Assembly (NCBI RefSeq): GCF_016724845.1
Contig: NZ_CP068082.1
Location: forward strand, 4,836,001-4,900,000
Reading direction: 5' to 3'
Length of the DNA stretch: 64,000 nucleotides
DNA from: Sphingobacterium spiritivorum
Lineage (GTDB): Bacteria > Bacteroidota > Bacteroidia > Sphingobacteriales > Sphingobacteriaceae
A model generated the notes under the pieces. That model made no database searches. It was not told where the DNA came from and was given only the letters and a program-made list of their open reading frames with translations. The position numbers were made by a program, and so were the translations under genes. Below are positions 1 through 64,000 of this stretch, one piece after another (positions within the stretch are counted from its first letter, which is position 1; each line of letters starts with the position of its first letter).

Positions 1-1878
1 ACTAAGCTTATAGTTGACGTTCACATTCGGATTATAAGACAATTGTGTCACATCCAGTTTGGATTTATCCCCATAGTCGTCCCTTACATTAGCAGACGAA
101 GTCAGTCTGTTATTGATATTGATGATCAGTTTATCAGCGATATAATTAAAACCCAGATTTCCGGTATTGCGATAATTACGATAAGTCAAATCGTTTAATA
201 CACTTTCATCAAGATCCGTATAATCTTCTGTAAGCGGATCTTTGTTAAAAGACTGCTCAAGTGTTTTGGATTGGAACCAGGCATATTCATATCCTACATT
301 TGCCGTTACCGATTTACTCAAGGGTTCGGAATAATTAAAAGAAGACGTCAGCTGATCATTATTTACAGTATTGCGCTTGAATTGATCAATGACATCCAGA
401 CTGTCCAGATTGACATATTCTACACTCGAAAAATATTGATTCTGAGCCTTTTGAATCGTTACATTTCCGGCTATCCGCAGGGTAAGAGCGCGCTTCGGCT
501 TTTTAAACTTTTTGGTATAATAGGCAGATAAGTCTGCATTTTCGTTTGTATTAGTATTGAAGGAGCGCCCTTCCGTTCTATTAATAGGCTCATAATCCAG
601 AGTCTGTTCCAATCCTTCAGAAAAGGAAGTATTTTCCGTTTTATTCAATCTGTATCCCAGATTAAAGGTAATATTGGAACTGGAATCCAGTTCAAGATCA
701 TATCGCAATCCGGCCTGATGGCCATTATTCAGATTACTGGTCTTATCCTTATTGTTTTCGATTTTTGAAAATCCGGGCAACTCATCCCGGCTAAATGTGG
801 TATTGGTGTTATCCACCTGCAGTCTGGAATATTTATAATTTGAATTGATCTTGTGCTTATTATTACTCGTTTTATCACTAAATGTAATTCCTGAATTTAT
901 AGCTTTCGGTATTCCACCTCCTGCATATTCTCCGTTGAATCCTTCATCTCCTCCCCCTGCCCGGATAACAATCCCGCCTCCTTCAAAGGAAGATTCATCC
1001 GATCCGCCAACACCGAATTTCTGATTAGAAAAATAACCCAATCCTACTGTTCCTTCATTACCTGTGACACCAAAAAAACCAATTTTCTGCGCCCCCTTAA
1101 ACTTATTGACTGCCAGAGATCCTGAATAATATTTTTCTAGTCCTGCACCGCCTTTCAGCTCTCCAAACATTCCTTTTTTACTTTCTTCCTTAAGCCGGAT
1201 ATCAATGGTCTGTGTACGCTCTCCGTCATCAACACCTGTTCGTGTCGCCATCTCAGATTTTTTCTCATAAACCTGAACCTTCGAAACCATATCCGAACGA
1301 ATGTTCTTCGTGATCAATGTAGGATCATCTCCGAAAAACTCCTCTCCGTCCAGAAGCACCTTTTTTACGGTTTTTCCCTGTGCTGTAATAGATCCGTCTG
1401 CATTCATCGTTATTCCCGGAAGCACCTTGAGCAATTCCTCTACTTTCGAGCCCTCCTCAACCTTAAAACTAGCAGCATCATATTCGATAGTATCTCCTTT
1501 TATAACCACTGGGATACGACCTGTTACCTGCGCTTCCTCTAACAGAATGGCCGTTTTGGACATATTTACAGGGCCGATATCAATGGGCTGGTCCTGAATA
1601 TGTATCTTTTTTACGAAATCTGCATACTGGGGATAGTTTATGATCAACAGGTACTCACCTGTATCTTTTGGCGTTATAGAAAATTTCCCATTCTCGCCTG
1701 TACGGTCAAAACTCTGCATAACAGAATCTCTCGAACGCAACAATACGACAGAAGCTTTTTCCAATTTTGCTTTATCTTTTATATCGATTACTTCACCTGT
1801 AATTTTAGGATTAAGCTGCGCATACAGATGCGTTAAACAGGATACAGTAAAACACAATAAGAATAAAATTTTTTTCAT
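1..1878 (-). CDS. Outer-membrane beta-barrel protein, TonB-dependent receptor-like (3' end outside window)
   Basis: The reading frame is open from the ATG at 1878 down to the window edge, so only the N-terminal ~626 residues are visible. It begins with a signal peptide ending in an LYAQ-type site. A carboxypeptidase-regulatory-like (CNA-B/peptidase M14 type) domain follows at about residues 25-110 and a plug-like region around VLPGITMNADG and KKVLLDGEEFF. After that comes a long beta-strand-rich barrel with Asn-rich turns. This is the architecture of the Bacteroidota 'outer membrane beta-barrel family' proteins that resemble TonB-dependent transporters. A Gly-rich segment sits near residue 300. 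No SusD partner is visible, and the substrate cannot be read from the sequence. Confidence 0.82.
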   Translation of the reverse strand, partial: MKKILFLLCFTVSCLTHLYAQLNPKITGEVIDIKDKAKLEKASVVLLRSRDSVMQSFDRTGENGKFSITPKDTGEYLLIINYPQYADFVKKIHIQDQPIDIGPVNMSKTAILLEEAQVTGRIPVVIKGDTIEYDAASFKVEEGSKVEELLKVLPGITMNADGSITAQGKTVKKVLLDGEEFFGDDPTLITKNIRSDMVSKVQVYEKKSEMATRTGVDDGERTQTIDIRLKEESKKGMFGELKGGAGLEKYYSGSLAVNKFKGAQKIGFFGVTGNEGTVGLGYFSNQKFGVGGSDESSFEGGGIVIRAGGGDEGFNGEYAGGGIPKAINSGITFSDKTSNNKHKINSNYKYSRLQVDNTNTTFSRDELPGFSKIENNKDKTSNLNNGHQAGLRYDLELDSSSNITFNLGYRLNKTENTSFSEGLEQTLDYEPINRTEGRSFNTNTNENADLSAYYTKKFKKPKRALTLRIAGNVTIQKAQNQYFSSVEYVNLDSLDVIDQFKRNTVNNDQLTSSFNYSEPLSKSVTANVGYEYAWFQSKTLEQSFNKDPLTEDYTDLDESVLNDLTYRNYRNTGNLGFNYIADKLIININNRLTSSANVRDDYGDKSKLDVTQLSYNPNVNVNYKLS

Positions 1879-2048
1879 CACAAAGGCTTGGTTATACGAA
1901 TTGTTCGTAAATATATCAGCTTTTATGTTATGATGTAATTAAGGAAGGGTGATTTAACATTATTTAAGATATAATGTTAATAATTATAAAAAATTAACTT
2001 TGAGCAATCGATTGCTTATCTTAGAAAGAAAAACGGAACAATCAAAAA

Positions 2049-2066
2049 AGAGCCATTAGTGGTCTC
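2049..2066 (-). terminator. Intrinsic terminator after the diacylglycerol kinase gene
   Basis: On the minus strand GAGACCA, loop CTAA and TGGCTC form a short stem with one bulged base. A run of six T follows directly, 12 bases past the stop codon at 2078. Confidence 0.6.
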
Positions 2067-2077
2067 ATTCTTTGAAA

Positions 2078-2461
2078 TCATAGCGCGAGTAAATTATAAA
2101 TTTTCGGTAAAAAGATAATTAATCCGACTATCAGCGCGGCTATTGCTGTAATCAGTACAGCACCGGCAGCAACATCTTTAATACGTTTAATCCCCGGATG
2201 TTGTTCCAGTGTGATCATATTGGCCATATGCTCTATAGCAGTATTGAGCGCTTCCATAGCGATAACGATACCGATACACAGGCAGACGGCAATCCACTCT
2301 GTTGCCGATATATGTAGCCAAAACCCAAGAATAACAGCAGTTATAGCAGCCAGTAAATGTATTTGTGCATTTGTTTCCTCACGAAATAATACCTTAAGCC
2401 CTTTGATTGCATAGCCAAAACTGGCTACACGTAATTTGAGTTTATTATTCAGATTACCCAT
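2078..2461 (-). CDS. dgkA: Diacylglycerol kinase family protein (probable undecaprenol kinase)
   Basis: This 127-residue integral membrane protein has the small prokaryotic DgkA fold. A cytoplasmic amphipathic N-terminus with ALKGLKVLFREETN-type residues is followed by three hydrophobic helices. The family signature EALNTAIEHMAN lies at about residues 69-80 and carries the Glu and Asn of the active site. In Gram-positive relatives such enzymes recycle undecaprenol, and in enterobacteria they phosphorylate diacylglycerol. The substrate here is open. The gene has its own terminator and is separated from bshB1 by another, so it is probably transcribed alone. Confidence 0.88.
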   Translation of the reverse strand: MGNLNNKLKLRVASFGYAIKGLKVLFREETNAQIHLLAAITAVILGFWLHISATEWIAVCLCIGIVIAMEALNTAIEHMANMITLEQHPGIKRIKDVAAGAVLITAIAALIVGLIIFLPKIYNLLAL

Positions 2462-2472
2462 GCTATATGATC

Positions 2473-2508
2473 AAAAAAAGAGTCGCTCCTCTTGTTGAAA
2501 AGCGACTC
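2473..2508 (-). terminator. Intrinsic terminator after bshB1
   Basis: On the minus strand the perfect 8-bp stem AGCGACTC/GAGTCGCT is followed by seven T. It ends transcripts from bshB1 just before the diacylglycerol kinase start codon. Confidence 0.8.
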
Positions 2509-2555
2509 CTAAAGATACAGATTACCTTTTAGAAACTGTTTAAATTTTATGGAAA

Positions 2556-3278
2556 CTATATAAGTTCAAACAAGTCCGTTACACCTAATACCTTACGACT
2601 GGTAAAGCCTTCAGCATACTGCACCTGAATATTTCTTCCGAATTCCTTCCCTCTTCCCTCCGTAGATTTCATAAAATCCGGATTAGAGATATAGGTCTGA
2701 GGTTCATCATCCTCACCACCAGAAGAATTAAATTGAGTTTTATAGGCCAGTACAGCCTTTTCTTTGATATGCCAGTAATCGCTGACATCCAGCACCACAT
2801 CCGGTCTGATATACTGATCCTGTATTAATTGCAGCAAAAGTCTGGGACGAAAAGCCTCCTGCGGTTTGCCATCTACTTCTGTTTCTATGCGGCGTAAGCC
2901 TGCCAGAAACAAGGCGTCATAGACCAGCTGGCTCGCGCGTCCGTGATCCGGATGACGGTCCGACAAAGCATTTGTAATAACAATCTCCGGTTGAAACTTA
3001 CGGATACATTTTATGATTTCCCGTTGTTCCATTTCTTTATTTTCAAAAAAACCGTCCCGCAAATCCAGGTTTTCCCGAACAACTACTCCTAATATTTCTG
3101 CTGCATCCTGCGCTTCCTTTGTTCGGGTTTCAGCTGTACCGCGTGTACCAAGCTCGCCTCGGGTCAAGTCAACAATGCCGACTTTCTTTCCTTCAGCTAC
3201 ATATTTTGCAATCGTTCCTCCTGCTCCCAATTCGGCATCATCAGGATGAACGGTCATTACCAATAAATCTAATTTCAT
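2556..3278 (-). CDS. bshB1: Bacillithiol biosynthesis deacetylase BshB1
   Basis: This 240-residue zinc-dependent LmbE/PIG-L deacetylase removes the acetyl group from GlcNAc-malate in bacillithiol synthesis. The zinc motif HPDDAE is at about residues 11-16. The second cluster SDRHPDHGRAS is at about 106-116 and supplies another zinc histidine and a catalytic residue. The C-terminal half has the BshB1-type DQYIRPDVVLDVSDYW and the stretch YKTQFNSS. Length and motifs fit the BshB1 subfamily rather than other PIG-L enzymes. Bacillithiol is the usual low-molecular-weight thiol of many Bacteroidota, which fits the neighbouring glutathione peroxidase-type gene. Confidence 0.92.
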   Translation of the reverse strand: MKLDLLVMTVHPDDAELGAGGTIAKYVAEGKKVGIVDLTRGELGTRGTAETRTKEAQDAAEILGVVVRENLDLRDGFFENKEMEQREIIKCIRKFQPEIVITNALSDRHPDHGRASQLVYDALFLAGLRRIETEVDGKPQEAFRPRLLLQLIQDQYIRPDVVLDVSDYWHIKEKAVLAYKTQFNSSGGEDDEPQTYISNPDFMKSTEGRGKEFGRNIQVQYAEGFTSRKVLGVTDLFELI

Positions 3279-3337
3279 GTTATGACATCATTATGATCCG
3301 GCACAAAGATACAATTTTCACCTTCATTCCAGTATCA

Positions 3338-3829
3338 TTATTCATTCAGAAGTGCTTCGATTTTGCGCGTAATGCGGGAAGAATTGGGTCCTGTAAAGGG
3401 GTAAAAGAAATCCACGACCTCTCCTTTGCGGTTAATCAGGTATTTGTGAAAATTCCATAAAGGCTTGATATTTACAGACCCGTTTAATTCTTTATGAGAC
3501 AGATACTTAAACAACGGATCCACATATTCTCCGACCACATGTGTGCGCTTGAATACAGGAAAGGTCACCTGCTGTTGCAGACGACAGAATGTCTCCAACC
3601 GGCGTCCTGTGAGCGGTTCCTGTTGATTAAAATTATTAGAAGGAAAGGCCAGTACCTCAAATCCCTGGTCCTTATACTTTTGATAGAGTCGTTCCAACGC
3701 TTTGTACTGACTGGTAAACACACATTTACTTGCCGTGTTAACAATTAACAATACTTTATCATGATAATCTTCCAACGACTTCTTTTCGCCATTGAACTCC
3801 AAAGCGTGAAAATTGTAAACAGATTGCAT
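3338..3829 (-). CDS. Glutathione peroxidase family thiol peroxidase
   Basis: This 163-residue protein has the thioredoxin-like fold of glutathione peroxidases. The peroxidatic residue is a cysteine, not selenocysteine, in NTASKCVFTSQY (about residues 32-43). The rest of the catalytic tetrad is present: the Gln region FPSNNFNQQEP and the Trp/Asn of LWNFHKYL. Such bacterial enzymes normally use thioredoxin rather than glutathione. It lies 12 bases downstream of the DUF4294 gene on the same strand, so the two may be cotranscribed. No signal peptide is visible, so it should be cytoplasmic. Confidence 0.9.
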   Translation of the reverse strand: MQSVYNFHALEFNGEKKSLEDYHDKVLLIVNTASKCVFTSQYKALERLYQKYKDQGFEVLAFPSNNFNQQEPLTGRRLETFCRLQQQVTFPVFKRTHVVGEYVDPLFKYLSHKELNGSVNIKPLWNFHKYLINRKGEVVDFFYPFTGPNSSRITRKIEALLNE

Positions 3830-3841
3830 AGGTTATATTTT

Positions 3842-4483
3842 TTATTGAAGCGGCGGAGATGCTACCGGGCGCGTTCTCTCAAAACTTCTGATAATGTTTT
3901 CGATCTCAAAATCCTCCTGACTATCGTATGTGCTTTTCAGGTTGTGACCAAATACTTTTGCGATACCCTGATAGAAAAATGCGGTAAGTCCGCCTTTCAT
4001 TTCTCTCACCATATCATAGCTTGTTTTTCCGGTCTGTCTGTCCACCAGTTTGATTAATATTTTCCCCTGTGACACCGACAGATTTTTTATTTCCTTGGTA
4101 AACTTTTCTTTAATTTCTTCTTCGCAGGCTTTAATCAGTCTTTTTTGTTCTTTTTTATCATTGACCAATGCCAGATCTCTGTCCAGTTGATCATATCTCT
4201 TTTGTGCATAGATCGCGTACGGTAATACGCGCAGCACATTTCTTCTAAGTCTGAGGTATTCCTTCTTAGCGTCTTCACTGCTCCATATACGTTTGCCCGT
4301 CACGACCACTTCCGGTATAGGAAACCAGGGCACCACTTCTCCGTCATCCAATGTAGTAGTGGCATAATGCTCTACCACTTCCGGTTCGCCTCCACCATAC
4401 TGAGGCTTAATCAATGTCTGCCCTTTTCCAAAAAGAGGAAGGAGCAGAAAAAGCACAAATCCGGGTACATATATAATTTTCAT
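3842..4483 (-). CDS. DUF4294 domain-containing exported protein
   Basis: This 213-residue protein is of unknown function. An N-terminal signal peptide with a strongly hydrophobic Phe/Leu core (FVLFLLLPLFG) is followed by the DUF4294 core. Its recognisable parts are DDGEVVPWFPIPEVVVTGKR and a long charged helical section rich in Lys/Glu. The family is known almost only from Bacteroidota. It is divergent from the RelA/SpoT gene, with a 150-bp AT-rich space between them. Nothing in the sequence suggests an enzyme. Confidence 0.85.
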   Translation of the reverse strand: MKIIYVPGFVLFLLLPLFGKGQTLIKPQYGGGEPEVVEHYATTTLDDGEVVPWFPIPEVVVTGKRIWSSEDAKKEYLRLRRNVLRVLPYAIYAQKRYDQLDRDLALVNDKKEQKRLIKACEEEIKEKFTKEIKNLSVSQGKILIKLVDRQTGKTSYDMVREMKGGLTAFFYQGIAKVFGHNLKSTYDSQEDFEIENIIRSFERTRPVASPPLQ

Positions 4484-4634
4484 TTTTGCATCAAAAAAAG
4501 CCTTTTGTTTTTATTCTGATAAATAATTTTACTACATTTATTCAAATGAAAACAGATATCCATATAAAGGTACTTTTTTCTGTCCTAATTTAATAAAAAT
4601 ATTTAAAGTATCTTAAAAATTTTACAGCACGTTT

Positions 4635-6845
4635 ATGAAAGAGTATGTGATTGATATTGAAGCTGAAAACAAAGAAATTCGCAAAAGATATAGAGATTTA
4701 TTGAGAGCGTGCAAGCCGACTTTACAACGCGGCGACAAACAAGAGATACGTAAAGCATTTGATCTGGCTCTGGAAAGTCATAAGGAAATGCGCCGCAAAT
4801 CGGGCGAGCCTTATATTTTCCACCCTATCGCTGTAGCCAAAATTGCTGCGGACGAGATCGGACTTGGTACTACATCGATTGTATGTGCACTGTTGCATGA
4901 TGTCGTTGAAGATACAGCTATCACCTTACAGGAAATTGAAGATCAGTTTGGGAAAAAAGTGGCCCGCATCATCGATGGCCTAACCAAAATATCGGGTATA
5001 TTCGATCCGAACAGCTCTATGCAGGCGGAAAATTTCCGTAAAATGCTGCTGACGCTGGCGGATGATGTACGCGTAATCCTTATTAAACTGGCAGACCGCT
5101 TACATAATATGCGGACAATGGAGTTTATGGCGCGCGACAAGCAGTTGAAGATTGCTTCTGAAACAAGCTATCTCTACGCTCCGCTGGCTCACAGATTAGG
5201 ACTGTATGCGATTAAGTCCGAACTGGAAGACCTTTCCATGAAGTATACCGATCCGGATACCTATAAATTTATAGCGAAAAAGCTGAATGAAAAGAAAGCA
5301 GAACGTGAGAAATTTATTTCGGATTTTGTCGGACCGGTTAAAGAGATTCTGGAAGAACAGGGGATTAAAGCTGAAGTATTCGGCCGTCCTAAATCTATTC
5401 ATTCTATCTGGAACAAGATGCGCAAAAAGTCTATACCTTTTGAAGAAGTATATGACCTGTTTGCGATCCGTATCATTATAGACACGGATTATGAAAAAGA
5501 GAAAACAGAATGCTGGAAGGCTTATTCTATTGTGACGGATCTATACAGACCAAATCCGGATCGCTTGCGCGACTGGGTATCCTCTCCTAAAGGAAACGGA
5601 TACGAATCTCTGCATACAACTGTAATGGGTCCGCGTGGACAATGGGTAGAAGTACAGATACGCACCAAACGCATGAATGAGATTGCAGAAAAAGGATTTG
5701 CGGCACACTGGAAATACAAAGAATCCAATTCGGACAGCGGACTGGATCAGTGGATTCAGAAAGTAAGAGATGTACTGAGCAGTGCTGATTCGAATGCGCT
5801 GGACTTTGTGGATGATTTTAAAATGAATCTTTTCTCGGATGAGATTTTCATTTTTACGCCCAAAGGAACGCTTATTCAGTTGCCCAATGATGCCACAGCC
5901 CTGGATTTTGCCTTTGAGATACATTCGGATATCGGTGCGACCTGTATCGGTGCTAAAGTCAACCACAAGCTTGTACCACTGAGTCATAAGTTACAGAACG
6001 GTGATCAGGTCGAGATCATCACTTCTGGTAAGCAGGTACCCAAAGAAGATTGGCTCAACTTTGTCGTAACGGCCAAAGCCAAGTCCAAAATACGCTCGTC
6101 TCTCAAAGAGGAAAAGCGCCGCGTGGCGGAAGACGGCAAGGAAATACTGGAGCGCAAACTAAAATCGCTGAAGATTACCTATAACACTGATAATATCAAT
6201 AAGATTTCTAATTATTTTAAGTTTCCGAGCTCACAGGAATTATTTTACAATGTGGCCAAAGGAACTATAGATATCAAAAATCTGCGCGATTATGCAGCCA
6301 GTGAAAAACTGATTGACACTTCGCCAAGTCAGTTTAGCTCCCACATCAGCGGATTAGTAGAAAAAATAAATAAGAAAGACCTGGATACGTTGTTGATTGG
6401 CGACGATCTCCAGGAAGTAGATTATACGCTGGCACCTTGTTGTAATCCTATTCCCGGAGATGATGTATTCGGATTTCTGACAGTAAATGACGGCATAAAA
6501 ATACACCGTACAAGCTGTCCGAATGCGTCTAAGCTGATGGCCAACTACGGATACCGTATTCTGAAAGCTAAATGGGCTTCTTCAACATCCAACAATGTGG
6601 CTTTCCTTACCGGATTGCGTATTGTCGGAATCGATGACGTCGGATTGGTCAACAAGATTACTACCGTTATATCTCAGGAGTTTAAGGTCAATATCCGCTC
6701 GCTGTCTATATCAAGTAATGAGGGTATTTTTGAAGGAAATATCATGGTATTTGTCAACGATACAGATCAGTTGGATAATCTGATTAAAAACCTCAAACAT
6801 ATCAGCGGAATAACCGGAGTGACACGATATGAATCGGAGAATTAA
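4635..6845 (+). CDS. Bifunctional (p)ppGpp synthetase/hydrolase (RelA/SpoT, Rsh)
   Basis: This 736-residue cytoplasmic enzyme makes and breaks the alarmone (p)ppGpp. An HD hydrolase domain (about residues 50-200) shows YIFHPIAVA and HDVVED. The synthetase domain (about 240-370) has YDLFAIRIII, GNGYESLHTTV and GFAAHWKYKE. A TGS domain (about 400-460, IFTPKGTLIQLP) follows. Next is a zinc-finger-like stretch with LAPCCNPIPGD and SCPNASKL (about 600-640), and a C-terminal ACT domain completes it. With the HDVVED motif intact the hydrolase is probably active. As is usual in Bacteroidota, one long Rsh may do both reactions. The start codon gives the expected full length. Confidence 0.96.
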   Translation: MKEYVIDIEAENKEIRKRYRDLLRACKPTLQRGDKQEIRKAFDLALESHKEMRRKSGEPYIFHPIAVAKIAADEIGLGTTSIVCALLHDVVEDTAITLQEIEDQFGKKVARIIDGLTKISGIFDPNSSMQAENFRKMLLTLADDVRVILIKLADRLHNMRTMEFMARDKQLKIASETSYLYAPLAHRLGLYAIKSELEDLSMKYTDPDTYKFIAKKLNEKKAEREKFISDFVGPVKEILEEQGIKAEVFGRPKSIHSIWNKMRKKSIPFEEVYDLFAIRIIIDTDYEKEKTECWKAYSIVTDLYRPNPDRLRDWVSSPKGNGYESLHTTVMGPRGQWVEVQIRTKRMNEIAEKGFAAHWKYKESNSDSGLDQWIQKVRDVLSSADSNALDFVDDFKMNLFSDEIFIFTPKGTLIQLPNDATALDFAFEIHSDIGATCIGAKVNHKLVPLSHKLQNGDQVEIITSGKQVPKEDWLNFVVTAKAKSKIRSSLKEEKRRVAEDGKEILERKLKSLKITYNTDNINKISNYFKFPSSQELFYNVAKGTIDIKNLRDYAASEKLIDTSPSQFSSHISGLVEKINKKDLDTLLIGDDLQEVDYTLAPCCNPIPGDDVFGFLTVNDGIKIHRTSCPNASKLMANYGYRILKAKWASSTSNNVAFLTGLRIVGIDDVGLVNKITTVISQEFKVNIRSLSISSNEGIFEGNIMVFVNDTDQLDNLIKNLKHISGITGVTRYESEN

Positions 6846-6897
6846 ATCAACTGAATCTCACATTTTTGAAAAAAGCGATATTGTGAATCTAATTTGG

Positions 6898-6905
6898 TAA
6901 ATTTG
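6898..6905 (+). promoter_or_regulatory. Promoter -7 box for the Fur-family gene
   Basis: TAAATTTG fits the Bacteroidota -7 consensus TAnnTTTG and lies 20 bases upstream of the ATG at 6926. No TTTG sits at the proper -33 spacing, so the upstream half is weak. Confidence 0.45.
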
Positions 6906-6925
6906 TAAAGAATCTTAAGTTTGAT

Positions 6926-7420
6926 ATGAATCTAGCAGAAAATTACGCCACTGTAAAAAAGATATTCGAGGCTTATCTGGAAAATAAAAATCTGAGAAAG
7001 ACTCCTGAGCGCTACGCTATTTTGGAAGAAATATATTCGCGCTCCGATCACTTTGATGTTGAATCACTGTACATTCACATGAAAAATAAAAAATATCGTG
7101 TGAGCAGAGCTACCGTGTACAATACATTAGAGTTATTGGTGTCATGCGATCTCGTGACCAAACACCAGTTTGGCCGTAACATGGCTCAGTTTGAAAAATC
7201 TTTTGGCTATAAACAACATGATCATGTGATTTGCATAGAATGCAATAAAGTGGTCGAATTTTGTGATCCGAGGATCAACCAGATCCAGAGTCTGATGGGA
7301 GATTTGCTGAAGTTTGACATCAAACATCACTCTCTCAATCTGTATGGCGTCTGTGAAGATTGCCAGGAGAAAGACAAAGCCGCTAAGGCAAAAGCCGAAA
7401 AAGCGGTTATTTCAAATTAA
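6926..7420 (+). CDS. Fur family transcriptional regulator
   Basis: This 164-residue metal-dependent regulator has an N-terminal winged helix (residues ~15-95, with [16 protein letters not shown] and [14 protein letters not shown]). The C-terminal dimerisation/metal domain has [15 protein letters not shown] and a second CxxC in [10 protein letters not shown], the usual structural zinc site. The tail is Lys/Ala-rich. It could sense iron, zinc or peroxide; the sequence alone does not decide. It sits between the Rsh gene and purA and ends in a strong terminator, so it is its own unit. Confidence 0.92.
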
Positions 7421-7453
7421 TATTGACTATTGGTAAAATATTATAGTACATTT

Positions 7454-7493
7454 GTTCGGAAAAACTACTACCGTAATTTTTCCGAACATTTTT
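7454..7493 (+). terminator. Intrinsic terminator after the Fur-family gene
   Basis: A perfect 11-bp stem, GTTCGGAAAAA with TTTTTCCGAAC, has a 12-base loop and is followed by ATTTTTGTTTT. It separates the regulator from purA. Confidence 0.85.
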
Positions 7494-7547
7494 GTTTTAG
7501 AATAAGTCATTATCTAAATATATTTTTAATCTCAATACAAAAAAGCT

Positions 7548-8825
7548 ATGCAAGTTGATGTGCTTTTGGGCCTACAATGGGGCGATGAAGGTAAAGGAAA
7601 AATCGTAGATGTTTTATGTCCTGAATACGATTTGATCGCACGTTTCCAAGGCGGCCCTAACGCCGGACACACATTGGAGTTTGATAACAAAAAATTCGTA
7701 TTGAACACTATCCCGTCAGGTATCTTTAATGAAGGTATCATGAATCTTATCGGAAATGGTGTTGTTATTGATCCGATTATCCTGAAAAGAGAGTTAGACA
7801 ATTTGAAAACTGCCGGCTTCGATCCGGTTGGTAAAGGAAATCTGGTTTTGGCGCGCAAAGCTCACCTTATCCTTCCTACTCACCAATTGCTGGATGCTGC
7901 TTCAGAATCCAAAATGGGTGCAGGCAAAATTGGTTCTACACTTAAAGGTATCGGCCCGACTTACATGGACAAAACAGGCCGCAACGGTCTTCGTGTAGGT
8001 GATACTACATTGCCGGATTTTAAAGAACGCTATGAGAAACTAAAAGAAAAGCATCTGTCTATCTTATCTCATTACGGTGAAATCCCTGATTTCTCTGAAA
8101 AAGAACAAGCGTTTCTGGCGGCAATTGATTATATCAAAACTATTCCTCACGTAGATTCTGAACACCTGGTGAATCAGTATCTGAAATCCGGTAAAAGTGT
8201 TTTGGCAGAAGGTGCACAAGGTACATTGTTAGATGTAGATTTCGGATCTTATCCGTTCGTTACATCCTCTAATACAACTACTGCAGGAGCATGTACAGGT
8301 CTCGGTGTAGCCCCTAATAAAATCGGCAAGGTGTACGGTATTTTCAAGGCATACGCAACCCGTGTAGGTGGCGGACCATTCCCTACTGAACTGCATGATG
8401 AAGTTGGTGAGGAATTACGTAAGCTTGGACACGAGTTCGGTGCGACTACAGGTCGTGCGCGTCGTACAGGATGGATCGATATTCCGGCATTAAAATATGC
8501 TATTATGCTCAATGGTGTAACGGAACTGATCATGATGAAAGCGGATGTATTGGATACATTTGATAAAATCTATGCGTGTACACACTATAAGCATGATGGT
8601 CAGGTAATTGACTATATGCCTTATGAGATCATTACGAATGAGGCTGAGCCTGTACTGGAAGAAATACAGGGCTGGAATCAGGATCTGACCGGTATTACTT
8701 CAGAAAGTGAAATTCCGGAAGCACTGAAAAATTACATCTCTTATCTGGAAAAAGCGCTGGAAGTTCCTATTACATTCCTTTCCGTTGGTCCGGACCGTAA
8801 ACAAACGTTATCCTTATCTAAATAA
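7548..8825 (+). CDS. purA: Adenylosuccinate synthase PurA
   Basis: This 425-residue cytoplasmic enzyme joins IMP and aspartate with GTP to give adenylosuccinate, the first step from IMP to AMP. The GTP-binding GLQWGDEGKGK is at residues 8-18, including the catalytic Asp. The N-terminal GPNAGHT holds the catalytic His. GATTGRARRTGW and the C-terminal SVGPDRKQT are the usual IMP and guanine contacts. The length matches the family. pabB begins 3 bases after the stop codon, so the two are cotranscribed. Confidence 0.97.
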   Translation: MQVDVLLGLQWGDEGKGKIVDVLCPEYDLIARFQGGPNAGHTLEFDNKKFVLNTIPSGIFNEGIMNLIGNGVVIDPIILKRELDNLKTAGFDPVGKGNLVLARKAHLILPTHQLLDAASESKMGAGKIGSTLKGIGPTYMDKTGRNGLRVGDTTLPDFKERYEKLKEKHLSILSHYGEIPDFSEKEQAFLAAIDYIKTIPHVDSEHLVNQYLKSGKSVLAEGAQGTLLDVDFGSYPFVTSSNTTTAGACTGLGVAPNKIGKVYGIFKAYATRVGGGPFPTELHDEVGEELRKLGHEFGATTGRARRTGWIDIPALKYAIMLNGVTELIMMKADVLDTFDKIYACTHYKHDGQVIDYMPYEIITNEAEPVLEEIQGWNQDLTGITSESEIPEALKNYISYLEKALEVPITFLSVGPDRKQTLSLSK

Positions 8826-8828
8826 TTA

Positions 8829-10115
8829 ATGCGAATCGAAGATATACATTCGAGCGATTCCTCTGGCAAATTTCATCAAAAAGCATTGCAATGGGCGATG
8901 CAATTTGATGAAATTTGCTTCTTTAACTCCAATCAGTCAGCTGACGAATGGTCTTCCTTTGACTGTTGTCTGGCTGTTAAAGCTGTATCTCAATTTGTTG
9001 CAGACGGTACAGACACTTTTTTTAAAGCACAACATTTTATTGATCAGCATTCCGGAAAATTCATTCCCGGATTTCTTTCGTATGACCTGAAGAATGAAAT
9101 TGAAGATCTGACTACAGATAAAGCTGATTATCTACAGTTTCCCCCTGCTTACTTCTTTGTACCCGCTGTTGTCATCACCATAAAAAAGGGAAGCGTATAT
9201 ATCGAGGCTGAGGATCCGGAGCAGATTCTCAAAGAAATAGTGTCCCAGCAATATTTGCCTGAGACATTTAAATTTACAAATACGATCAAAGCGAGATGGA
9301 CAAAAGATGAATATCTGCAGGCGTTCGGACGTATTCAGTCTCATATTCAGCAAGGTGACCTTTACGAGGCAAATCTTTGTCAGGAATTTTATGCTGAAGA
9401 TGCTGTCCTGGACCCTTTTTTTGTTTACCAGCAATTGTCAGAGGCCTCTCCTACTCCGTTTTCTGCTTTTTTCAGAATGGGTGATCACTATATTTTATCT
9501 GCATCACCGGAACGTTTTATGGCTAAACGGGGAGATTTGCTTATTTCACAACCTATAAAAGGTACTGCGCCACGAGGTGCAACAGCAGCAGAGGACGAAC
9601 GCATTGTGCGTCAGCTGCAGGACTCTAAAAAGGAAATTGCAGAAAATGTAATGATTGTCGATCTGGTACGAAATGATCTGACACGAAGTGCTGTAAAAGG
9701 TTCGGTAAAAGCTGACCGCTTATTTGAAATACAGAGTTTCAGACAGGTTCATCAGATGGTATCTACAATTACTTGTCAAAAATCAGCCGATGTAACGGAT
9801 CTGGAGGCTGTAAAAAATACTTTTCCGGCAGGATCCATGACCGGAGCTCCGAAAATCGCTGCAATGAAACATTGTGAAGAAATCGAAAATACCCGCAGAG
9901 GATTATATTCAGGAGCAATCGGATACTTCTCACAAAACGGAGACTTTGATTTCAATGTCGTTATACGTACGCTGTTATATAATGCCTCCTCCCACTACAT
10001 CTCTTTCCACACCGGCGGTGCGATTACTAACCAGGCGGATGGTGAACAGGAATATGAGGAATGTTTACTGAAGGCCAAAAGTTTGTTAGATGCCCTCCAT
10101 ACATCTATAGCTTAA
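8829..10115 (+). CDS. pabB: Aminodeoxychorismate synthase component I (PabB-like)
   Basis: This 428-residue chorismate-binding enzyme acts in p-aminobenzoate/folate synthesis. The decisive motif is PIKGTAPRG (about residues 245-253): PabB carries Lys here, where anthranilate synthase TrpE has Ala. ENVMIVDLVRNDL and the C-terminal PAGSMTGAPK complete the chorismate/Mg site. No glutaminase (PabA) or aminodeoxychorismate lyase gene is adjacent, so it must pair with subunits encoded elsewhere. Its near-contact with purA suggests translational coupling in one nucleotide/folate operon. Confidence 0.9.
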   Translation: MRIEDIHSSDSSGKFHQKALQWAMQFDEICFFNSNQSADEWSSFDCCLAVKAVSQFVADGTDTFFKAQHFIDQHSGKFIPGFLSYDLKNEIEDLTTDKADYLQFPPAYFFVPAVVITIKKGSVYIEAEDPEQILKEIVSQQYLPETFKFTNTIKARWTKDEYLQAFGRIQSHIQQGDLYEANLCQEFYAEDAVLDPFFVYQQLSEASPTPFSAFFRMGDHYILSASPERFMAKRGDLLISQPIKGTAPRGATAAEDERIVRQLQDSKKEIAENVMIVDLVRNDLTRSAVKGSVKADRLFEIQSFRQVHQMVSTITCQKSADVTDLEAVKNTFPAGSMTGAPKIAAMKHCEEIENTRRGLYSGAIGYFSQNGDFDFNVVIRTLLYNASSHYISFHTGGAITNQADGEQEYEECLLKAKSLLDALHTSIA

Positions 10116-10185
10116 ATTATCTATACAAGAATAGTAGATAAAATTTCATAGCTCATTTATTTTTCTGAAATTTGCAGCGCATAAT

Positions 10186-10845
10186 ATGTCAGCTGTCTAT
10201 ATTGATATCCACACCCATAAGAGTGAAACCGTTACTTCCGGATCTGCTATCTGTCAGATACGCAGTATCGCGCTGAATAATGGCGAAACTGTAAATAGTG
10301 TGTGCGCTACAGCAGGGCTTCACCCCTGGTATCTGAATGATGGAGGAAGTGAAGGTGAACTGGCGCAACTTCGTACATTGCTTGATAATGGCAAACTTTT
10401 GGGAATAGGTGAATGTGGTATAGATAAGGTTATAGAAACGGATGTAAATATTCAGAAGGATGTATTTGCCGCTCAGGTGCAGTTGGCCACACAATATGAT
10501 AAACCTTTGATCATACATTGTGTACGTGCTTTTGAAGAAGTAATGCAAACCTTATCTTCCCAATTGTTTCAGGGAAAGGTTATTTTTCATGGCTATCAAA
10601 AGAATGAAATTATGGCTAAGCAACTGATTTCCAAAGGATATTATCTTTCATTTGGCAAAGCGGTCTTGAACGGAAGCATGGATAAGGTGCTGACTGAAAC
10701 ACCTGTAGACCGGATTTTTTTGGAAACAGATAACTCGCCTGTGGGCATTGATGAAATCTACGCTTATGTAGCGGGGGTAAAACAAATTGAATTAACAAAG
10801 TTTAAAGCATATATAATGCAGAATTATCATTCTGTTTTTGAGTAA
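10186..10845 (+). CDS. TatD family hydrolase
   Basis: This 219-residue metal-dependent hydrolase is of the TatD class (DNase/3'-exonuclease or related activity). The metal ligands are in IDIHTHKSE near the N-terminus, GIGECGID (about residue 80), IIHCVRAFEEV (about 107) and FLETDNSPVG (about 180). It is shorter than the usual ~255 residues and looks like the compact form common in Bacteroidota. The tcdA start codon follows 3 bases after its stop. A partial -7 box (GAAATTTG) lies about 15 bases upstream of the ATG. Confidence 0.88.
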   Translation: MSAVYIDIHTHKSETVTSGSAICQIRSIALNNGETVNSVCATAGLHPWYLNDGGSEGELAQLRTLLDNGKLLGIGECGIDKVIETDVNIQKDVFAAQVQLATQYDKPLIIHCVRAFEEVMQTLSSQLFQGKVIFHGYQKNEIMAKQLISKGYYLSFGKAVLNGSMDKVLTETPVDRIFLETDNSPVGIDEIYAYVAGVKQIELTKFKAYIMQNYHSVFE

Positions 10846-10848
10846 TTT

Positions 10849-11571
10849 ATGAAAGATTTGTCTTGGCTTTCACGTACGGAAGCGTTAGTAGGGCGTGAAG
10901 CATTGGAAAAACTGGCCAATTCGCATGTAATGATGCTGGGATTGGGTGGCGTAGGTTCATATGCGGCGGAGTTTATCTGTCGTGCAGGAGTAGGTAAAAT
11001 GACTATCATTGATGGCGATACGGTAGATCCTACCAATCGCAACCGTCAGCTGCCTGCCCTGTCTACCAATCACGGAGAGTCTAAGGCTGAGATTATGAAA
11101 GAAAGATTAATGGCCATTAATCCGGAGCTGGATCTGACAGTGATTCAGGACTTTATTATTCCCGAAAAAATACCTGCGCTACTGGATTTAAAACCGGATT
11201 ATTGTGTAGAAGCCATTGACAGCATCACACCTAAGCTGTTTTTTATTCGTCTGGCTCTGGATGCGAAAGTTCCCTTTGTCAGTTCTATGGGTGCTGGCGG
11301 TAAGGTAGATCCCACGAAGATAAAAATTGCAGATATCAGTCAATCGTACAATTGTAAACTTGCACAGCATATCCGTAAAAAACTGCGTAAGCATGGTATC
11401 CGAGATGGTGTCAAAGTTGCCTTTTCAACTGAATTGCCGGATAAGAATTCCTTACTCTATACCGATGGCAGTAATTTTAAAAAATCTGCTTACGGCACCA
11501 TGTCTTATTTACCGGCAGCATTTGGCGGAGCGATTGCATCAGTCGCTATTCGTGATCTGATGACAGTTTAA
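10849..11571 (+). CDS. tcdA: tRNA threonylcarbamoyladenosine dehydratase TcdA
   Basis: This 240-residue E1-like (ThiF/MoeB) enzyme cyclises t6A37 to ct6A in tRNA in an ATP-dependent reaction. The nucleotide-binding loop LGLGGVGSYAAEFICRAGVG spans residues ~31-50. Next come IIDGDTVDPTNRNRQLPAL with the adenylation Asp/Asn/Arg, and the central CVEAIDSITPK. The chain length agrees with TcdA and is shorter than ThiF-rhodanese fusions. It is coupled to the TatD gene upstream. Confidence 0.93.
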   Translation: MKDLSWLSRTEALVGREALEKLANSHVMMLGLGGVGSYAAEFICRAGVGKMTIIDGDTVDPTNRNRQLPALSTNHGESKAEIMKERLMAINPELDLTVIQDFIIPEKIPALLDLKPDYCVEAIDSITPKLFFIRLALDAKVPFVSSMGAGGKVDPTKIKIADISQSYNCKLAQHIRKKLRKHGIRDGVKVAFSTELPDKNSLLYTDGSNFKKSAYGTMSYLPAAFGGAIASVAIRDLMTV

Positions 11572-11608
11572 ATTTAAACTTCTGTTGCAAAACTAATATT
11601 TTTAGCAT

Positions 11609-11616
11609 TATATTTG
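11609..11616 (+). promoter_or_regulatory. Promoter -7 box upstream of the exonuclease/GIY-YIG gene
   Basis: TATATTTG fits TAnnTTTG. It ends 5 bases before the ATG at 11621, so transcription would begin at or just inside that codon. The second ATG at 11633 may therefore be the real start. Confidence 0.45.
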
Positions 11617-11620
11617 TGTA

Positions 11621-13030
11621 ATGGCTAAAACTATGAGTGTATCAGAAGGTCGTATTTATGCTATTGTCGATATTGAGACAACAGGAGGATATGCAGCAAA
11701 TAGCGGTATCACGGAGATCGCTATTTATCTGCATGATGGTCATCAGGTAATTGATTCGTATCAGACGCTCATCAATCCGCATAAGGAGATTCCTTATCAT
11801 ATTCAGATGCTTACAGGTATTACGCCTGAAATGCTGACGGATGCTCCCTCATTTGAAGATGTGGCTGCTGATATCTATTCCTTTTTAGAGAACAAGGTTT
11901 TTGTTGCTCATAATGTAAATTTTGATTATTCCTTTATATATGCCCACCTTAAGGCTTGTGGTTATCAATGGAAATCTCCCAAACTTTGTACTGTACGGCT
12001 GGCCAGAAACATTTTTAAGGGATTTTCTTCTTACAGTTTAGGTAATCTTTGCCAGCGTCTGGATATTCCGATTTCCGACAGACACCGTGCTGCCGGCGAT
12101 GCAAAAGCGACTGTCATTCTCTTTGAACGTATTCTCTCACAGGATACAGACGGGCTCATCGATAGTTTTCTGCAAACCCATGCCAAAGAACAGCTTCTGC
12201 CCACACATATCGATAAAATGGTGTTTGAACGCCTGCCTGCAAAACCCGGAATCTATATATTCAAAAATAATAAAGGCAAAATTATTTATGTAGGCAAAGC
12301 CATTAACATAAGAAAAAGAGTACTCAGTCATTTTACAGGAAATAACACTTCCAACAGGAGGCAATTATTTTTGAAGGAAATCTTTGATATTGATTTTGAA
12401 GAATCCGGAACGGAATTAATGGCCTTACTCATGGAATGCCAGCTGATCAAAAAACATTGGCCTGCATACAATCGGGCTTTGAAACAATATGAACCAAAAT
12501 TAGGTCTGATGATCTACGAAGATATTAATGGCTATATGCGACTGGCTGTTACGAAAGTTACAAAGGGAATTTCATGCATTCGTTATTTTGAACGTCCGTA
12601 CGATGCCAATCAGATGCTACTTAAGCTTATTCAGGATTTTGATCTCAATCCCCTGCTTTGCGCTTTCTATTCTGACAAGACTGCCTCCGCCCACGGAAGG
12701 CAGGTGGAATCCAGATATATGGAAACAGAAGATGTCGTGCAGTATAATGATAAAGTAACATTAGCTTTAGATTCACTGGCCATGGAAAAGAAAAGTTATG
12801 TTTTGATTGATCAGGGCAGACATGCTGAAGAAAAGAGTTATATATATGTAAAGGAAAATAACCTCTATGCCCTCGGTTTTCTGGATCAATACCACGAAAG
12901 TCAGCAGATCGAAGATATCATTAGTAAAGAAGATCGCTGCGTTAGTAATTATTATATGATGCAGTTAGTGGAACAGTTTGCAGAAAAAAATCCGCATAAA
13001 CTTTTGTTGTCTGATCTTCATATAAGTTAA
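11621..13030 (+). CDS. DEDDh exonuclease - GIY-YIG endonuclease fusion (DNA Pol III epsilon/Cho-like)
   Basis: This 469-residue DNA-repair-type protein has two nuclease domains. Residues ~10-175 form a DnaQ-like 3'-5' exonuclease with the acidic set DIETTGG, HNVNFDYSF and DRHRAAGDA (DEDDh class). Residues ~200-290 form a UvrC/Cho-type GIY-YIG domain with KPGIYIFKNN, IIYVGKA and IRKRVLSHF; the conserved Glu falls in SGTELMALLMECQLIK. The C-terminal ~170 residues have no motif I recognise. The same order is known in many Bacteroidota and actinobacterial proteins annotated as exonuclease/UvrC-like. It lacks the UvrC helix-hairpin-helix and RNase H parts, so Cho-like incision is an inference. Confidence 0.85.
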   Translation: MAKTMSVSEGRIYAIVDIETTGGYAANSGITEIAIYLHDGHQVIDSYQTLINPHKEIPYHIQMLTGITPEMLTDAPSFEDVAADIYSFLENKVFVAHNVNFDYSFIYAHLKACGYQWKSPKLCTVRLARNIFKGFSSYSLGNLCQRLDIPISDRHRAAGDAKATVILFERILSQDTDGLIDSFLQTHAKEQLLPTHIDKMVFERLPAKPGIYIFKNNKGKIIYVGKAINIRKRVLSHFTGNNTSNRRQLFLKEIFDIDFEESGTELMALLMECQLIKKHWPAYNRALKQYEPKLGLMIYEDINGYMRLAVTKVTKGISCIRYFERPYDANQMLLKLIQDFDLNPLLCAFYSDKTASAHGRQVESRYMETEDVVQYNDKVTLALDSLAMEKKSYVLIDQGRHAEEKSYIYVKENNLYALGFLDQYHESQQIEDIISKEDRCVSNYYMMQLVEQFAEKNPHKLLLSDLHIS

Positions 13031-13505
13031 GGAGAATGGATTATTGGATTCTTTAGGGGCACAAGCAACATGCTTGCGCCAGAGAAAGCTTTTATTTTAC
13101 ATATCTAGCGCAGGCATTAACGTAGCGGTGCTTATACCTTTTAATAGTATTGCCGGTGAGGACACCGGCAAACGCATTTCGTTCGATCGTTGGTATTATG
13201 ACCAAGAATTTAGCATAAGTTCGCCTTTATCTTTAGTATCCGCTGTCCCGATATATCGGGACAGCTCTTTATGATGGAGAGAGAAGAATATTCCGGTTAA
13301 ATCTCTATTATCTCTTCAGTATGAGTATGGTGCTTGAATCTTTTTCAATAATGTCAAACTCTCTCTATGCGTCAGTTGGTGTCCTGACCAACTGTAACAC
13401 ATACGGTATTGCAAGCTTTTTCTGGCAGGCATTAGCGTAGCGGTGCCTGGGCTTTAATTTTAGAGGAACAAGCGATCGCTTGCGCCAGACTAAAGATTCA
13501 GGTCT
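13031..13505. repeat. Gene-free cluster of REP-like palindromes
   Basis: These 475 bp between two convergent genes carry several palindromes and no credible gene. GGCACAAGC..GCTTGCGCC at 13058-13080 is repeated in the same orientation at 13465-13486. CAGGCATTARCGTAGCGGTGC at about 13111-13131 recurs at 13426-13446 with a better closing CCTG. GCCGGTGAGGACACCGGC followed by AAACGC at 13152-13175 is a forward REP. An inverted copy of the same type starts GCGTCAGTTGG at 13369-13394. A perfect 24-bp palindrome centred on CCCGATATATCGGG lies at 13242-13265. The last two REP units match the palindromes of the 22.7-23.5 kb array. Confidence 0.8.
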
Positions 13506-14789
13506 TTACCCTTTTAACTGTCCGACAACTACTTTTATAAGATCTTCTTTTCTGAAATATTGTTTTGCTATTTCAAGTACACGTTCGGTTGTCATGGTCT
13601 TCACTACTTCCGCGTAACGATCATAATAGTCCAGCGTCATTCCTGAGAAATACACACTTTTGAACTTATCTGCATGTGAAAATATACTTTCCAGACTGCC
13701 CAGCATAGAGCCCAGCATATAATTTTTAACTACGGCTAACTCTTCTTCTTCCGCCTGCTCCGTACACAAGATATCCAGCTCTTTATCAATCTCTGCTAAA
13801 GTCTGGCTGGTGACATCCACTCCTACTTCAGAAGCAATCGTAAAGAACCCGGAAAATTTGAGACTGGCCACTGCTGAACCAATGCTATAGGTATAGCCCT
13901 TTTCTTCACGGATATTACGCATCAGTCGCGAACCGAAAAATCCGCCCAATAATGTATTCACAACTTGCACAGCCGGGAAGTCAGGATGTGTGCGGTTAAT
14001 CATCGGATATCCCAGACGAATTGCGGATTGTAATGCATCTTTTTTATTTTCTACAATAAGCTGACCGTTACTGGTCTCTAATACGGGCTTTTGCTGAGCA
14101 ACTATTACCGTATCGGAATGCCATTCCTCTCCAAAAAGTTGGCTAACCCGCTCTATAAGAGATTCACTAACATTACCTGCAATAAACAGTGTACAGTTTT
14201 GAGGTAAAATCTGCTGATCATAAAGATGAAGCAGATCCGTTCTTGAAATGGCATCATAAGCCTGAGCTGTAGGTACATTTCCATATCGGTTATCTCCGAA
14301 TACAGCAGTATAAAACAATCTCCTTGCTACAAAATCATTCTTCTGAAGAGAGATGCTTAATGTTTGTTTGTTATTCTGTATGTACGTATCCAGCTCATGT
14401 TGTGGAATCGTCGCTGCAGTCAGGATTTCTTTAATAAGGGGCAGCAGCTTATCCACATGCTTATTCAGGACATACAAGGTCAGACTGGTCTGATCGTAAC
14501 TATACTCCGGAATCAGATATGCACCATAGAAATCCACCTGTTCTGCTATCTGCGCACTTGACAACCGAGTAGTACCTTCCTTAAGCATTGCACTCAGTGT
14601 AGTATTCAGTAAAGGATTTTCAGACTTGTCATAAATATTGTTGAAGATCCATTCCAGGCGTACTAATTCCTGATCCGGATTATGAAACAGAAATGTTTTA
14701 AGTCCATTATCAAATGTCAGAGATTCAGGATGTACAAGATCAATACCGGCAATAGTATTGAATGAGGGAGCAAAAGATCTGTTAAGCAT
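13506..14789 (-). CDS. M16 (insulinase/MPP) family protein, inactive-type subunit
   Basis: This 427-residue protein has the two-lobe M16 fold but no HxxEH zinc motif at the expected place near residue 60. It retains the C-terminal lobe signature NIREEKGYTYSIGS with the conserved Arg/Tyr that close the site in trans. In M16B pairs the HxxEH subunit cuts and this type completes the chamber. It overlaps the active-type gene by 8 bases (14782-14789), which favours equimolar translation. No signal peptide is evident. Confidence 0.88.
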   Translation of the reverse strand: MLNRSFAPSFNTIAGIDLVHPESLTFDNGLKTFLFHNPDQELVRLEWIFNNIYDKSENPLLNTTLSAMLKEGTTRLSSAQIAEQVDFYGAYLIPEYSYDQTSLTLYVLNKHVDKLLPLIKEILTAATIPQHELDTYIQNNKQTLSISLQKNDFVARRLFYTAVFGDNRYGNVPTAQAYDAISRTDLLHLYDQQILPQNCTLFIAGNVSESLIERVSQLFGEEWHSDTVIVAQQKPVLETSNGQLIVENKKDALQSAIRLGYPMINRTHPDFPAVQVVNTLLGGFFGSRLMRNIREEKGYTYSIGSAVASLKFSGFFTIASEVGVDVTSQTLAEIDKELDILCTEQAEEEELAVVKNYMLGSMLGSLESIFSHADKFKSVYFSGMTLDYYDRYAEVVKTMTTERVLEIAKQYFRKEDLIKVVVGQLKG

Positions 14790-16035
14790 GAATAAGTTCC
14801 GGTTTAGCGTGATAAATAAGTGTAGAGGAGTTTTCTTCTCTGAAGATCTGATTAGCTTGCGCTCGAACTTCAGCAGCCGTTACGGTCAAATATTTCCCAA
14901 TTTCGACATTGTAAAGATTTCCATCACCAAGTAATTCGTAATAAGCCAGATTCATGGCTTTATCCAGAATAGAAAGTTCAGCAAATACTAAAGTCGATTC
15001 GATCTTGTTTTTCACTTTTTCCAATTCTTCGGCACTTACTTCCGTATTTTTCAGGAAGGTAAGTTGCTCCCAGATTGCAGCTTCAGCTTCGGCAGTGGAA
15101 ATACCCTCGCTGGGTTTACCCTCGATAACAAACAGATTGTCATCGATACTTCCGGTAACATAGGCATTGATTTCACTGAATATTTTCTTCTCTTTAACCA
15201 GTTTTCGAAATAGTCTTGAAGAAGATCCACGGGATAATATATCTGATATCAGATCCATAGCCTGATATTCTGATGATAATCTGTTGGGACCGTGAAAGAC
15301 CATGTGTACGGCATCCACCGGAACATCGGCTTCTACTTCCAGTCTGCGTGCTGCAGTCTGCACAGGTTCGGATGGCAGATTCCGGTTATACTTTTGTCCG
15401 GAAGGAATATCCCCAAACCATTTATCGGTCAGTTGCTTTACCTGCTCGAAGGTTACATCTCCCGACACGACCATAATTGCATTAAGCGGATTATAATGTT
15501 TTGTAAAAAACGCCTTCACATCTTCTATCCTTGCTTCTTCAATATGTGAAATCTCTTTACCAATAGTCGCCCATTTATAAGGATGTACCTGGTATGCAAG
15601 CGGTCTCAGTTTGAGCCAGGCATCACCATAGGGTTGGTTGAGGTAACGCTGTTTAAACTCCTCAACAACAACCTGTTTTTGTACATCAAGACTTTGTTCT
15701 GAAAATGCAAGACTCAGCATGCGGTCAGACTCGAGCCAAAATGCAGTCTCAATATTTACTGCCGGCAGAGTGATGTAATAATTTGTAATGTCATTGGATG
15801 TAAAGGCATTATTTTCACCACCTACTCTTTGCAAAGGCGTATCGTAGTTGGGAATATTGACTGATCCGCCAAACATCAGGTGCTCAAAGAGATGAGCAAA
15901 TCCTGTCTGCTCCGGAGATTCATCCCGTGCACCGACATCGTATAGAATATTGACACAGGCCATTGCTGTGTTATGGTCTTCGTGTACCAATACACGGAGT
16001 CCGTTATCAAGTACAAATTTTTGAAATTTGATCAT
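14782..16035 (-). CDS. M16 family zinc metallopeptidase, catalytic subunit
   Basis: This 417-residue processing peptidase-like enzyme has the inverted zinc motif HLFEHLMFGG at about residues 48-57 (HxxEH), and a distal Glu about 76 residues later completes the site. The other family blocks are present: NNAFTSNDITNYY, VVVEEFKQRY and a glycine-poor C-terminal lobe. It lacks the Arg/Tyr loop found in its partner, which is typical of heterodimeric M16B pairs. It sits 19 bases after hemF and overlaps its partner, so it belongs to the gpsA-hemF-M16-M16 run. Confidence 0.92.
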   Translation of the reverse strand: MIKFQKFVLDNGLRVLVHEDHNTAMACVNILYDVGARDESPEQTGFAHLFEHLMFGGSVNIPNYDTPLQRVGGENNAFTSNDITNYYITLPAVNIETAFWLESDRMLSLAFSEQSLDVQKQVVVEEFKQRYLNQPYGDAWLKLRPLAYQVHPYKWATIGKEISHIEEARIEDVKAFFTKHYNPLNAIMVVSGDVTFEQVKQLTDKWFGDIPSGQKYNRNLPSEPVQTAARRLEVEADVPVDAVHMVFHGPNRLSSEYQAMDLISDILSRGSSSRLFRKLVKEKKIFSEINAYVTGSIDDNLFVIEGKPSEGISTAEAEAAIWEQLTFLKNTEVSAEELEKVKNKIESTLVFAELSILDKAMNLAYYELLGDGNLYNVEIGKYLTVTAAEVRAQANQIFREENSSTLIYHAKPELIHA

Positions 16036-16054
16036 AAATTTTTAATAATGAATA

Positions 16055-16951
16055 TTAAACCCAGTCGATACCCTTTTTAAGTAAGGAAAGTGTTTCTTCT
16101 TCTTTTGATCCAGGCTGCGCTTTAAAATCATAAGCCCAGTTTGCCTGTGCAGGTAAACTCATCAGAATAGATTCGATGCGACCATTGGTCTCTAATCCGA
16201 ATTTTGTACCGGCGTCATATACCAGATTAAATTCAACATATCGACCTCTTCTAAGCATCTGCCAGTTCTTTTGTTCTTCTGAATAGCTTTCATGACGATG
16301 TCTGTTCGTTAATTCAGCATACACACCCGCAAAAGTACGTCCCAGATCGCAGGAAAAATCAAAGATCTGTTCATATGACATATTGGTTTTTTCAGGAGTA
16401 AGGCGGTCATAGAATACACCACCTATTCCCCGGGTTTCCTCCCTGTGACGGATAAAAAAGTAATTATCTGCCCAGGTTTTAAATTCAGAATAAAAATCAG
16501 GATTGTGTTTGTCACATACAGCTTTCAATGTCTGATGAAAATGTTGTGCATCTTCCTTATAGACATAATGAGGTGTAAGATCTATACCTCCGCCAAACCA
16601 TCTGGTTTGTTCGTTCATTTCGAAGTATCTGATATTCATATGAATAATAGGTACTAACGGATGATTAGGGTGAAGTACAATGGAAACTCCTGTTGCAAAA
16701 AACTGATCATCCTCGACTCCAAAAGCCTTTTTTACAGGCTCCGGAAGCGTACCGTGAACTGCAGAAAAATTTACACCGCCTTTTTCTATCAAATTGCCTC
16801 CCTGTATAATACGGGTACGGCCACCGCCTCCTCCGTCACGTTGCCACAATTCCTCCTGAAATTTAGCGCCACCATCCAACACTTCCAAAGCATCGGTAAT
16901 TTCCTGCTGAATAGACTTATATGTTTCGGCTATCTGTTCTTTCGTTATCAT
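16055..16951 (-). CDS. hemF: Oxygen-dependent coproporphyrinogen III oxidase HemF
   Basis: This 298-residue enzyme carries out the aerobic oxidative decarboxylation of coproporphyrinogen III to protoporphyrinogen IX in heme synthesis. The family blocks are GGGGGRTRII (about residues 40-49), FFATGVSIVLHPNHPLVPIIH, FGGGIDLTPHYV, RGIGGVFYDRL and the C-terminal RRGRYVEFNLVYDAGTKFGL with RIESILMSLP. All are well conserved and the length is normal. It is 8 bases downstream of gpsA. Its presence marks an organism that respires oxygen. Confidence 0.97.
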   Translation of the reverse strand: MITKEQIAETYKSIQQEITDALEVLDGGAKFQEELWQRDGGGGGRTRIIQGGNLIEKGGVNFSAVHGTLPEPVKKAFGVEDDQFFATGVSIVLHPNHPLVPIIHMNIRYFEMNEQTRWFGGGIDLTPHYVYKEDAQHFHQTLKAVCDKHNPDFYSEFKTWADNYFFIRHREETRGIGGVFYDRLTPEKTNMSYEQIFDFSCDLGRTFAGVYAELTNRHRHESYSEEQKNWQMLRRGRYVEFNLVYDAGTKFGLETNGRIESILMSLPAQANWAYDFKAQPGSKEEETLSLLKKGIDWV

Positions 16952-16959
16952 GTAAAAAA

Positions 16960-17961
16960 TTAGGTTAAGGAATCTGCAAGGACTTTGATTGTTGGTAATG
17001 CCGGTTTTTGCTGATACAGGATTTTGTATACGGCATCACATATAGGCATCTGAAGGTTGAATTTTTGAATAATCCGCTGTATACAGGCTGAAGCATAGTA
17101 ACCTTCGGCTACCATATTCATCTCTAATTGAGCAGATTGTACACTATAACCTTTACCTATCATATTGCCAAATGTCCGGTTACGGCTGAATTGGGAATAA
17201 GCAGTTACCAGAAGGTCTCCCAAATAGGCTGAATGATTGATATCTCTTGGCTGAGGATCAATAACATCCACACAGGTTTCCATTTCACGGATTGCATTCG
17301 AAACAAGGACAGCCTGAAAATTGTCTCCAAATCCCAGGCCATGACATATACCACCAGCTAAAGCATATATATTCTTAAGCACAGCACCATATTCTACTCC
17401 AAAAATATCAGCGGAGATAATAGTCTTGATATATCTGTTCCTTAAAAATTTAGCCATTTCTTCAGCATGATCCAAATTTTTAGAGGCCAGAGTAAGATAT
17501 GACAGCTTTTCCAGCGAAACCTCTTCAGCATGGCAAGGTCCTCCTACGACAACAATATTCTCTAGCGGAACATGATAATATTCCATCAGATATTCCCCTA
17601 CAACCAGATTGGCATCCGGGACGATACCCTTAATGGCAGATACTATAATTTTATTTTCAAAATCCTCTGGTTTAACATCTTTTAATGCAGCTTTAAGATA
17701 AGCTGCCGGTGTATTTAAGATCACAATATCCGAACGTCGGATAAGCTCTGCAGCATTGGTAGAAATTTGTTCCGCTGACAATTTAACTTCTACAGCACTC
17801 AGATAAGTTGGATTATGCTTGTATTCCAATATATATTCCAGATCTTCTTGCTTACGAATCCACCATAAAATGGTTTTATCCAACAGATTATCTGTCAGCA
17901 TCTTAATCATAGCTGTAGCCCAACTCCCACTGCCGATAACACCTATTTGTTTGTTTTGCAT
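16960..17961 (-). CDS. gpsA: NAD(P)H-dependent glycerol-3-phosphate dehydrogenase GpsA
   Basis: This 333-residue cytoplasmic enzyme reduces dihydroxyacetone phosphate to sn-glycerol-3-phosphate for phospholipids. The Rossmann loop GVIGSGSWATAMIKML is at residues ~7-22. SAIKGI, VVGGPCHAEEV and GVEYGAVLKNIYALAGGICHGLGFGDN carry the catalytic Lys. GDLLVTAYSQFSRNRTFG is the substrate-binding block. It heads the minus-strand run. A TATATTTG -7 box reads toward it at 18003-17996. Confidence 0.96.
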   Translation of the reverse strand: MQNKQIGVIGSGSWATAMIKMLTDNLLDKTILWWIRKQEDLEYILEYKHNPTYLSAVEVKLSAEQISTNAAELIRRSDIVILNTPAAYLKAALKDVKPEDFENKIIVSAIKGIVPDANLVVGEYLMEYYHVPLENIVVVGGPCHAEEVSLEKLSYLTLASKNLDHAEEMAKFLRNRYIKTIISADIFGVEYGAVLKNIYALAGGICHGLGFGDNFQAVLVSNAIREMETCVDVIDPQPRDINHSAYLGDLLVTAYSQFSRNRTFGNMIGKGYSVQSAQLEMNMVAEGYYASACIQRIIQKFNLQMPICDAVYKILYQQKPALPTIKVLADSLT

Positions 17962-18260
17962 ACTATTTCGTTAATTTCTTTCAAATTTAACGCTACAAAT
18001 ATACTCAATTAAAAACGGAAACAGTCTATTTGATGCTTTGCTGTGCCGGGTGTATAGACGTCGTGTACAATGTTATTTTAACCATAGCGTCCAAGTATTT
18101 CATATCCAGCGAATAAGAGATATGAGGGATTATAAAGATTTTCACATAGCAGTTATGATGATTGTATATGCGAAAAAGAAACAATGATATGGAATGGCAA
18201 TTAATAAATTACCATTCCGGATAAATACTGTAACTGTTGCCTGCAAACAGCTTACTGATA
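17962..18260. other. Gene-free spacer between gpsA and the SRPBCC gene
   Basis: Apart from the -7 box for gpsA near 18003, I see only a weak dyad (AATGGCAATTAATAAATTACCATT) around 18193-18216. There is no ORF or stable hairpin with a U-tract. Confidence 0.5.
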
Positions 18261-18800
18261 TTATTTTTCCAGTTGTTCTTTTAGTCTTTGCAGTCCTGTT
18301 TCGAGATCTCCGCCCAACATTTTGTCAAAATCCATACACAACAACGTCAGGTTCATAGGATAATCCATATGGCCGTCAAATCCCCAGATCACCTTTGTAG
18401 ATGTTGGTGAATTGCTTTCTGTGATCATATATGCCTGATCTTTGGATGCAAATGGCTTAATAAAACGAATCTCCATATCGATACGTTCTCCTTCTGTAAT
18501 TTTCTTAATTTCCTGCTCCCCCTTTCCTACATCCTTTTGCTCACTATCCCATGCAGAAATAAATCCTGGCATTCCGTCGGTTCCGGTATATGTTTTTTTC
18601 ATATTCGGATCCATGGTTGCCCATTTACTGTAATAATTCTGATTTTTGAGGTATTTAATATATTCAAACACAGCTTCACGAGGTTTGTTTATAACAATTT
18701 CGCGTTTTACGGCATAATCTTTCTTTAGAAACAAAGCTGCGATCAACAAGATGACAACTAAAGCCAGAATAGCCAGCAGGATTTTCTTTAAAATTTTCAT
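18261..18800 (-). CDS. SRPBCC family protein with N-terminal membrane anchor
   Basis: This 179-residue protein has a single N-terminal hydrophobic segment (about residues 6-26) followed by a START/Bet v1-like (SRPBCC) domain. Typical features are INKPREAVFEYIKYLKNQNYYSKWA and the later TKVIWGFDGHMDYPMNL. Members bind hydrophobic ligands in a deep cavity; no ligand can be assigned. The anchor would place the domain at the membrane or in the periplasm. It has no cotranscribed neighbour; the Rieske gene is 110 bases upstream on the same strand. Confidence 0.83.
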   Translation of the reverse strand: MKILKKILLAILALVVILLIAALFLKKDYAVKREIVINKPREAVFEYIKYLKNQNYYSKWATMDPNMKKTYTGTDGMPGFISAWDSEQKDVGKGEQEIKKITEGERIDMEIRFIKPFASKDQAYMITESNSPTSTKVIWGFDGHMDYPMNLTLLCMDFDKMLGGDLETGLQRLKEQLEK

Positions 18801-18909
18801 ACAGTTTTATAATTTGAGTTAGTGAGTTAAATATAAAACAATATATCTAATGTAGCAACGACATAAGAAAAACTCGCAAAAGATTCAATATCAAACAAAT
18901 ACAAATTCG

Positions 18910-19239
18910 TTAAAATAGTTTTTGCCACCATTTTTTATCAATTCCTACAAACCATTTACCCTGATCGTGTTTCAGCGGATATAAATTTACAAAATTACCT
19001 TGCCCCGGATCCCCTCTTCCCGTTTTAAGAGAAAAAGCATGTCTGTGATACGGACAGATTACACGTCCCTCTTCGCACCATCCGGTAGACAATGGTGCTC
19101 CCGCATGCGGACATTTCTCCGAAAAAGCCACCCATGCACCATCCTGCTGTGTAAGACAAAAATTTAATCCCGGAACTTTAACTAAACGGATTTCTTCCGG
19201 ATTGTTGAGGAATTGTGAAGGAATCTCTATCCATTGCAT
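18910..19239 (-). CDS. Rieske [2Fe-2S] domain protein
   Basis: This 109-residue soluble ferredoxin-like protein has both cluster motifs: CPHAGAPLSTG (C-x-H) and CPYHRHAFSLKTG (C-x2-H), 17 residues apart. This spacing and the small size resemble the small Rieske ferredoxins related to nitrite reductase NirD and dioxygenase ferredoxins. No oxygenase or reductase gene is nearby, so its partner is unknown. It is divergent from ychF. Confidence 0.88.
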   Translation of the reverse strand: MQWIEIPSQFLNNPEEIRLVKVPGLNFCLTQQDGAWVAFSEKCPHAGAPLSTGWCEEGRVICPYHRHAFSLKTGRGDPGQGNFVNLYPLKHDQGKWFVGIDKKWWQKLF

Positions 19240-19272
19240 ACTTAAATATACGATTAGTTGATTTGATTTTTC

Positions 19273-19280
19273 TATCTTTG
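19273..19280 (+). promoter_or_regulatory. Promoter -7 box for ychF
   Basis: TATCTTTG matches TAnnTTTG and lies 26 bases before the ychF ATG. No well-placed TTTG was seen at -33. Confidence 0.5.
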
Positions 19281-19306
19281 TACAATTTTAAAAAACAGCA
19301 CAATTC

Positions 19307-20407
19307 ATGGCTTTACAATGCGGTATAGTTGGCCTACCTAACGTGGGCAAATCAACGTTATTTAATTGCTTGTCAAATGCGAAGGCACAGGCAGCAAATT
19401 TTCCATTTTGTACAATAGAACCGAATGTCGGAGTAATTACTGTTCCGGACGAACGTTTAAATAAACTCGCTGATCTTGTCAAACCTCAGCGTCTGGTTCC
19501 TAATACCATTGAGATCGTAGATATAGCAGGACTGGTAAAAGGGGCTTCCAAAGGCGAAGGTCTTGGAAATCAATTCCTAGGCAATATCCGTACAACAAAT
19601 GCAATTATTCATGTATTACGTTGTTTTGATGACGGCAATGTTATCCACGTGGACGGATCTGTAGATCCAATCCGTGACAAAGAGATCATTGATACAGAAT
19701 TGCAGTTGAAAGATCTGGATACCGTGGTTAAACGTATTCAAAAAGTAGAGAAAATGGCCAAAACAGGCGGAGATAAAGATGCCAAACGTACATTTGATAT
19801 TCTCTCTGTTGTAAAGGAGCATTTAGAATCCGGCAAATCTGCACGTACATCACCGATAGAGAAAGAAGATTTTGAGTTTATTCAGGATCTGGCTTTATTA
19901 ACTGCAAAACCAGTACTGTATGTATGTAATGTAGACGAAGCATCTGTAAATACCGGAAATGCTTATGTTGATAAAGTAAAAGAAGCTGTAAAAGACGAAA
20001 ATGCGGAAGTATTAATTATCTCTGCACAAATCGAGTCTGAAATTGCACAATTAGAAAGTTTTGAAGAGCGCCAGATGTTTCTGGATGATCTTGGATTAAC
20101 AGAATCGGGTGTTCACAAATTAATCCGTGCTGCATACTCCCTATTGGATCTGGCGACATATTTCACTGCCGGTGTACAGGAAGTACGCGCATGGACTATT
20201 GAGAAAGGCTATACTGCACCTCAGGCAGCTGGTGTGATCCATACTGATTTTGAAAAAGGCTTTATTCGTGCAGAAGTGATCAAGTATGCGGACTTTATTC
20301 AATATGGTTCGGAAGCAGCGGTCAAGGAGGCGGGTAAACTTAGTGTGGAAGGAAAAACATATATTGTTGAGGACGGAGACATTATGCACTTCAGATTTAA
20401 CGTATAA
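19307..20407 (+). CDS. ychF: Ribosome-associated GTPase/ATPase YchF
   Basis: This 366-residue Obg-family P-loop protein binds ATP in preference to GTP in characterised members and associates with ribosomes. The P-loop [12 protein letters not shown] is at residues 8-19, switch II is [20 protein letters not shown], and the specificity motif lies around VLYVCNVDE (NxxE, not NKxD), which explains relaxed base specificity. The C-terminal TGS domain includes [32 protein letters not shown]. Length is normal. Confidence 0.97.
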
Positions 20408-20430
20408 GTATACAGCATAATTAAACAAAA

Positions 20431-20466
20431 AAGCCTTCCCGTATCATACACGGGAAGGCTTTTTTG
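20431..20466. terminator. Bidirectional terminator between ychF and the PNGase-like gene
   Basis: AAGCCTTCCCGT pairs with ACGGGAAGGCTT, a 12-bp stem. A-run and T-run flank it on both sides, so it works for both convergent genes. Confidence 0.9.
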
Positions 20467-20470
20467 TTGT

Positions 20471-22135
20471 TTAGTAATAGAGTAAAGCTCCGGATACATT
20501 CCAATAGGATAAACTTGTTCCTTCAGGTTCTCCCTGCGGGATATGAACGCGTATAGTATGCTCTCCGGCTTTAAGATCACCAAGGTCAATGTATATCGGA
20601 TTTGTAACCGTACCCGGACACCAGTTAGATCGGCTTAAATCTGAAGATGACAATCCGTTTTCAAAATTGCCGGATGCAGGATTAGATAATCTGTAAGAAC
20701 CACATTCTGTCCTCCATGGTGTAAATTTGAAAGCCTGCTGACCATCTAAGAATATGGTATTTGCTTTTGGGACAAATTCATCACCTTCTCCCCAGCCACC
20801 ATGACCTGTGGTAATATATCTTAACTGTGCATTTTTGACATCCTGATCTAATGTAAATCTGACCTCCACTCCTTTCTCCTGATTAAACATAGTCGGATAT
20901 TCCTGACCGCCCATTTCCATTACATTTGTGGTATTGAACAGAGAAAGTACCTTCGCTCCTTCCGAAAACTGAGGTTTGCCGGGATGAATAGTCAGACGTA
21001 CAGTCACTTCATGCCCTTCTTTATCGTAATTACCGATATATGTTCCGATATACACTTCCTTACCTGCGAAACGTGGCAGAAGCTCTGAAATTTCCTGACG
21101 ATAGCTCACGCTGTCCTGCCAGGTTTTACCTTTTATTTTAATGTAATTGAACTGGCTGACGCCGAATGGCGTAAAAAATCGCATCAGTTCCAGCACCGGT
21201 TCAAAATTAGCCGTTTGCGTCATTCCCTGATACTTCTTACCATTGCCATTCTCATACACAGGCAAAGTATTCATTCCGTTTTGCATTCCGTCCAGAAAAC
21301 TGATATCACGATCCGCCGGAATCAGGAATACCGAACCTGTGCGGTCATACGCATCTCCCTTAGCTTGCTGAATAACTTCTACAAAGGCCTGACCTTCATT
21401 CTTTTTGAGTTCAGGTATTTTTACTTTTTTGACAATGACTGTTCCGTTTGCAAATCTCAGTATGCTATCCGAACGGGTTGCATCATTAAAACGGATACGT
21501 TGTTTATAGAATACAGGGATATCGACAAATCTGCTTTTCCATAGCAAATCGCGGTAGGTCAGTTCATCCACATATGGACTTGACTCCGGTAATTTAACAG
21601 CTGCCGGTATGCTTTTTATTTTCTCGATCTTTGTTGCTGTAACAGCTGAATTACCATTCCTGACCATTTCCAGTACCAAACCTAAGTTTTGCCCTAATTC
21701 AACCGGCGAAGCTTTAATCCCGGTTTCTTCTGTAAACCATAAATCTATGGTATTGGAATTAACAGAAGTAGTCGCTTTCTTAACGGTATAACCTAATATC
21801 TTTTTTGTTTCTCCTGTTATCACCAGCTTTTGCTTTTCCAACAAAGCAGAGTCCACTGTCGCAATTTCACGCCCACCTTCAAAAGTTGATATCTTATAAT
21901 AAGCTCTGTTTTTACGATTTACAAAATAGCGCTCATATGGAAAACGAGCCTTGCCGTCAAGAATCTGCTGACTGGTAACCGCTGTCTGCTCTTTATTGGC
22001 GTATACTAAAATCGGGCTTTGCTTTTCATGGATTTTACCATTACTGCTCCTGAGGTAAGAAATCTGAAGTCCTGATTCCTGCGCCAGTAAGGTTGTTGAA
22101 ATAAGAAAAAAGAATAAAAATGAATAAAGTTTCAT
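20471..22135 (-). CDS. Secreted PNGase F-like glycopeptidase with GLPGLI-like N-terminal domain
   Basis: This 554-residue exported protein has a signal peptide ending LLAQ. Residues ~20-170 look like a GLPGLI-type domain (SALLEKQK.., ETKKILGYTVKKA, DLWFTEETGI). Residues ~310-554 resemble the two jelly-roll domains of peptide-N-glycosidase F. The second has TTGHGGWGEGDEF, PWRTECGSYRLSNP and SNWCPGTVTNP, and the Glu of WRTEC aligns by eye with the catalytic Glu of PNGase F. The Asp of KTWQDS is a candidate for the primary catalytic Asp. PNGase F removes N-glycans from asparagine. The N-terminal part may instead correspond to the extra domain of type II PNGases. Confidence 0.75.
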   Translation of the reverse strand: MKLYSFLFFFLISTTLLAQESGLQISYLRSSNGKIHEKQSPILVYANKEQTAVTSQQILDGKARFPYERYFVNRKNRAYYKISTFEGGREIATVDSALLEKQKLVITGETKKILGYTVKKATTSVNSNTIDLWFTEETGIKASPVELGQNLGLVLEMVRNGNSAVTATKIEKIKSIPAAVKLPESSPYVDELTYRDLLWKSRFVDIPVFYKQRIRFNDATRSDSILRFANGTVIVKKVKIPELKKNEGQAFVEVIQQAKGDAYDRTGSVFLIPADRDISFLDGMQNGMNTLPVYENGNGKKYQGMTQTANFEPVLELMRFFTPFGVSQFNYIKIKGKTWQDSVSYRQEISELLPRFAGKEVYIGTYIGNYDKEGHEVTVRLTIHPGKPQFSEGAKVLSLFNTTNVMEMGGQEYPTMFNQEKGVEVRFTLDQDVKNAQLRYITTGHGGWGEGDEFVPKANTIFLDGQQAFKFTPWRTECGSYRLSNPASGNFENGLSSSDLSRSNWCPGTVTNPIYIDLGDLKAGEHTIRVHIPQGEPEGTSLSYWNVSGALLYY

Positions 22136-22420
22136 ATGTAAATAATTTGATTTTCAATGGTCATATGGAATATCCAAACTATATTCATTCGTATTTGTGC
22201 AGTCTCTACTACATGGATATTTCATATGTAAATAATTTGCTTTTTAAAAAGGTTACACTACTTTGTTCGATCCAACAGGCTGTAACAAGTACATGAGATG
22301 ATTAGATTCATTGATCTCTCTGGAGACTTTGCTAAATGGATATTGCATATTGGTATATTTGAATTCCAAAAATAGGATTTTATATAGGTGTATCAAATCT
22401 TAAGGGACGATAAAATACAA
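22136..22420. other. Gene-free leader side of the PNGase-like gene with a short direct repeat
   Basis: A ~20-base stretch spanning the PNGase-like start codon (TTTCATATGTAAATAATTTG on the plus strand, from about 22131) recurs at about 22220. A related ATGGATATT(T/G)CATAT motif appears near 22212 and 22335. I see no ORF here. Confidence 0.55.
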
Positions 22421-22494
22421 AAAGAAAAAGCCTGGAAGAATCGGGCGATTTTCCAGGCTCTAAAATACCTCTTTACGAGGCAATCAACCTAAAC
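22421..22494 (-). ncRNA. Candidate small RNA C (~74 nt)
   Basis: On the minus strand a promoter-like pair (22532-22501) is followed by a transcript that opens with TCTTAGGTTTAGGTTG. It then forms a small hairpin CCTC/GAGG, and ends in the hairpin AGCCTGGAA/TTCCAGGCT with an inner AATC/GATT extension and loop GCCC. TTTTTCTTTTTG follows as the U-tract. No ORF of note lies inside. The 5' segment TTAGGTTTA is shared with candidates A and B. Expression is not shown, only the gene-like layout. Confidence 0.6.
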
Positions 22495-22500
22495 CTAAGA

Positions 22501-22532
22501 CGAAGTTAGAGGTAATATAATTAACTTGCAAA
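22501..22532 (-). promoter_or_regulatory. Promoter of candidate small RNA C
   Basis: On the minus strand TTTG (22532-22529), 20 bases, then TAACTTCG (22508-22501). This is one mismatch from TAnnTTTG. Confidence 0.5.
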
Positions 22533-22612
22533 TTTATTTTATCTTTTTGGGAAATTATCTGATGATTGTCGATCTACAACCGGTTGTTTTATCGAATAAC
22601 AATAAAATTTTT

Positions 22613-22680
22613 AAAAAAATAAAGGTTTTCAAACGGGGAGAATGAAAACCTTTAATAACCAATTATAAACCTAAATTATG
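22613..22680 (-). ncRNA. Candidate small RNA A (~68 nt)
   Basis: On the minus strand a consensus promoter precedes a short transcript that starts near ATCATAATTTAGGTTTA. It ends in the perfect 10-bp stem AAAGGTTTTC/GAAAACCTTT with the C-rich loop ATTCTCCCCGTTT and a seven-T tract. The downstream plus and minus strands have no adjoining ORF, so it is not an obvious leader. It is nearly identical to candidate B, 950 bp away. The two copies differ by compensating changes in the stem (TTTTC/GAAAA versus TTTCC/GGAAA), which supports a selected RNA hairpin. Confidence 0.68.
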
Positions 22681-22686
22681 ATAGCA

Positions 22687-22717
22687 CAAAGATAGTGTAC
22701 ATACTACACTATTCAAA
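22687..22717 (-). promoter_or_regulatory. Promoter of candidate small RNA A
   Basis: On the minus strand TTTG (22717-22714), 19 bases, then TATCTTTG (22694-22687). This is a full match to the Bacteroidota consensus. Confidence 0.7.
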
Positions 22718-22747
22718 ATATTTTTTTTATTTTTTTTTAGAATTAGT

Positions 22748-23475
22748 TTTATCCTCCTATGCTGCAGGTGCGGACACCTGCAGACGCTCTATCTGATGAC
22801 ACTTTACCGATGTACTATGTTAAACCTCTATTGCGTCAGTTGCCGTCCTCACCAAATGTTTTAACGATAGAACACAGGAGTCTTTTCTACCTTATGTTTC
22901 AGGTTTGGACACTTGCAGACGCTCTATCTGATGACATTTTACAGATGTGCTAAGTTAAACCTCTATTGCTTCAGTTGGCGTCACCGCCAACTGTTTTCAC
23001 GATAGAACACAGGATTCTTTTCTACCTTATACTACAGGTGGGGACACCTGCAGACGCTCTATCTGATGACATTTTACAGATGTGCTAAGTTAAACCTCTA
23101 TTGCGTCAGTTGCCGTCCTCACCAAATGTTTTAACGATAGAACACAGGAGTCTTTTCTACCTTATGTTTCAGGTTTGGACACCTGCAGACGCTCTATCTG
23201 ATGACATTTTACAGATGTGCTAAGTTACACCTCTATTGCTTCAGTTGGCGTCACCGCCAACTGTTTTCACGATAGAACACAGGATTCTTTTCTACCTTAT
23301 ACTACAGGTGGGGACACCTGTATACGCTGTATCTGATGACACTTTACCGATGTGCTATGCTAAACACATCTATTGCGTCAGTTGGCGTCCCCGCCAACTG
23401 GTTTAACGACAGAACACAGGAATATTTTGACAATACACTATAAGTGCAGACCTGCAGACGCTGTATTTGAGAAGA
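22748..23475. repeat. 135-bp tandem array of paired REP-like palindromes (five units plus a partial)
   Basis: The GACGC (or its variant) after the first palindrome falls at 22783, 22918, 23053, 23188, 23323 and 23457, a period of 135 bp (the last step 134). Each unit has a forward palindrome such as CAGGTGGGGACACCTG followed by CAGACGC. About 50 bases later it has an inverted one such as GCGTCAGTTGGCGTC..CCAACTG. Units 1 and 3 share one version and units 2 and 4 another, so a ~270-bp dimer was duplicated. Unit 5 is mixed and unit 6 truncated. The layout resembles BIMEs built from REP sequences. The short ORF running through it (22759-22953) ends in stops and is not credible. Confidence 0.88.
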
Positions 23476-23570
23476 TAATGAATTTACACCAGACTAGAAT
23501 GTATTTTTTTAAGTGATTTGTTAAATAGGATTAAGGCCTATATTCTCCTGCAGAATTTGAAAACAGGGTA

Positions 23571-23636
23571 AAAAAGAAAAGGTTTCCAAACGGGGAGAGT
23601 GGAAACCTTTATAACCAATTATAAACCTAAATTATG
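23571..23636 (-). ncRNA. Candidate small RNA B (~66 nt)
   Basis: This near copy of candidate A lies on the minus strand. It has the TTTAGGTTTATAATTGGTTA opening, then the perfect 10-bp stem AAAGGTTTCC/GGAAACCTTT with loop ACTCTCCCCGTTT, and a TTCTTTTTT tail. It lies on the far side of the 135-bp array from candidate A, in the same orientation. Base changes relative to A keep the stem paired and the UCUCCCCGUUU loop unchanged. No ORF is associated. Confidence 0.68.
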
Positions 23637-23642
23637 ATGACA

Positions 23643-23673
23643 CAAAGATAGTGTATTATTAACACTATGCAAA
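23643..23673 (-). promoter_or_regulatory. Promoter of candidate small RNA B
   Basis: On the minus strand TTTG (23673-23670), 19 bases, then TATCTTTG (23650-23643). Sequence and spacing match the promoter of candidate A. Confidence 0.7.
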
Positions 23674-23787
23674 TTTATTTTCATTTTTTTATTCAATCAT
23701 TACCGGACACATACTTTTCGTTAGTATTTCCTACCCAGATTGTCTATAATTCGGCATGCAGATGACAGTAAGAAGCATGCGAATAGG

Positions 23788-23795
23788 TATATTTG
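23788..23795 (+). promoter_or_regulatory. Promoter -7 box for riboflavin synthase
   Basis: TATATTTG matches TAnnTTTG, 18 bases before the ATG at 23814. It overlaps the upstream alternative TTG start at 23793, which makes that start unlikely. Confidence 0.5.
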
Positions 23796-23813
23796 TACAA
23801 ATTAAATTATATT

Positions 23814-24404
23814 ATGTTTACAGGTATTATAGAAACACTAGGCCGGGTCAAAGATGTTGTCAGTGAAGACAGCAACCTGCATTTATATGTAGAATCTGCT
23901 ATTTCCAATGAACTGAAAATTGACCAGAGTATCGCTCATAATGGTGTCTGTCTGACAGTAGTAGGTCTGGAAGGAAATATACACAAGGTCACAGCTATTG
24001 ATGAGACATTGAAGAAAAGTAATCTGGGTAAACTAAAAGCCGGAGACATTGTCAATCTGGAGCGATGCACCCTGATCGGAGGTCGTCTGGACGGACATAT
24101 TGTTCAGGGACATGTAGATCAGACCGCTGTATGTACAGCAAAAGAAGATCAGAACGGCAGTACTATATTCACCTTTACATATAATCCCAATACACAGAAT
24201 ATGACTGTAGAAAAAGGATCTGTTACTGTCAACGGAATCAGTCTTACTGTAGTGGGATCAAAAGATCACGAGTTTTCAGTAGCTATTATCCCTTACACAC
24301 TGGAACATACCAATCTGGGACAGATTAATGTCGGTGATGAGGTCAATCTGGAATTTGATATTGTCGGTAAATATGTCGCTAAGATAATGAGTCTTAGAAA
24401 TTAG
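23814..24404 (+). CDS. ribE: Riboflavin synthase, alpha subunit
   Basis: This 196-residue cytoplasmic enzyme dismutates two 6,7-dimethyl-8-ribityllumazine molecules into riboflavin and the pyrimidine precursor. The family N-terminus MFTGIIETLG sets the start at 23814; a longer frame from a TTG at 23793 overlaps the promoter. Two duplicated lumazine-binding barrels show SIAHNGVCLTVV and SVTVNGISLTVV, plus GHIVQGHVDQ in the hinge. No FMN riboswitch-like structure is visible upstream. It converges on the ClC gene with only 3 bases between stops. Confidence 0.95.
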   Translation: MFTGIIETLGRVKDVVSEDSNLHLYVESAISNELKIDQSIAHNGVCLTVVGLEGNIHKVTAIDETLKKSNLGKLKAGDIVNLERCTLIGGRLDGHIVQGHVDQTAVCTAKEDQNGSTIFTFTYNPNTQNMTVEKGSVTVNGISLTVVGSKDHEFSVAIIPYTLEHTNLGQINVGDEVNLEFDIVGKYVAKIMSLRN

Positions 24405-24407
24405 ACT

Positions 24408-26198
24408 TTATTCCAGATAATGCCCCTGACGCATAAGTAAGGCTCTGTACTTATTGAAAACACTGGATTTCGAAACAAATCCGAGATAGTGATCCTCTTT
24501 GTCTACCACAGGGAGGATCCATACATCTTCCTTATTCATTTTTGACATCACGATTTCCATATTTTCATCACCTTTGATAATATCATTTGGTTTCTGAACA
24601 AGGGTACCGAAGTCTTTATCGATTCCTTCCTCTTCTCCCAGGAGAATAGAAAGTAAATGCTCAATATATAAGATCCCCAGGAATTTACCTTTCTCATCCA
24701 CTATCGGAAAGATATTCCTTTTGGAATGTATAATATCATGTTTACGTTCATTGGGTGTCTCTCCAGGTCTTAATATCACGAAGTTAGTTTCCAATACATA
24801 CCGGAGCTTCATCATACTCAGGACAGATCTGTCTTTGTCCTCATAAGAAACCAGATCACCTGAGTCTGCTAATACTTTTGTATAGATAGAGTGTTTAAGT
24901 ACGGCCCTGTTGATAAGATAAGCTATGGAAGCGACCAACATAAGCGGCACCATCAATGTATACCCTCCTGTGATCTCTGCGATCAGAAAAATACTTGTCA
25001 GCGGTGCATGCATAATACCGGCTAATGCTGCTGCCATTCCTGCCATTACGAAATTAGGGATGTTCAATGTCACAAGACCGGTCAGATTCATTCCGTATGC
25101 AAAGGCAAAACCCAGTAGCCCGCCCATGACCAGACTAGGTCCGAATACTCCCCCGTTCCCGCCTCCGTTCAGGGTGAAAAGAGAAGCAAATGATTTACCA
25201 AACAATGTCAGAACGGTATATGCAACCACTACCCAGCCTATATCCTTGTAACTCGAAAAAAGACTGTTTTTGACAATAGAGTCAAACCGTCCGTCCAGTA
25301 ACTGCTGAATAGTAAGGTATCCTTCTCCATACAATGCCGGGAAAATAAAGATCATCAATCCCAGTGAAATACCACTGAACCACACTTTGTTGTAGGGATT
25401 CTTAATCTTGCTGAACCAACTTTTTATAATAGCACTTATTTTAGCAAAATATACGGTGTAAAGTCCTACCAGAACAGACATGAGTACATAAAAGAACAAG
25501 GCTTTAAACTCCCAGTCTGAAGTAGCTGTATGAAACAAAGGCTCACTGTATAACAATCTGGAAATGACAGACGCTAGAGCCGATGATATCAATAAAGGAA
25601 TAAATGCGGGAATAGAAAACTCCGGCAATAAGATTTCAATGGCAAAGATCATTCCTGCAACCGGACTGTTAAACGCTCCTGAAATCCCTGCTGCTGCACC
25701 ACAAGCCAGCAACATGGTAATTTCTCGGTACTGCAGCCCAAAAAAACGACCTACATTAGATCCTATCGCTGATCCGCTATAGGCAATAGGTGCTTCCAGA
25801 CCGGATGATCCTCCAAAACCAACTGTAACAGCACTGGTAATGATTTGCGAATACACATTATGGGGTTCTATACGGCTGGATTTGCGGGAGATGGAATAGA
25901 TAATAGGCGTAATCCCATGTTCAAAGTTTTTTCCTTTCAGAAATTTCCGGATATACAATACACTGAGCAGAATACCAATCAGCGGAAAGACGAGATAAAA
26001 AGAATATTTATAATGCCATTCTACATCATCCTGTAAAGCAGACGCAATAAAATGAGTCATCCCTTTTAATACAGAGGCGGCAATTCCTCCTATAATACCA
26101 ACTACAAAAGCCAGAATAATCAGAAAATTTCGGTTCGAAATCTTCTTCATACGCCATTTATTCAGTATTTCAAGCCTTTGTCTAAAATTTATCTTCAT
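24408..26198 (-). CDS. ClC-type chloride channel/transporter with CBS domains
   Basis: This 596-residue inner-membrane protein has about ten hydrophobic helices followed by two C-terminal CBS domains (residues ~460-590). The anion-pathway motifs are GGSSGLEAPIAYSGSAIGSN (gate Glu in LEAP) and GGGNGGVFGPSLVMGG. The gate glutamate argues for proton-coupled exchange rather than an open channel, but this is family inference. The CBS pair may sense adenine nucleotides. oxyR lies 12 bases upstream on the same strand, so the two may be cotranscribed. Confidence 0.93.
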   Translation of the reverse strand: MKINFRQRLEILNKWRMKKISNRNFLIILAFVVGIIGGIAASVLKGMTHFIASALQDDVEWHYKYSFYLVFPLIGILLSVLYIRKFLKGKNFEHGITPIIYSISRKSSRIEPHNVYSQIITSAVTVGFGGSSGLEAPIAYSGSAIGSNVGRFFGLQYREITMLLACGAAAGISGAFNSPVAGMIFAIEILLPEFSIPAFIPLLISSALASVISRLLYSEPLFHTATSDWEFKALFFYVLMSVLVGLYTVYFAKISAIIKSWFSKIKNPYNKVWFSGISLGLMIFIFPALYGEGYLTIQQLLDGRFDSIVKNSLFSSYKDIGWVVVAYTVLTLFGKSFASLFTLNGGGNGGVFGPSLVMGGLLGFAFAYGMNLTGLVTLNIPNFVMAGMAAALAGIMHAPLTSIFLIAEITGGYTLMVPLMLVASIAYLINRAVLKHSIYTKVLADSGDLVSYEDKDRSVLSMMKLRYVLETNFVILRPGETPNERKHDIIHSKRNIFPIVDEKGKFLGILYIEHLLSILLGEEEGIDKDFGTLVQKPNDIIKGDENMEIVMSKMNKEDVWILPVVDKEDHYLGFVSKSSVFNKYRALLMRQGHYLE

Positions 26199-26210
26199 TA
26201 TTTTCAGGGA

Positions 26211-27152
26211 TTAGAGACCAAACTCCATGATATCTTTTTTCTTTTTATTCTTAAATCTGTCCGGTACCGCTTTCAAAATTTCTTTTTCAAGCGCCTGTAT
26301 TGCCTGACGCTTTACATAGTTTTGAGTGGTCACGATGCTGATCTCACGTACCGGTTCAGGAGCTTTGAAATACCTTACGCGCAATAACTGTTCCTCATCG
26401 TAATCCAGAATACTCATTTCAGGAAGTATAGTCATTCCCGAATTGATATCTACCATTCTTTTTAAGGTCTCTACGCTTCCGGTGTTGTACTCAAAAGTAC
26501 CCTCTGTATCCTGATTATGCTTGAAATGACAGATATTAAGCACCTGCCCTCTCATGCAATGTCCTTCATTCAGCAACCAGAGTTTTTCATGTGCAATATC
26601 TTCCGGACTAATCATTTTCTTTTCAAAAAGGTTGCTTTTTTCGGACACATAGCCTACAAATGTTTCATAAAAAAGCGGTATTTCCTGAATACTGTTATCA
26701 TGAAGTGGTGTGGAAAGAATACCGCAATCCAGAATTCCTACTTTCAGTTCATGAATAATTCGTTCTGTTGTATATTCCCAGATCTGCAACTGCAGTTTTG
26801 GAAATTGCTGCATAAAAGATGATAAAACACGTGGTAATAAGTAAGGAGCTACTGTCGGAATAATACCTACTTTCAATGTCCCTTCTAATTCCCCTCTGCT
26901 ATGCTGTACGATCTCTGTTATTTTTTTGCTTTCTGTAAGCACAATCCGTGCCTGATGTATGATCTTCTCTCCTATTTCTGTCGGAACAACGGGTTGACGG
27001 CTCCGGTCGAAGATTTTGGCGCCCAATGATTCTTCCAGCTTTTGGATCTGCATACTCAGGGTTGGCTGTGTGACAAAACACTTTTCTGCGGCAGCAACGA
27101 AACTACGGTAAGTATCTACAGCTATAATGTATTCCAATTGGACGAGCGTCAT
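26211..27152 (-). CDS. oxyR: Hydrogen-peroxide-sensing LysR regulator OxyR
   Basis: This is a 313-residue LysR-type activator. The start is set at 27152 (MTLVQLEYIIAVDTYRSF), where the family begins; the frame is open 24 codons further up. The N-terminal helix-turn-helix includes SFVAAAEKCFVTQPTLSMQI. The redox pair is present in LNEGHCMRGQVLNIC (about residues 199-213), the same spacing as OxyR Cys199/Cys208. The DNA-binding and sensor domains have normal length. A TACTTTTG box reads toward it at 27179-27172. Its targets here could include the nearby peroxide-defence genes. Confidence 0.92.
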   Translation of the reverse strand: MTLVQLEYIIAVDTYRSFVAAAEKCFVTQPTLSMQIQKLEESLGAKIFDRSRQPVVPTEIGEKIIHQARIVLTESKKITEIVQHSRGELEGTLKVGIIPTVAPYLLPRVLSSFMQQFPKLQLQIWEYTTERIIHELKVGILDCGILSTPLHDNSIQEIPLFYETFVGYVSEKSNLFEKKMISPEDIAHEKLWLLNEGHCMRGQVLNICHFKHNQDTEGTFEYNTGSVETLKRMVDINSGMTILPEMSILDYDEEQLLRVRYFKAPEPVREISIVTTQNYVKRQAIQALEKEILKAVPDRFKNKKKKDIMEFGL

Positions 27153-27252
27153 AATATCAATTTTGATGAGACAAAAGTAGGAAGTTTTTAAGCAAAAGCT
27201 CAATATATACGTGTCTTTCTGCAATTCCTCTTCATTCCCTGTAAAGATTTGT

Positions 27253-27260
27253 TATTTTTG
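27253..27260 (+). promoter_or_regulatory. Promoter -7 box for the S46 peptidase gene
   Basis: TATTTTTG matches TAnnTTTG, 48 bases before the ATG at 27309. The -33 half is not clear. Confidence 0.4.
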
Positions 27261-27308
27261 AATTTATTTTCAATCACTATATCCATACGCAGATAAAACA
27301 ACGAACAT

Positions 27309-29474
27309 ATGAACATTTTTAACAAAAAAGGATTGGCCCTGGCTCTCCTTTTTGCCACGAGTGCGATTCAATTTTCAGCTAAAGTCCCCGATGAAGGGAT
27401 GTTTCCTCTCAGTGAGTTAAGCAAAGCAGGCTTAAAAGCTGCCGGACTAAAGATCAGTGAAAAGGACATTTATAATCCTGGGCAGGTAGGTCTTGTCGAT
27501 GCGCTGGTGCAAATCAGCGGTTGTACCGGATCATTCGTGTCCGGTAAAGGATTGATTGTTACCAATCATCATTGTGCTTTCAGTGCTGTACAACTGGCGA
27601 GTAGTCCTGAACACGATTATCTTAAAAATGGTTTTGTAGCAAATTCACATGAACAAGAGATCCAGGCTAAAGGCTTGACTATCCGTATTACAGATTCATA
27701 TGAGGATGTTTCCAATCAGATACTGGGTGCTGTTTCCAATATTACGGATCCTAGCCAAAGGATTGCTATTATCAAACAAAAACGGGAAGAACTCGCTGCC
27801 AAAGCTCAGAAAGAAGATCCTACAATCAAAGCAGAAGTTTCTGAAATGTTTATCGGAAAGACTTATGTGCTTTTCCGTTATAAAACCATTGAGGATGTCA
27901 GACTGGTCTATATACCAAGAAGAGATATCGGTGAATTCGGAGGTGAAACAGACAACTGGGTATGGCCTCGTCATACCGGAGATTTTTCTTTTGTACGTGC
28001 TTATGTTGCTCCGGACGGATCTTCAGCCAAATATTCAAAAAATAATGTACCCTATGAGCCTAAGAAATTCTTAAAAGTAAATCCTAAAGGTGTAGAGGAA
28101 AATGATTTTGTCTTTATTCTGGGATATCCGGGTCGTACATTCAGACATCGTCCGGCACAATACATTGCCTACCAGCAGCAGTTTTTGTTACCGTATACAT
28201 CTGAACTTTATGATTTTCAGAATAAACAGATGGAACTGGCAGGTAAGGATGATAAAGCGACGGAACTGGCTTTGGCAACCCGTATCAAACGAAATGCAAA
28301 TGTACTGAAGAATTACAGAGGTAAACTAAAGGGGCTTCGCAACATTGATCTGATCTCTTCAAAAAAACAGGAAGATGAAGCACTTGCGACATTTATCAAC
28401 AGCAAATCTGAACTGAAAACCAAATACGGAACACTGATGTCAGATATTGCTGACTTCTATGCACGTACATTTGAAGATGCAAAAAAAGAACTTTGGTTTA
28501 ATAATATCTATTCAAGCACCAAACTTCTGCAGGTTGCCCGTGATATTAATGATTTCAAAGCTGAAATGTCAAAATACAAAAATGCGGCGGATCAGCAGAA
28601 GTTTTTTGAACTGAATATTGCTAAAGTAAAACAGACTATAGCCGGATATTACGAAAGCTATAATATGCAGGTGGATGAAACGATTGCGGCACGTATGTTT
28701 ACTGATGCTTATCAACTGAATGGTTCAAATACCATCCAGACTATTCAGAATCTAAAATTCTCTAATCAGGAACAGGCAGGTAAATATGCGATCCAACTCA
28801 TCAAAGAGTCAAAGTTGAATAAGGAAGCGACGTTTAATAAAGATATATTGGCAAATGCGAAAAGCTTATTGGCGTATAATGACAATCTGCTGAGCTTTCA
28901 AAAAACTCTGGACCAGGAATTGACTACTTTCGGAAAAGAACAGCAACGCCGTGACGGACAACTGAATAAGTTAATGGGTGATTATGTAGCTGTAAAAGAG
29001 ATCTATCAGTCCAAAAATTTTATTCCGGATGCAAATTCTACGCTTAGACTTACATTTGGAAATATCAAGGGATACGCTCCAGTGGATGCTACTTATATGA
29101 AGCCTTTTACAACCGTTAAGGGTATATTGGAAAAAGGTAATTCTGATAATCCTGAGTTTGTGTATCCTGAAGCGATTCGTACAGCCTGGTTATCTAAGAA
29201 TTTCGGTGCTTACGAAAAGAAAGACCTTAAAGACGTACCTGTAAATATCCTTTACAATATGGATACTACAGGAGGTAACTCCGGTTCTCCTATTATGAAT
29301 GCTTACGGCGAACTTATTGGTGTTAATTTTGATCGTTCATATGATGCGACTATCAATGATTTTGCATGGAACGAGAGTTACAGCCGTTCTATAGGAGTAG
29401 ATATACGTTATGTATTGTGGATTGCTGATAAAATCGACAATGCGCAGTTCATCATTAAGGAAATGGGAATTTAA
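27309..29474 (+). CDS. S46 family serine peptidase (dipeptidyl-peptidase DPP7/DPP11 type)
   Basis: This 721-residue exported exopeptidase releases N-terminal dipeptides. A signal peptide precedes the mature start near KVPDEGMF. The chymotrypsin-fold triad is visible: His in IVTNHHCAF (about residue 88), an Asp around NWVWPRHTGDFSFV, and Ser in TTGGNSGSPIMNA (about residue 655). The long helical insert (residues ~280-560) is the S46 cap that limits it to dipeptides. Specificity (hydrophobic versus acidic P1) rests on one residue near SRSIGVDIRYV and is not assigned. S46 enzymes supply dipeptides to asaccharolytic or protein-eating Bacteroidota. Confidence 0.94.
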   Translation: MNIFNKKGLALALLFATSAIQFSAKVPDEGMFPLSELSKAGLKAAGLKISEKDIYNPGQVGLVDALVQISGCTGSFVSGKGLIVTNHHCAFSAVQLASSPEHDYLKNGFVANSHEQEIQAKGLTIRITDSYEDVSNQILGAVSNITDPSQRIAIIKQKREELAAKAQKEDPTIKAEVSEMFIGKTYVLFRYKTIEDVRLVYIPRRDIGEFGGETDNWVWPRHTGDFSFVRAYVAPDGSSAKYSKNNVPYEPKKFLKVNPKGVEENDFVFILGYPGRTFRHRPAQYIAYQQQFLLPYTSELYDFQNKQMELAGKDDKATELALATRIKRNANVLKNYRGKLKGLRNIDLISSKKQEDEALATFINSKSELKTKYGTLMSDIADFYARTFEDAKKELWFNNIYSSTKLLQVARDINDFKAEMSKYKNAADQQKFFELNIAKVKQTIAGYYESYNMQVDETIAARMFTDAYQLNGSNTIQTIQNLKFSNQEQAGKYAIQLIKESKLNKEATFNKDILANAKSLLAYNDNLLSFQKTLDQELTTFGKEQQRRDGQLNKLMGDYVAVKEIYQSKNFIPDANSTLRLTFGNIKGYAPVDATYMKPFTTVKGILEKGNSDNPEFVYPEAIRTAWLSKNFGAYEKKDLKDVPVNILYNMDTTGGNSGSPIMNAYGELIGVNFDRSYDATINDFAWNESYSRSIGVDIRYVLWIADKIDNAQFIIKEMGI

Positions 29475-29494
29475 TTTTCTGTATTCACGACTTG

Positions 29495-29533
29495 CAAAGG
29501 CTCTTAACAATATTGGTTAAGAGCCTTTGTTAT
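29495..29533. terminator. Terminator after the S46 peptidase gene
   Basis: CAAAGGCTCTTAAC pairs with GTTAAGAGCCTTTG, a 14-bp perfect stem with a 7-base loop. It serves the plus-strand gene and possibly the convergent small gene at 29559. Confidence 0.85.
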
Positions 29534-29558
29534 TTATACTGCCCTTTGCAACGTCGTA

Positions 29559-29858
29559 CTATTGTATAATATCAAATGCCAATAGTAATGTAGCGACAAA
29601 CAAGTCTATGAGCCCCAGAAGGAATATAATATCTGCCACATATTCCACTCTTCTTCCGGCAGAAGTATCTTCTCTTTTCATAGCTATAAAAGAAATAAGG
29701 CAACTCGCCATAAAAATCACAATCGCCACTGTAGCAAATTCATCAATCAGTGATCTTTCCGTCAGCTTAATGGTACGCAAGGATGCCAATACCAAAAAGC
29801 AGATGCCAAGCAGATTTGCTGAAGTATTGAGTATATGGGATGTTCTTTTTTCAGCCAT
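29559..29858 (-). CDS. Small multi-helix membrane protein of unknown function
   Basis: This protein is 99 residues if begun at MAEKRTSHILN (29858); the frame is open to 29894. Three hydrophobic segments are visible, around NLLGICFLVLAS, FATVAIVIFMASCLISF and ADIIFLLGLIDLFVATLLLAF, with short charged links. I do not recognise a family. It converges on the S46 peptidase terminator and faces a divergent, unrelated P-ATPase gene. The opposite strand is also open over the same span but its translation lacks any domain-like pattern. Confidence 0.6.
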   Translation of the reverse strand: MAEKRTSHILNTSANLLGICFLVLASLRTIKLTERSLIDEFATVAIVIFMASCLISFIAMKREDTSAGRRVEYVADIIFLLGLIDLFVATLLLAFDIIQ

Positions 29859-30076
29859 AAGGAAGAATTTATTATCGGATATCCAAATGTACAATCCATT
29901 TCACAAATACAAAGCATCTTAAACAAACTAAGCCTGTTGTCTGTTAATCTTTTACAGTCAGAAGATATCTATACTAAACTCCGGATTGAAAACTTGTACG
30001 TTTTTCTCGTAATTGTATAACATGTCTTCTTCATAGATTTTTAATCTTTGTTATTACTGTTGAAAAATATAACATT

Positions 30077-32944
30077 ATGAAAGAAGATAAATCAACGGAT
30101 CGCCGTATGGACAAGGAGAAACAGCATAAAGCAGTTATTCCGGTATCTGACAAAAGCAGTACATACTACTGTCCCATGCACTGTGAAGGGGACAAAGTAT
30201 ACGATGCTCCCGGAAGCTGCCCGATCTGTGGTATGTTTTTAATATCTACCGATAAAGCGGATGCAAATACGAGGGAAAGTAAATCAGGCGGCTGTTGCAG
30301 CTCGAAAAAACCCGAATCGACTGAATCGCAAAGTAATAAAGACGGCAAATACTATTGCCCTATGCATTGTGAAGGAGACAAAATGTATGATGCTCCCGGA
30401 AGCTGCCCGGTATGTGGTATGTTTTTAATATCTACCGATAAAGCGGATGCAAATACGAGGGAAAGTAAATCAGGTGGCTGTTGCAGCTCGAAAAAACCCG
30501 AATCGACTGAATCGCAAAGTAATAAAGACGGCAAATACTATTGCCCTATGCATTGTGAAGGAGACAAAATGTATGATGCTCCCGGAAGCTGCCCGGTATG
30601 CGGTATGTTTTTAGTCGATGCCGAAAAGCCGGGCAACAAAACGAAGGATAGTAAATCAGACAGTTGTTGCAGTTTAGCAGTACATCAAACCAAATATCCA
30701 AAATCACCTAATAATAAGGCTGGTAAATATTATTGTCCTATGCACTGTGAAGGCGATAAGGTGTATGATCATGCCGGCAATTGTCCTGTTTGCGGAATGA
30801 ATCTGGAGAAGATACCGGATATGCGCCAAAGCACGCAATACACCTGTCCCATGCACTCCGAAATTGTGGAAGACGGGCCGGGAAGTTGTCCTATCTGTGG
30901 TATGGATCTGGTGCCGATCACTCCGGATGATGAAGATAAGACTTATGTCGATCTGTTACGCAAGTTTTGGATAGCTCTGGGCTTTACTATTCCCATTTTT
31001 ATATTAGCAATGGGTGAAATGATTCCCGGCGATCCTATAGGTAAAATTATTCCCACACATATTAACGGATGGATACAACTGGCACTGACAGTGCCGGTCG
31101 TGTTTTATGCTACCTGGATGTTTTTTGAACGTGCATGGAGATCCTTCAAGACATGGAAGCTCAATATGTTCAGCCTGATTGGTCTTGGAGCTACGGCAGC
31201 GTTTATTTACAGCCTGGTCGGATTAATATTCCCTCAACTTTTTCCGTCAGAGTTCAGGGGACATCACGGCAATGTAGGCTTGTATTTTGAATCGGTATGT
31301 GTGATTCTGACTTTAGTGCTTCTGGGGCAGGTGATGGAGGCCAAAGCGCATTCAAAAACGAATTCTGCGATAAAGGAGTTGATCAAACTGGCTCCCTCTG
31401 AAGCGACTCTGGTAGAAAACGGATCGGAGCGAAAAATTGCAGTCGAGTCGATTGTAATTGGACATGTATTACGTGTAAAACCTGGCGATAAGATTCCGGT
31501 GGACGGAGAGATTGTGGATGGAAATGCTACGGTTGATGAATCTATGATATCAGGCGAACCCGTTCCTGTGGATAAACAGGTCGGTGATAAAGTTTCTTCC
31601 GGCACCATTAACGGCAACAGAACCTTTTTAATGAAGGCTGAACGCGTGGGAGATGAAACTTTGTTGTCCCAAATTATTAATATGGTCAATGATGCCAGTC
31701 GCAGCAAGGCTCCGATTCAGAAACTGACAGACCAGGTTTCCGCTATTTTTGTACCTATTGTCATTGTCATATCCATATTAACTTTTATTGCCTGGATGAT
31801 CTGGGGTCCGGATCCAAGAATGGTCTTTGGATTTGCCAATTTACTGGCTGTATTAATTGTTGCCTGTCCCTGTGCTTTGGGATTGGCCACTCCAATGTCG
31901 GTCATGGTAGGTGTAGGTAAAGGCGCAAAAAACGGAATTTTAATTAAAAATGCAGAAGCACTGGAAAAGTTAAATAAAGTCAATGTATTAGTGACGGATA
32001 AAACGGGAACGCTTACAGAAGGCAAACCTACCGTCAATGAGGTCTTTGGTGTTGCTGCATCTGATGCCGATGAGGTATTGCAAATGGCTGCTGCTCTTAA
32101 TCAGAACAGCACACATCCATTGGCTGAAGCTACCGTAAAAAAGGCCCAAGAGAAACATTTGAAATTGGATAAGGTTGAGGATTTTGAAAATATATCCGGT
32201 AAAGGAGTCTCCGGCACTATTGGTGGCAAGCACGTATTTCTGGGAAATGAAAAACTGTTAATCGATCAGCACATAACTATTTCAGAAGAAATACGCGGGC
32301 AGGTGGAAGCGCAACAGGCAACCGGCAAAACGGTATCTTATCTGGCTATTGATAAAGATGTGGCGGGATTTATCACCATATCGGATAAAATCAAAGCTAC
32401 TGCCAAAGCGGCTATTCAACAATTGATGTCTCATGGTGTAGATGTAGTCATGATCACGGGTGATAATGCAAAAACGGCTAATGCGGTAGCAGATGAATTA
32501 GGAATCAAACATTTTCTGTCTCAGGCTCTTCCGGAAGATAAGTTACAGGAAATAAAGAAGATGCAGGCTAAAGGGCAAATTGTAGCAATGGCCGGAGACG
32601 GGATCAATGACGCACCGGCACTTGCTCAGGCAGATATTGGAATAGCGATGGGAACCGGGACTGACGTGGCGATCGAAAGTGCACAGGTCACCTTGCTAAA
32701 GGGAGATCTGACCGGAATAGTCAAAGCTAAGATTTTGAGTGAGAAACTGACACGCAATATTAAAGAGAATCTGACTTTTGCATTTTTATATAATGTACTG
32801 GGTATACCTGTAGCAGCCGGAATTCTGTATCCGGTATTTGGACTGTTGTTATCTCCTATGATTGCTGCTGCAGCTATGAGTTTCAGTTCCGTTTCTGTTA
32901 TTTTAAACTCATTACGGTTGAATGCAGCCAGGATTGACCGTTAG
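30077..32944 (+). CDS. Copper-type P1B ATPase with five N-terminal heavy-metal-binding repeats
   Basis: This is a 955-residue inner-membrane metal exporter. The first ~280 residues carry five copies of a CPMH...CP(I/V)CGM module at about 30-55, 92-117, 154-179, 218-243 and 255-280. The first three are followed by a GGCCSS or DSCCSL cysteine pair. The ATPase core follows: CPC in VACPCALGLATP (metal path), phosphorylation site DKTGTLTEG, HP in STHPLAEA, and GDGINDAPAL. CPC plus HP is the Cu(I)/Ag(I) pattern. Modules 1-3 repeat almost exactly at the DNA level with a 186-bp period. No classical HMA domain is present. Confidence 0.92.
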   Translation: MKEDKSTDRRMDKEKQHKAVIPVSDKSSTYYCPMHCEGDKVYDAPGSCPICGMFLISTDKADANTRESKSGGCCSSKKPESTESQSNKDGKYYCPMHCEGDKMYDAPGSCPVCGMFLISTDKADANTRESKSGGCCSSKKPESTESQSNKDGKYYCPMHCEGDKMYDAPGSCPVCGMFLVDAEKPGNKTKDSKSDSCCSLAVHQTKYPKSPNNKAGKYYCPMHCEGDKVYDHAGNCPVCGMNLEKIPDMRQSTQYTCPMHSEIVEDGPGSCPICGMDLVPITPDDEDKTYVDLLRKFWIALGFTIPIFILAMGEMIPGDPIGKIIPTHINGWIQLALTVPVVFYATWMFFERAWRSFKTWKLNMFSLIGLGATAAFIYSLVGLIFPQLFPSEFRGHHGNVGLYFESVCVILTLVLLGQVMEAKAHSKTNSAIKELIKLAPSEATLVENGSERKIAVESIVIGHVLRVKPGDKIPVDGEIVDGNATVDESMISGEPVPVDKQVGDKVSSGTINGNRTFLMKAERVGDETLLSQIINMVNDASRSKAPIQKLTDQVSAIFVPIVIVISILTFIAWMIWGPDPRMVFGFANLLAVLIVACPCALGLATPMSVMVGVGKGAKNGILIKNAEALEKLNKVNVLVTDKTGTLTEGKPTVNEVFGVAASDADEVLQMAAALNQNSTHPLAEATVKKAQEKHLKLDKVEDFENISGKGVSGTIGGKHVFLGNEKLLIDQHITISEEIRGQVEAQQATGKTVSYLAIDKDVAGFITISDKIKATAKAAIQQLMSHGVDVVMITGDNAKTANAVADELGIKHFLSQALPEDKLQEIKKMQAKGQIVAMAGDGINDAPALAQADIGIAMGTGTDVAIESAQVTLLKGDLTGIVKAKILSEKLTRNIKENLTFAFLYNVLGIPVAAGILYPVFGLLLSPMIAAAAMSFSSVSVILNSLRLNAARIDR
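30164..30640 (+). repeat. 186-bp in-frame tandem repeat inside the P-ATPase gene
   Basis: Three consecutive 62-codon units starting near 30164, 30350 and 30536 encode the CPMH/CPxCGM module and its GGCCSS linker. The linker DNA between units 1-2 and 2-3 differs at only a few bases, so duplication was recent or is kept uniform by recombination. Modules four and five are more diverged. Confidence 0.88.
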
Positions 32945-33007
32945 AACAGCGTAAAAGTTGCGGAGGATGTATACGGATAAATTGAAAGTAAACTCTATCT
33001 TTACCGT

Positions 33008-33343
33008 ATGAACTACGTCTACTTCATTGCATTTTGGGCTTGTCAGTGCGTTTCTACCGTTCTGTTTAAATATGGAGGAATTCACCCCAGGTATAAATGG
33101 CTGACCCTGATTATAGGTAATATTATCTTATTATCCGCAAGCTGGTTTTTAGTACAACTTTTCAGATCTGTATCTCAACCTATTGTTATAGCTCTTTGTT
33201 CGGGAGGCACATTTCTGACCGTGCAACTGACGATGGCTCTTTATTTTAAGAGTCCTCTGACCTGGGCACAGATTCTGGGAATGTTTATTATTATCAGCGG
33301 AATGGTGCTGATCACCTTTGGTGGTAAGGGCGAATCCGTTTAA
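33008..33343 (+). CDS. Small four-helix membrane transporter (SMR/DMT-like)
   Basis: This 111-residue protein has four hydrophobic helices spanning nearly its whole length, the plan of small multidrug resistance proteins and half-size EamA transporters. The last helix ends FIIISGMVLITFGGKG, a common DMT ending. The conserved SMR Glu in helix 1 is not evident (the segment is YVYFIAFWACQCVSTV), so drug export of the EmrE kind is doubtful. It follows the P-ATPase by 63 bases and may be read from the same transcript or from its own weak TATCTTTA box. Confidence 0.7.
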   Translation: MNYVYFIAFWACQCVSTVLFKYGGIHPRYKWLTLIIGNIILLSASWFLVQLFRSVSQPIVIALCSGGTFLTVQLTMALYFKSPLTWAQILGMFIIISGMVLITFGGKGESV

Positions 33344-33410
33344 GCAGCTGTTCACCCGGATAGCATATGATGCGTTTTCTTTTACTCTAACCTGTTAGAG
33401 ATATAAAACG

Positions 33411-33441
33411 ACAAGAGCGGAACTATTAGTTCCGCTCTTGT
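33411..33441. terminator. Bidirectional hairpin between convergent genes
   Basis: ACAAGAGCGGAAC and GTTCCGCTCTTGT form a 13-bp perfect stem with a 5-base loop. The T-tract is poor on either strand (CGTTTT on minus), so termination efficiency is uncertain. Confidence 0.7.
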
Positions 33442-33459
33442 CTTATGAAATAATTAATG

Positions 33460-34095
33460 TTAGTTGTATTCGATTACAAATTCCGATTGTGGATTTCTCA
33501 CTTTTTTCATGTTGACCAACCAGTCTCCCTCATTATCTCTGTATCCTATTGGTAATAAAGTGACGCTCTTCAATCCTTTTTCAGTCAATCCCAGCAATTC
33601 GTCCAATTGCTGATTGTTAAACCCTTCTACCGGTGTAGTATCTATTTTTAGTTCTGCAGCCTGAGCTATAGCAAGTCCAAATCCGATATAGGCCTGTCTC
33701 GCGGTATGCACAAAATTCTCTTCTGCGGATTGCTGAAGATACAAGCTCTTCAGGCGGTCTGTATAAGATGAAAAACGACCTCTCGGCAATTCACGTTCAT
33801 CTGTAGTACGGTTGTAAATCTCATCAATACGTTCTTCAGTATACTGATCCCATGCTGCAAACACCAGAAGATGTGAGCAATCAGCTATGATCTGCTGATC
33901 CATTGCAACAGGAACGATTTTTTCTTTTAATTCCTGATTTGTGATAAGCAGTACTCTGAATTGTTGTAAACCTGAGGAAGTCGGAGCAAGACGAGCGGCC
34001 TCTATAATTTTATGCACGTCCTCTGTACTAACTTTTTTTGAAGGGTCATACTTCTTTGTGGCGTAGCGCCATGATAAATCTTCTAATAATGACAT
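33460..34095 (-). CDS. Nitroreductase-family NAD(P)H-dependent FMN oxidoreductase
   Basis: This 211-residue flavoenzyme is of the NfsB type. The N-terminal RYATKKYDPSKKVS and AARLAPTSSGLQQFRVL bind FMN phosphate. The C-terminal GLTEKGLKSVTLLPIGYRD is the other FMN-contacting block. Substrates in such enzymes include quinones and nitroaromatics. It is the last gene of the ohrR-ohr run, 20 bases after the DUF1304 gene. This links it to organic-peroxide or electrophile stress. Confidence 0.9.
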   Translation of the reverse strand: MSLLEDLSWRYATKKYDPSKKVSTEDVHKIIEAARLAPTSSGLQQFRVLLITNQELKEKIVPVAMDQQIIADCSHLLVFAAWDQYTEERIDEIYNRTTDERELPRGRFSSYTDRLKSLYLQQSAEENFVHTARQAYIGFGLAIAQAAELKIDTTPVEGFNNQQLDELLGLTEKGLKSVTLLPIGYRDNEGDWLVNMKKVRNPQSEFVIEYN

Positions 34096-34115
34096 AACTT
34101 ATTTATTTAATATTT

Positions 34116-34484
34116 TTATGATAACAGTACAAATACAAGAGCCAGAATAGCGGGCAATGCCTGCACAAAAAAGATCTTACGGGATGCCGATATGGATCCG
34201 TATATTCCGGCCACAATAACACATCCCAGAAAGAACAGTGCAATATTCTTTTGCCAGATCACATCTTCTATAAAGAATGACCAAATCAGTCCGGCTGCAA
34301 GAAAACCATTATATAGTCCCTGATTTGCGGCCAGGCCTTTTGTTGGACGAAACATTTCATCGGGTAAGGATCCTTTAAAAGTTTTACGGCCTGCTGTTTC
34401 CCAGGCGAACATTTCCATCCACAGGATGTAAAGATGTTCCAGCGCCACCACAGCGACTAATATCTTTGTAATAATTGTTATCAT
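34116..34484 (-). CDS. DUF1304 family membrane protein
   Basis: This 122-residue protein has four hydrophobic helices and the DUF1304 opening ALEHLYILWMEMFAWET. NQGLYNGFLAAGL is in the second helix region. The function is unknown; the family often sits next to oxidative-stress or detoxification genes. It is 11 bases after ohr and 20 bases before the nitroreductase gene, clearly within the same operon. Confidence 0.88.
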   Translation of the reverse strand: MITIITKILVAVVALEHLYILWMEMFAWETAGRKTFKGSLPDEMFRPTKGLAANQGLYNGFLAAGLIWSFFIEDVIWQKNIALFFLGCVIVAGIYGSISASRKIFFVQALPAILALVFVLLS

Positions 34485-34495
34485 AAGGGGAGAAT

Positions 34496-34918
34496 TTATG
34501 AATTACTTACTGTTAATTTGACTTCTATATTTCCTCTTGTAGCATTAGAATATGGACAAATACGATGTGCCTTTTCGACCAGAGTCTGTGCTTCCTTTAA
34601 TTCTATTCCCGGAATATTTACTATTAATTCGGCTTCCAACCCAAAACCACCACCTTCTAAACTTCCTATTCCGACATGAGCTGTGACACTTGTCTCTCCG
34701 GTTTTGATGTTAGATTTACTGATCACCAGGTTTAATGCGCTGTCAAAGCAAGCCGCATATCCTGCCGCAAACAATTGTTCAGGATTTGTATAATCATTAT
34801 TAGCACCTCCTAGTTCTTTTGGCATTCTGACCTGAAGATCTAACACTTCATTATCTGTCTTTACATGACCATTACGGCCTCCCGTTGCTGTTGCAACTGC
34901 TGTATACAAAGTTTTCAT
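34496..34918 (-). CDS. ohr: Organic hydroperoxide resistance protein Ohr
   Basis: This 140-residue thiol peroxidase of the OsmC/Ohr family reduces organic and lipid hydroperoxides using lipoyl groups as reductant in studied members. Both catalytic cysteines are present: AAGYAACFDSAL and HRICPYSNATRGN. YTAVATATGGRNGHV and NPEQLFAAGYAA mark the Ohr rather than the OsmC branch. It lies 17 bases downstream of ohrR, the usual regulator-target pair. Confidence 0.95.
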   Translation of the reverse strand: MKTLYTAVATATGGRNGHVKTDNEVLDLQVRMPKELGGANNDYTNPEQLFAAGYAACFDSALNLVISKSNIKTGETSVTAHVGIGSLEGGGFGLEAELIVNIPGIELKEAQTLVEKAHRICPYSNATRGNIEVKLTVSNS

Positions 34919-34935
34919 GTTATTGTTGTTATTTT

Positions 34936-35361
34936 TTAGTGATTCCTGTTTAATATTTTACTGGCAATAGTTTTTAATTGAATAAGCTCTTCCAGTGTTA
35001 TCCCCATCTCTGCCAGCATCTGTCCGGGGATACATTTTGCACTTGCAGAGAGTTGCTGCCCGGCATTTGTAAGGGATATTTCCACAGTTCTTTCGTCCTG
35101 ATGACTACGCTTGCGGACAATGAGTCCCTTTTGCTCCATACGCTTCAATAATGGTGTAAGTGTGCCGCTATCCAACCTGAGACGTTGCCCGATCTGATTA
35201 ACGGTTTGTAAAGGATGCTCCCACATCACCAATAATACCAGATACTGCGGATACGTCAAATCCAGCTTGTCCAACAGAGGTCTGTATTGCTGAACAATTT
35301 CCCGATATAACGCATATATCGGGAAACATACCTGATGATCTAACATTAATTCTTCTTCCAT
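34936..35361 (-). CDS. ohrR: MarR-family organic peroxide sensor OhrR
   Basis: This repressor is 141 residues from the ATG at 35361; a second ATG at 35346 gives 136. The reactive cysteine is in LDHQVCFPIYALYREI near the N-terminus, the position of OhrR Cys15. The MarR winged helix carries TVNQIGQRLRLDSGTLTPLLKRMEQKGLI. A TACCTTTG -7 box lies at 35374-35367, only 5 bases before the first ATG, so the transcript may be nearly leaderless or start at the second ATG. Oxidation of the Cys releases DNA in studied homologues. The chain is normal in length. Confidence 0.92.
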   Translation of the reverse strand: MEEELMLDHQVCFPIYALYREIVQQYRPLLDKLDLTYPQYLVLLVMWEHPLQTVNQIGQRLRLDSGTLTPLLKRMEQKGLIVRKRSHQDERTVEISLTNAGQQLSASAKCIPGQMLAEMGITLEELIQLKTIASKILNRNH

Positions 35362-35366
35362 GGCAA

Positions 35367-35374
35367 CAAAGGTA
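35367..35374 (-). promoter_or_regulatory. Promoter -7 box of the ohrR operon
   Basis: TACCTTTG on the minus strand fits TAnnTTTG, immediately upstream of the ohrR start codon. Confidence 0.5.
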
Positions 35375-35384
35375 AACATTGAAT

Positions 35385-35412
35385 AAAATTAAATTGTGCA
35401 AAATTTAATTTT
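35385..35412. promoter_or_regulatory. Perfect 11-bp-arm palindrome upstream of ohrR (candidate OhrR operator)
   Basis: AAAATTAAATT, spacer GTGCAA, then AATTTAATTTT forms an exact dyad 11 bases upstream of the ohrR -7 box. AT-rich dyads of this kind are typical MarR/OhrR operators. The position over the -33 region would give autorepression. Confidence 0.6.
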
Positions 35413-35747
35413 GTGATATAACACAGACATTTCTCTGTTATGTACAAGGATTTGAGTTCCGCATTAAAATTCCTAAAAAACTGCTTAAACAGGGTTTAAA
35501 TAAAGTATTTCATCTTAAAACCGTTAAAATATGTACTAAAAAGTATACACTTTAATTGATTAAAATTATTAGGCTAAATAAGACAGAAAAAACAATAAAA
35601 ATAAAACAATCATACTGTTTACTAACTACTTAACACATTAAATGCGTTAAAAAGGAAATATAAACCAGTATGTAATCAAAGTTGCGCATGTTATTTGCAA
35701 AACTGATCATGAGTTATTAATAGAATAATCAACCAAAAATAATTACT
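35413..35747. other. AT-rich gene-free region upstream of the 36-codon gene
   Basis: These 335 bp are very AT-rich and contain several TTAAA-type half-sites (for example TTAAATGCGTTAAAA near 35638), but no promoter with both boxes and no longer ORF. Confidence 0.45.
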
Positions 35748-35858
35748 ATGGAAACTACAGAAAAAAACGCAGCAAAACTAGGACTTGAAAAAGGATATTA
35801 TCTATTACTAATGGCTATCCTGGAAATACCGGATACATCTGTTCAGAATGAGCAGTAA
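35748..35858 (+). CDS. 36-residue small protein of unknown function
   Basis: An ATG-to-TAA frame of 37 codons encodes a peptide with a charged N-terminus (METTEKNAAK), a short hydrophobic centre (YYLLLMAILEIP) and an acidic/polar tail ending VQNEQ. A hairpin terminator follows 40 bases after the stop, so the frame forms a compact transcription unit of its own. The hydrophobic centre is too short for a clear membrane helix. Possibilities are a signalling peptide, a toxin-like peptide or a RiPP precursor; no modifying enzyme is adjacent. Coding status rests on the frame plus terminator only. Confidence 0.5.
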   Translation: METTEKNAAKLGLEKGYYLLLMAILEIPDTSVQNEQ

Positions 35859-35898
35859 TAAGCAGATATTAAAATACAACACAATACTTCACACACTA

Positions 35899-35935
35899 AT
35901 CTCTACCCTGAAAAGGGTGAGATTTTTGTATTTTT
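35899..35935 (+). terminator. Terminator after the 36-codon gene
   Basis: ATCTC(T)ACCCT, loop GAAA, AGGGTGAGAT, with one bulged T, is followed by TTTTGTATTTTT. Confidence 0.75.
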
Positions 35936-36189
35936 AAGGCTGCCCTTCCTCTTTCCTCATTTATTACATATTTTCAAAATCATCTTTTTTATTGCTGTTG
36001 AGAGCAATGAAACCAGCATTTTATACAACTTTTTCAACTTGTACTTTGATCCTGAACCGGGAATAAAAGTCTTTGCAAGTCATCCTGAGAGTCTTCTGTG
36101 GTACAATAAAGTTATTAATCAGTAAAAAATACCACAAAAGAAATGTACTACACCATACAAATGGTATTTATTACGCTAATTTTGTAGTC
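35936..36189. other. Gene-free region upstream of an AraC-type gene
   Basis: Nothing recognisable is present apart from TAATTTTG at 36177-36184, a possible -7 box only 5 bases before the AraC-type ATG at 36190. Confidence 0.45.
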
Positions 36190-37041
36190 ATGGTAGCAAG
36201 CATCCCTATATTAGACCAATGCTCTTTGTCCCGCACACAGGAGAATACGATCACCGTAGAGGCTTTGTCTTCTTATCTGTCTCGTAATAAGAATCTTGTG
36301 TTTCCTCACAGACATAGCTTTTATCAACTCTTATTATTCACACAGGGCGGAGGAACTCATGCTATTGATTTTGAAACTTTTGATATAGTTCCATGGCAGA
36401 TTTATATGATGCTGCCTGGTCAGATTCATCGTTGGGATTTTGAGGGAGAGATGGACGGATTTATTGTAAATTTTCAACCTGATTTTTTTCATACATTTCT
36501 GTTGCGTCCGGAATATCTGCATCAGTTTTCTTTTTTTTCAGGCTTGATAAAGGATCAGGTATTTGATATCAGTCCGGAGCTGCAAAATGAGGTTGTGCGC
36601 TTGTTTCAGGAGCTGCTCCGTACCGGAGATCTGGATTTTGCTAAAATTACCTTATTATATCTGTTCAAAACACTGGAAAGAAGTCCTGTACTACAAAATA
36701 AATCCGAGAGTGCTGCATACAACCATACCCTATTAAGGAATTTCATGAGTCTTATCGAGAGCAATTACAGGACGCTGCGACTGCCTAAAGATTATGCGAA
36801 ACTTCTGTTTATAACGCCTAATCACCTGAATGCACTGGTGAAGGAATCTATTGGCTTATCAGCCGGAGAGCTTATACGAAACCGGGTACTACTGGAAGCA
36901 AAACGCCTTCTGGTTATCCAGGATTATTCGATTAGTGAAATAGCCTACGGCCTGAACTTTAATGATAATTCCTATTTCACCAAATTTTTTAAGAAAAACG
37001 AGGGTATTACTCCCGAAGAATTTAGAAAAAAACACATATAA
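36190..37041 (+). CDS. AraC family transcriptional regulator (cupin sensor)
   Basis: This protein is 283 residues from the ATG at 36190; the open frame extends to 36073, but that stretch (39 codons) looks non-coding and would bury the -7 box. The N-terminal cupin-like sensor domain has FPHRHSFYQLLLFTQGGGTHAIDFE and MMLPGQIHRW. The C-terminal double helix-turn-helix includes PKDYAKLLFITPNHLNALVKE and YSISEIAYGLNFNDNSYFTKFFKKNEGITPEEFRK. The ligand is unknown. The DUF983 gene follows 5 bases after the stop and may be cotranscribed. Confidence 0.9.
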   Translation: MVASIPILDQCSLSRTQENTITVEALSSYLSRNKNLVFPHRHSFYQLLLFTQGGGTHAIDFETFDIVPWQIYMMLPGQIHRWDFEGEMDGFIVNFQPDFFHTFLLRPEYLHQFSFFSGLIKDQVFDISPELQNEVVRLFQELLRTGDLDFAKITLLYLFKTLERSPVLQNKSESAAYNHTLLRNFMSLIESNYRTLRLPKDYAKLLFITPNHLNALVKESIGLSAGELIRNRVLLEAKRLLVIQDYSISEIAYGLNFNDNSYFTKFFKKNEGITPEEFRKKHI

Positions 37042-37046
37042 CAGCT

Positions 37047-37445
37047 ATGAAATATACACTGTCGAACGAATTGAAATCTGCACTGGAAGGTAAGTGCCCG
37101 CGATGCAGAAAAGGAGATCTGTTCAAAGCTCCTCTCTTTAGTTTCAGGTCTAAAAAAATGAACGAGACCTGTCCGCACTGTGGTCTCAAATTTGAAAAAG
37201 AACCCGGCTACTTTTATGTAGCTATGTATATCAGCTATGCATTTAATGTAGCTGAGTTGCTAACGGCCTGTTTTGCCACTTACTTCCTTACAAACAACCT
37301 GGAGTCTCCATGGTTATATCTGGGGGTATCACTATCTGCAGCTATACTCATGGCTCCGGTGAACTACAGATATTCCAGAGTCGTATTGCTTTATTGGCTT
37401 ACGCCTTCTTTCAGGTACAGGCCTGATATCTACGATGTCCAATAA
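37047..37445 (+). CDS. DUF983 zinc-ribbon membrane protein
   Basis: This 132-residue protein has an N-terminal zinc ribbon (CPRCRKGDLF and CPHCGLKF, two CxxC pairs) and two hydrophobic segments (about residues 55-80 and 90-110). The family is often near cytochrome oxidase or stress genes, but its function is unknown. It is coupled to the AraC-type gene upstream. Confidence 0.88.
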   Translation: MKYTLSNELKSALEGKCPRCRKGDLFKAPLFSFRSKKMNETCPHCGLKFEKEPGYFYVAMYISYAFNVAELLTACFATYFLTNNLESPWLYLGVSLSAAILMAPVNYRYSRVVLLYWLTPSFRYRPDIYDVQ

Positions 37446-37473
37446 CTTTCCTTACTTATATAGTGTATTAAAA

Positions 37474-37512
37474 AAAGCCTGCACTACTTTTACAGTAGTA
37501 CAGGCTTTATTG
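37474..37512. terminator. Bidirectional terminator between the DUF983 gene and gdhA
   Basis: AAAGCCTG(C)ACTACT pairs with AGTAGT(A)CAGGCTTT, with an A-run upstream (U-run for the minus strand) and TTTAT on the plus side. Confidence 0.85.
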
Positions 37513-37531
37513 TTTCTGATAAGATTATCCG

Positions 37532-38956
37532 TTAAGGGAAGATTCCTAATTGTTCGTATGCTGCTCCAACTTTATTAATTGCACATATAAAGGCTGCGGT
37601 ACGTAGATCCTCTACACCTGCTGTACTTTTGTATACTTCCCGGATTTCCTGATATGATCCGATCATGGTATCTTCAAGACCGGAGTAAATAAGATCTATT
37701 TCATCCGGACCACGCAGAATGATCTTACGTTCCAGTTCTGAAACTTTCTTACTGGTGAGTGATTCTATGATATTCACCAACTCTGCATACATATTTTCAC
37801 TGAATCGTTTTTCAAGACGTCCATATCTGACATGACTCAGATTTTTGAGCCATTCGAAATACGATACGGTTACACCGCCGGCATTCAGGTACATATCCGG
37901 AATGATCAGCACACCTTTTTTGTTCAGGATTTCATCAGCTTTGGGCGTGAGCGGTCCGTTGGCTGCTTCTCCGATTATTTTTGCCTGGATACGGTCTGCA
38001 TTTCCTTCATGGATAACAGATTCTAATGCTGCAGGAATAAGGATATCACAGGGTTGTTCTAATCCTTCGGCTCCGTTTTTAAAGTTTTGCGCACCTTCAT
38101 AATTCAGAATAGAGCCTGTCGCTTTGCGATGTGCAAGCACAGCATCCACATCGAAACCTTTAGCATTATATATTGCTCCTTCATACTCAATAAGTCCTAC
38201 AATAAGCGCTCCTCCATCCTGAAAGAATTTGGCAGCATGGTATCCCACATTCCCTAATCCCTGTACGATGATCCGTTTGCCGGCTATGCCGGTGCTGATT
38301 CCGAGTTTTTCCATATCATCTGCAAAAGAGCATGCCTCACGAACACCAAAGTATACTCCGAGCCCTGTTGCTTCTGTACGTCCTCTCACTCCACCCTGCG
38401 AAATAGGTTTACCCGTCACACAGGCCTGCGCATTGATATCGTTAGGATTCAGCGAAGAGTAGGTATCCAGTATCCAGCTCATCTCTCTGGCTCCGGTTCC
38501 GTAATCCGGTGCAGGTACATCTATTCCTGGTCCGATAAAATTCTTTTTAACTAATTCTGAGGTGTATCGGCGGGTGATCTTTTCCAGTTCAAATTCGGTG
38601 TATTTTCGGGAGTCAATCTTTATCCCTCCCTTTCCTCCTCCGAATGGTACATTGACAATCGCACATTTGTAAGTCATCAGTGCTGCTAAAGCCATTACTT
38701 CATCCTGATTGACCTCAATGCTAAAGCGAATACCACCTTTACAAGGCAACTTGTGATGAGAGTGCTGAACACGATACGCTTCAATTACTTCAATCTTGTC
38801 TCCGATCTTGACCGGAAACTTGACCTGTAAAATAGAATTACAGGCTTTGATTTGTTCCAATATTCCGGAAGAGAAGGAAGTGAATTTGGCTGCTTTATCA
38901 AAATTTTGACTAACACCTTTGAAAAAGCTGTAATTTTCTTGTGATGTGTGGGACAT
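37532..38956 (-). CDS. gdhA: Glutamate dehydrogenase (Glu/Leu/Phe/Val family)
   Basis: This 474-residue enzyme interconverts glutamate and 2-oxoglutarate plus ammonia. The catalytic region [14 protein letters not shown] and [14 protein letters not shown] (catalytic Lys) is followed by the [15 protein letters not shown] block. The Rossmann segment is [15 protein letters not shown] (about residues 228-242). The length fits the hexameric class I type. Which coenzyme is used is not clear from the sequence. It has its own convergent terminator. Confidence 0.94.
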
Positions 38957-39371
38957 AAGATATTTGTTAGTTTACATTTAATTTATTTTTGGTAATGCAT
39001 TGCTGCCTTAAGCAGTATTTGATGGATTAAAGTTAATATTTTTGCACCTCAATAATCCATTATCTGCGCTGAAAACCAGATTTTTACCATATTAGCTTTG
39101 TTCTACTGATTTCTTTAAAAATCAATAAATAAAAGACCTGTTTCTGTAAAAAAACAATAGTTTTTCAGTCAATTTTCCACCATCTTAAAAAGATAAAAAA
39201 CGCTAAAATTGTTTGCTGCCAGCCGGATATTCTGTATTTACAGCCTGCTTACTTAAATTATAAAGGTTTATTTTTCCGGCACAGGTTTAGCTCATGATTA
39301 AAAAGCTGTTTTCACACAGCCTGGGATCTGCTCCGTCATGCCGGGAATGCGGAGCAATTCCTATAAAAAAA
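38957..39371. other. Gene-free region between gdhA and the fasciclin gene
   Basis: I see a GCTCCG/CGGAGC imperfect dyad around 39330-39355 and no credible ORF (the frame at 39294-39482 runs over the fasciclin terminator). No promoter with both boxes is clear. Confidence 0.45.
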
Positions 39372-39403
39372 GAAACGGCAGTAAACCTGAGTTTACTACC
39401 GTT
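39366..39403 (-). terminator. Terminator after the fasciclin gene
   Basis: On the minus strand AACGGTAGTAAAC, loop TCAG and GTTTACTGCCGTT form a 13-base stem with one mismatch, followed by TCTTTTTTT. Confidence 0.85.
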
Positions 39404-39447
39404 CAATGCCATAAATACCGACCTCACATCTTCCTCACTTTATTTAT

Positions 39448-40014
39448 TTACGGCATCAGCACATGATCAATTACATGTATAGTACCGTTTGATTGATTAA
39501 CGTCAGCTATTGTTACTTTGGCATCGTTACCTTTGCTGTCACGTACATACAGATCTTTCCCTTTTACCCAGAATGTGATTTTTTCACCCTGTACAGTTGC
39601 CACACTAGCCTTACCTCCGCCAGCTTTCACCATATTCATAATGCTTTTTGCATCGTGCTTACCTGCAACAACATGATAGGTAAGGATAGTTGTCAGTTTT
39701 TCTTTATTTTCCGGTTTAACCAACGATTCTACAGTACCTGCAGGCAATTTGGCGAATGCTTCATTTGTAGGAGCGAATACCGTGAATGGTCCTTTTGAAG
39801 ACAATGTCTCGACAAGACCGGCAGCTTTTACCGCTGCGACCAATGTAGTATGGTCTTTGGAATTCACTGCATTCTCCACAATGTTTTTGGACGGATACAT
39901 AGGAGCACCTCCTACCATTACTGTTTTTTCTTTTTGTTGTGCAGATACATTTGCTCCGCAAATCAGACTAAGTGAAAATAAACTCAGGGCGATTAATTTT
40001 GATGTTGCTCTCAT
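39448..40014 (-). CDS. Secreted fasciclin (FAS1) domain protein
   Basis: This 188-residue exported protein has a signal peptide (LIALSLFSLSLICGANVSAQ) and one FAS1 domain (residues ~50-188). The conserved blocks are present: H1 box GPFTVFAPTNEAFAKLPAGTVESL, and the end GTIHVIDHVLMP. FAS1 proteins are adhesion or cell-surface proteins. No lipobox or membrane anchor is present, so it is probably periplasmic or released. It is followed by its own terminator. Confidence 0.92.
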   Translation of the reverse strand: MRATSKLIALSLFSLSLICGANVSAQQKEKTVMVGGAPMYPSKNIVENAVNSKDHTTLVAAVKAAGLVETLSSKGPFTVFAPTNEAFAKLPAGTVESLVKPENKEKLTTILTYHVVAGKHDAKSIMNMVKAGGGKASVATVQGEKITFWVKGKDLYVRDSKGNDAKVTIADVNQSNGTIHVIDHVLMP

Positions 40015-40101
40015 GATGTCTTGTTTTTAAAAATTGATTCTTTTTATTTGCTTTCTTTCTCTCATTTACGACATTGATAGCGGAGCGGATTTAATTTTTT
40101 A

Positions 40102-40626
40102 TTATTTTTTTTGATCGGGTTCAAATTCCAGTGATATGGAGTTCATACAAAAGCGTTTTCCGGTGGGTGGAGGCCCGTCATCGAAGATATGGCCCAGGTG
40201 CGAATTACAGCGTCCGCATAATACCTCTGTACGTACCATATTGTAGCTATTATCTTGTTTATAAATAACACTATTCTTTTTGAGTGGCTCATAAAAGGAT
40301 GGCCATCCGCAAGTAGAGGAAAATTTGGCTGTAGAACGAAATAAGGGATTGCCACATACGGCACAGTAGTAGGTTCCTTTGACATCATACTCATAGTATT
40401 TACCGGTAAAAGCGCGTTCTGTCTGCGCTTCCCTTGCTACGGCATATAAGTCCGGATCCAGAATCTTCTTCCATTCTGAATTTTTGATATTTAGCTTCTT
40501 TGTATCCGTGCGGGAATAATAGGGATTTCGGGTAGTAGTCTGCTGTGCATTACTGTTGATGCCGATACAGATCAGGAGAATCGCCGTCAGGATTATTCTG
40601 TTTGTTATGATCAGATAATTTTTCAT
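40102..40626 (-). CDS. msrB: Peptide-methionine (R)-S-oxide reductase MsrB, exported form
   Basis: This 174-residue repair enzyme acts on oxidised methionine. An N-terminal hydrophobic signal (IILTAILLICIGINSNAQ) implies periplasmic location. Zinc is bound by YYCAVCGNPLF and VLCGRCNSHLGH. The active-site Cys is in GKRFCMNSISLEF. The electron donor is unknown. The neighbouring fasciclin gene is on the same strand but 87 bases away behind its own start region. Confidence 0.94.
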   Translation of the reverse strand: MKNYLIITNRIILTAILLICIGINSNAQQTTTRNPYYSRTDTKKLNIKNSEWKKILDPDLYAVAREAQTERAFTGKYYEYDVKGTYYCAVCGNPLFRSTAKFSSTCGWPSFYEPLKKNSVIYKQDNSYNMVRTEVLCGRCNSHLGHIFDDGPPPTGKRFCMNSISLEFEPDQKK

Positions 40627-40782
40627 CTTTTTTTATGTTAGAATCTATTAGTAAGTACGATAAATGCAGGGCAATAGTTTGCAACAAACGTAAAATACTG
40701 TTTACGTATACAAGAAAAGACCATACCTGTACAGCATGATCTTTTCAAAATTTATTAATATATCTTAAGTTATCCGGAAATG

Positions 40783-41276
40783 CTAAAAGCTGTAACCCAG
40801 ACTCAATCTGAAGTTGGTCGGCGGCATAGCTCTCCAGCCGTAATGCTTATATCCCCAGGCTCCGGGATAAAAACCTACGTAATTATATCTATTGATCACA
40901 TTATTGACTACAAGAGCGATATTATAGTTATCTCTTTTATAAGACATACCGGCATCTATCGAGAAAAAATTATCAGGAAGATATTTCTCTTTTGTAACTG
41001 GCCATGCAGCACGTTTTGTCTGCAATTTAAATCCTGTAGAAACGCCTAACCCTCTGAATCCGCCGTCCTGAACTGTATATGTCAGCCAGCTATTCGCGAT
41101 GTGGCGGGCTGTTCCGTACAGCATCTGCCCTATTCTAGCGGCATCATTGTACTTGGATATTTTTGCATCTGTATACGCATAGTTAAGCATGATATTCCAT
41201 GACCGGTCTATCTTTCCGTTAATATCGACTTCTATTCCTTTGGATGTGGCTTTTCCCGATTGCTCTACAAGACGAT
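40783..41276 (-). pseudogene. 3' remnant of a TonB-dependent siderophore receptor gene
   Basis: The open frame on the minus strand encodes only the C-terminal barrel, ~164 residues. It includes LVEQSGKATSKGIEVDING, WNIMLNYAYTDAKISKYND and the terminal barrel strand ending RLSLGYSF with a final Phe. A full receptor is about 700-800 residues. The N-terminus, plug and most of the barrel are gone, and the frame stops being receptor-like exactly where the opposite-strand AraC remnant begins. No start codon with a promoter serves it, so it is a dead fragment. Confidence 0.85.
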
Positions 41277-41864
41277 ACCAATCCGGCTATAAAGGAGTTT
41301 GTCCGAAAAATAAATGAAAACCAGTATGCTGTACTTTTTGACAGGGGTATTCCGCTGAATAAAGAAATCTTTTTATTACTAGACGAAATCCGTAATTGTG
41401 AGCTGGATGGAGTAAGCAGATTTTACTTTATCAAAAGCAAGATCCTGTATCTGTTAAGTATACTTTTTAAGATTGGAGAATATGAGACTGTTACTCCCGA
41501 AAGTGCAATCGTTATATGGAGAAAAGAGGAGATTCATATTTTACAAAAGGTGGAGGAATTTATAGTACGCAATTCAGAACAGTTTTTTACAATTACGTTT
41601 TTATCCCGAAAATTTGCAATAAATGAATTCAAACTGAAGAAGGGATTCAAACAGTTGTATGGTAAAGGAATTTTTGAATATGCCAAATCCGTGCGGATGG
41701 AAAAAGCACGCCATCTTATTGAACAGCAGGACTATTCGCTTAAAGAAATTGCCTATCAGATCGGATATGCAACACCTTCTTCCTTTTCTGTGGCCTTTAA
41801 AAATGAATACGGCATGTCTCCTGCCCTTTTCAGAAAGCAAATTATGGCACTATCAGCGATTTAG
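41277..41864 (+). pseudogene. 3' remnant of an AraC-type regulator gene
   Basis: The plus-strand frame encodes ~195 residues ending in a complete AraC DNA-binding domain: TFLSRKFAINEFKLKKGFKQLYG and YSLKEIAYQIGYATPSSFSVAFKNEYGMSPALFRKQ. Homology-like sequence begins at TNPAIKEFVRKI near 41277. The dozen codons before it, from the ATG at 41244, are antisense to the receptor remnant. The N-terminal sensor half is missing. A short product could still be made from 41244, so some DNA binding cannot be excluded. Confidence 0.8.
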
Positions 41865-42072
41865 TATCAGATTGCTATAGATTTCATCATCTGGAAATTG
41901 ATGTACCTGCAATAACATCAAAAGATTATTCTGACTCTTTTTCAAAGAACATCGATAGATATATCCCTATTCCATTTGTTTTATATAAGATCAATTATAT
42001 AAAATTATCACATCTTATTCCGGAAGAAATCAACATTAATTAAATTAAATGTTTTATTTTGTTAAAATAAAT
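41865..42072. other. Gene-free AT-rich stretch after the AraC remnant
   Basis: No ORF, hairpin or repeat stands out. Short TTAAATTAAAT and GTTAAAAT motifs recur toward the promoter at 42073. Confidence 0.4.
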
Positions 42073-42104
42073 TTTGATTCGTTAAAATAATTTTAATATA
42101 TTTG
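42073..42104 (+). promoter_or_regulatory. Promoter of the duplicated unknown gene pair
   Basis: TTTG (42073-42076), 20 bases, then TATATTTG (42097-42104), a full match to the Bacteroidota consensus. Transcription from here would give a leader of about 290 bases before the gene at 42398. The leader holds only an imperfect hairpin near 42150-42178. Confidence 0.6.
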
Positions 42105-42397
42105 CAATAGCACGATTATAAATTTTAATAACACTAACCAATACAGAAAAGAAACTTTACTTTAAAACAAGTCTCTTTAGTTGACATTATTTCTTCGAAT
42201 TACCAGACACGGCATTTAACAGACGTTCATTATAGATTGTGCTTTATTCAGAAACAAATTATTTCAAATAAACTTTGTCTTATGCATAACCGTATGCAGA
42301 AATTTTACAAGCATTTTACTCTGCTGTTTTCTTGCAAAAAAATAAGATAAAACCATAATCAATAAAACGTTTAATATTCTTCACAGCTAACTAAATT
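42105..42397 (+). other. Long 5' leader of the 105-residue protein gene
   Basis: About 290 AT-rich bases lie between the promoter and the first gene. AAAGAAACTT/AAGTCTCTTT could pair with one mismatch around 42150-42178. I see no ORF over 25 codons and no match to a riboswitch I know. Confidence 0.4.
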
Positions 42398-42715
42398 ATG
42401 AAAGGTTATACGATTACAATCAATAAAAAAAACATCAATGTTGGTGTTCAAAATGGACTTGTACTGCTTATCTATGATATAGGAAGTAAAGATACATCCA
42501 ATAGCATACGAGTAAGCGGTATTGATAATGGCATCGGACAACATCTGAAATGGGAAAATATCAGCATTCAAGAAGGAGATAAAATAAGAATAACAGCATG
42601 TGATGTTGACGATTCGGTTCCTCCGGTTTCAAGAGAGATAATAGATCCGCAGGAAATTCTGAAAGAATATAATGATCTTAAAAAAATATTGACAGAGGAA
42701 GGAATTATAAAATGA
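42398..42715 (+). CDS. Unknown 105-residue protein, family member 1
   Basis: I do not recognise this protein. It is predicted beta-rich in the first ~70 residues (MKGYTITINKKNINVGVQ, VLLIYDIGS, IRVSGIDN, KIRITACDVDD). A charged C-terminal helix ends LKKILTEEGIIK. It shares its plan with the 117-residue proteins next to it: an MKGxxI start, a central SG-D motif, a Trp then GD, and a C-terminal helix ending in EEG(I/L)I(K/Q). They are therefore paralogues. Its stop overlaps the next ATG (ATGA), so translation is coupled. There is no signal peptide. Confidence 0.7.
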   Translation: MKGYTITINKKNINVGVQNGLVLLIYDIGSKDTSNSIRVSGIDNGIGQHLKWENISIQEGDKIRITACDVDDSVPPVSREIIDPQEILKEYNDLKKILTEEGIIK

Positions 42716-43065
42716 AAGGCATTAAAATTCAACATCAAGGTGAAGTTTTTAATATCGCAGTTGACTTTCCAATAACTGTATTTATGTACCAAAGAGACGG
42801 ATACTACTTTCTTGACTTAAGCGGGACGGACGAAAATAACACCTCATATACCTGGATAGACAAGAAAATGAAAACCGGTGATTTTCTGGATTTTGAACTA
42901 ATCGATCAGGATAAAAGCCTGACCTCAGAACCTGTAAAAATATGTAAGGCCTTTGAAGAAAATACTCCTTTGGAAGGTGAAGAGTTAGCTCAAATGTTTA
43001 GAGAGTTTCTGGCTCGGTTTAATGTATTGGAAGAATTTCTGAAAAAAGAAGGATTAATACAGTAG
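42712..43065 (+). CDS. Unknown 117-residue protein, copy 1
   Basis: This protein is of unknown function. The N-terminal ~75 residues look beta-rich (MKGIKIQHQGEVFNIAVDF, ITVFMYQRDGYYFLDLSG, SYTWIDKKMKTGDFLDFEL). The C-terminal ~40 residues are an acidic helical region ending VLEEFLKKEGLIQ. It overlaps the 105-residue gene by 4 bases. An almost identical copy lies at 43455-43808; they differ at LDLSG/LEVSG and EENTP/EDEIP plus a few silent changes. No signal peptide or membrane segment is seen. Confidence 0.72.
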   Translation: MKGIKIQHQGEVFNIAVDFPITVFMYQRDGYYFLDLSGTDENNTSYTWIDKKMKTGDFLDFELIDQDKSLTSEPVKICKAFEENTPLEGEELAQMFREFLARFNVLEEFLKKEGLIQ

Positions 43066-43096
43066 TTCTCCTTATGCTTTGCAAAAACATCAGAAA

Positions 43097-43157
43097 TAAT
43101 ATCAGGCTCTTGTTGTTGTCCCTGGCTGACAAGACATCTTACAGATGCCAGCAGGTA
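43097..43157 (-). pseudogene. Remnant of a sulfatase gene 5' end
   Basis: On the minus strand this short piece encodes YLLASVRCLVSQGQQQEPDII. It matches residues ~11-31 of the intact sulfatase encoded at 43911-45401 (YLLASVTCLVAKGQQQKPNII), at both DNA and protein level and in the same orientation. The rest of the gene is absent. It joins directly to a decayed copy of the 105-residue gene. Confidence 0.85.
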
Positions 43158-43457
43158 ATAAAAAAACATCAATGTTGGTGTTCAAAATGGACTCGTACTG
43201 CTTATCTAGCATACATATGATGCAGAAAATAATAATACATCCAATAGCATACAAGTAAGCGGTATAGATAATGGCATCGGACTACATCTGAAATGGGAGA
43301 ATATCAGCATTCAAAAAGGAGATAAAATAAGAATAACAGCATATGACCTTGAGGATTCGGTTCCTCCGGTTTAAAGAGAGATAATAGATCCGCAGGAAAT
43401 TCTGAAAGAATATAATGATCTTAAAAAAATATTAACAGAGGAAGGAATTATAAAATG
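43158..43457 (+). pseudogene. Decayed second copy of the 105-residue gene
   Basis: The DNA follows 42422-42715 closely but lacks the first ~9 codons and start. It has an in-frame TAG where the intact gene reads TAT (CTTATCTAG, near 43208) and a TAA in place of TCA (CCGGTTTAAAG, near 43373). The 3' end up to the ATGA junction is intact, so the downstream 117-residue copy keeps its start. Confidence 0.9.
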
Positions 43458-43808
43458 AAAGGCATTAAAATTCAACATCAAGGTGAAGTTTTTAATATCG
43501 CAGTTGACTTTCCAATAACTGTATTTATGTACCAAAGAGACGGATACTACTTTCTTGAGGTAAGCGGGACGGACGAAAATAACACCTCATATACGTGGAT
43601 AGACAAAAAAATGAAAACCGGTGATTTTCTGGATTTTGAACTAATCGATCAGGATAAAAGCCTGACCTCAGAACCTGTAAAAATATGTAAGGCCTTCGAA
43701 GATGAGATTCCTCTGGAAGGTGAAGAGTTAGCTCAAATGTTTAGAGAGTTTCTGGCTCGGTTTAATGTATTGGAAGAATTTCTGAAAAAAGAAGGATTAA
43801 TACAATAA
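43455..43808 (+). CDS. Unknown 117-residue protein, copy 2
   Basis: This is a near-identical duplicate of the gene at 42712-43065, with changes LEVSG for LDLSG and DEIPLEG for NTPLEG. The upstream cotranscribed gene is dead here, yet this copy remains fully open, which suggests it is kept or that the duplication is recent. Translation can no longer be coupled to an upstream frame, and no promoter of its own is evident. It ends about 100 bases before the convergent sulfatase. Confidence 0.7.
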   Translation: MKGIKIQHQGEVFNIAVDFPITVFMYQRDGYYFLEVSGTDENNTSYTWIDKKMKTGDFLDFELIDQDKSLTSEPVKICKAFEDEIPLEGEELAQMFREFLARFNVLEEFLKKEGLIQ

Positions 43809-43910
43809 CTCTATTCACTTCACGCTCCGTAAAAACACAGGAAATAATCATATTACTATTCTCTCAGTTATGCAGTATCAGAGTAGAATATGATCTGATA
43901 CTGCATAGTA

Positions 43911-45401
43911 TTACTTTTTCATCTTATTGTTCAGAAATTCCCATTCCAGTAGATGTGAATTCTGATGTTCACGCAGCTGGATTTCATCCATTCTTTTTAT
44001 AATATCCGGATGCTTTTGTGCCACATCAAGTTGTTCTGAAGGGTCTTCATTCAGATTAAATAACATCCATGGACTATTTTTATCCTTCCTGACGTCAATT
44101 CGCACAGCTTTCCATTGTCCCATCCGGACGGCCACCTGTCCTCCTTTTTCAGGATATTCAAAATAGATATACTCCCGTTGTTGCTGCTTCCCTGTCTGTC
44201 CTGTAAGTGTGGGTAATAATGAAATGCCGTCCGTATTATTGGTTTTAGTATTGGCTAATTCGGCAAAAGTTGCCATCATATCGTACTGCACGGATATAAG
44301 ATCACTTTCTGTTCCTGCTTTTATCCTGCCCGGCCATCTGACAATAAACGGTTCTCGTATACCGCCTTCAAAAAGATCCATTTTATACCCCCGAAGATTG
44401 CTTAAGCTATTGAAATATTTAGTCTGAACTCCTCCGTTAAAAGTGGCTCCGTTATCACTGGAAAACATAATAATAGTATGCTCATCCAGACCCAGATCTT
44501 TGATTTTGTCCAATACAAAGCCTACCTGCGCATCCAGATAGCTGATCATTGCTGCATAGGTAGACAAAGGATATCGGGATGGATTATATCCTTGTTCCCC
44601 GTAGTATGGTTTTTCTTCTTTGAATTTCCCTATATATTTTTCTACCCATTCCTGAGGAGCCTGTAGGCCTACATGAGGGATGGTGTAGGGCAGATAAAGG
44701 AAAAAAGGTTTATCCTGATGCTGATCGATAAAAGCCAAAGCCTTTTCCGTCATCTTTTCAGGTGCGTAGTCAAGTCCTTCATATTTTTGAAAGTCAGCAT
44801 CAGAAGCTGTCTGCGGATTGATTCGCGTGTGCATATTCACTTCTTTATTCCGTAAGGTATCCCAGCTTCCGTTTTCCCACAGATGTGTCGGATAATAATT
44901 GTGAGCCTGCTTCTGATCCAGATATCCGTAAGCATAATCAAAGCCCTGCTTATTTGGGTCACCGGTAGTGTTTACCATTCCCAACCCCCATTTACCTATT
45001 ATCCCGGTTGTATAACCCGCATTTTTTAGCATTAATGGTATCGTAAAGGTTCCTTCGGGCAACGGCATCTGCCCGCCCTCTGTATCATCTGTAAAGCCTC
45101 CCATCTCATAATTGCCCCGGATATAGGCATGTCCGCCATGCTTTCCGGTCAGCAGCATTCCACGTGCGGGCGCACATACGGGTGAAGAAGTGTAATGCTG
45201 TGTAAACTTCATTCCTTCAGCAGCCATCCGGTCCAGATGAGGGGTTTGTATAAGCTTTTGACCATAGGCTCCGATTTCGCCATAGCCCAGATCATCAGCA
45301 TAGATATAAATAATATTAGGCTTTTGCTGTTGTCCCTTAGCGACAAGACATGTTACAGATGCCAGCAGGTAAACGAATACCTTTAAATAAGGATGTGCCA
45401 T
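43911..45401 (-). CDS. Secreted sulfatase (formylglycine type)
   Basis: This 496-residue exported S1-family sulfatase has a signal peptide around VFVYLLASVTCLVAKGQQ. Metal binding begins with NIIYIYADDLGYGEIG (two Asp). The formylglycine motif is SSPVCAPARGMLLTGKH (about residues 72-88), with the CxPxR cysteine to be converted by a sulfatase-maturing enzyme. IIGKWGLG and FSSDNGATFNGG supply further active-site residues. It is 59 bases downstream of the GH109 gene and likely cotranscribed. The sulfated substrate is not known; the neighbours suggest a fucosylated or GalNAc-bearing glycan. Confidence 0.93.
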   Translation of the reverse strand: MAHPYLKVFVYLLASVTCLVAKGQQQKPNIIYIYADDLGYGEIGAYGQKLIQTPHLDRMAAEGMKFTQHYTSSPVCAPARGMLLTGKHGGHAYIRGNYEMGGFTDDTEGGQMPLPEGTFTIPLMLKNAGYTTGIIGKWGLGMVNTTGDPNKQGFDYAYGYLDQKQAHNYYPTHLWENGSWDTLRNKEVNMHTRINPQTASDADFQKYEGLDYAPEKMTEKALAFIDQHQDKPFFLYLPYTIPHVGLQAPQEWVEKYIGKFKEEKPYYGEQGYNPSRYPLSTYAAMISYLDAQVGFVLDKIKDLGLDEHTIIMFSSDNGATFNGGVQTKYFNSLSNLRGYKMDLFEGGIREPFIVRWPGRIKAGTESDLISVQYDMMATFAELANTKTNNTDGISLLPTLTGQTGKQQQREYIYFEYPEKGGQVAVRMGQWKAVRIDVRKDKNSPWMLFNLNEDPSEQLDVAQKHPDIIKRMDEIQLREHQNSHLLEWEFLNNKMKK

Positions 45402-45421
45402 AGTATGGTGCTTTATAAACG

Positions 45422-45452
45422 GGAGATTCCGGAAGTATTTCCGGAATCTCTT
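45422..45452 (-). other. Intercistronic hairpin between the GH109 and sulfatase genes
   Basis: AGATTCCGGAA and TTCCGGAATCT form an 11-bp stem with a 4-5 base loop. No U-tract follows on the minus strand, so it looks more like an mRNA-stabilising or processing hairpin than a terminator. Confidence 0.6.
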
Positions 45453-45460
45453 ATTACATA

Positions 45461-46870
45461 TTATTTTTTGCCTTTAACACCTGTAGTGCCACCACCCTTC
45501 AGAGTAAGCTCTACCGGCTGATTGGTCTTCCATGCTCCTTTTGTAAAATCCGGTATATCTACGGAATTTGATCTGTTTTTGACCGACTTTTCGCTCAGCG
45601 GGCCGATGACACTCCAAAGTGCCGCATCGTACACATCCTGGTCCAATGCAAGTCCGTTTCTCAGGCAATCGATCAATCTCCAGTCCATCATAAAATCCAT
45701 ACCGCCGTGACCCCCGACTTTCTTAGCCATTTCTCCTACTTTCAGTACAATTTCGGGTGTATACTGTTGCTCCAGTTTTTTCATTTCTTCAGCATTTATC
45801 CAATCATGACCAAAAGCAATCTTTCCCGGTTCAGGCCACTTTTGTGCATATCCCTTTGTGCCGCTTATGGCATGAATACGGGAATACGGACGGGGACTCG
45901 ACACATCGTGTTGTAACATAATAGTTCTGCCCTTATGTGTACGCACAGTAGTGGTATTCATATTCCCTCTGAATTGCTTATTGGCAAACTGTTTATAAAA
46001 ATCATCTTTGGCTGCTAATTCCTTAGCTCTGGCAGACATACTGAAATCATTGGTAGAGACAGAAGTCAGGTAATCCATCTGATCTCCTCTGTTGATATCC
46101 ATGATCTGACATACCGGTCCCAGACCATGTGTAGGATATAGATTTCCGTTTCGGAAGTTTTCCTTCAGGCGCCACATATCATAATAGGAATCCTTACCAA
46201 AATTGCTGTCCAGCAGATCATGAATATATGCACCTTCGCCATGTAATATCTCACCAAATGCCCCTTGTCTGGCCATATTGAGTGTCATCAGTTCGAAAAA
46301 ATCATAGCAGCAATTTTCCAGCATCATACAATGCTTTTTTGTGGCTTCTGAAGTTTCGACCAGCTGCCAGCACTCTTCCACTGTTGTTGCAGCAGGAACT
46401 TCTATTGCAACATGCTTCCCGGCTTTCATGGCATATACAGCCATGGGTGTATGCAGATGCCAGGGCGTACAGATATATACAAGGTCTATATCCTTACGGT
46501 CACAAAGTTTTTTCCATTCATCTTCCTTGTCTGCATATATATCGGGCACCGGACCTGATACGTTTTTAAGTGAGCGCTCAGCTATATTTCTGCGGATGTC
46601 ACTGATGGCTTTTATTTCTACTCCATCGATATGGTTCATCCGGTATACCGCACCCGATCCGCGGTTGCCCACACCTATAAAACCAACTCTTACTTTTTCA
46701 AGTTTTGGAGCCTTAAAACCACACATATTGAATGTTTTGAGTCCTGCCGGCTTATTAATTTCACTTGTTGCAGGTATAGAGGTATTGGCTTGCACCAACA
46801 GGCTGCTGCTGAGTACACTTAGACTGGAGAGTCCGGCGAGTTTGATAAAATCTCTTCGGTTAGAATTCAT
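45461..46870 (-). CDS. Gfo/Idh/MocA-fold glycosidase, GH109-like (alpha-N-acetylgalactosaminidase type)
   Basis: This 469-residue exported protein begins with a Tat-like signal (NSNRRDFIKLAGLSSLSVLS). An NAD-binding Rossmann fold follows (KVRVGFIGVGNRGSGAVYRM). GH109 features are CTPWHLHTPMAVYAMKAGKHVAIEVP, EGAYIHDL and GGHGGMDFMMDWRLIDCLRNG. The C-terminus VDIPDFTKGAWK fits the Elizabethkingia alpha-N-acetylgalactosaminidase type, which cleaves with a bound NAD by an elimination route. Activity on another sugar is possible. The gene is divergent from the GH95-like one, across a 237-bp space. Confidence 0.88.
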   Translation of the reverse strand: MNSNRRDFIKLAGLSSLSVLSSSLLVQANTSIPATSEINKPAGLKTFNMCGFKAPKLEKVRVGFIGVGNRGSGAVYRMNHIDGVEIKAISDIRRNIAERSLKNVSGPVPDIYADKEDEWKKLCDRKDIDLVYICTPWHLHTPMAVYAMKAGKHVAIEVPAATTVEECWQLVETSEATKKHCMMLENCCYDFFELMTLNMARQGAFGEILHGEGAYIHDLLDSNFGKDSYYDMWRLKENFRNGNLYPTHGLGPVCQIMDINRGDQMDYLTSVSTNDFSMSARAKELAAKDDFYKQFANKQFRGNMNTTTVRTHKGRTIMLQHDVSSPRPYSRIHAISGTKGYAQKWPEPGKIAFGHDWINAEEMKKLEQQYTPEIVLKVGEMAKKVGGHGGMDFMMDWRLIDCLRNGLALDQDVYDAALWSVIGPLSEKSVKNRSNSVDIPDFTKGAWKTNQPVELTLKGGGTTGVKGKK

Positions 46871-47107
46871 AAGGTTTATAATAATTTAAGATAGATTGAA
46901 TCTATAAAGATAAGAGATAGATCTCAACCTTAATAAACCAAAATTAACCATATCTACAACTTATTTAGCCGATTACGAAATCCTACACCCTTAAATATTC
47001 TGGTAAACGGAACAAAAAATGTCAATTTTGTTGCTAAAATGGTTAAAATAAGTGTAATTCTTACTCTTTCAAACCTTTAACTTTATGGATTCTACCCCTT
47101 ATCAATT

Positions 47108-49360
47108 ATGAATATAAAGAAATCTGTCCTGTTGTATCTGATGATTTATGTTGTGCTGCAGCTGCAAGCCCAAAATCTGAAGAAGTATAATCTGCAATCC
47201 GATCATCTTGCGACAAGATGGGATGAAGCCATTCCTCTCGGAAACGGTATGTTGGGAGCTTTGATCTGGCAAAAGGATAATACACTACGCTTATCTCTTG
47301 ACCGTGCGGACCTCTGGGATGAACGTAAAGCATTTGAATGGGAACAGCATAATTTCAGCTGGGTGCAACAGCAGGTAAACAACAAGACTTACGAAGCGGT
47401 GCAGCAATGGGGGGATGCACCGTATGATGTGTCGCCCTACTCCACCAAACTTCCGGCTGCAGCGGTGTCTTTTGATCTTTCCGTATTGGGTAAAGCAGTC
47501 AGCAACATTCTGGATATCCGGCGTGCAGAAAATACAATCATATTTGATAACGCAAATACTTTCAGATGTTATATACACGCAACTGAGCCAATCGGCTATT
47601 TTGAGATACGTGCAAAGCAGATAGATAAGCTGATTCCCCAATTGCTGCCACATCAGTATGAGGCAAAAGGAAACGGCGCCACGAGTGTAAGTGTAGTAGA
47701 AGGTCAGCATTTGGCAAGGCTGGGGTATAAACAGGGCTTATTAAAGAATTCTGCACAGCGCCAGTTACTTCATCAGCCTACTTATGAGAACAATTATTAT
47801 GAAGTAGAACTGGAGTGGAGAAGATCGGGAAAGGATAAACTGATCGGTATGTGGACTGTAAGCAATAACCGGAAGGCAGATGTATCGGAAAAAATGAATA
47901 AAAAATCTGAACAAGCCTTAGAGAACAGCCACCTTAGCTGGTGGAATAAGTACTGGAGCCAGTCGTCGGTGTCTCTTCCTGACACCTTACTGCAACGGCA
48001 GTATTATCTGGATATGTATAAGCTTGGAGCAGTGGCACGTAAAGGGGCATCGGCCATCACTCTACAAGCTGTATGGACAGCAGATAACGGAGGTCTTCCA
48101 CCGTGGAAAGGTGATTTTCACAATGACCTGAATACACAGCTTAGCTATTGGCCGGCTTATACTGGCAACCGGCTGGCTGAAGCTGAGACATACACAGACT
48201 GGCTATGGCGTATCCGGGAGACTAATGTGGATTATACCAAACGCTATTTTGGAGTGGAAGGCTTGAATATTCCAGGCGTACTTACCTTAAATGGCCTGCC
48301 TATGGGCGGATGGATACAGTATTCTCTTTCTCCTACTGTAAGTGCGTGGACGGCTCAGCATTTTTACTGGCAGTGGAAATATAGCATGGATGATGTGTTT
48401 TTAAAAGAAAGAGCCTATCCCTATATTATTGCAGCAGCTACTTATCTGAAAAATATAACGGAACTACGGGAAGGGAAACGATATTTACCCTTAAGTTCCA
48501 GCCCGGAATACAATGATAACAGTATAAATGCGTGGTTTAAAGACTGGACCAATTTTGATCTGGGATTAGCCCGTTTTCTGTTTGATGCAGCGGCAGAAGT
48601 CAGCACAGCCACCGGTCGTAAGACGGAGACAGCAGACTGGAAGAAAACAGCTTCCCAGCTACCCGATTATGCCGAAGATGACAGCGGTATGTTAATGGCT
48701 CCCGGTGTACGTATGGAACACTCACACCGGCATATGTCTCCATATATGGCCATCTATCCGCTGGGAAGACTGGATATCAACAATGCTCAGGACGGTAAAC
48801 TCATCCTCAAATCATTGAGACACCTAGAGAAACTGGGTACACGCGCCTGGGTCGGTTACTCATTTACGTGGATGGCATGTCTTTATGCCCGGGCCAAAGA
48901 AGCAGATCTGGCTGTGAGCAATCTTCAGAAATTTGCAGGGAATTTTTGTTCAACAAATTCATTTCATCTCAACGGAGATCAAAAGGGAGGACAATATTCC
49001 GGATTCACATACAGACCTTTTACACTGGAAGGCAATTTTGCATTTGCACAAGGCATACACGAACTGTTGCTTCAGAGCAAGTCCGGATATGTAGAAGTCT
49101 TTCCGGCTGTTCCGCAATCGTGGACTGACGTTTCCTTTACCAATCTCCTTACCGAAGGAGGATTTGTAATCAGCGCAAGTAAGCAAAATGGCCGATTGAA
49201 ATTCATACGGGTCAAAGCAAATCATACAGGGATATTACAATTAAGATCGGACGAAGCTTTAAAAACAAAAAACGGTAAACCTCTTGTAAAGAATCAAAAT
49301 ACCTATACTATTTCTTTAAAAGCAGATGAAAGTATAGAATTGCTGCCTGCAGCATTGTAA
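47108..49360 (+). CDS. GH95-like glycoside hydrolase (alpha-L-fucosidase/galactosidase family)
   Basis: This 750-residue exported enzyme has a signal peptide ending LQLQAQ. The N-terminal domain has WDEAIPLGNGMLGALIWQ. The (alpha/alpha)6 barrel carries FHNDLNTQLSYWPAYTGN (the paired Asn) and SSSPEYNDNS (the general acid Glu in SPE). Near the end TLEGNFAFAQGIHELLLQS aligns with the GH95 block DGNFG; the position of the usual catalytic Asp reads Glu here. The family hydrolyses alpha-1,2-fucose and related alpha-L-sugars by inversion. The divergence suggests a different substrate or a distant member. Confidence 0.78.
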   Translation: MNIKKSVLLYLMIYVVLQLQAQNLKKYNLQSDHLATRWDEAIPLGNGMLGALIWQKDNTLRLSLDRADLWDERKAFEWEQHNFSWVQQQVNNKTYEAVQQWGDAPYDVSPYSTKLPAAAVSFDLSVLGKAVSNILDIRRAENTIIFDNANTFRCYIHATEPIGYFEIRAKQIDKLIPQLLPHQYEAKGNGATSVSVVEGQHLARLGYKQGLLKNSAQRQLLHQPTYENNYYEVELEWRRSGKDKLIGMWTVSNNRKADVSEKMNKKSEQALENSHLSWWNKYWSQSSVSLPDTLLQRQYYLDMYKLGAVARKGASAITLQAVWTADNGGLPPWKGDFHNDLNTQLSYWPAYTGNRLAEAETYTDWLWRIRETNVDYTKRYFGVEGLNIPGVLTLNGLPMGGWIQYSLSPTVSAWTAQHFYWQWKYSMDDVFLKERAYPYIIAAATYLKNITELREGKRYLPLSSSPEYNDNSINAWFKDWTNFDLGLARFLFDAAAEVSTATGRKTETADWKKTASQLPDYAEDDSGMLMAPGVRMEHSHRHMSPYMAIYPLGRLDINNAQDGKLILKSLRHLEKLGTRAWVGYSFTWMACLYARAKEADLAVSNLQKFAGNFCSTNSFHLNGDQKGGQYSGFTYRPFTLEGNFAFAQGIHELLLQSKSGYVEVFPAVPQSWTDVSFTNLLTEGGFVISASKQNGRLKFIRVKANHTGILQLRSDEALKTKNGKPLVKNQNTYTISLKADESIELLPAAL

Positions 49361-49437
49361 CAGATGTATCAGGCTGTCCAGAAGCGAGCTCAGGCTTTCT
49401 CTTTCTCATTTTAGTATTTATTGTATATTTTTAACAA

Positions 49438-50823
49438 ATGAATCTCAAACCTATACTTTTCACCTTATTATGCCTGCTTTGTACAGCAGGATATGCGCAA
49501 CAAAAACCCAATATTATTTTTGTTCTGACAGATGATCTGGGCTATTCAGACTTAGGCTGTTATGGAAATCCGAGTATATCGACTCCTTTTTTAGATAAAA
49601 TGGCCGCCAAAGGAGTGCGTGCTACAGATTATATGGTAACGAGTCCTTCCTGTACACCTTCCCGCGCCTCTCTGCTGACGGGGCGGTATGCATCCCGTTA
49701 TAATCTGCCTGATCCTATAGGTCCGGGTGCCAAAAACGGCCTACCTGCACAGGAAGTGACTATTGCAGAAATGTTAAAGGAAAAAGGATATCATACTGCT
49801 TTGATTGGCAAATGGCATCTGGGCGATCATGGAGAATACCTCCCTAATAAGCAGGGCTTTGATTATTTCTATGGTATGCTCTACAGTCATGACTACAGAG
49901 ATCCGTATGTCAAAACCGATACAACCATCAAAATATTCAGAAATCAGACTCCTGTTGTTACCCGGCCTGCAGACTCCGCACTTAGCCGGATTTATACAGA
50001 AGAAGTAAAACAATATATTAGCCAGCAAAAGAAAGGTGAACCTTTTTTCCTTTATTATGCTCACAATATGCCGCATCTTCCCGTTGCCTTTTCAGCCGAA
50101 TCCGGGCGCATGAAAGACCTGCACTTTGCCGGTCCGTTAGGTGCAGTACTGGAAGATCTGGACAGACAGCTCGCTATTATGTGGGCCAGTCTGGAGGAAC
50201 AGGGACTTGCGGACAACACGATTTTTATGTTTTCCAGTGACAACGGGCCCTGGATTGAATATCCTGTCCGTATGAGCGGCGATCATAAAACCAAAAACTG
50301 GCATGTTGGTACAGCCGGAGTATTTCGCGGATCAAAAGCACAAACCTACGAAGGAGGTGTACGTGTACCCTTTATAACGTACTGGAAAGGCCATACTCCT
50401 GAAGGGATCACCCTCCGTAATGCGATCAGTAATGTCGATATCCTGCCTACATTGGCAGAATGGACGGGAGCTTCGGTTCCGGCATCCCGAACATTAGACG
50501 GACAGTCTATTGCTGCTTTACTGACTTCTAAATCTGAGAATATAACTGCAGATCACAGACCTATTTATCTGGTCAATCACGGTAAGGTAGAAGCTGTAAG
50601 AAAAGGAAGCTGGAAATACAGAGAGCTGCCTGCAGGTGTGAATAACAATTCCGGCAAACCCTACGAAGCCGCAAAAGAATTATTTAATATCTCCTACGAC
50701 CCGAGTGAACGAACGAATGTCATTAGTGAATTTCCGGAAAAAGCACAAGAGCTAAAAGTACTGTTTGATAACTTTGATGCCAGCTTGGATACTTACAATA
50801 CCACAAAGAAGTCACATAAATAA
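49438..50823 (+). CDS. Secreted sulfatase (formylglycine type), second
   Basis: This 461-residue exported S1 sulfatase has a short signal peptide ending AGYAQQ. The N-terminal metal motif is NIIFVLTDDLGYSDLGCYG. The maturation motif is TSPSCTPSRASLLTGRY (about residues 64-80), with CxPxR intact. LIGKWHLGDHG and FMFSSDNGPW complete the site. It differs clearly from the sulfatase at 43911, so the two probably remove sulfate at different positions. It follows the GH95-like gene by 77 bases and precedes the GH3 gene by 71. Confidence 0.93.
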   Translation: MNLKPILFTLLCLLCTAGYAQQKPNIIFVLTDDLGYSDLGCYGNPSISTPFLDKMAAKGVRATDYMVTSPSCTPSRASLLTGRYASRYNLPDPIGPGAKNGLPAQEVTIAEMLKEKGYHTALIGKWHLGDHGEYLPNKQGFDYFYGMLYSHDYRDPYVKTDTTIKIFRNQTPVVTRPADSALSRIYTEEVKQYISQQKKGEPFFLYYAHNMPHLPVAFSAESGRMKDLHFAGPLGAVLEDLDRQLAIMWASLEEQGLADNTIFMFSSDNGPWIEYPVRMSGDHKTKNWHVGTAGVFRGSKAQTYEGGVRVPFITYWKGHTPEGITLRNAISNVDILPTLAEWTGASVPASRTLDGQSIAALLTSKSENITADHRPIYLVNHGKVEAVRKGSWKYRELPAGVNNNSGKPYEAAKELFNISYDPSERTNVISEFPEKAQELKVLFDNFDASLDTYNTTKKSHK

Positions 50824-50894
50824 AAACTGAAGAAAATACAACATAAATCACTTATTACAAACAAATTAAAACGAAATCACATCAGCATTTATTC

Positions 50895-53228
50895 ATGAGG
50901 AAATTATCTGTAGTCATCTACGCTTTATTGCTATCCGTTCCATTGCCATTAGCTGCCCAAAAACCTGTTTACAAAGACGCGTCTCAATCCGTTGAGATAA
51001 GAACCCGGGATTTGATTCAGCGCATGACCCTCGAAGAAAAAGTAGGCCAGTTGCTTTGTCCGCTTGGCTGGGAAATGTATGAACGAAAAGGAAATACAGC
51101 GACCGTATCACAAAAATTCAAGGATATCGTAGCTAGCAAACATATCGGAATGTTATGGGCGACCCTGAGAGCCGACCCCTGGACACAAAAGACAATTGCC
51201 AATGGTCTGAATCCTCAGCTATCTGCAGAAGCTGCGAATGCCCTGCAAAAATATGTCATAGAAAATACACGTCTCGGCATCCCTGTCTTTCTTGCCGAAG
51301 AAGCTCCTCATGGTCATATGGCCATTGGTACGACTGTATTTCCGACAGGAATAGGTCAGGCTTCGACCTGGAATCCGGCCTTATTGCAAAAAATGTCCGC
51401 TACCGTAGCGAAAGAAGTGAGACAACAAGGTGCTCATATCAGTTATGGCCCTGTATTAGATCTTTCCCGTGATCCACGCTGGTCACGTGTGGAAGAAAGC
51501 TATGGAGAAGATCCTGTACTGACCGGTACGCTGGCAGCAGCTATTGTTACAGGATTAGGATCGGGTAACCTTTCCGATCCGTTTGCTACTATCCCTACAC
51601 TAAAGCATTTTGTTGCTTATGGTATTCCTGAAGGCGGGCATAACGGTAGTGCAGCCAGTATAGGCGAACGTGAGCTCCGGGAATATTTTCTTCCGCCGTT
51701 TCAGTCAGCTGTAGCTGCAGGAGCCAAATCTGTGATGGCCGCTTACAATTCAGTAGATGGTATCCCCTGCTCCTCAAACAAATTTTTACTGACGGACATA
51801 CTTCGTAAAGAATGGAATTTTAACGGATTTACGGTTTCTGATCTGGGCAGTATCGAAGGTATAAAAGGAAGTCACCGTGTTGCTAAAGATCACAAACAGG
51901 CCGCAATATTAGCTATAGAAGCTGGTCTTGATGCAGACCTCGGCGGCAATGCTTATGTCAGACTGATCGAAGCTGTGAAACAGGGAGAGGTGCAGGAAAA
52001 CAGCATTGATCAGGCGGTCAGCAGAGTACTGGCATTAAAATTTGAAATGGGCCTTTTTGAAAAACCATTTGTGGATGCTAAAACAGCAAAAAAGGAAGTC
52101 AAAACCGAAGCTAATATTGCCTTATCAAGACAGGTTGCCCGAGAGTCTATCGTATTGTTGGAGAATAAAAATAATATTCTTCCGCTACGTAAAGACGTGA
52201 AAATCGCCATCATAGGTCCAAATGCGGACAATATATACAATATGCTGGGTGATTATACTGCTCCGCAACCAGACGGAGCAGTAACCACCGTCCGTCAGGC
52301 TATATCCGCACGTCTTCCCAAAGCACAGGTATCGTATGTGAAAGGCTGTTCTATACGTGATACGACTAACAGTGACATCCCGGCTGCAGTGACTGCTGCC
52401 CAGCAATCAGATATCATTGTGGCTGTTGTCGGCGGTTCCAGTGCCCGTGATTTCAAGACTGAATATATCTCCACAGGTGCAGCTGTAGCTTCCGATAAAA
52501 GTGTGAGTGATATGGAAAGCGGCGAAGGATTTGACCGTTCTACGTTGGATCTTCTGGGGAGACAGATGGAATTGTTAAAAGCGTTAAAGCAGACAGGTAA
52601 ACCGCTTGTTGTCATTTACATACAGGGCCGTCCCCTGAATATGAATTGGGCTGCAACACATGCTGATGCTCTTTTATGTGCCTGGTATCCCGGACAGGAA
52701 GGTGGTCATGCTATTGCTGATGTGCTTTTCGGAGATTATAATCCAGCAGGAAAAATGCCGCTCTCCGTTCCAAGAAGTGTGGGGCAAATACCTGTTCATT
52801 ACAATCGAAAAAGTCCGCTGGATCATCGCTATGTAGAAGAAGCAGCCACTCCTCTTTATGCATTCGGATATGGCAAAAGCTATTCTGATTTTGAATATAA
52901 AGATCTGAAAATACAAAAAGACAATAAGGATTACCGCGTGTCCTTTACATTGACAAATACCGGAAAATATGATGGTGATGAGGTGGCCCAATTGTACATC
53001 CGTAATCAATATGCATCTGTATCCCAGCCTGTACAGCAACTCAAACATTTTGAACGTATACATCTTAAAACCGGAGAATCCAAAACAGTTTCCTTTGTCC
53101 TGACAGCCGGGGATTTGTCTGTTATCAATACCCAGATGAAAAAAGTATTGGAACCGGGCAGCAGTTTTAAGATCCGTGTAGGTTCAGCATCTGATGATAT
53201 AAGACTACAGCAGGATCTGGAAATTTAA
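50895..53228 (+). CDS. bglX: GH3 beta-glucosidase-like enzyme (BglX type)
   Basis: This 777-residue periplasmic glycosidase has a signal peptide ending PLAAQ. The GH3 barrel carries GPVLDLSRDPRWSRVEESYGEDP and the nucleophile Asp in FTVSDLGSIEG (about residue 317). A C-terminal alpha/beta sandwich follows (WYPGQEGGHAIADVLFGDYNPAGKMPLS), and then a fibronectin III-like end (VSFTLTNTGKYDGDEVAQLYI). Family members cleave beta-glucosides, xylosides or GlcNAc. It closes the plus-strand run of the glycan cluster. Confidence 0.92.
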   Translation: MRKLSVVIYALLLSVPLPLAAQKPVYKDASQSVEIRTRDLIQRMTLEEKVGQLLCPLGWEMYERKGNTATVSQKFKDIVASKHIGMLWATLRADPWTQKTIANGLNPQLSAEAANALQKYVIENTRLGIPVFLAEEAPHGHMAIGTTVFPTGIGQASTWNPALLQKMSATVAKEVRQQGAHISYGPVLDLSRDPRWSRVEESYGEDPVLTGTLAAAIVTGLGSGNLSDPFATIPTLKHFVAYGIPEGGHNGSAASIGERELREYFLPPFQSAVAAGAKSVMAAYNSVDGIPCSSNKFLLTDILRKEWNFNGFTVSDLGSIEGIKGSHRVAKDHKQAAILAIEAGLDADLGGNAYVRLIEAVKQGEVQENSIDQAVSRVLALKFEMGLFEKPFVDAKTAKKEVKTEANIALSRQVARESIVLLENKNNILPLRKDVKIAIIGPNADNIYNMLGDYTAPQPDGAVTTVRQAISARLPKAQVSYVKGCSIRDTTNSDIPAAVTAAQQSDIIVAVVGGSSARDFKTEYISTGAAVASDKSVSDMESGEGFDRSTLDLLGRQMELLKALKQTGKPLVVIYIQGRPLNMNWAATHADALLCAWYPGQEGGHAIADVLFGDYNPAGKMPLSVPRSVGQIPVHYNRKSPLDHRYVEEAATPLYAFGYGKSYSDFEYKDLKIQKDNKDYRVSFTLTNTGKYDGDEVAQLYIRNQYASVSQPVQQLKHFERIHLKTGESKTVSFVLTAGDLSVINTQMKKVLEPGSSFKIRVGSASDDIRLQQDLEI

Positions 53229-53396
53229 TATTTTTTTACAGAGGGAATCTGTACGGATTTCCTCTGTAAAATTAGTCTGTAATCCCTCTGAACTCCTATT
53301 TTCACATGTACTTACTTTCAAATCCCGGTTTTGATCATTTACTTAATGACAATATCATGTCATTTTGTATGATTTTTTTTTCGATGTTTGCAATTC

Positions 53397-53413
53397 ATTT
53401 AACGATGTTAAAT
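53397..53413. promoter_or_regulatory. TetR operator upstream of the regulator gene
   Basis: ATTTAAC, GAT, GTTAAAT is a perfect dyad 18 bases before the tetR-type ATG. It matches the sites before the efflux genes and implies autorepression. Confidence 0.72.
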
Positions 53414-53431
53414 AACTTGATATAGTTAAAA

Positions 53432-54031
53432 ATGGGTAGCAAAGAACGTATTCAACGCCTCAAAGATGAAAACAGAAGTAAGATTCTGGATGCCTCTCTT
53501 CAAATTGTGAAGGAAGAGGGCTGGCATGCATTGAGTATGCGTAAGATAGCGGATATCATTGAATACACTGCTCCCATGATCTATGAGTATTTTGCAAATA
53601 AAGAAGCCATACTTATCGAATTGGCCAATCAGGGATATATCATGCTGTCCGTACGCGTCAAAGAGGCGAAATTACAGGAATCAGAACTGGAGAAACAGTT
53701 AGAAGCAATGTGGTTTACGTATTGGAACTTTGCCTTCGAAGAGAAGGAACTTTACCAGCTTATGTTTGGTGTAGGTACCCAGTGCTGCGGATTTGAAAAG
53801 TCTTTCCTCTGTGTAGAATCACATGGAAAAATGATAAGTGATGTCATCCGTGAAATCATGGAAGATCAGCAGCCTTCAGAAGAATTGATATGCCGCAAGT
53901 ATTTTACTTTCTGGTCCGTTATTCACGGACTTATATCCATTAATCTTGTAAATCAGGGAAATGGTGATACCACAAATCAACAAGTATTACGCGATGCTAT
54001 TTATGGTATTACCCGTTCGTTGAAAGATTAA
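53432..54031 (+). CDS. TetR/AcrR family repressor of the RND efflux operon
   Basis: This 199-residue regulator has an N-terminal helix-turn-helix (SLQIVKEEGWHALSMRKIADIIEYTAPMIYEYFANKEAI, residues ~20-60). The C-terminal ligand domain is of the TetR type with a WSVIHGLISINLV helix. It is directly upstream of and codirectional with the efflux genes. Identical dyads (TTTAAC-N3-GTTAAA) lie before its own gene and before the adaptor gene, which strongly suggests it represses both until it binds a drug. Confidence 0.92.
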   Translation: MGSKERIQRLKDENRSKILDASLQIVKEEGWHALSMRKIADIIEYTAPMIYEYFANKEAILIELANQGYIMLSVRVKEAKLQESELEKQLEAMWFTYWNFAFEEKELYQLMFGVGTQCCGFEKSFLCVESHGKMISDVIREIMEDQQPSEELICRKYFTFWSVIHGLISINLVNQGNGDTTNQQVLRDAIYGITRSLKD

Positions 54032-54065
54032 TTTTTTTTGCCGGAAACTAATACGTTGTTAGGTA

Positions 54066-54312
54066 ATTTAACAGTGTTAAATATTTAATTGATTAATACC
54101 ATTACATCCACCCTGTCACTTATTGGCAGTTTATTTTTAAAATTTAATTAACAGTGTTAGCATATTTAATTATGTTAAACACAACCAAAAGAGCATAATT
54201 TAGCATCCATCACACAATTTTAATTTAATAATGAAAAAATCACTATTTACTAATCTTTTAGAGATCTATCGCTTATCATTTAACAGTGTTAAACCTTTTA
54301 ATAGCGTTAAAA
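54066..54312. promoter_or_regulatory. Cluster of five TetR-type operator dyads before and inside the adaptor gene
   Basis: Sites have the form (A/T)TTTAA(C/T)-N3-GTTAAA(N). They are at 54066-54082 (perfect, centre AGT), 54147-54162 (imperfect), 54164-54180 (imperfect), 54278-54294 (16 of 17) and 54296-54312 (centre AGC). The last two lie within codons ~16-27 of the adaptor gene. Confidence 0.7.
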
Positions 54313-55433
54313 TAGCTTTTTATCTTTCAGGAGCACTCCTGTATAGTTGCTCTACCGGAACGGGTAAACCAGCAGATGCAACTCTCCCTCCTGCCGCTTT
54401 ACCCGTCATGACTATCCAGATGGCAGATGAAACTACCTATCAGGAATATCCGGCATCTATAGAAGCACTGGCCAATGTCGAAATACGTCCTCAGATCGAA
54501 GGTATACTGGATCATATCTATGTGGATGAGGGACAAAAAGTATCAAAAGGTCAATTGCTGTTTAAGATCAATGACCGACCTTATCAGGAGCAGCTGAATC
54601 AGGCAAAAGCCAATCTTCAGGTTGCTCAGGCTTCTCTGGAAAATGCGGAGCTGGAAGTGGAGAAAAAAAACCGTCTGGTTAACAACAAAGTATTGACAGA
54701 CTTCCAGTTACAAACAGCTGTCAGTGCACGCAATGCAGCAAAAGCGAGTGTACAACAAGCTAAATCCGCAATAGAAGCAGCCAAAATAAACGTGGGCTAC
54801 ACACTTATCCGTGCATCTTCAGACGGATACATCGGACGCCTTCAAAAGAAACAGGGAAGCCTGATTACTCCTATGGATGCACAGGCTTTAACGGGATTGT
54901 CAGATATAAGAGATCTGCATGTATACTTTTCTCTTAGTGAAAATGATTTTGTTCAGTTCAAGAATAATGCAAAAGGAAAATCTATAGAAGAGAAAATAAA
55001 GAACCTCCCTCCTGTCACTCTGGTACTTTCTGATCAGCAAAATTACGAACATACCGGAAAAATAGATATGGTAGATGGTCAATTTGACAAAAATACAGGT
55101 TCGATTACCCTTCGTGCGACTTTCCCTAATCCGGACGGGTTGTTGAGAAGTGGTAATACAGGACGCATCAGACTGAGTAAATCAATCGATCAGGCGTTAT
55201 TGGTGCCTACTGCGGCGACTCTGGAAATGCAGGATAAAATCTTTGTCTATACTGTCGGAAAAGACAACAAAGTAATGCAGCAACCTATTCAGGTATTGGG
55301 AAAAACCGGAAACAATTACCTGGTAAAAGATGGACTGAAAGAGGGTGACCGTATTGTAGTAAAAGGTATAGATATGCTGCAGGAGGGACAGGTGATTGCA
55401 CCTCAGTCCGAAAAAGCTGATGACAATAAATAA
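54231..55433 (+). CDS. RND efflux periplasmic adaptor (membrane fusion protein)
   Basis: This 400-residue periplasmic lipoprotein links the inner-membrane pump to the outer-membrane channel. A lipobox-like LLYSC is at residues ~36-40, after an unusually long N-terminal segment (about 27 residues) whose codons contain two operator dyads. The typical order follows: barrel-sandwich (EIRPQIEGILDHIYVDEGQKVSKGQLLF), alpha-hairpin coiled coil (NQAKANLQVAQASLENAELEVEKKN), beta barrel and membrane-proximal domain. No in-frame start codon lies between the dyads and the lipobox, so the start at 54231 is preferred. It heads the three-gene efflux run. Confidence 0.92.
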   Translation: MKKSLFTNLLEIYRLSFNSVKPFNSVKIAFYLSGALLYSCSTGTGKPADATLPPAALPVMTIQMADETTYQEYPASIEALANVEIRPQIEGILDHIYVDEGQKVSKGQLLFKINDRPYQEQLNQAKANLQVAQASLENAELEVEKKNRLVNNKVLTDFQLQTAVSARNAAKASVQQAKSAIEAAKINVGYTLIRASSDGYIGRLQKKQGSLITPMDAQALTGLSDIRDLHVYFSLSENDFVQFKNNAKGKSIEEKIKNLPPVTLVLSDQQNYEHTGKIDMVDGQFDKNTGSITLRATFPNPDGLLRSGNTGRIRLSKSIDQALLVPTAATLEMQDKIFVYTVGKDNKVMQQPIQVLGKTGNNYLVKDGLKEGDRIVVKGIDMLQEGQVIAPQSEKADDNK

Positions 55434-55456
55434 TATTCTGAAATACTAAAAAGACT

Positions 55457-58400
55457 ATGCTTAAAAAATTTATAGAAAGACCTGTACTGGCGACTGTAAT
55501 CTCCATTCTGCTCGTGATCCTCGGCGTGATGGGAATGCTTCGCTTACCGCTTCAACAGTTTCCGGATATTGCTCCTCCGGCTGTACAGGTTATGGCGCTC
55601 TATCCGGGTGCTAATGCTGAGACTGTACTTCGTGCTGTAGCGCCTTCTCTTGAAGAATCCATCAACGGAGTTGAAAATATGAGCTATATGAGCTCCACGG
55701 CAAGTAATGACGGTTCACTGATGATCACAGTTTACTTTAAGTTAGGAACGGATCCTGACCAGGCAGCTGTGAATGTGCAGAACCGCGTGGCGCAGGCCAC
55801 CAGCCAGTTACCTAGTGAAGTTATACAAGCCGGTATTACCACGGCTAAGCAACAGAACAGTCTGATTATGGTACTCGATCTTTATACAGAAGATGAAGGC
55901 CGTTATGATCAGACCTTTCTGAATAACTATGCCCAGATCAATATTATTCCCGAATTAAAGCGTATATCCGGTGTGGGACAGGCTTTAATCTTCGGTGGTA
56001 GTAAAGATTATTCTATGCGGGTGTGGCTGGATCCGAAACAAATGGCCAGTTATAAACTGACACCTTCGGAAGTCATGACTGCTATACAGGACAAAAACGT
56101 AGAAGCTGCTCCCGGTAAATTTGGGGAAAGTAGCCGGGAAGCATTTGAATTCGTAATCAAATACAAGGGTAAATTAAACCAACCTGCGGATTATGAGAAT
56201 ATTATTATCCGTTCCAATGCAGATGGTTCTATTCTGCGGCTCAAAGACGTAGCCCGTGTAGAATTAGGAGCATATACGTACGGAAGTAATACCCGTATTA
56301 ATGAAAAATCGGGTATCAATATCGGAATTATGCAACTGGCAGGTTCTAATGCCAATGAGATTCAGATCGCTATACAGCAATTAATGGAAAAGGCTGAAAA
56401 AGACTTTCCAAAAGGTGTAAAATACTTAGTACTTTACAACACTAAAGATGCGTTGGATCAATCCATCAGTCAGGTACAGCATACTCTTATAGAGGCCTTT
56501 TTACTGGTTTTTCTGGTCGTATTCCTTTTTCTTCAGGACTTCAGATCTACCCTTATTCCGGCTATTGCCGTACCGGTAGCGATCATTGGGACATTCTTCT
56601 TTATGCAGCTCTTCGGTTTCTCGATCAATTTGCTTACCCTGTTTGCATTGATACTCGCTATCGGTATAGTAGTGGATGATGCTATAGTCGTGGTGGAAGC
56701 GGTGCATGCGAAGATGGAACATACCCACCTTCCGCCAAAACTGGCTACTACTTCGGCCATGAGTGAGATCACAGGGGCGATTATTTCTATTACGCTGGTC
56801 ATGTCTGCCGTATTCCTTCCTATCGGTTTTATGGAAGGATCTACAGGTGTATTTTACAGACAATTTGCTTTTACACTGGCCATCGCTATTGTTATTTCAG
56901 CGATCAATGCGCTGACACTGAGCCCTGCATTGTGTGCATTATTTCTTAAAGCACCGCAGCACTCCGAACATCCGGCTCCCAAAGTATCCTTCAAAGAGAA
57001 ATTCTTTGCCGGTTTCAACGTAGGATTTGATCGGTTGACAAAAAACTATGTGGGAAGTCTCCGTTTTCTGGTCAAATACAAATGGGTGGGTCTTGCAGGA
57101 TTAGCCATTGTAGTCCTGCTGACTGTACAGATGGTACGCAAAACACCTACCGGATTTATTCCTTCAGAAGATCAGGGCTTTATTGCCATATCTCTTTCTA
57201 TGCCTGCCGGAGCTTCATTAGACCGCACGAATCAGGCTTTAAGAGAAGCTGAAAAACAACTTCAACATGCGCCGTTTACACAGACCCTCAATGTGCTTTC
57301 CGGATTTAACATCCTGACACAATCGACAAGTCCTTCGGCCGGAGTTGCCTTTATTCTGCTCAAACCGCATGATCAACGGGGAGATATCAAAGATATCAAT
57401 GCCATCATGGGTGATGTCAATCAAAAACTGGCCGGAATTAAAGGTGCCAATTTCTTCGTATTCACCTTTCCTACTGTTCCTGGATTCAGTAATGTAGACG
57501 GTCTGGATATGGTATTACAGGACCGTACCGGAGGTGAACTCGGGAAATTCAGTACTATAGGTCAGAAATTCATCGGAGAGCTGATGCAACGTCCGGAGGT
57601 AATGATGGCTTTTACCACATTCAGGGCAGACTATCCGCAATACGAACTGGAAGTCGATGATGTAAAAGCTGAACAGTTAAGTGTAAGCACAAGAGATATT
57701 CTGCAGACGATGCAGTCGTACTTTGGCAGTGCACAGGCATCAGATTTCAACAGGTTTGGTAAGTATTACCGTGTCATGCTGCAGGCAGATAAGACAGAAC
57801 GATCTGAACCTTCGGCCATGGATGGTATTTATGTAAAAAACAAATTTGGAGAGATGGTTCCGATCAATACGCTGGTAAGACTCAACCGTGTATACGGACC
57901 GGAGACAGCATCCCGTTACAACCTGTTTAATTCAATCGGTATCAACGCGATTCCAAATCCGGGATTCAGTTCAGGAGATGCTATCCGTGCCGTGGAAGAA
58001 GTTGCCGCTCAGCACCTGCCGTCAGGATTTACCTATGAGTTCTCGGGTATGACCAAGGAAGAGATCACCTCCGGAGGTCAGTCTACAGTGATCTTTATTC
58101 TATGTCTGGTATTTGTATACTTTCTGCTGGCTGCTCAATACGAAAGCTATATTATTCCTTTGGCAGTAATCCTTTCTATCCCTACCGGAATATTCGGTGT
58201 ATTCGCTGCTATCGGGATGACTGGTATTTCGAATAACATCTATGTACAGGTAGCCCTTGTGATGTTGATCGGTCTGCTGGCCAAGAATGCTATTCTGATA
58301 GTAGAATTTGCCATTCAAAGGCGCAGGACAGGACTCTCTATTGCGGCATCCGCTTTTGAAGCAGCGAAGCTTCGTCTGCGTCCTATTATCATGACCTCTT

Positions 58401-58660
58401 TAGCATTTATCGTAGGTATGATCCCGATGATGGGTGCTACAGGACCTTCAGCACAGGGAAATCATTCGATCAGTATTGCTGCTGCAGGAGGTATGTTTTC
58501 GGGAGTAGTTCTTGGATTATTTATCATACCTGTATTGTTTATTATTTTTCAGAGCCTGCAGGAAAAAGTATCAAAGCCTGATTTTAAAAAGAAAAACGGA
58601 TCAGCAGTTACAGCTGTGACAGGACATGAGCTACAGATGGCTGATCCTTCTCAATCTTAA
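55457..58660 (+). CDS. RND efflux pump, inner-membrane permease (HAE1/AcrB type)
   Basis: This 1067-residue proton-driven drug exporter is of normal AcrB length. Twelve membrane helices are visible, with two large periplasmic loops. The fourth helix carries the relay ILAIGIVVDDAIVVVEAVHAKME (two Asp). N-terminal FIERPVLATVISILLVILG and the FPTVPGFS block are typical of hydrophobe/amphiphile exporters. It is 23 bases after the adaptor gene and 26 before the outer-membrane channel gene. Substrates are unknown. Confidence 0.96.
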   Translation: MLKKFIERPVLATVISILLVILGVMGMLRLPLQQFPDIAPPAVQVMALYPGANAETVLRAVAPSLEESINGVENMSYMSSTASNDGSLMITVYFKLGTDPDQAAVNVQNRVAQATSQLPSEVIQAGITTAKQQNSLIMVLDLYTEDEGRYDQTFLNNYAQINIIPELKRISGVGQALIFGGSKDYSMRVWLDPKQMASYKLTPSEVMTAIQDKNVEAAPGKFGESSREAFEFVIKYKGKLNQPADYENIIIRSNADGSILRLKDVARVELGAYTYGSNTRINEKSGINIGIMQLAGSNANEIQIAIQQLMEKAEKDFPKGVKYLVLYNTKDALDQSISQVQHTLIEAFLLVFLVVFLFLQDFRSTLIPAIAVPVAIIGTFFFMQLFGFSINLLTLFALILAIGIVVDDAIVVVEAVHAKMEHTHLPPKLATTSAMSEITGAIISITLVMSAVFLPIGFMEGSTGVFYRQFAFTLAIAIVISAINALTLSPALCALFLKAPQHSEHPAPKVSFKEKFFAGFNVGFDRLTKNYVGSLRFLVKYKWVGLAGLAIVVLLTVQMVRKTPTGFIPSEDQGFIAISLSMPAGASLDRTNQALREAEKQLQHAPFTQTLNVLSGFNILTQSTSPSAGVAFILLKPHDQRGDIKDINAIMGDVNQKLAGIKGANFFVFTFPTVPGFSNVDGLDMVLQDRTGGELGKFSTIGQKFIGELMQRPEVMMAFTTFRADYPQYELEVDDVKAEQLSVSTRDILQTMQSYFGSAQASDFNRFGKYYRVMLQADKTERSEPSAMDGIYVKNKFGEMVPINTLVRLNRVYGPETASRYNLFNSIGINAIPNPGFSSGDAIRAVEEVAAQHLPSGFTYEFSGMTKEEITSGGQSTVIFILCLVFVYFLLAAQYESYIIPLAVILSIPTGIFGVFAAIGMTGISNNIYVQVALVMLIGLLAKNAILIVEFAIQRRRTGLSIAASAFEAAKLRLRPIIMTSLAFIVGMIPMMGATGPSAQGNHSISIAAAGGMFSGVVLGLFIIPVLFIIFQSLQEKVSKPDFKKKNGSAVTAVTGHELQMADPSQS

Positions 58661-58686
58661 CTGCACAACTATTATATATCACTTAT

Positions 58687-60111
58687 ATGAACATTAAATT
58701 CTATAGCGTCACTATCTTTCTGATTACACTCATCCTGTCCGGATGTAAGACAGAGCGGTTAGCAACTCATATACCGGTCACCCTTCCCGATAATTATCGG
58801 GAAAGTGGTGCCCTTAAGACAGATACGAATACTATCGGCTCTATTCCCTGGCGGGAATTTTTCAAAGATACCATGCTGCAACAATTAATAGATTCGGCAA
58901 TCCGGCAGAATATGGATATGCAACTTGCAGTAAAAAACATTGAAGCTTCGCGCCTGTTGTTAAATCAGGCTAAAGCAGGCAATCTGCCTACTCTTCAGCT
59001 GCGTGTCAATGCAACCAGTACAAATCCGTCCAACAACAGCATGAATGGGCTTAGCCTCAATCAGTTTCTGGGTGCGAATCATGTGGAAGATTATACAGCT
59101 GCCCTATCCCTCTCATGGGAAGCAGATATCTGGGGCAAGATCAAAAATCAAAAAGCCGCAGCACTGGCCTCCTACCTTCAAACCGAAGAAGCCCGGAAAG
59201 TAGTGCAGACACAACTTGTCTCTCAGGTTGCACAGGGATATTATCAGCTCTTGATGCTCTATCAGTTGCAGGATATTGCTAAAAAGAATCTGCGCCTGAG
59301 TGACAGTACGCTACGTATTGTGCAATATCAGTATGAAGTCGGTGATATCAGTTCTTTAGCAGTAGAACAGGTAGCGGCACAGCGCCTGGCTGCAGCAGCT
59401 CTTATTCCGGATTTTGAACAGCAGGTACAGATACAGGAAAATGCCATCAGTGTACTTAGTGGTCAGTTGCCACACGCTATTGCAACTACAGCAACATTGA
59501 ATACCATTACACTCCCCGAACATCTGCAGGTCGGTATTCCTGCTGCTATGTTGAGCCGCAGACCCGATGTAAAAAGCGCAGAATTAGCGATAGCAGCAGC
59601 TCAGGCTAATCAGCAGACTGCAAAAGCAAGTATGTATCCCTCGCTGGTGATCAGTGCAGATGCCGGAGTAAATGCATTCAAATCCAGCAATTGGTTTAAT
59701 CTGCCGGCTTCTCTTTTTGGAGTAGTGGCAGGCAGTATTACACAGCCCATATTGCAACGCAAACAATTACGTACACAATATGAAGTATCCCGCGTTGAAC
59801 AGGAAAAAAGTGTGATCAGATTTAAGCAATCTGTTATTACGGCTGTAGGAGAAGTATCAGATGCCATGATCTCCATACGTAAGTTAAAAGAAAAAGAAGT
59901 AATTGCGGCCGATAGAACAAACAGATTAAGAAATGCCATTGGACATGCTGATCTTTTGTTTGAAACGGGTATGGCAACCTATCTGGAAGTCATTACTGCA
60001 CAAAGTAATGTATTACAGAGTGAACTGGAACTTGCTCAGCTCAAAAAGGCTGAACTGGCAGCTATAGTCGATCTTTACAGAGCATTAGGTGGCGGATGGA
60101 CTGCCGAATAG
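58687..60111 (+). CDS. RND efflux outer-membrane channel (OprM/NodT type lipoprotein)
   Basis: This is a 474-residue TolC-family channel. A lipoprotein signal with ILSGCKTE places the lipidated Cys near residue 20. Repeated OEP helical hairpins are present: IEASRLLLNQAKAGNLPTLQL, SLSWEADIWGKIKNQKAAALAS, and ARGR-like RRPDVKSAELAIAAAQANQ. It completes the tripartite pump and is followed by a strong terminator. A 20-bp palindrome (TTCCCGATAATTATCGGGAA) falls in the codons for the N-terminal region (58784-58803), probably by chance. Confidence 0.94.
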   Translation: MNIKFYSVTIFLITLILSGCKTERLATHIPVTLPDNYRESGALKTDTNTIGSIPWREFFKDTMLQQLIDSAIRQNMDMQLAVKNIEASRLLLNQAKAGNLPTLQLRVNATSTNPSNNSMNGLSLNQFLGANHVEDYTAALSLSWEADIWGKIKNQKAAALASYLQTEEARKVVQTQLVSQVAQGYYQLLMLYQLQDIAKKNLRLSDSTLRIVQYQYEVGDISSLAVEQVAAQRLAAAALIPDFEQQVQIQENAISVLSGQLPHAIATTATLNTITLPEHLQVGIPAAMLSRRPDVKSAELAIAAAQANQQTAKASMYPSLVISADAGVNAFKSSNWFNLPASLFGVVAGSITQPILQRKQLRTQYEVSRVEQEKSVIRFKQSVITAVGEVSDAMISIRKLKEKEVIAADRTNRLRNAIGHADLLFETGMATYLEVITAQSNVLQSELELAQLKKAELAAIVDLYRALGGGWTAE

Positions 60112-60138
60112 CAGATTAAAGCAAATCTCGCATATACA

Positions 60139-60173
60139 ACAAACGCCCTACATATGTCGGGCGTTTGTTTTTA
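60139..60173 (+). terminator. Terminator of the efflux operon
   Basis: ACAAACGCCC and GGGCGTTTGT, a 10-bp stem with a 10-base loop, are followed by TTTT. It may also serve the convergent AraC-type gene. Confidence 0.88.
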
Positions 60174-60200
60174 TATCTATAATAAGCTCGCTGCATGCCG

Positions 60201-61163
60201 TTATGTTTTTAACTCTCCCGGAGATATCCCATAGTACTTTTTAAATGCACTGCTGAAATTATTCTGATGACCAAATCCTGTAAGCAGTGCAACTTCATAT
60301 ACAGTCATTTGTTTGGCAAGCAGTAAAATCCTCGCTTTTTCCATACGTACACGTGTGAGATAGTCGTGTATGGTGACCGAAAAATATTCTTTAAAATCCT
60401 TACGCAGTTTACTTTCACTCATCATTACTTCAGAAGCCAGCTCCTTTTGCGTTGGTGGATTTGCGATACGTTGTTCCAGTATCTGGCGAGCCATTTCCAA
60501 ACGATATATATCATCTTCATTAAAGAGGTCATTATTCGGCGTTCCCTGCTCATTGTATTGTTCAAACTGATACATCAGCAATTCCACAATCCGGGATTCG
60601 GTATGCAGTCTCCGGATCTCTCCCGTCTTTTTGGATGTGAGAAGTTCATCAATAGTATGCTGCATCTCATAAGTAGCCATCAGATCTTCCTCCGCAAAAG
60701 AAGTATAATGTCCCTTTTCTATATTCTTGACAAAGTCTCTGTGAAGTAAAGAATCCCGTTTTATCAGATTGAGATAATATTCTTTAGATATCACCGCAAT
60801 AAAGTAACTGTAATCCACTCCTGTCTTTACCTCATGACTGGACTTGACTGTAGGGATATAACGGATATTGTGTCTGCTCATACCGTACTGCGATTTACTG
60901 TCAATAGATTTGTAGAAAATAAACTGACTGGTAATCACCTCTCCTTCTACCTCCGTATAAATATGCACCGGCTGATCAAACCGCATATTGGTGTGCAAAA
61001 TAAAGAGACCGCTCGTGGATAACTGAAAATTGGTCATCGTAATCGGATCCCGTTTGATTTCTACCCGCTTTTCGACCAACGGCTTATCCGGAATATACAG
61101 ATCAGGAATTTCTTCTATAAAAAGCCATTCATCTAATTCTTCTATTTTACTTTTGATCAACAT
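60201..61163 (-). CDS. AraC family transcriptional regulator (PchR-like)
   Basis: This 320-residue regulator has a long N-terminal effector domain (TSGLFILHTNMRFDQPVHIYTE, RYIPTVKSSHEVKTGVDYSYFIAVIS). The C-terminal AraC domain has TQKELASEVMMSESKLRKDFKEYF and MTVYEVALLTGFGHQNNFSSAFKKYYGISPGE. The effector region resembles siderophore-responsive PchR-type regulators rather than cupin-type AraC proteins. It lies next to the heme-uptake genes on the same strand, so control of heme/iron uptake is a reasonable inference. Confidence 0.85.
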   Translation of the reverse strand: MLIKSKIEELDEWLFIEEIPDLYIPDKPLVEKRVEIKRDPITMTNFQLSTSGLFILHTNMRFDQPVHIYTEVEGEVITSQFIFYKSIDSKSQYGMSRHNIRYIPTVKSSHEVKTGVDYSYFIAVISKEYYLNLIKRDSLLHRDFVKNIEKGHYTSFAEEDLMATYEMQHTIDELLTSKKTGEIRRLHTESRIVELLMYQFEQYNEQGTPNNDLFNEDDIYRLEMARQILEQRIANPPTQKELASEVMMSESKLRKDFKEYFSVTIHDYLTRVRMEKARILLLAKQMTVYEVALLTGFGHQNNFSSAFKKYYGISPGELKT

Positions 61164-61269
61164 ACAGATGAAACAGGATTACGTTAGGGCTAAAGATACA
61201 TGATTTTTTCAGGAAACGTTAGTTATTTAAAATCTTTCTAAATAGAATATCGAATAAAAAGTTTCAGGT

Positions 61270-61566
61270 TTATGCCTGTCTGCTCATCTGTAACAAAGGC
61301 CGGTAATGTGTCTTACGATCTTCTCCTGTGCGTTGCTCTACAATACCCGCTTTTACTAATAATTTTAGGGTCTGGTATATACAGCTGATACTGACATGGC
61401 GTTGCAGGCTGATCCACAGATCTACAGCATCAATCCAGTCACGATGTAACAAGATATTTTCCAAAATATACTGTCTTTTCTTCGAGTGTTGCAGCTGCTG
61501 TTCTGCATAATAGGATTCCAACATTTGCTGTACTTTTACCGGAGTGGAAGATGATAGATTGCTCAT
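61270..61566 (-). CDS. Minimal Fur-type winged-helix protein
   Basis: This 98-residue protein matches only the DNA-binding half of Fur. KKRQYILENILLHRDWIDAVDLWISLQRHVSISCIYQTLKLLVKAGIV corresponds to the winged helix with its recognition helix. It ends shortly after the wing (RKTHYRPLLQMSRQA). The dimerisation domain and all the HxH and CxxC metal ligands are absent. It lies 35 bases after the heme-transport ATPase gene and may be the operon's last gene. Without a metal site it could act with another partner, or be a truncated remnant. Confidence 0.78.
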   Translation of the reverse strand: MSNLSSSTPVKVQQMLESYYAEQQLQHSKKRQYILENILLHRDWIDAVDLWISLQRHVSISCIYQTLKLLVKAGIVEQRTGEDRKTHYRPLLQMSRQA

Positions 61567-61601
61567 AAGTAATTGTTTTATAAATTGGTATCAGTTTTTA
61601 C

Positions 61602-63317
61602 TCAAGTATTTAATAAAGAAGACCATTCCGGCGAATTATCTGCCGGAATTACACTTTTATCTACCTGCACGGAAATCATAATATGCTGATTGCTGTCACA
61701 TATGTCCATGGAAATCAGTCCCGCATCATCTGCAACTTTACTTATCCATATATGGGATGACTGTATGTTGTCTATGGTGAGAACAAGTTTTTTATCCAGT
61801 ATCATATATCGTCCTCCCTGATCTACCAGATTTTGAATACAGCCGCTGTACTGTTGACGACAGCCGTTATTGCGGATGAAAAATGAAACCGGTAACTGTT
61901 CTGCGGCAGATCTGGCCAGTATCCTTTTGAAGAAAGCAAAATCCTTTTTAGTGATACTATCATACGAAACGGTCTCCTGTTTATTCAACAGTCGCTCACA
62001 CGATTTCTCTGCAGCTGTGAGTGTCTGTTGGGCAGCCTTATAAGAACCCAGCAAGTGCATAAATGCATGCTGAAAGTCCGAACCATCTCCCAATGTCACC
62101 ATAAAGACCAAATGGCCGCTTTCATCATAAAATCTGAGGCTTTTCTCCCATTGATGCGCTACAGCAAGAACCGTTTTGCATTTTGCCAGTTCGATCTGTA
62201 TCTCAGACGTATTATCCCTAAATATAAAATATCCTTCCTCCAGTTCCGGTTCCTCCAGTATACAACGAATGTCCATCTGTACAATCTCAGTTCGTACGGA
62301 TGAATTGATAATACCCAATCCGACCAAACCTTTGAGTAATCCTGCATACTCTTTGTTTAGAACAGCTACCTGATTGGGGTATGCGATAAAGAGCAAATCG
62401 ATTTCAGAAATTTCGAGTTGTTTAGCCAGCACTGATAGAGAAGCATTGGGATGCAGGTCATGAAGCTGCAAATAACGTTCTCTCAAATCTCCTTCCGTCT
62501 TGCGCGCCGGCAGTTTACTATTGAAATGAGCAGCATCCATTTCGATTTCTTCCATTCTTATCAACGGTTTCAGGGTTTTGGGATGTATGTGTACATCTGC
62601 TTCTACCGAAAATACCGTATACAAACTTTGCTTATCCAGTACCTCTATTGCTGTACCATCAAACCATTTTCTACCGTTTTTGAGCATAATAATACGATCG
62701 GCATATATACTGGCCAGATTCACATCGTGAAGTACCACCACTACCATAAATCCCTTTCTTGACAAAGCCTTTGCAATGGCCAGCACCTGCTGCTGATAAC
62801 GCAGATCTAATGCAGAAACAGGTTCGTCCAATAGTAAAAGACTATCCGGATTATCCCAAAGCTGAGCCAGTACACGAGCCAGTTGTACACGCTGTTGCTC
62901 CCCTCCGGAAAGATTCAGGTAAGAACGATCGGCAAACAGTTCTACTCCACAAATCTTCATGACTTCATTCACAATATCCAGATCATGTGCAGCAGGACTG
63001 GATTTAAAATGCGGGTATCTTCCCATGATCACAATATCTTTCACCTTAAATGCCATACTCATGGCATTTTGCTGAGAAAGCATCGCTCTTCGTTTAGCCA
63101 GTTCTGTCACATGGTAACTACTCAAGGGCTTACCATACAGATGTATACTGCCCTCTGTAGCTTCCAGATCGCCACTAAGCAGACGCATTAATGTAGATTT
63201 GCCGGCCCCGTTAGCTCCAAGCAACGCTAAGACTTCACCTTCTCTCAATTGAAAGGAGACGTCTTTGAGCAGTTTTCTACCTTTTATTTCATAAGTAAGT
63301 TTTTCGACACGCAACAT
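61602..63317 (-). CDS. hmuV: Heme ABC transporter ATPase fused to a HemS/HmuS-like heme-handling domain
   Basis: This 571-residue protein is more than twice the length of HmuV. Residues 1-~258 are a complete ABC ATPase: Walker A GANGAGKSTLMRLL, signature LSGGEQQRVQLARVLAQ, Walker B LLLLDEPVSALD and the H-loop VVVLHDVNLAS. Residues ~270-571 follow the two-repeat HemS/ChuS plan. The first repeat has LRERYLQLHDLHPNASLSVL and SLRFYDESGHLVFMVTL. The second has LPVSFFIRNNGCRQQYSGCI and SHIWISKVADDAGLISMDI. Where HemS proteins carry the heme-ligating His (GCIQIH(S/T)G) this one has Tyr (GCRQQYSG). The permease gene ends 20 bases upstream. Confidence 0.85.
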   Translation of the reverse strand: MLRVEKLTYEIKGRKLLKDVSFQLREGEVLALLGANGAGKSTLMRLLSGDLEATEGSIHLYGKPLSSYHVTELAKRRAMLSQQNAMSMAFKVKDIVIMGRYPHFKSSPAAHDLDIVNEVMKICGVELFADRSYLNLSGGEQQRVQLARVLAQLWDNPDSLLLLDEPVSALDLRYQQQVLAIAKALSRKGFMVVVVLHDVNLASIYADRIIMLKNGRKWFDGTAIEVLDKQSLYTVFSVEADVHIHPKTLKPLIRMEEIEMDAAHFNSKLPARKTEGDLRERYLQLHDLHPNASLSVLAKQLEISEIDLLFIAYPNQVAVLNKEYAGLLKGLVGLGIINSSVRTEIVQMDIRCILEEPELEEGYFIFRDNTSEIQIELAKCKTVLAVAHQWEKSLRFYDESGHLVFMVTLGDGSDFQHAFMHLLGSYKAAQQTLTAAEKSCERLLNKQETVSYDSITKKDFAFFKRILARSAAEQLPVSFFIRNNGCRQQYSGCIQNLVDQGGRYMILDKKLVLTIDNIQSSHIWISKVADDAGLISMDICDSNQHIMISVQVDKSVIPADNSPEWSSLLNT

Positions 63318-63336
63318 GCTGTATACTTTTAATTCG

Positions 63337-64000
63337 CTATTCTTCAGTCAATAAAATGTAAAGGAAAACCGGAGTTCCCAATAATGCGGTGATGACCCCT
63401 ATCGGCAGCTCAACAGGAGCGGCCAGTACCCTTGCTAAAATGTCCGCCACCGTCAGTATCAATGCGCCAAATAACGCTGAACTTACCAGGACATATTTAT
63501 GTTCTACACCTCCCATCAGACGTACAGTGTGGGGGACTAATAATCCTACAAAGCCAATAATCCCGGATACAGACACCGAAGCTCCTACCGCCATAGTAGA
63601 TAAGAGCACCACCCACCTTTTGACCCGGTCGGTACGCATTCCCAGCAGATCAGCCTGTGATTCGCCCAATGCAAAGGCATTCAATGCTTTACTGAAAAAA
63701 GGCAGTATCAGCAATGGGATCAGTATAAACGGAGTAATGGCCGCTACATTTTCCCAGGTAGCACCTCCCAGACTGCCTAACATCCAGAAAGTGATGGTAC
63801 GCAGCTGCTGTTCATCCGCCATATACGTAATAAGACCTGTCAACGCCCCTGCAAATGCATTGATGGCGATTCCGGCCAGCAACATCGTGGTGACCCGGGG
63901 TCTTCCTTTTTTTCTGGATAACTGATAGACCAGTAAAGAAGTAATACCCGCTCCTGCAAAAGCTCCGAAAGCCAGCAGATAATAGCCGATTAATTCGCTC
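63337..64000 (-). CDS. hmuU: FecCD-family heme/iron ABC permease (5' end outside window)
   Basis: The frame is open from the stop at 63337 to the window edge, giving the C-terminal ~220 residues. A start at 63885 would be internal, since the frame continues upstream with ELIGYYLLAFGAFAGAGITS. FecCD features are TMLLAGIAINAFAGALTGLITYMAD, TFWMLGSLGGATW, LGMRTDRVKRWVVLLSTMAVGASVSVSG and FVGLLVPHTVRLMGG (the coupling region with the ATPase). The ending PIGVITALLGTPVFLYIL is the usual last helix. It pairs with the fused ATPase downstream. Confidence 0.93.
   Translation of the reverse strand, partial: SELIGYYLLAFGAFAGAGITSLLVYQLSRKKGRPRVTTMLLAGIAINAFAGALTGLITYMADEQQLRTITFWMLGSLGGATWENVAAITPFILIPLLILPFFSKALNAFALGESQADLLGMRTDRVKRWVVLLSTMAVGASVSVSGIIGFVGLLVPHTVRLMGGVEHKYVLVSSALFGALILTVADILARVLAAPVELPIGVITALLGTPVFLYILLTEE

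Follow-up and report, generated by a model that had tools for sequence, protein, structure and literature searches.

A multicopy family of small RNA genes in Sphingobacteriaceae, resembling FopS of Bacteroides and predicted to pair with susC start regions

INTRODUCTION

The closest described counterpart of the small RNAs (sRNAs) analyzed here is FopS of Bacteroides thetaiotaomicron. FopS is described as a Bacteroidaceae family of paralogous sRNAs with 14 copies in that species (Rfam RF04319) and a seed of the consensus GTGTTTTTCATAGTATTAGATTTAAGGTTAACAAA; pairing of the seed with susC start codons is experimentally supported, and the partner protein RbpB is an RRM_1 domain protein (PMC11697453). 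A further sRNA of B. thetaiotaomicron, GibS, is encoded by a single gene and has two seeds (R1 and R2) and other targets (PMC7366714). Regarding transcription, AGTGT-N7-ACAC is the operator of AraR, an NrtR-family repressor of Bacteroides, as in the BT0356 site AAAGTGTTACTTTTACACC (PMC4666351). Here, we analyzed a window of 64,000 nucleotides from Sphingobacterium spiritivorum (NZ_CP068082.1), in which an initial annotation had described three related sRNA genes, here called units A, B, and C.

RESULTS

Units A and B are related, and unit C is a separate sRNA

All three units were on the minus strand, as described, with TTTG-N19/20-TAnnTTTG-like promoters and ends formed by a hairpin and a U-tract (direct reading and folds; Table 1). 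The stem change between A and B (TTTTC/GAAAA against TTTCC/GGAAA) is indeed compensatory, and the loop CUCCCCGUU is unchanged. The proposed relationship of all three units holds for A and B, which belong to the same family, but not for C, for which the A/B covariance model (R1, described below) gave a chance-level match of 9 bits to the terminator. No known Rfam family matched at its cut-off in the window, and weak matches (Ref84, ctRNA_p42d, CyaR, and others) were at chance level.

Unit C has only a 9-nt motif in common with A and B. Each of the 25 Sphingobacterium genomes has one copy, in many cases with a B-type unit as its neighbor. In the alignment, the 5' end (TAGGTTTAGGTTGATT) is invariant and is followed by a first stem-loop and by a terminator in which two pairs are compensated. 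In silico hybridization of unit C did not favor susC starts over those of other genes. The score of model R1 and the genus-wide conservation of its own rule out unit C as a third A/B paralogue; judged by its sequence, it is a different, single-copy, conserved sRNA.

Between B and A (window positions 22758 to 23428) lie five tandem copies of a REP/BIME-like unit of 135 bp with the near-perfect palindromes CTGCAGGTG..CACCTGCAG and CAGTTGGCG..CGCCAACTG; one further partial copy was found at another locus (L257).

Table 1. Features of units A, B, and C in the window of S. spiritivorum NZ_CP068082.1
Feature	Position	Strand	Basis
sRNA unit A, about 67 nt + U-tract	23571..23637	(-)	Model R1, 76.4 bits, E 1.7e-15 (unit A was among the sequences building R1); fold
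Unit A, predicted seed (26-nt single-stranded 5' segment)	23612..23637	(-)	Unpaired in fold; family-wide near-invariance
Unit A, terminator hairpin with CUCUCCCCGUU loop, then U-tract	23578..23610	(-)	Fold and covariation
Unit A, promoter TTTG-N19-TATCTTTG, sigma-ABfr type	23643..23673	(-)	Read directly (TTTG 23673-23670, N19, TATCTTTG 23650-23643); class enriched, 50/102 vs 0.06 expected
Unit A, putative operator AGTGTTAATAATACACT, AraR/NrtR type, inside promoter spacer	23650..23666	(-)	Motif identity per PMC4666351
sRNA unit B, about 68 nt + U-tract	22614..22681	(-)	Model R1, 77.8 bits, E 7.6e-16 (unit B was among the sequences building R1); fold
Unit B, predicted seed (26-nt single-stranded 5' segment)	22656..22681	(-)	Fold; family conservation
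Unit B, terminator hairpin with UUCUCCCCGUU loop, then U-tract	22620..22654	(-)	Fold and covariation
Unit B, promoter TTTG-N19-TATCTTTG	22687..22717	(-)	Read directly (TTTG 22717-22714, N19, TATCTTTG 22694-22687); promoter-class enrichment
Unit B, putative operator AGTGTAGTATGTACACT, AraR/NrtR type	22694..22710	(-)	Motif scan
sRNA unit C (UUAGGUUUAGGUUGAUU, stem-loop, terminator with AAUCGCCCGAUU apex)	22424..22500	(-)	25/25 genomes; alignment and pairs
Unit C, promoter TTTG-N20-TAACTTCG	22501..22532	(-)	Read directly (TTTG 22532-22529, N20, TAACTTCG 22508-22501); relatives have TACCTTTG/TATATTTG at the same place

Distribution and architecture of the A/B family

BLASTN with unit B found strong copies in 25 of 25 Sphingobacterium genomes (S. 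spiritivorum and 24 congeners) and about 16 copies in S. spiritivorum itself, where the covariance model counted 16. The initial annotation had suggested a covariance-model search over Sphingobacteriaceae; with model R1, built from 42 diverse units, this search revealed a multicopy family with matches in 106 of 121 sampled genomes, 21 of 25 genera, and up to 33 copies per genome. Since the E-values of units A and B are joined by independent copies genome-wide and family-wide, both units are far beyond chance. When 84,980 species were scanned for an exact 19-mer, at least 120 stretches matched, and among the matches listed, nearly all were from Sphingobacteriaceae, including Sphingobacterium, Parapedobacter, Mucilaginibacter, Olivibacter, Arcticibacter, and Pedobacter. 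When 295 genomes were sampled class-wide, 15 matched R1 at an E-value of 1e-4; nine of these were Sphingobacteriaceae, and the remaining six gave weak single matches, some of a plan similar to that of the family units (L289 and L290, the latter with AATAATTTAGGTTAACAATAAG plus a GUCCCCGC hairpin). No earlier account of an sRNA family from Sphingobacteriaceae turned up in a search of the full-text literature, which is weak evidence because most subscription papers are not covered, and the A/B family is apparently undescribed so far.

The 14 S. spiritivorum copies checked were all located between open reading frames (ORFs) and none was inside one. The complement of the seed contains an ATG, which might have belonged to a leader peptide or to a susC leader of the neighboring genes, but copies without a clear promoter precede unrelated genes on that strand and, thus, are not susC leaders. 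Tandem clusters were seen in other Sphingobacterium genomes (G139:C2:2889547-2890793 and G127:C6:166340-224055).

The family RNA consists of a 26-nt single-stranded 5' segment, UCAUAAUUUAGGUU[U/A]AUAAUUGGUUA (TCATAATTTAGGTT[T/A]ATAATTGGTTA at the DNA level), and a terminator hairpin with a C-rich loop. The 5' segment, hereafter called the seed, is unpaired in the A and B folds, and the 5' ends of the 65- to 75-nt RNAs are predicted to lie 0 to 4 nt before UCAUAAUUU. Seed positions 1 to 7, which are outside the 19-mer pattern used for fetching, were 95 to 100% identical in 150 units, a count that omitted units without CATAA nearby; the conservation of positions 8 to 26 is biased, since these largely served as the fetching pattern. 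Although the stem sequences differ widely, 13 of 13 pairs of the hairpin stem had double-sided changes, and the covariation score was 0.542, whereas shuffling gave 0.235 and sliding the structure gave no more than 0.19. CCC was found within the loop in 159 of 166 units.

Promoters, operator, and upstream elements

Sigma-ABfr-like promoters were found at 50 of 102 T-variant units (0.06 expected), and the loop of these 50 is nearly always UUCUCCCCGUU. A sigma-54-like element (TGGCAY-N5-TTGC-like, at the right distance) preceded 15 of 47 A-variant units (0.08 expected) and none of the 102 T-variant units; the 15 units typically have a UCCCC loop, and this class comprises other copies, not A or B. 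RpoN is encoded in the S. spiritivorum genome.

The motif AGTGT-N7-ACAC, the same as the AraR operator of Bacteroides (PMC4666351), was present upstream of 41 of 153 units (0.05 expected), with a fixed place in the promoter spacer in units of Sphingobacterium, Parapedobacter, and Olivibacter. The S. spiritivorum genome has it at units A and B and at one more copy, and also upstream of eno (L368), pyk (L369), pfkA, and two susC genes (L370 and L371). One site (AGTGTAAAAAATACACT; L372, G000:C1 about 3732430) lies between pfkA and a gene for an NrtR/AraR-type regulator (L372:1782-2303; NrtR_WHD, 1.8e-27; AraR_C, 1.7e-14). Proximity and motif make this protein a candidate regulator of the operator sites, and the sites at pfkA, eno, pyk, and the two susC genes possibly form a sugar regulon of central glycolysis. 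In Bacteroides, AraR controls arabinose genes (PMC4666351), whereas here the motif is found at glycolysis genes, two susC genes, and sRNAs. We also considered the GntR-type regulator YtrA as the owner of the palindrome, but its operator, AGTGTA-13 bp-TACACT (PMC8060467), has a spacing unlike that of the palindrome in the units, which fits AraR.

Many Mucilaginibacter copies begin a few nucleotides 3' of an unannotated tRNA-Leu-like element, which precedes the sRNA core by about 115 nt and often occurs in tandem pairs (L064, L106, L110, L119, L127, L130, L158, L172, L179, L180, and L284). It has an 8-bp acceptor (CTGTAGGA/TCCTACAG or CTGTTGGG/CCCAACAG, compensated), a D-arm, a 7-nt loop (TTGTCSC), a long variable arm with a compensated CGAAG/CTTCG stem, and a T-arm. 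Since neither ARAGORN nor Rfam called a tRNA gene upstream of the Mucilaginibacter copies, we name the element tRNA-like only; we presume that it may be akin to allo-tRNAs.

Complementarity of the seed to susC start regions

The initial annotation had proposed a trans-acting RNA that pairs with mRNA leaders through its C-rich loop or through UUAGGUUUA, and had named leaders of SusC-type genes, running into the start codon, as targets worth testing. S. spiritivorum has 56 SusC genes, of which 50 were used; the controls were 581 gene starts from about 0.86 Mb of regions. When the 26-nt seed was hybridized in silico with the start regions (-40 to +15), the mean energy, which ignores target accessibility, was -11.3 kcal/mol for susC and -8.06 kcal/mol for the other gene starts (Mann-Whitney, P = 4e-12). 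The difference was also found when susC was compared to genes for secreted proteins only (P = 3e-10). Dinucleotide shuffles of the whole seed reached -8.06 ± 0.74 kcal/mol on susC, with 1 of 300 as good as the seed, and shuffled susC leaders reached -8.0 ± 0.3 kcal/mol with the seed. Shuffling the seed also destroys its match to the AUG; the other gene starts are therefore the weightier control. An energy of -11 kcal/mol or better was found for 27 of 50 susC leaders but only 77 of 581 controls (odds ratio, 7.7; P = 1.6e-10); since one or more of the controls are themselves susC genes, this test is conservative. The other 23 susC leaders were weaker than -11 kcal/mol, and the pairing with susC is in most cases discontinuous and of moderate strength (-11 to -15 kcal/mol). 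The same excess was seen in Mucilaginibacter gossypii (-12.4 versus -8.0 ± 0.5 kcal/mol) and Parapedobacter pyrenivorans (-11.4 versus -7.9 ± 0.5 kcal/mol), with 0 of 100 shuffles as good in either species. The predicted pairing spans about -35 through the AUG to +4 and peaks at the start codon. Thus, the start-region search suggested in the initial annotation did find susC leaders complementary to the seed, and the susC excess together with the stem covariation supports its proposal computationally: the seed is predicted to pair over susC start signals. The strongest pairing outside susC (-25.8 kcal/mol) was with the leader of an MFS transporter gene (L259:17313-18569, minus strand), where AACCAATTATAAAGCCTTTATTATGA is a nearly full complement of the seed, making this leader the best single target candidate seen.

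Staphylococcal sRNAs with C-rich loops pair through UCCCC with the Shine-Dalgarno sequence GGGGA, and the A/B family likewise has an unpaired run of C in the hairpin loop. Unlike the staphylococcal loops, which target GGGGA, the A/B loop revealed no clear excess of complementarity to susC mRNAs; for GCUCCCCGC, a small excess was found near the start (-4.2 versus -3.6 ± 0.2). The earlier suggestion that the C-rich loop pairs with mRNA leaders was therefore not borne out at susC.

Comparison with FopS

Both families are multicopy, with RNAs of 65 to 70 nt made of an unstructured 5' seed and a terminator hairpin; both have sigma-ABfr promoters and a seed across susC start codons (predicted for A/B), and both have the block order UUUUCAUA..UUAG.UUUA..GGUUA. 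This shared order (TTTTCATA..TTAG.TTTA..GGTTA in DNA) was aligned as well by 20 of 2000 shuffles of the 28-nt core. Among 4227 Rfam models, RF04319 gave the highest score when unit B was searched alone, and it aligned over the full length in register. This score (17.1 bits, E 0.87) did not reach the gathering cut-off of the model, 56 bits, whereas real FopS loci, as positive controls, scored 68.8 to 74.4 bits; reciprocal scores between the A/B family and FopS were weak. Therefore, by the family's own test, unit B is not a FopS member. The initial statement that the family is not recognized is right insofar as no Rfam model matched at its cut-off, but the closest known family can be named.

The A/B seed has insertions relative to the FopS seed, and in a 32-nt comparison, the excess at local susC leaders over other genes was 4.2 kcal/mol for the A/B seed but 1.5 kcal/mol for FopS. 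The hairpin loop is C-rich (CCCC) in the A/B family and GUGA-like in FopS. AraR-type operators and sigma-54-like promoters were seen in Sphingobacteriaceae units; the parts of the FopS description that were read mention neither. No RRM_1 (PF00076) protein was found in the S. spiritivorum genome, although the Bacteroides ihuae control was positive, and no Hfq was detected; thus, the FopS partner protein is missing here. With GibS, the A/B family shares a long single-stranded 5' seed at start-codon regions (predicted for A/B). Going by sequence, the A/B family is expected to work like FopS in all predicted respects, and the likeness is due either to homology or to convergence on the same susC leader.

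DISCUSSION

We consider it likely that units A and B belong to a set of about 16 paralogous trans-acting sRNAs, each transcribed independently, and that these act as a FopS-like, sugar-linked, post-transcriptional brake on SusC importers. The unstructured 26-nt 5' end would pair with the mRNAs of susC and some other transporters from about -35 to +4 and block translation initiation at the start codon, and the 3' part would serve as transcription terminator and stabilizer. A sugar-responsive repressor of the AraR/NrtR family, with its operator occupying the promoter spacer, probably controls when the A/B class is transcribed. In response to sugar or glycolytic signals, the sRNA level would then rise and the importers of alternative glycans would be shut. 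Other copies would be expressed from sigma-54-like promoters or, where they lie just 3' of a tRNA-like element, might be released by tRNA-type processing. With several such routes of expression, several signals would feed one common seed. Only tentatively do we extend this to sRNA-based carbon catabolite control in Sphingobacteriaceae, in which one sugar-sensing AraR/NrtR-type repressor would control pfkA, eno, and pyk and, alongside them, the sRNAs, with the shared seed directed at dozens of susC genes. The sigma-54- and tRNA-linked copies would bring further signals to the same RNA code, which susC leaders would carry throughout the phylum, and neither Hfq nor RbpB would be involved.

The near-invariance of 26 nt is longer than pairing with variable leaders seems to need, and some susC leaders pair weakly with the seed, as would be expected if these were real trans-acting sRNAs whose 5' end mainly binds a protein or another RNA, with the complementarity to susC leaders being secondary. 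We regard this as improbable, since the excess is specific for susC over other genes and shuffles in three genera, the start of the seed (UCAU) fits the start-codon context AUGA of the targets, and the same logic is experimentally proven for FopS (PMC11697453). The susC leader motif could also exist for another reason, in translation or as a promoter, with the RNA merely resembling its complement. Spread of a mobile or repetitive (REP-like) element by transposition, rather than regulatory genes, would account for many copies per genome, the tandem clusters in two other genomes, and the 135-bp palindromic array between A and B. It is very improbable, however, given that stems of many different sequences covary (13 of 13 pairs) instead of decaying as the initial annotation had considered for a repeat; moreover, the promoters keep a fixed distance and have operators specific to their class, non-homologous loci share conserved promoters and stems that covary, the seed is kept across genera, all 14 S. 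spiritivorum units checked are outside ORFs, and the sRNA unit is no part of the 135-bp repeat. It is hardly credible that the units amount to no more than strong intergenic terminators, arising as by-products and preceded by a conserved leader: an intrinsic terminator does end each unit, but A, B, and C have their own promoters immediately upstream, the invariant 5' segment is not needed for termination, and the seed is complementary to susC starts.

The FopS-like brake on SusC importers is compatible with the units being true FopS orthologues, inherited since before the split of Bacteroidales and Sphingobacteriales and diverged beyond RF04319. FopS being the best Rfam model on full-length unit B, in register, the block order shared with FopS (and matched by 20 of 2000 shuffles of the core), and weak units in other families of Bacteroidia whose plan is similar (L289 and L290) argue for such descent. 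On the other hand, the score is far under the cut-off, reciprocal model scores are weak, the loops differ (GUGA-like versus CCCC), and the same similarity can arise by convergence, since the susC leaders that the two families face are alike; we see orthology as possible but somewhat doubtful.

The presence of a FopS-like seed family in another order, where most of the Sphingobacteriaceae sampled have it, suggests that control of SusC import by RNA is general in Bacteroidota, whether it is ancient or arose more than once against the same susC leader. The family opens tests of how an sRNA works where RbpB and Hfq are not detected, why one seed is kept in up to 33 copies, and by what means importer shut-off is coupled to sugar sensing. 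Model R1 can be used to annotate hundreds of unannotated sRNA genes.

A FopS copy on a viral contig of Bacteroides (L333, about 5870 to 6005) is also located 3' of a tRNA-like element, which has a 19-nt loop at the position of the anticodon loop.
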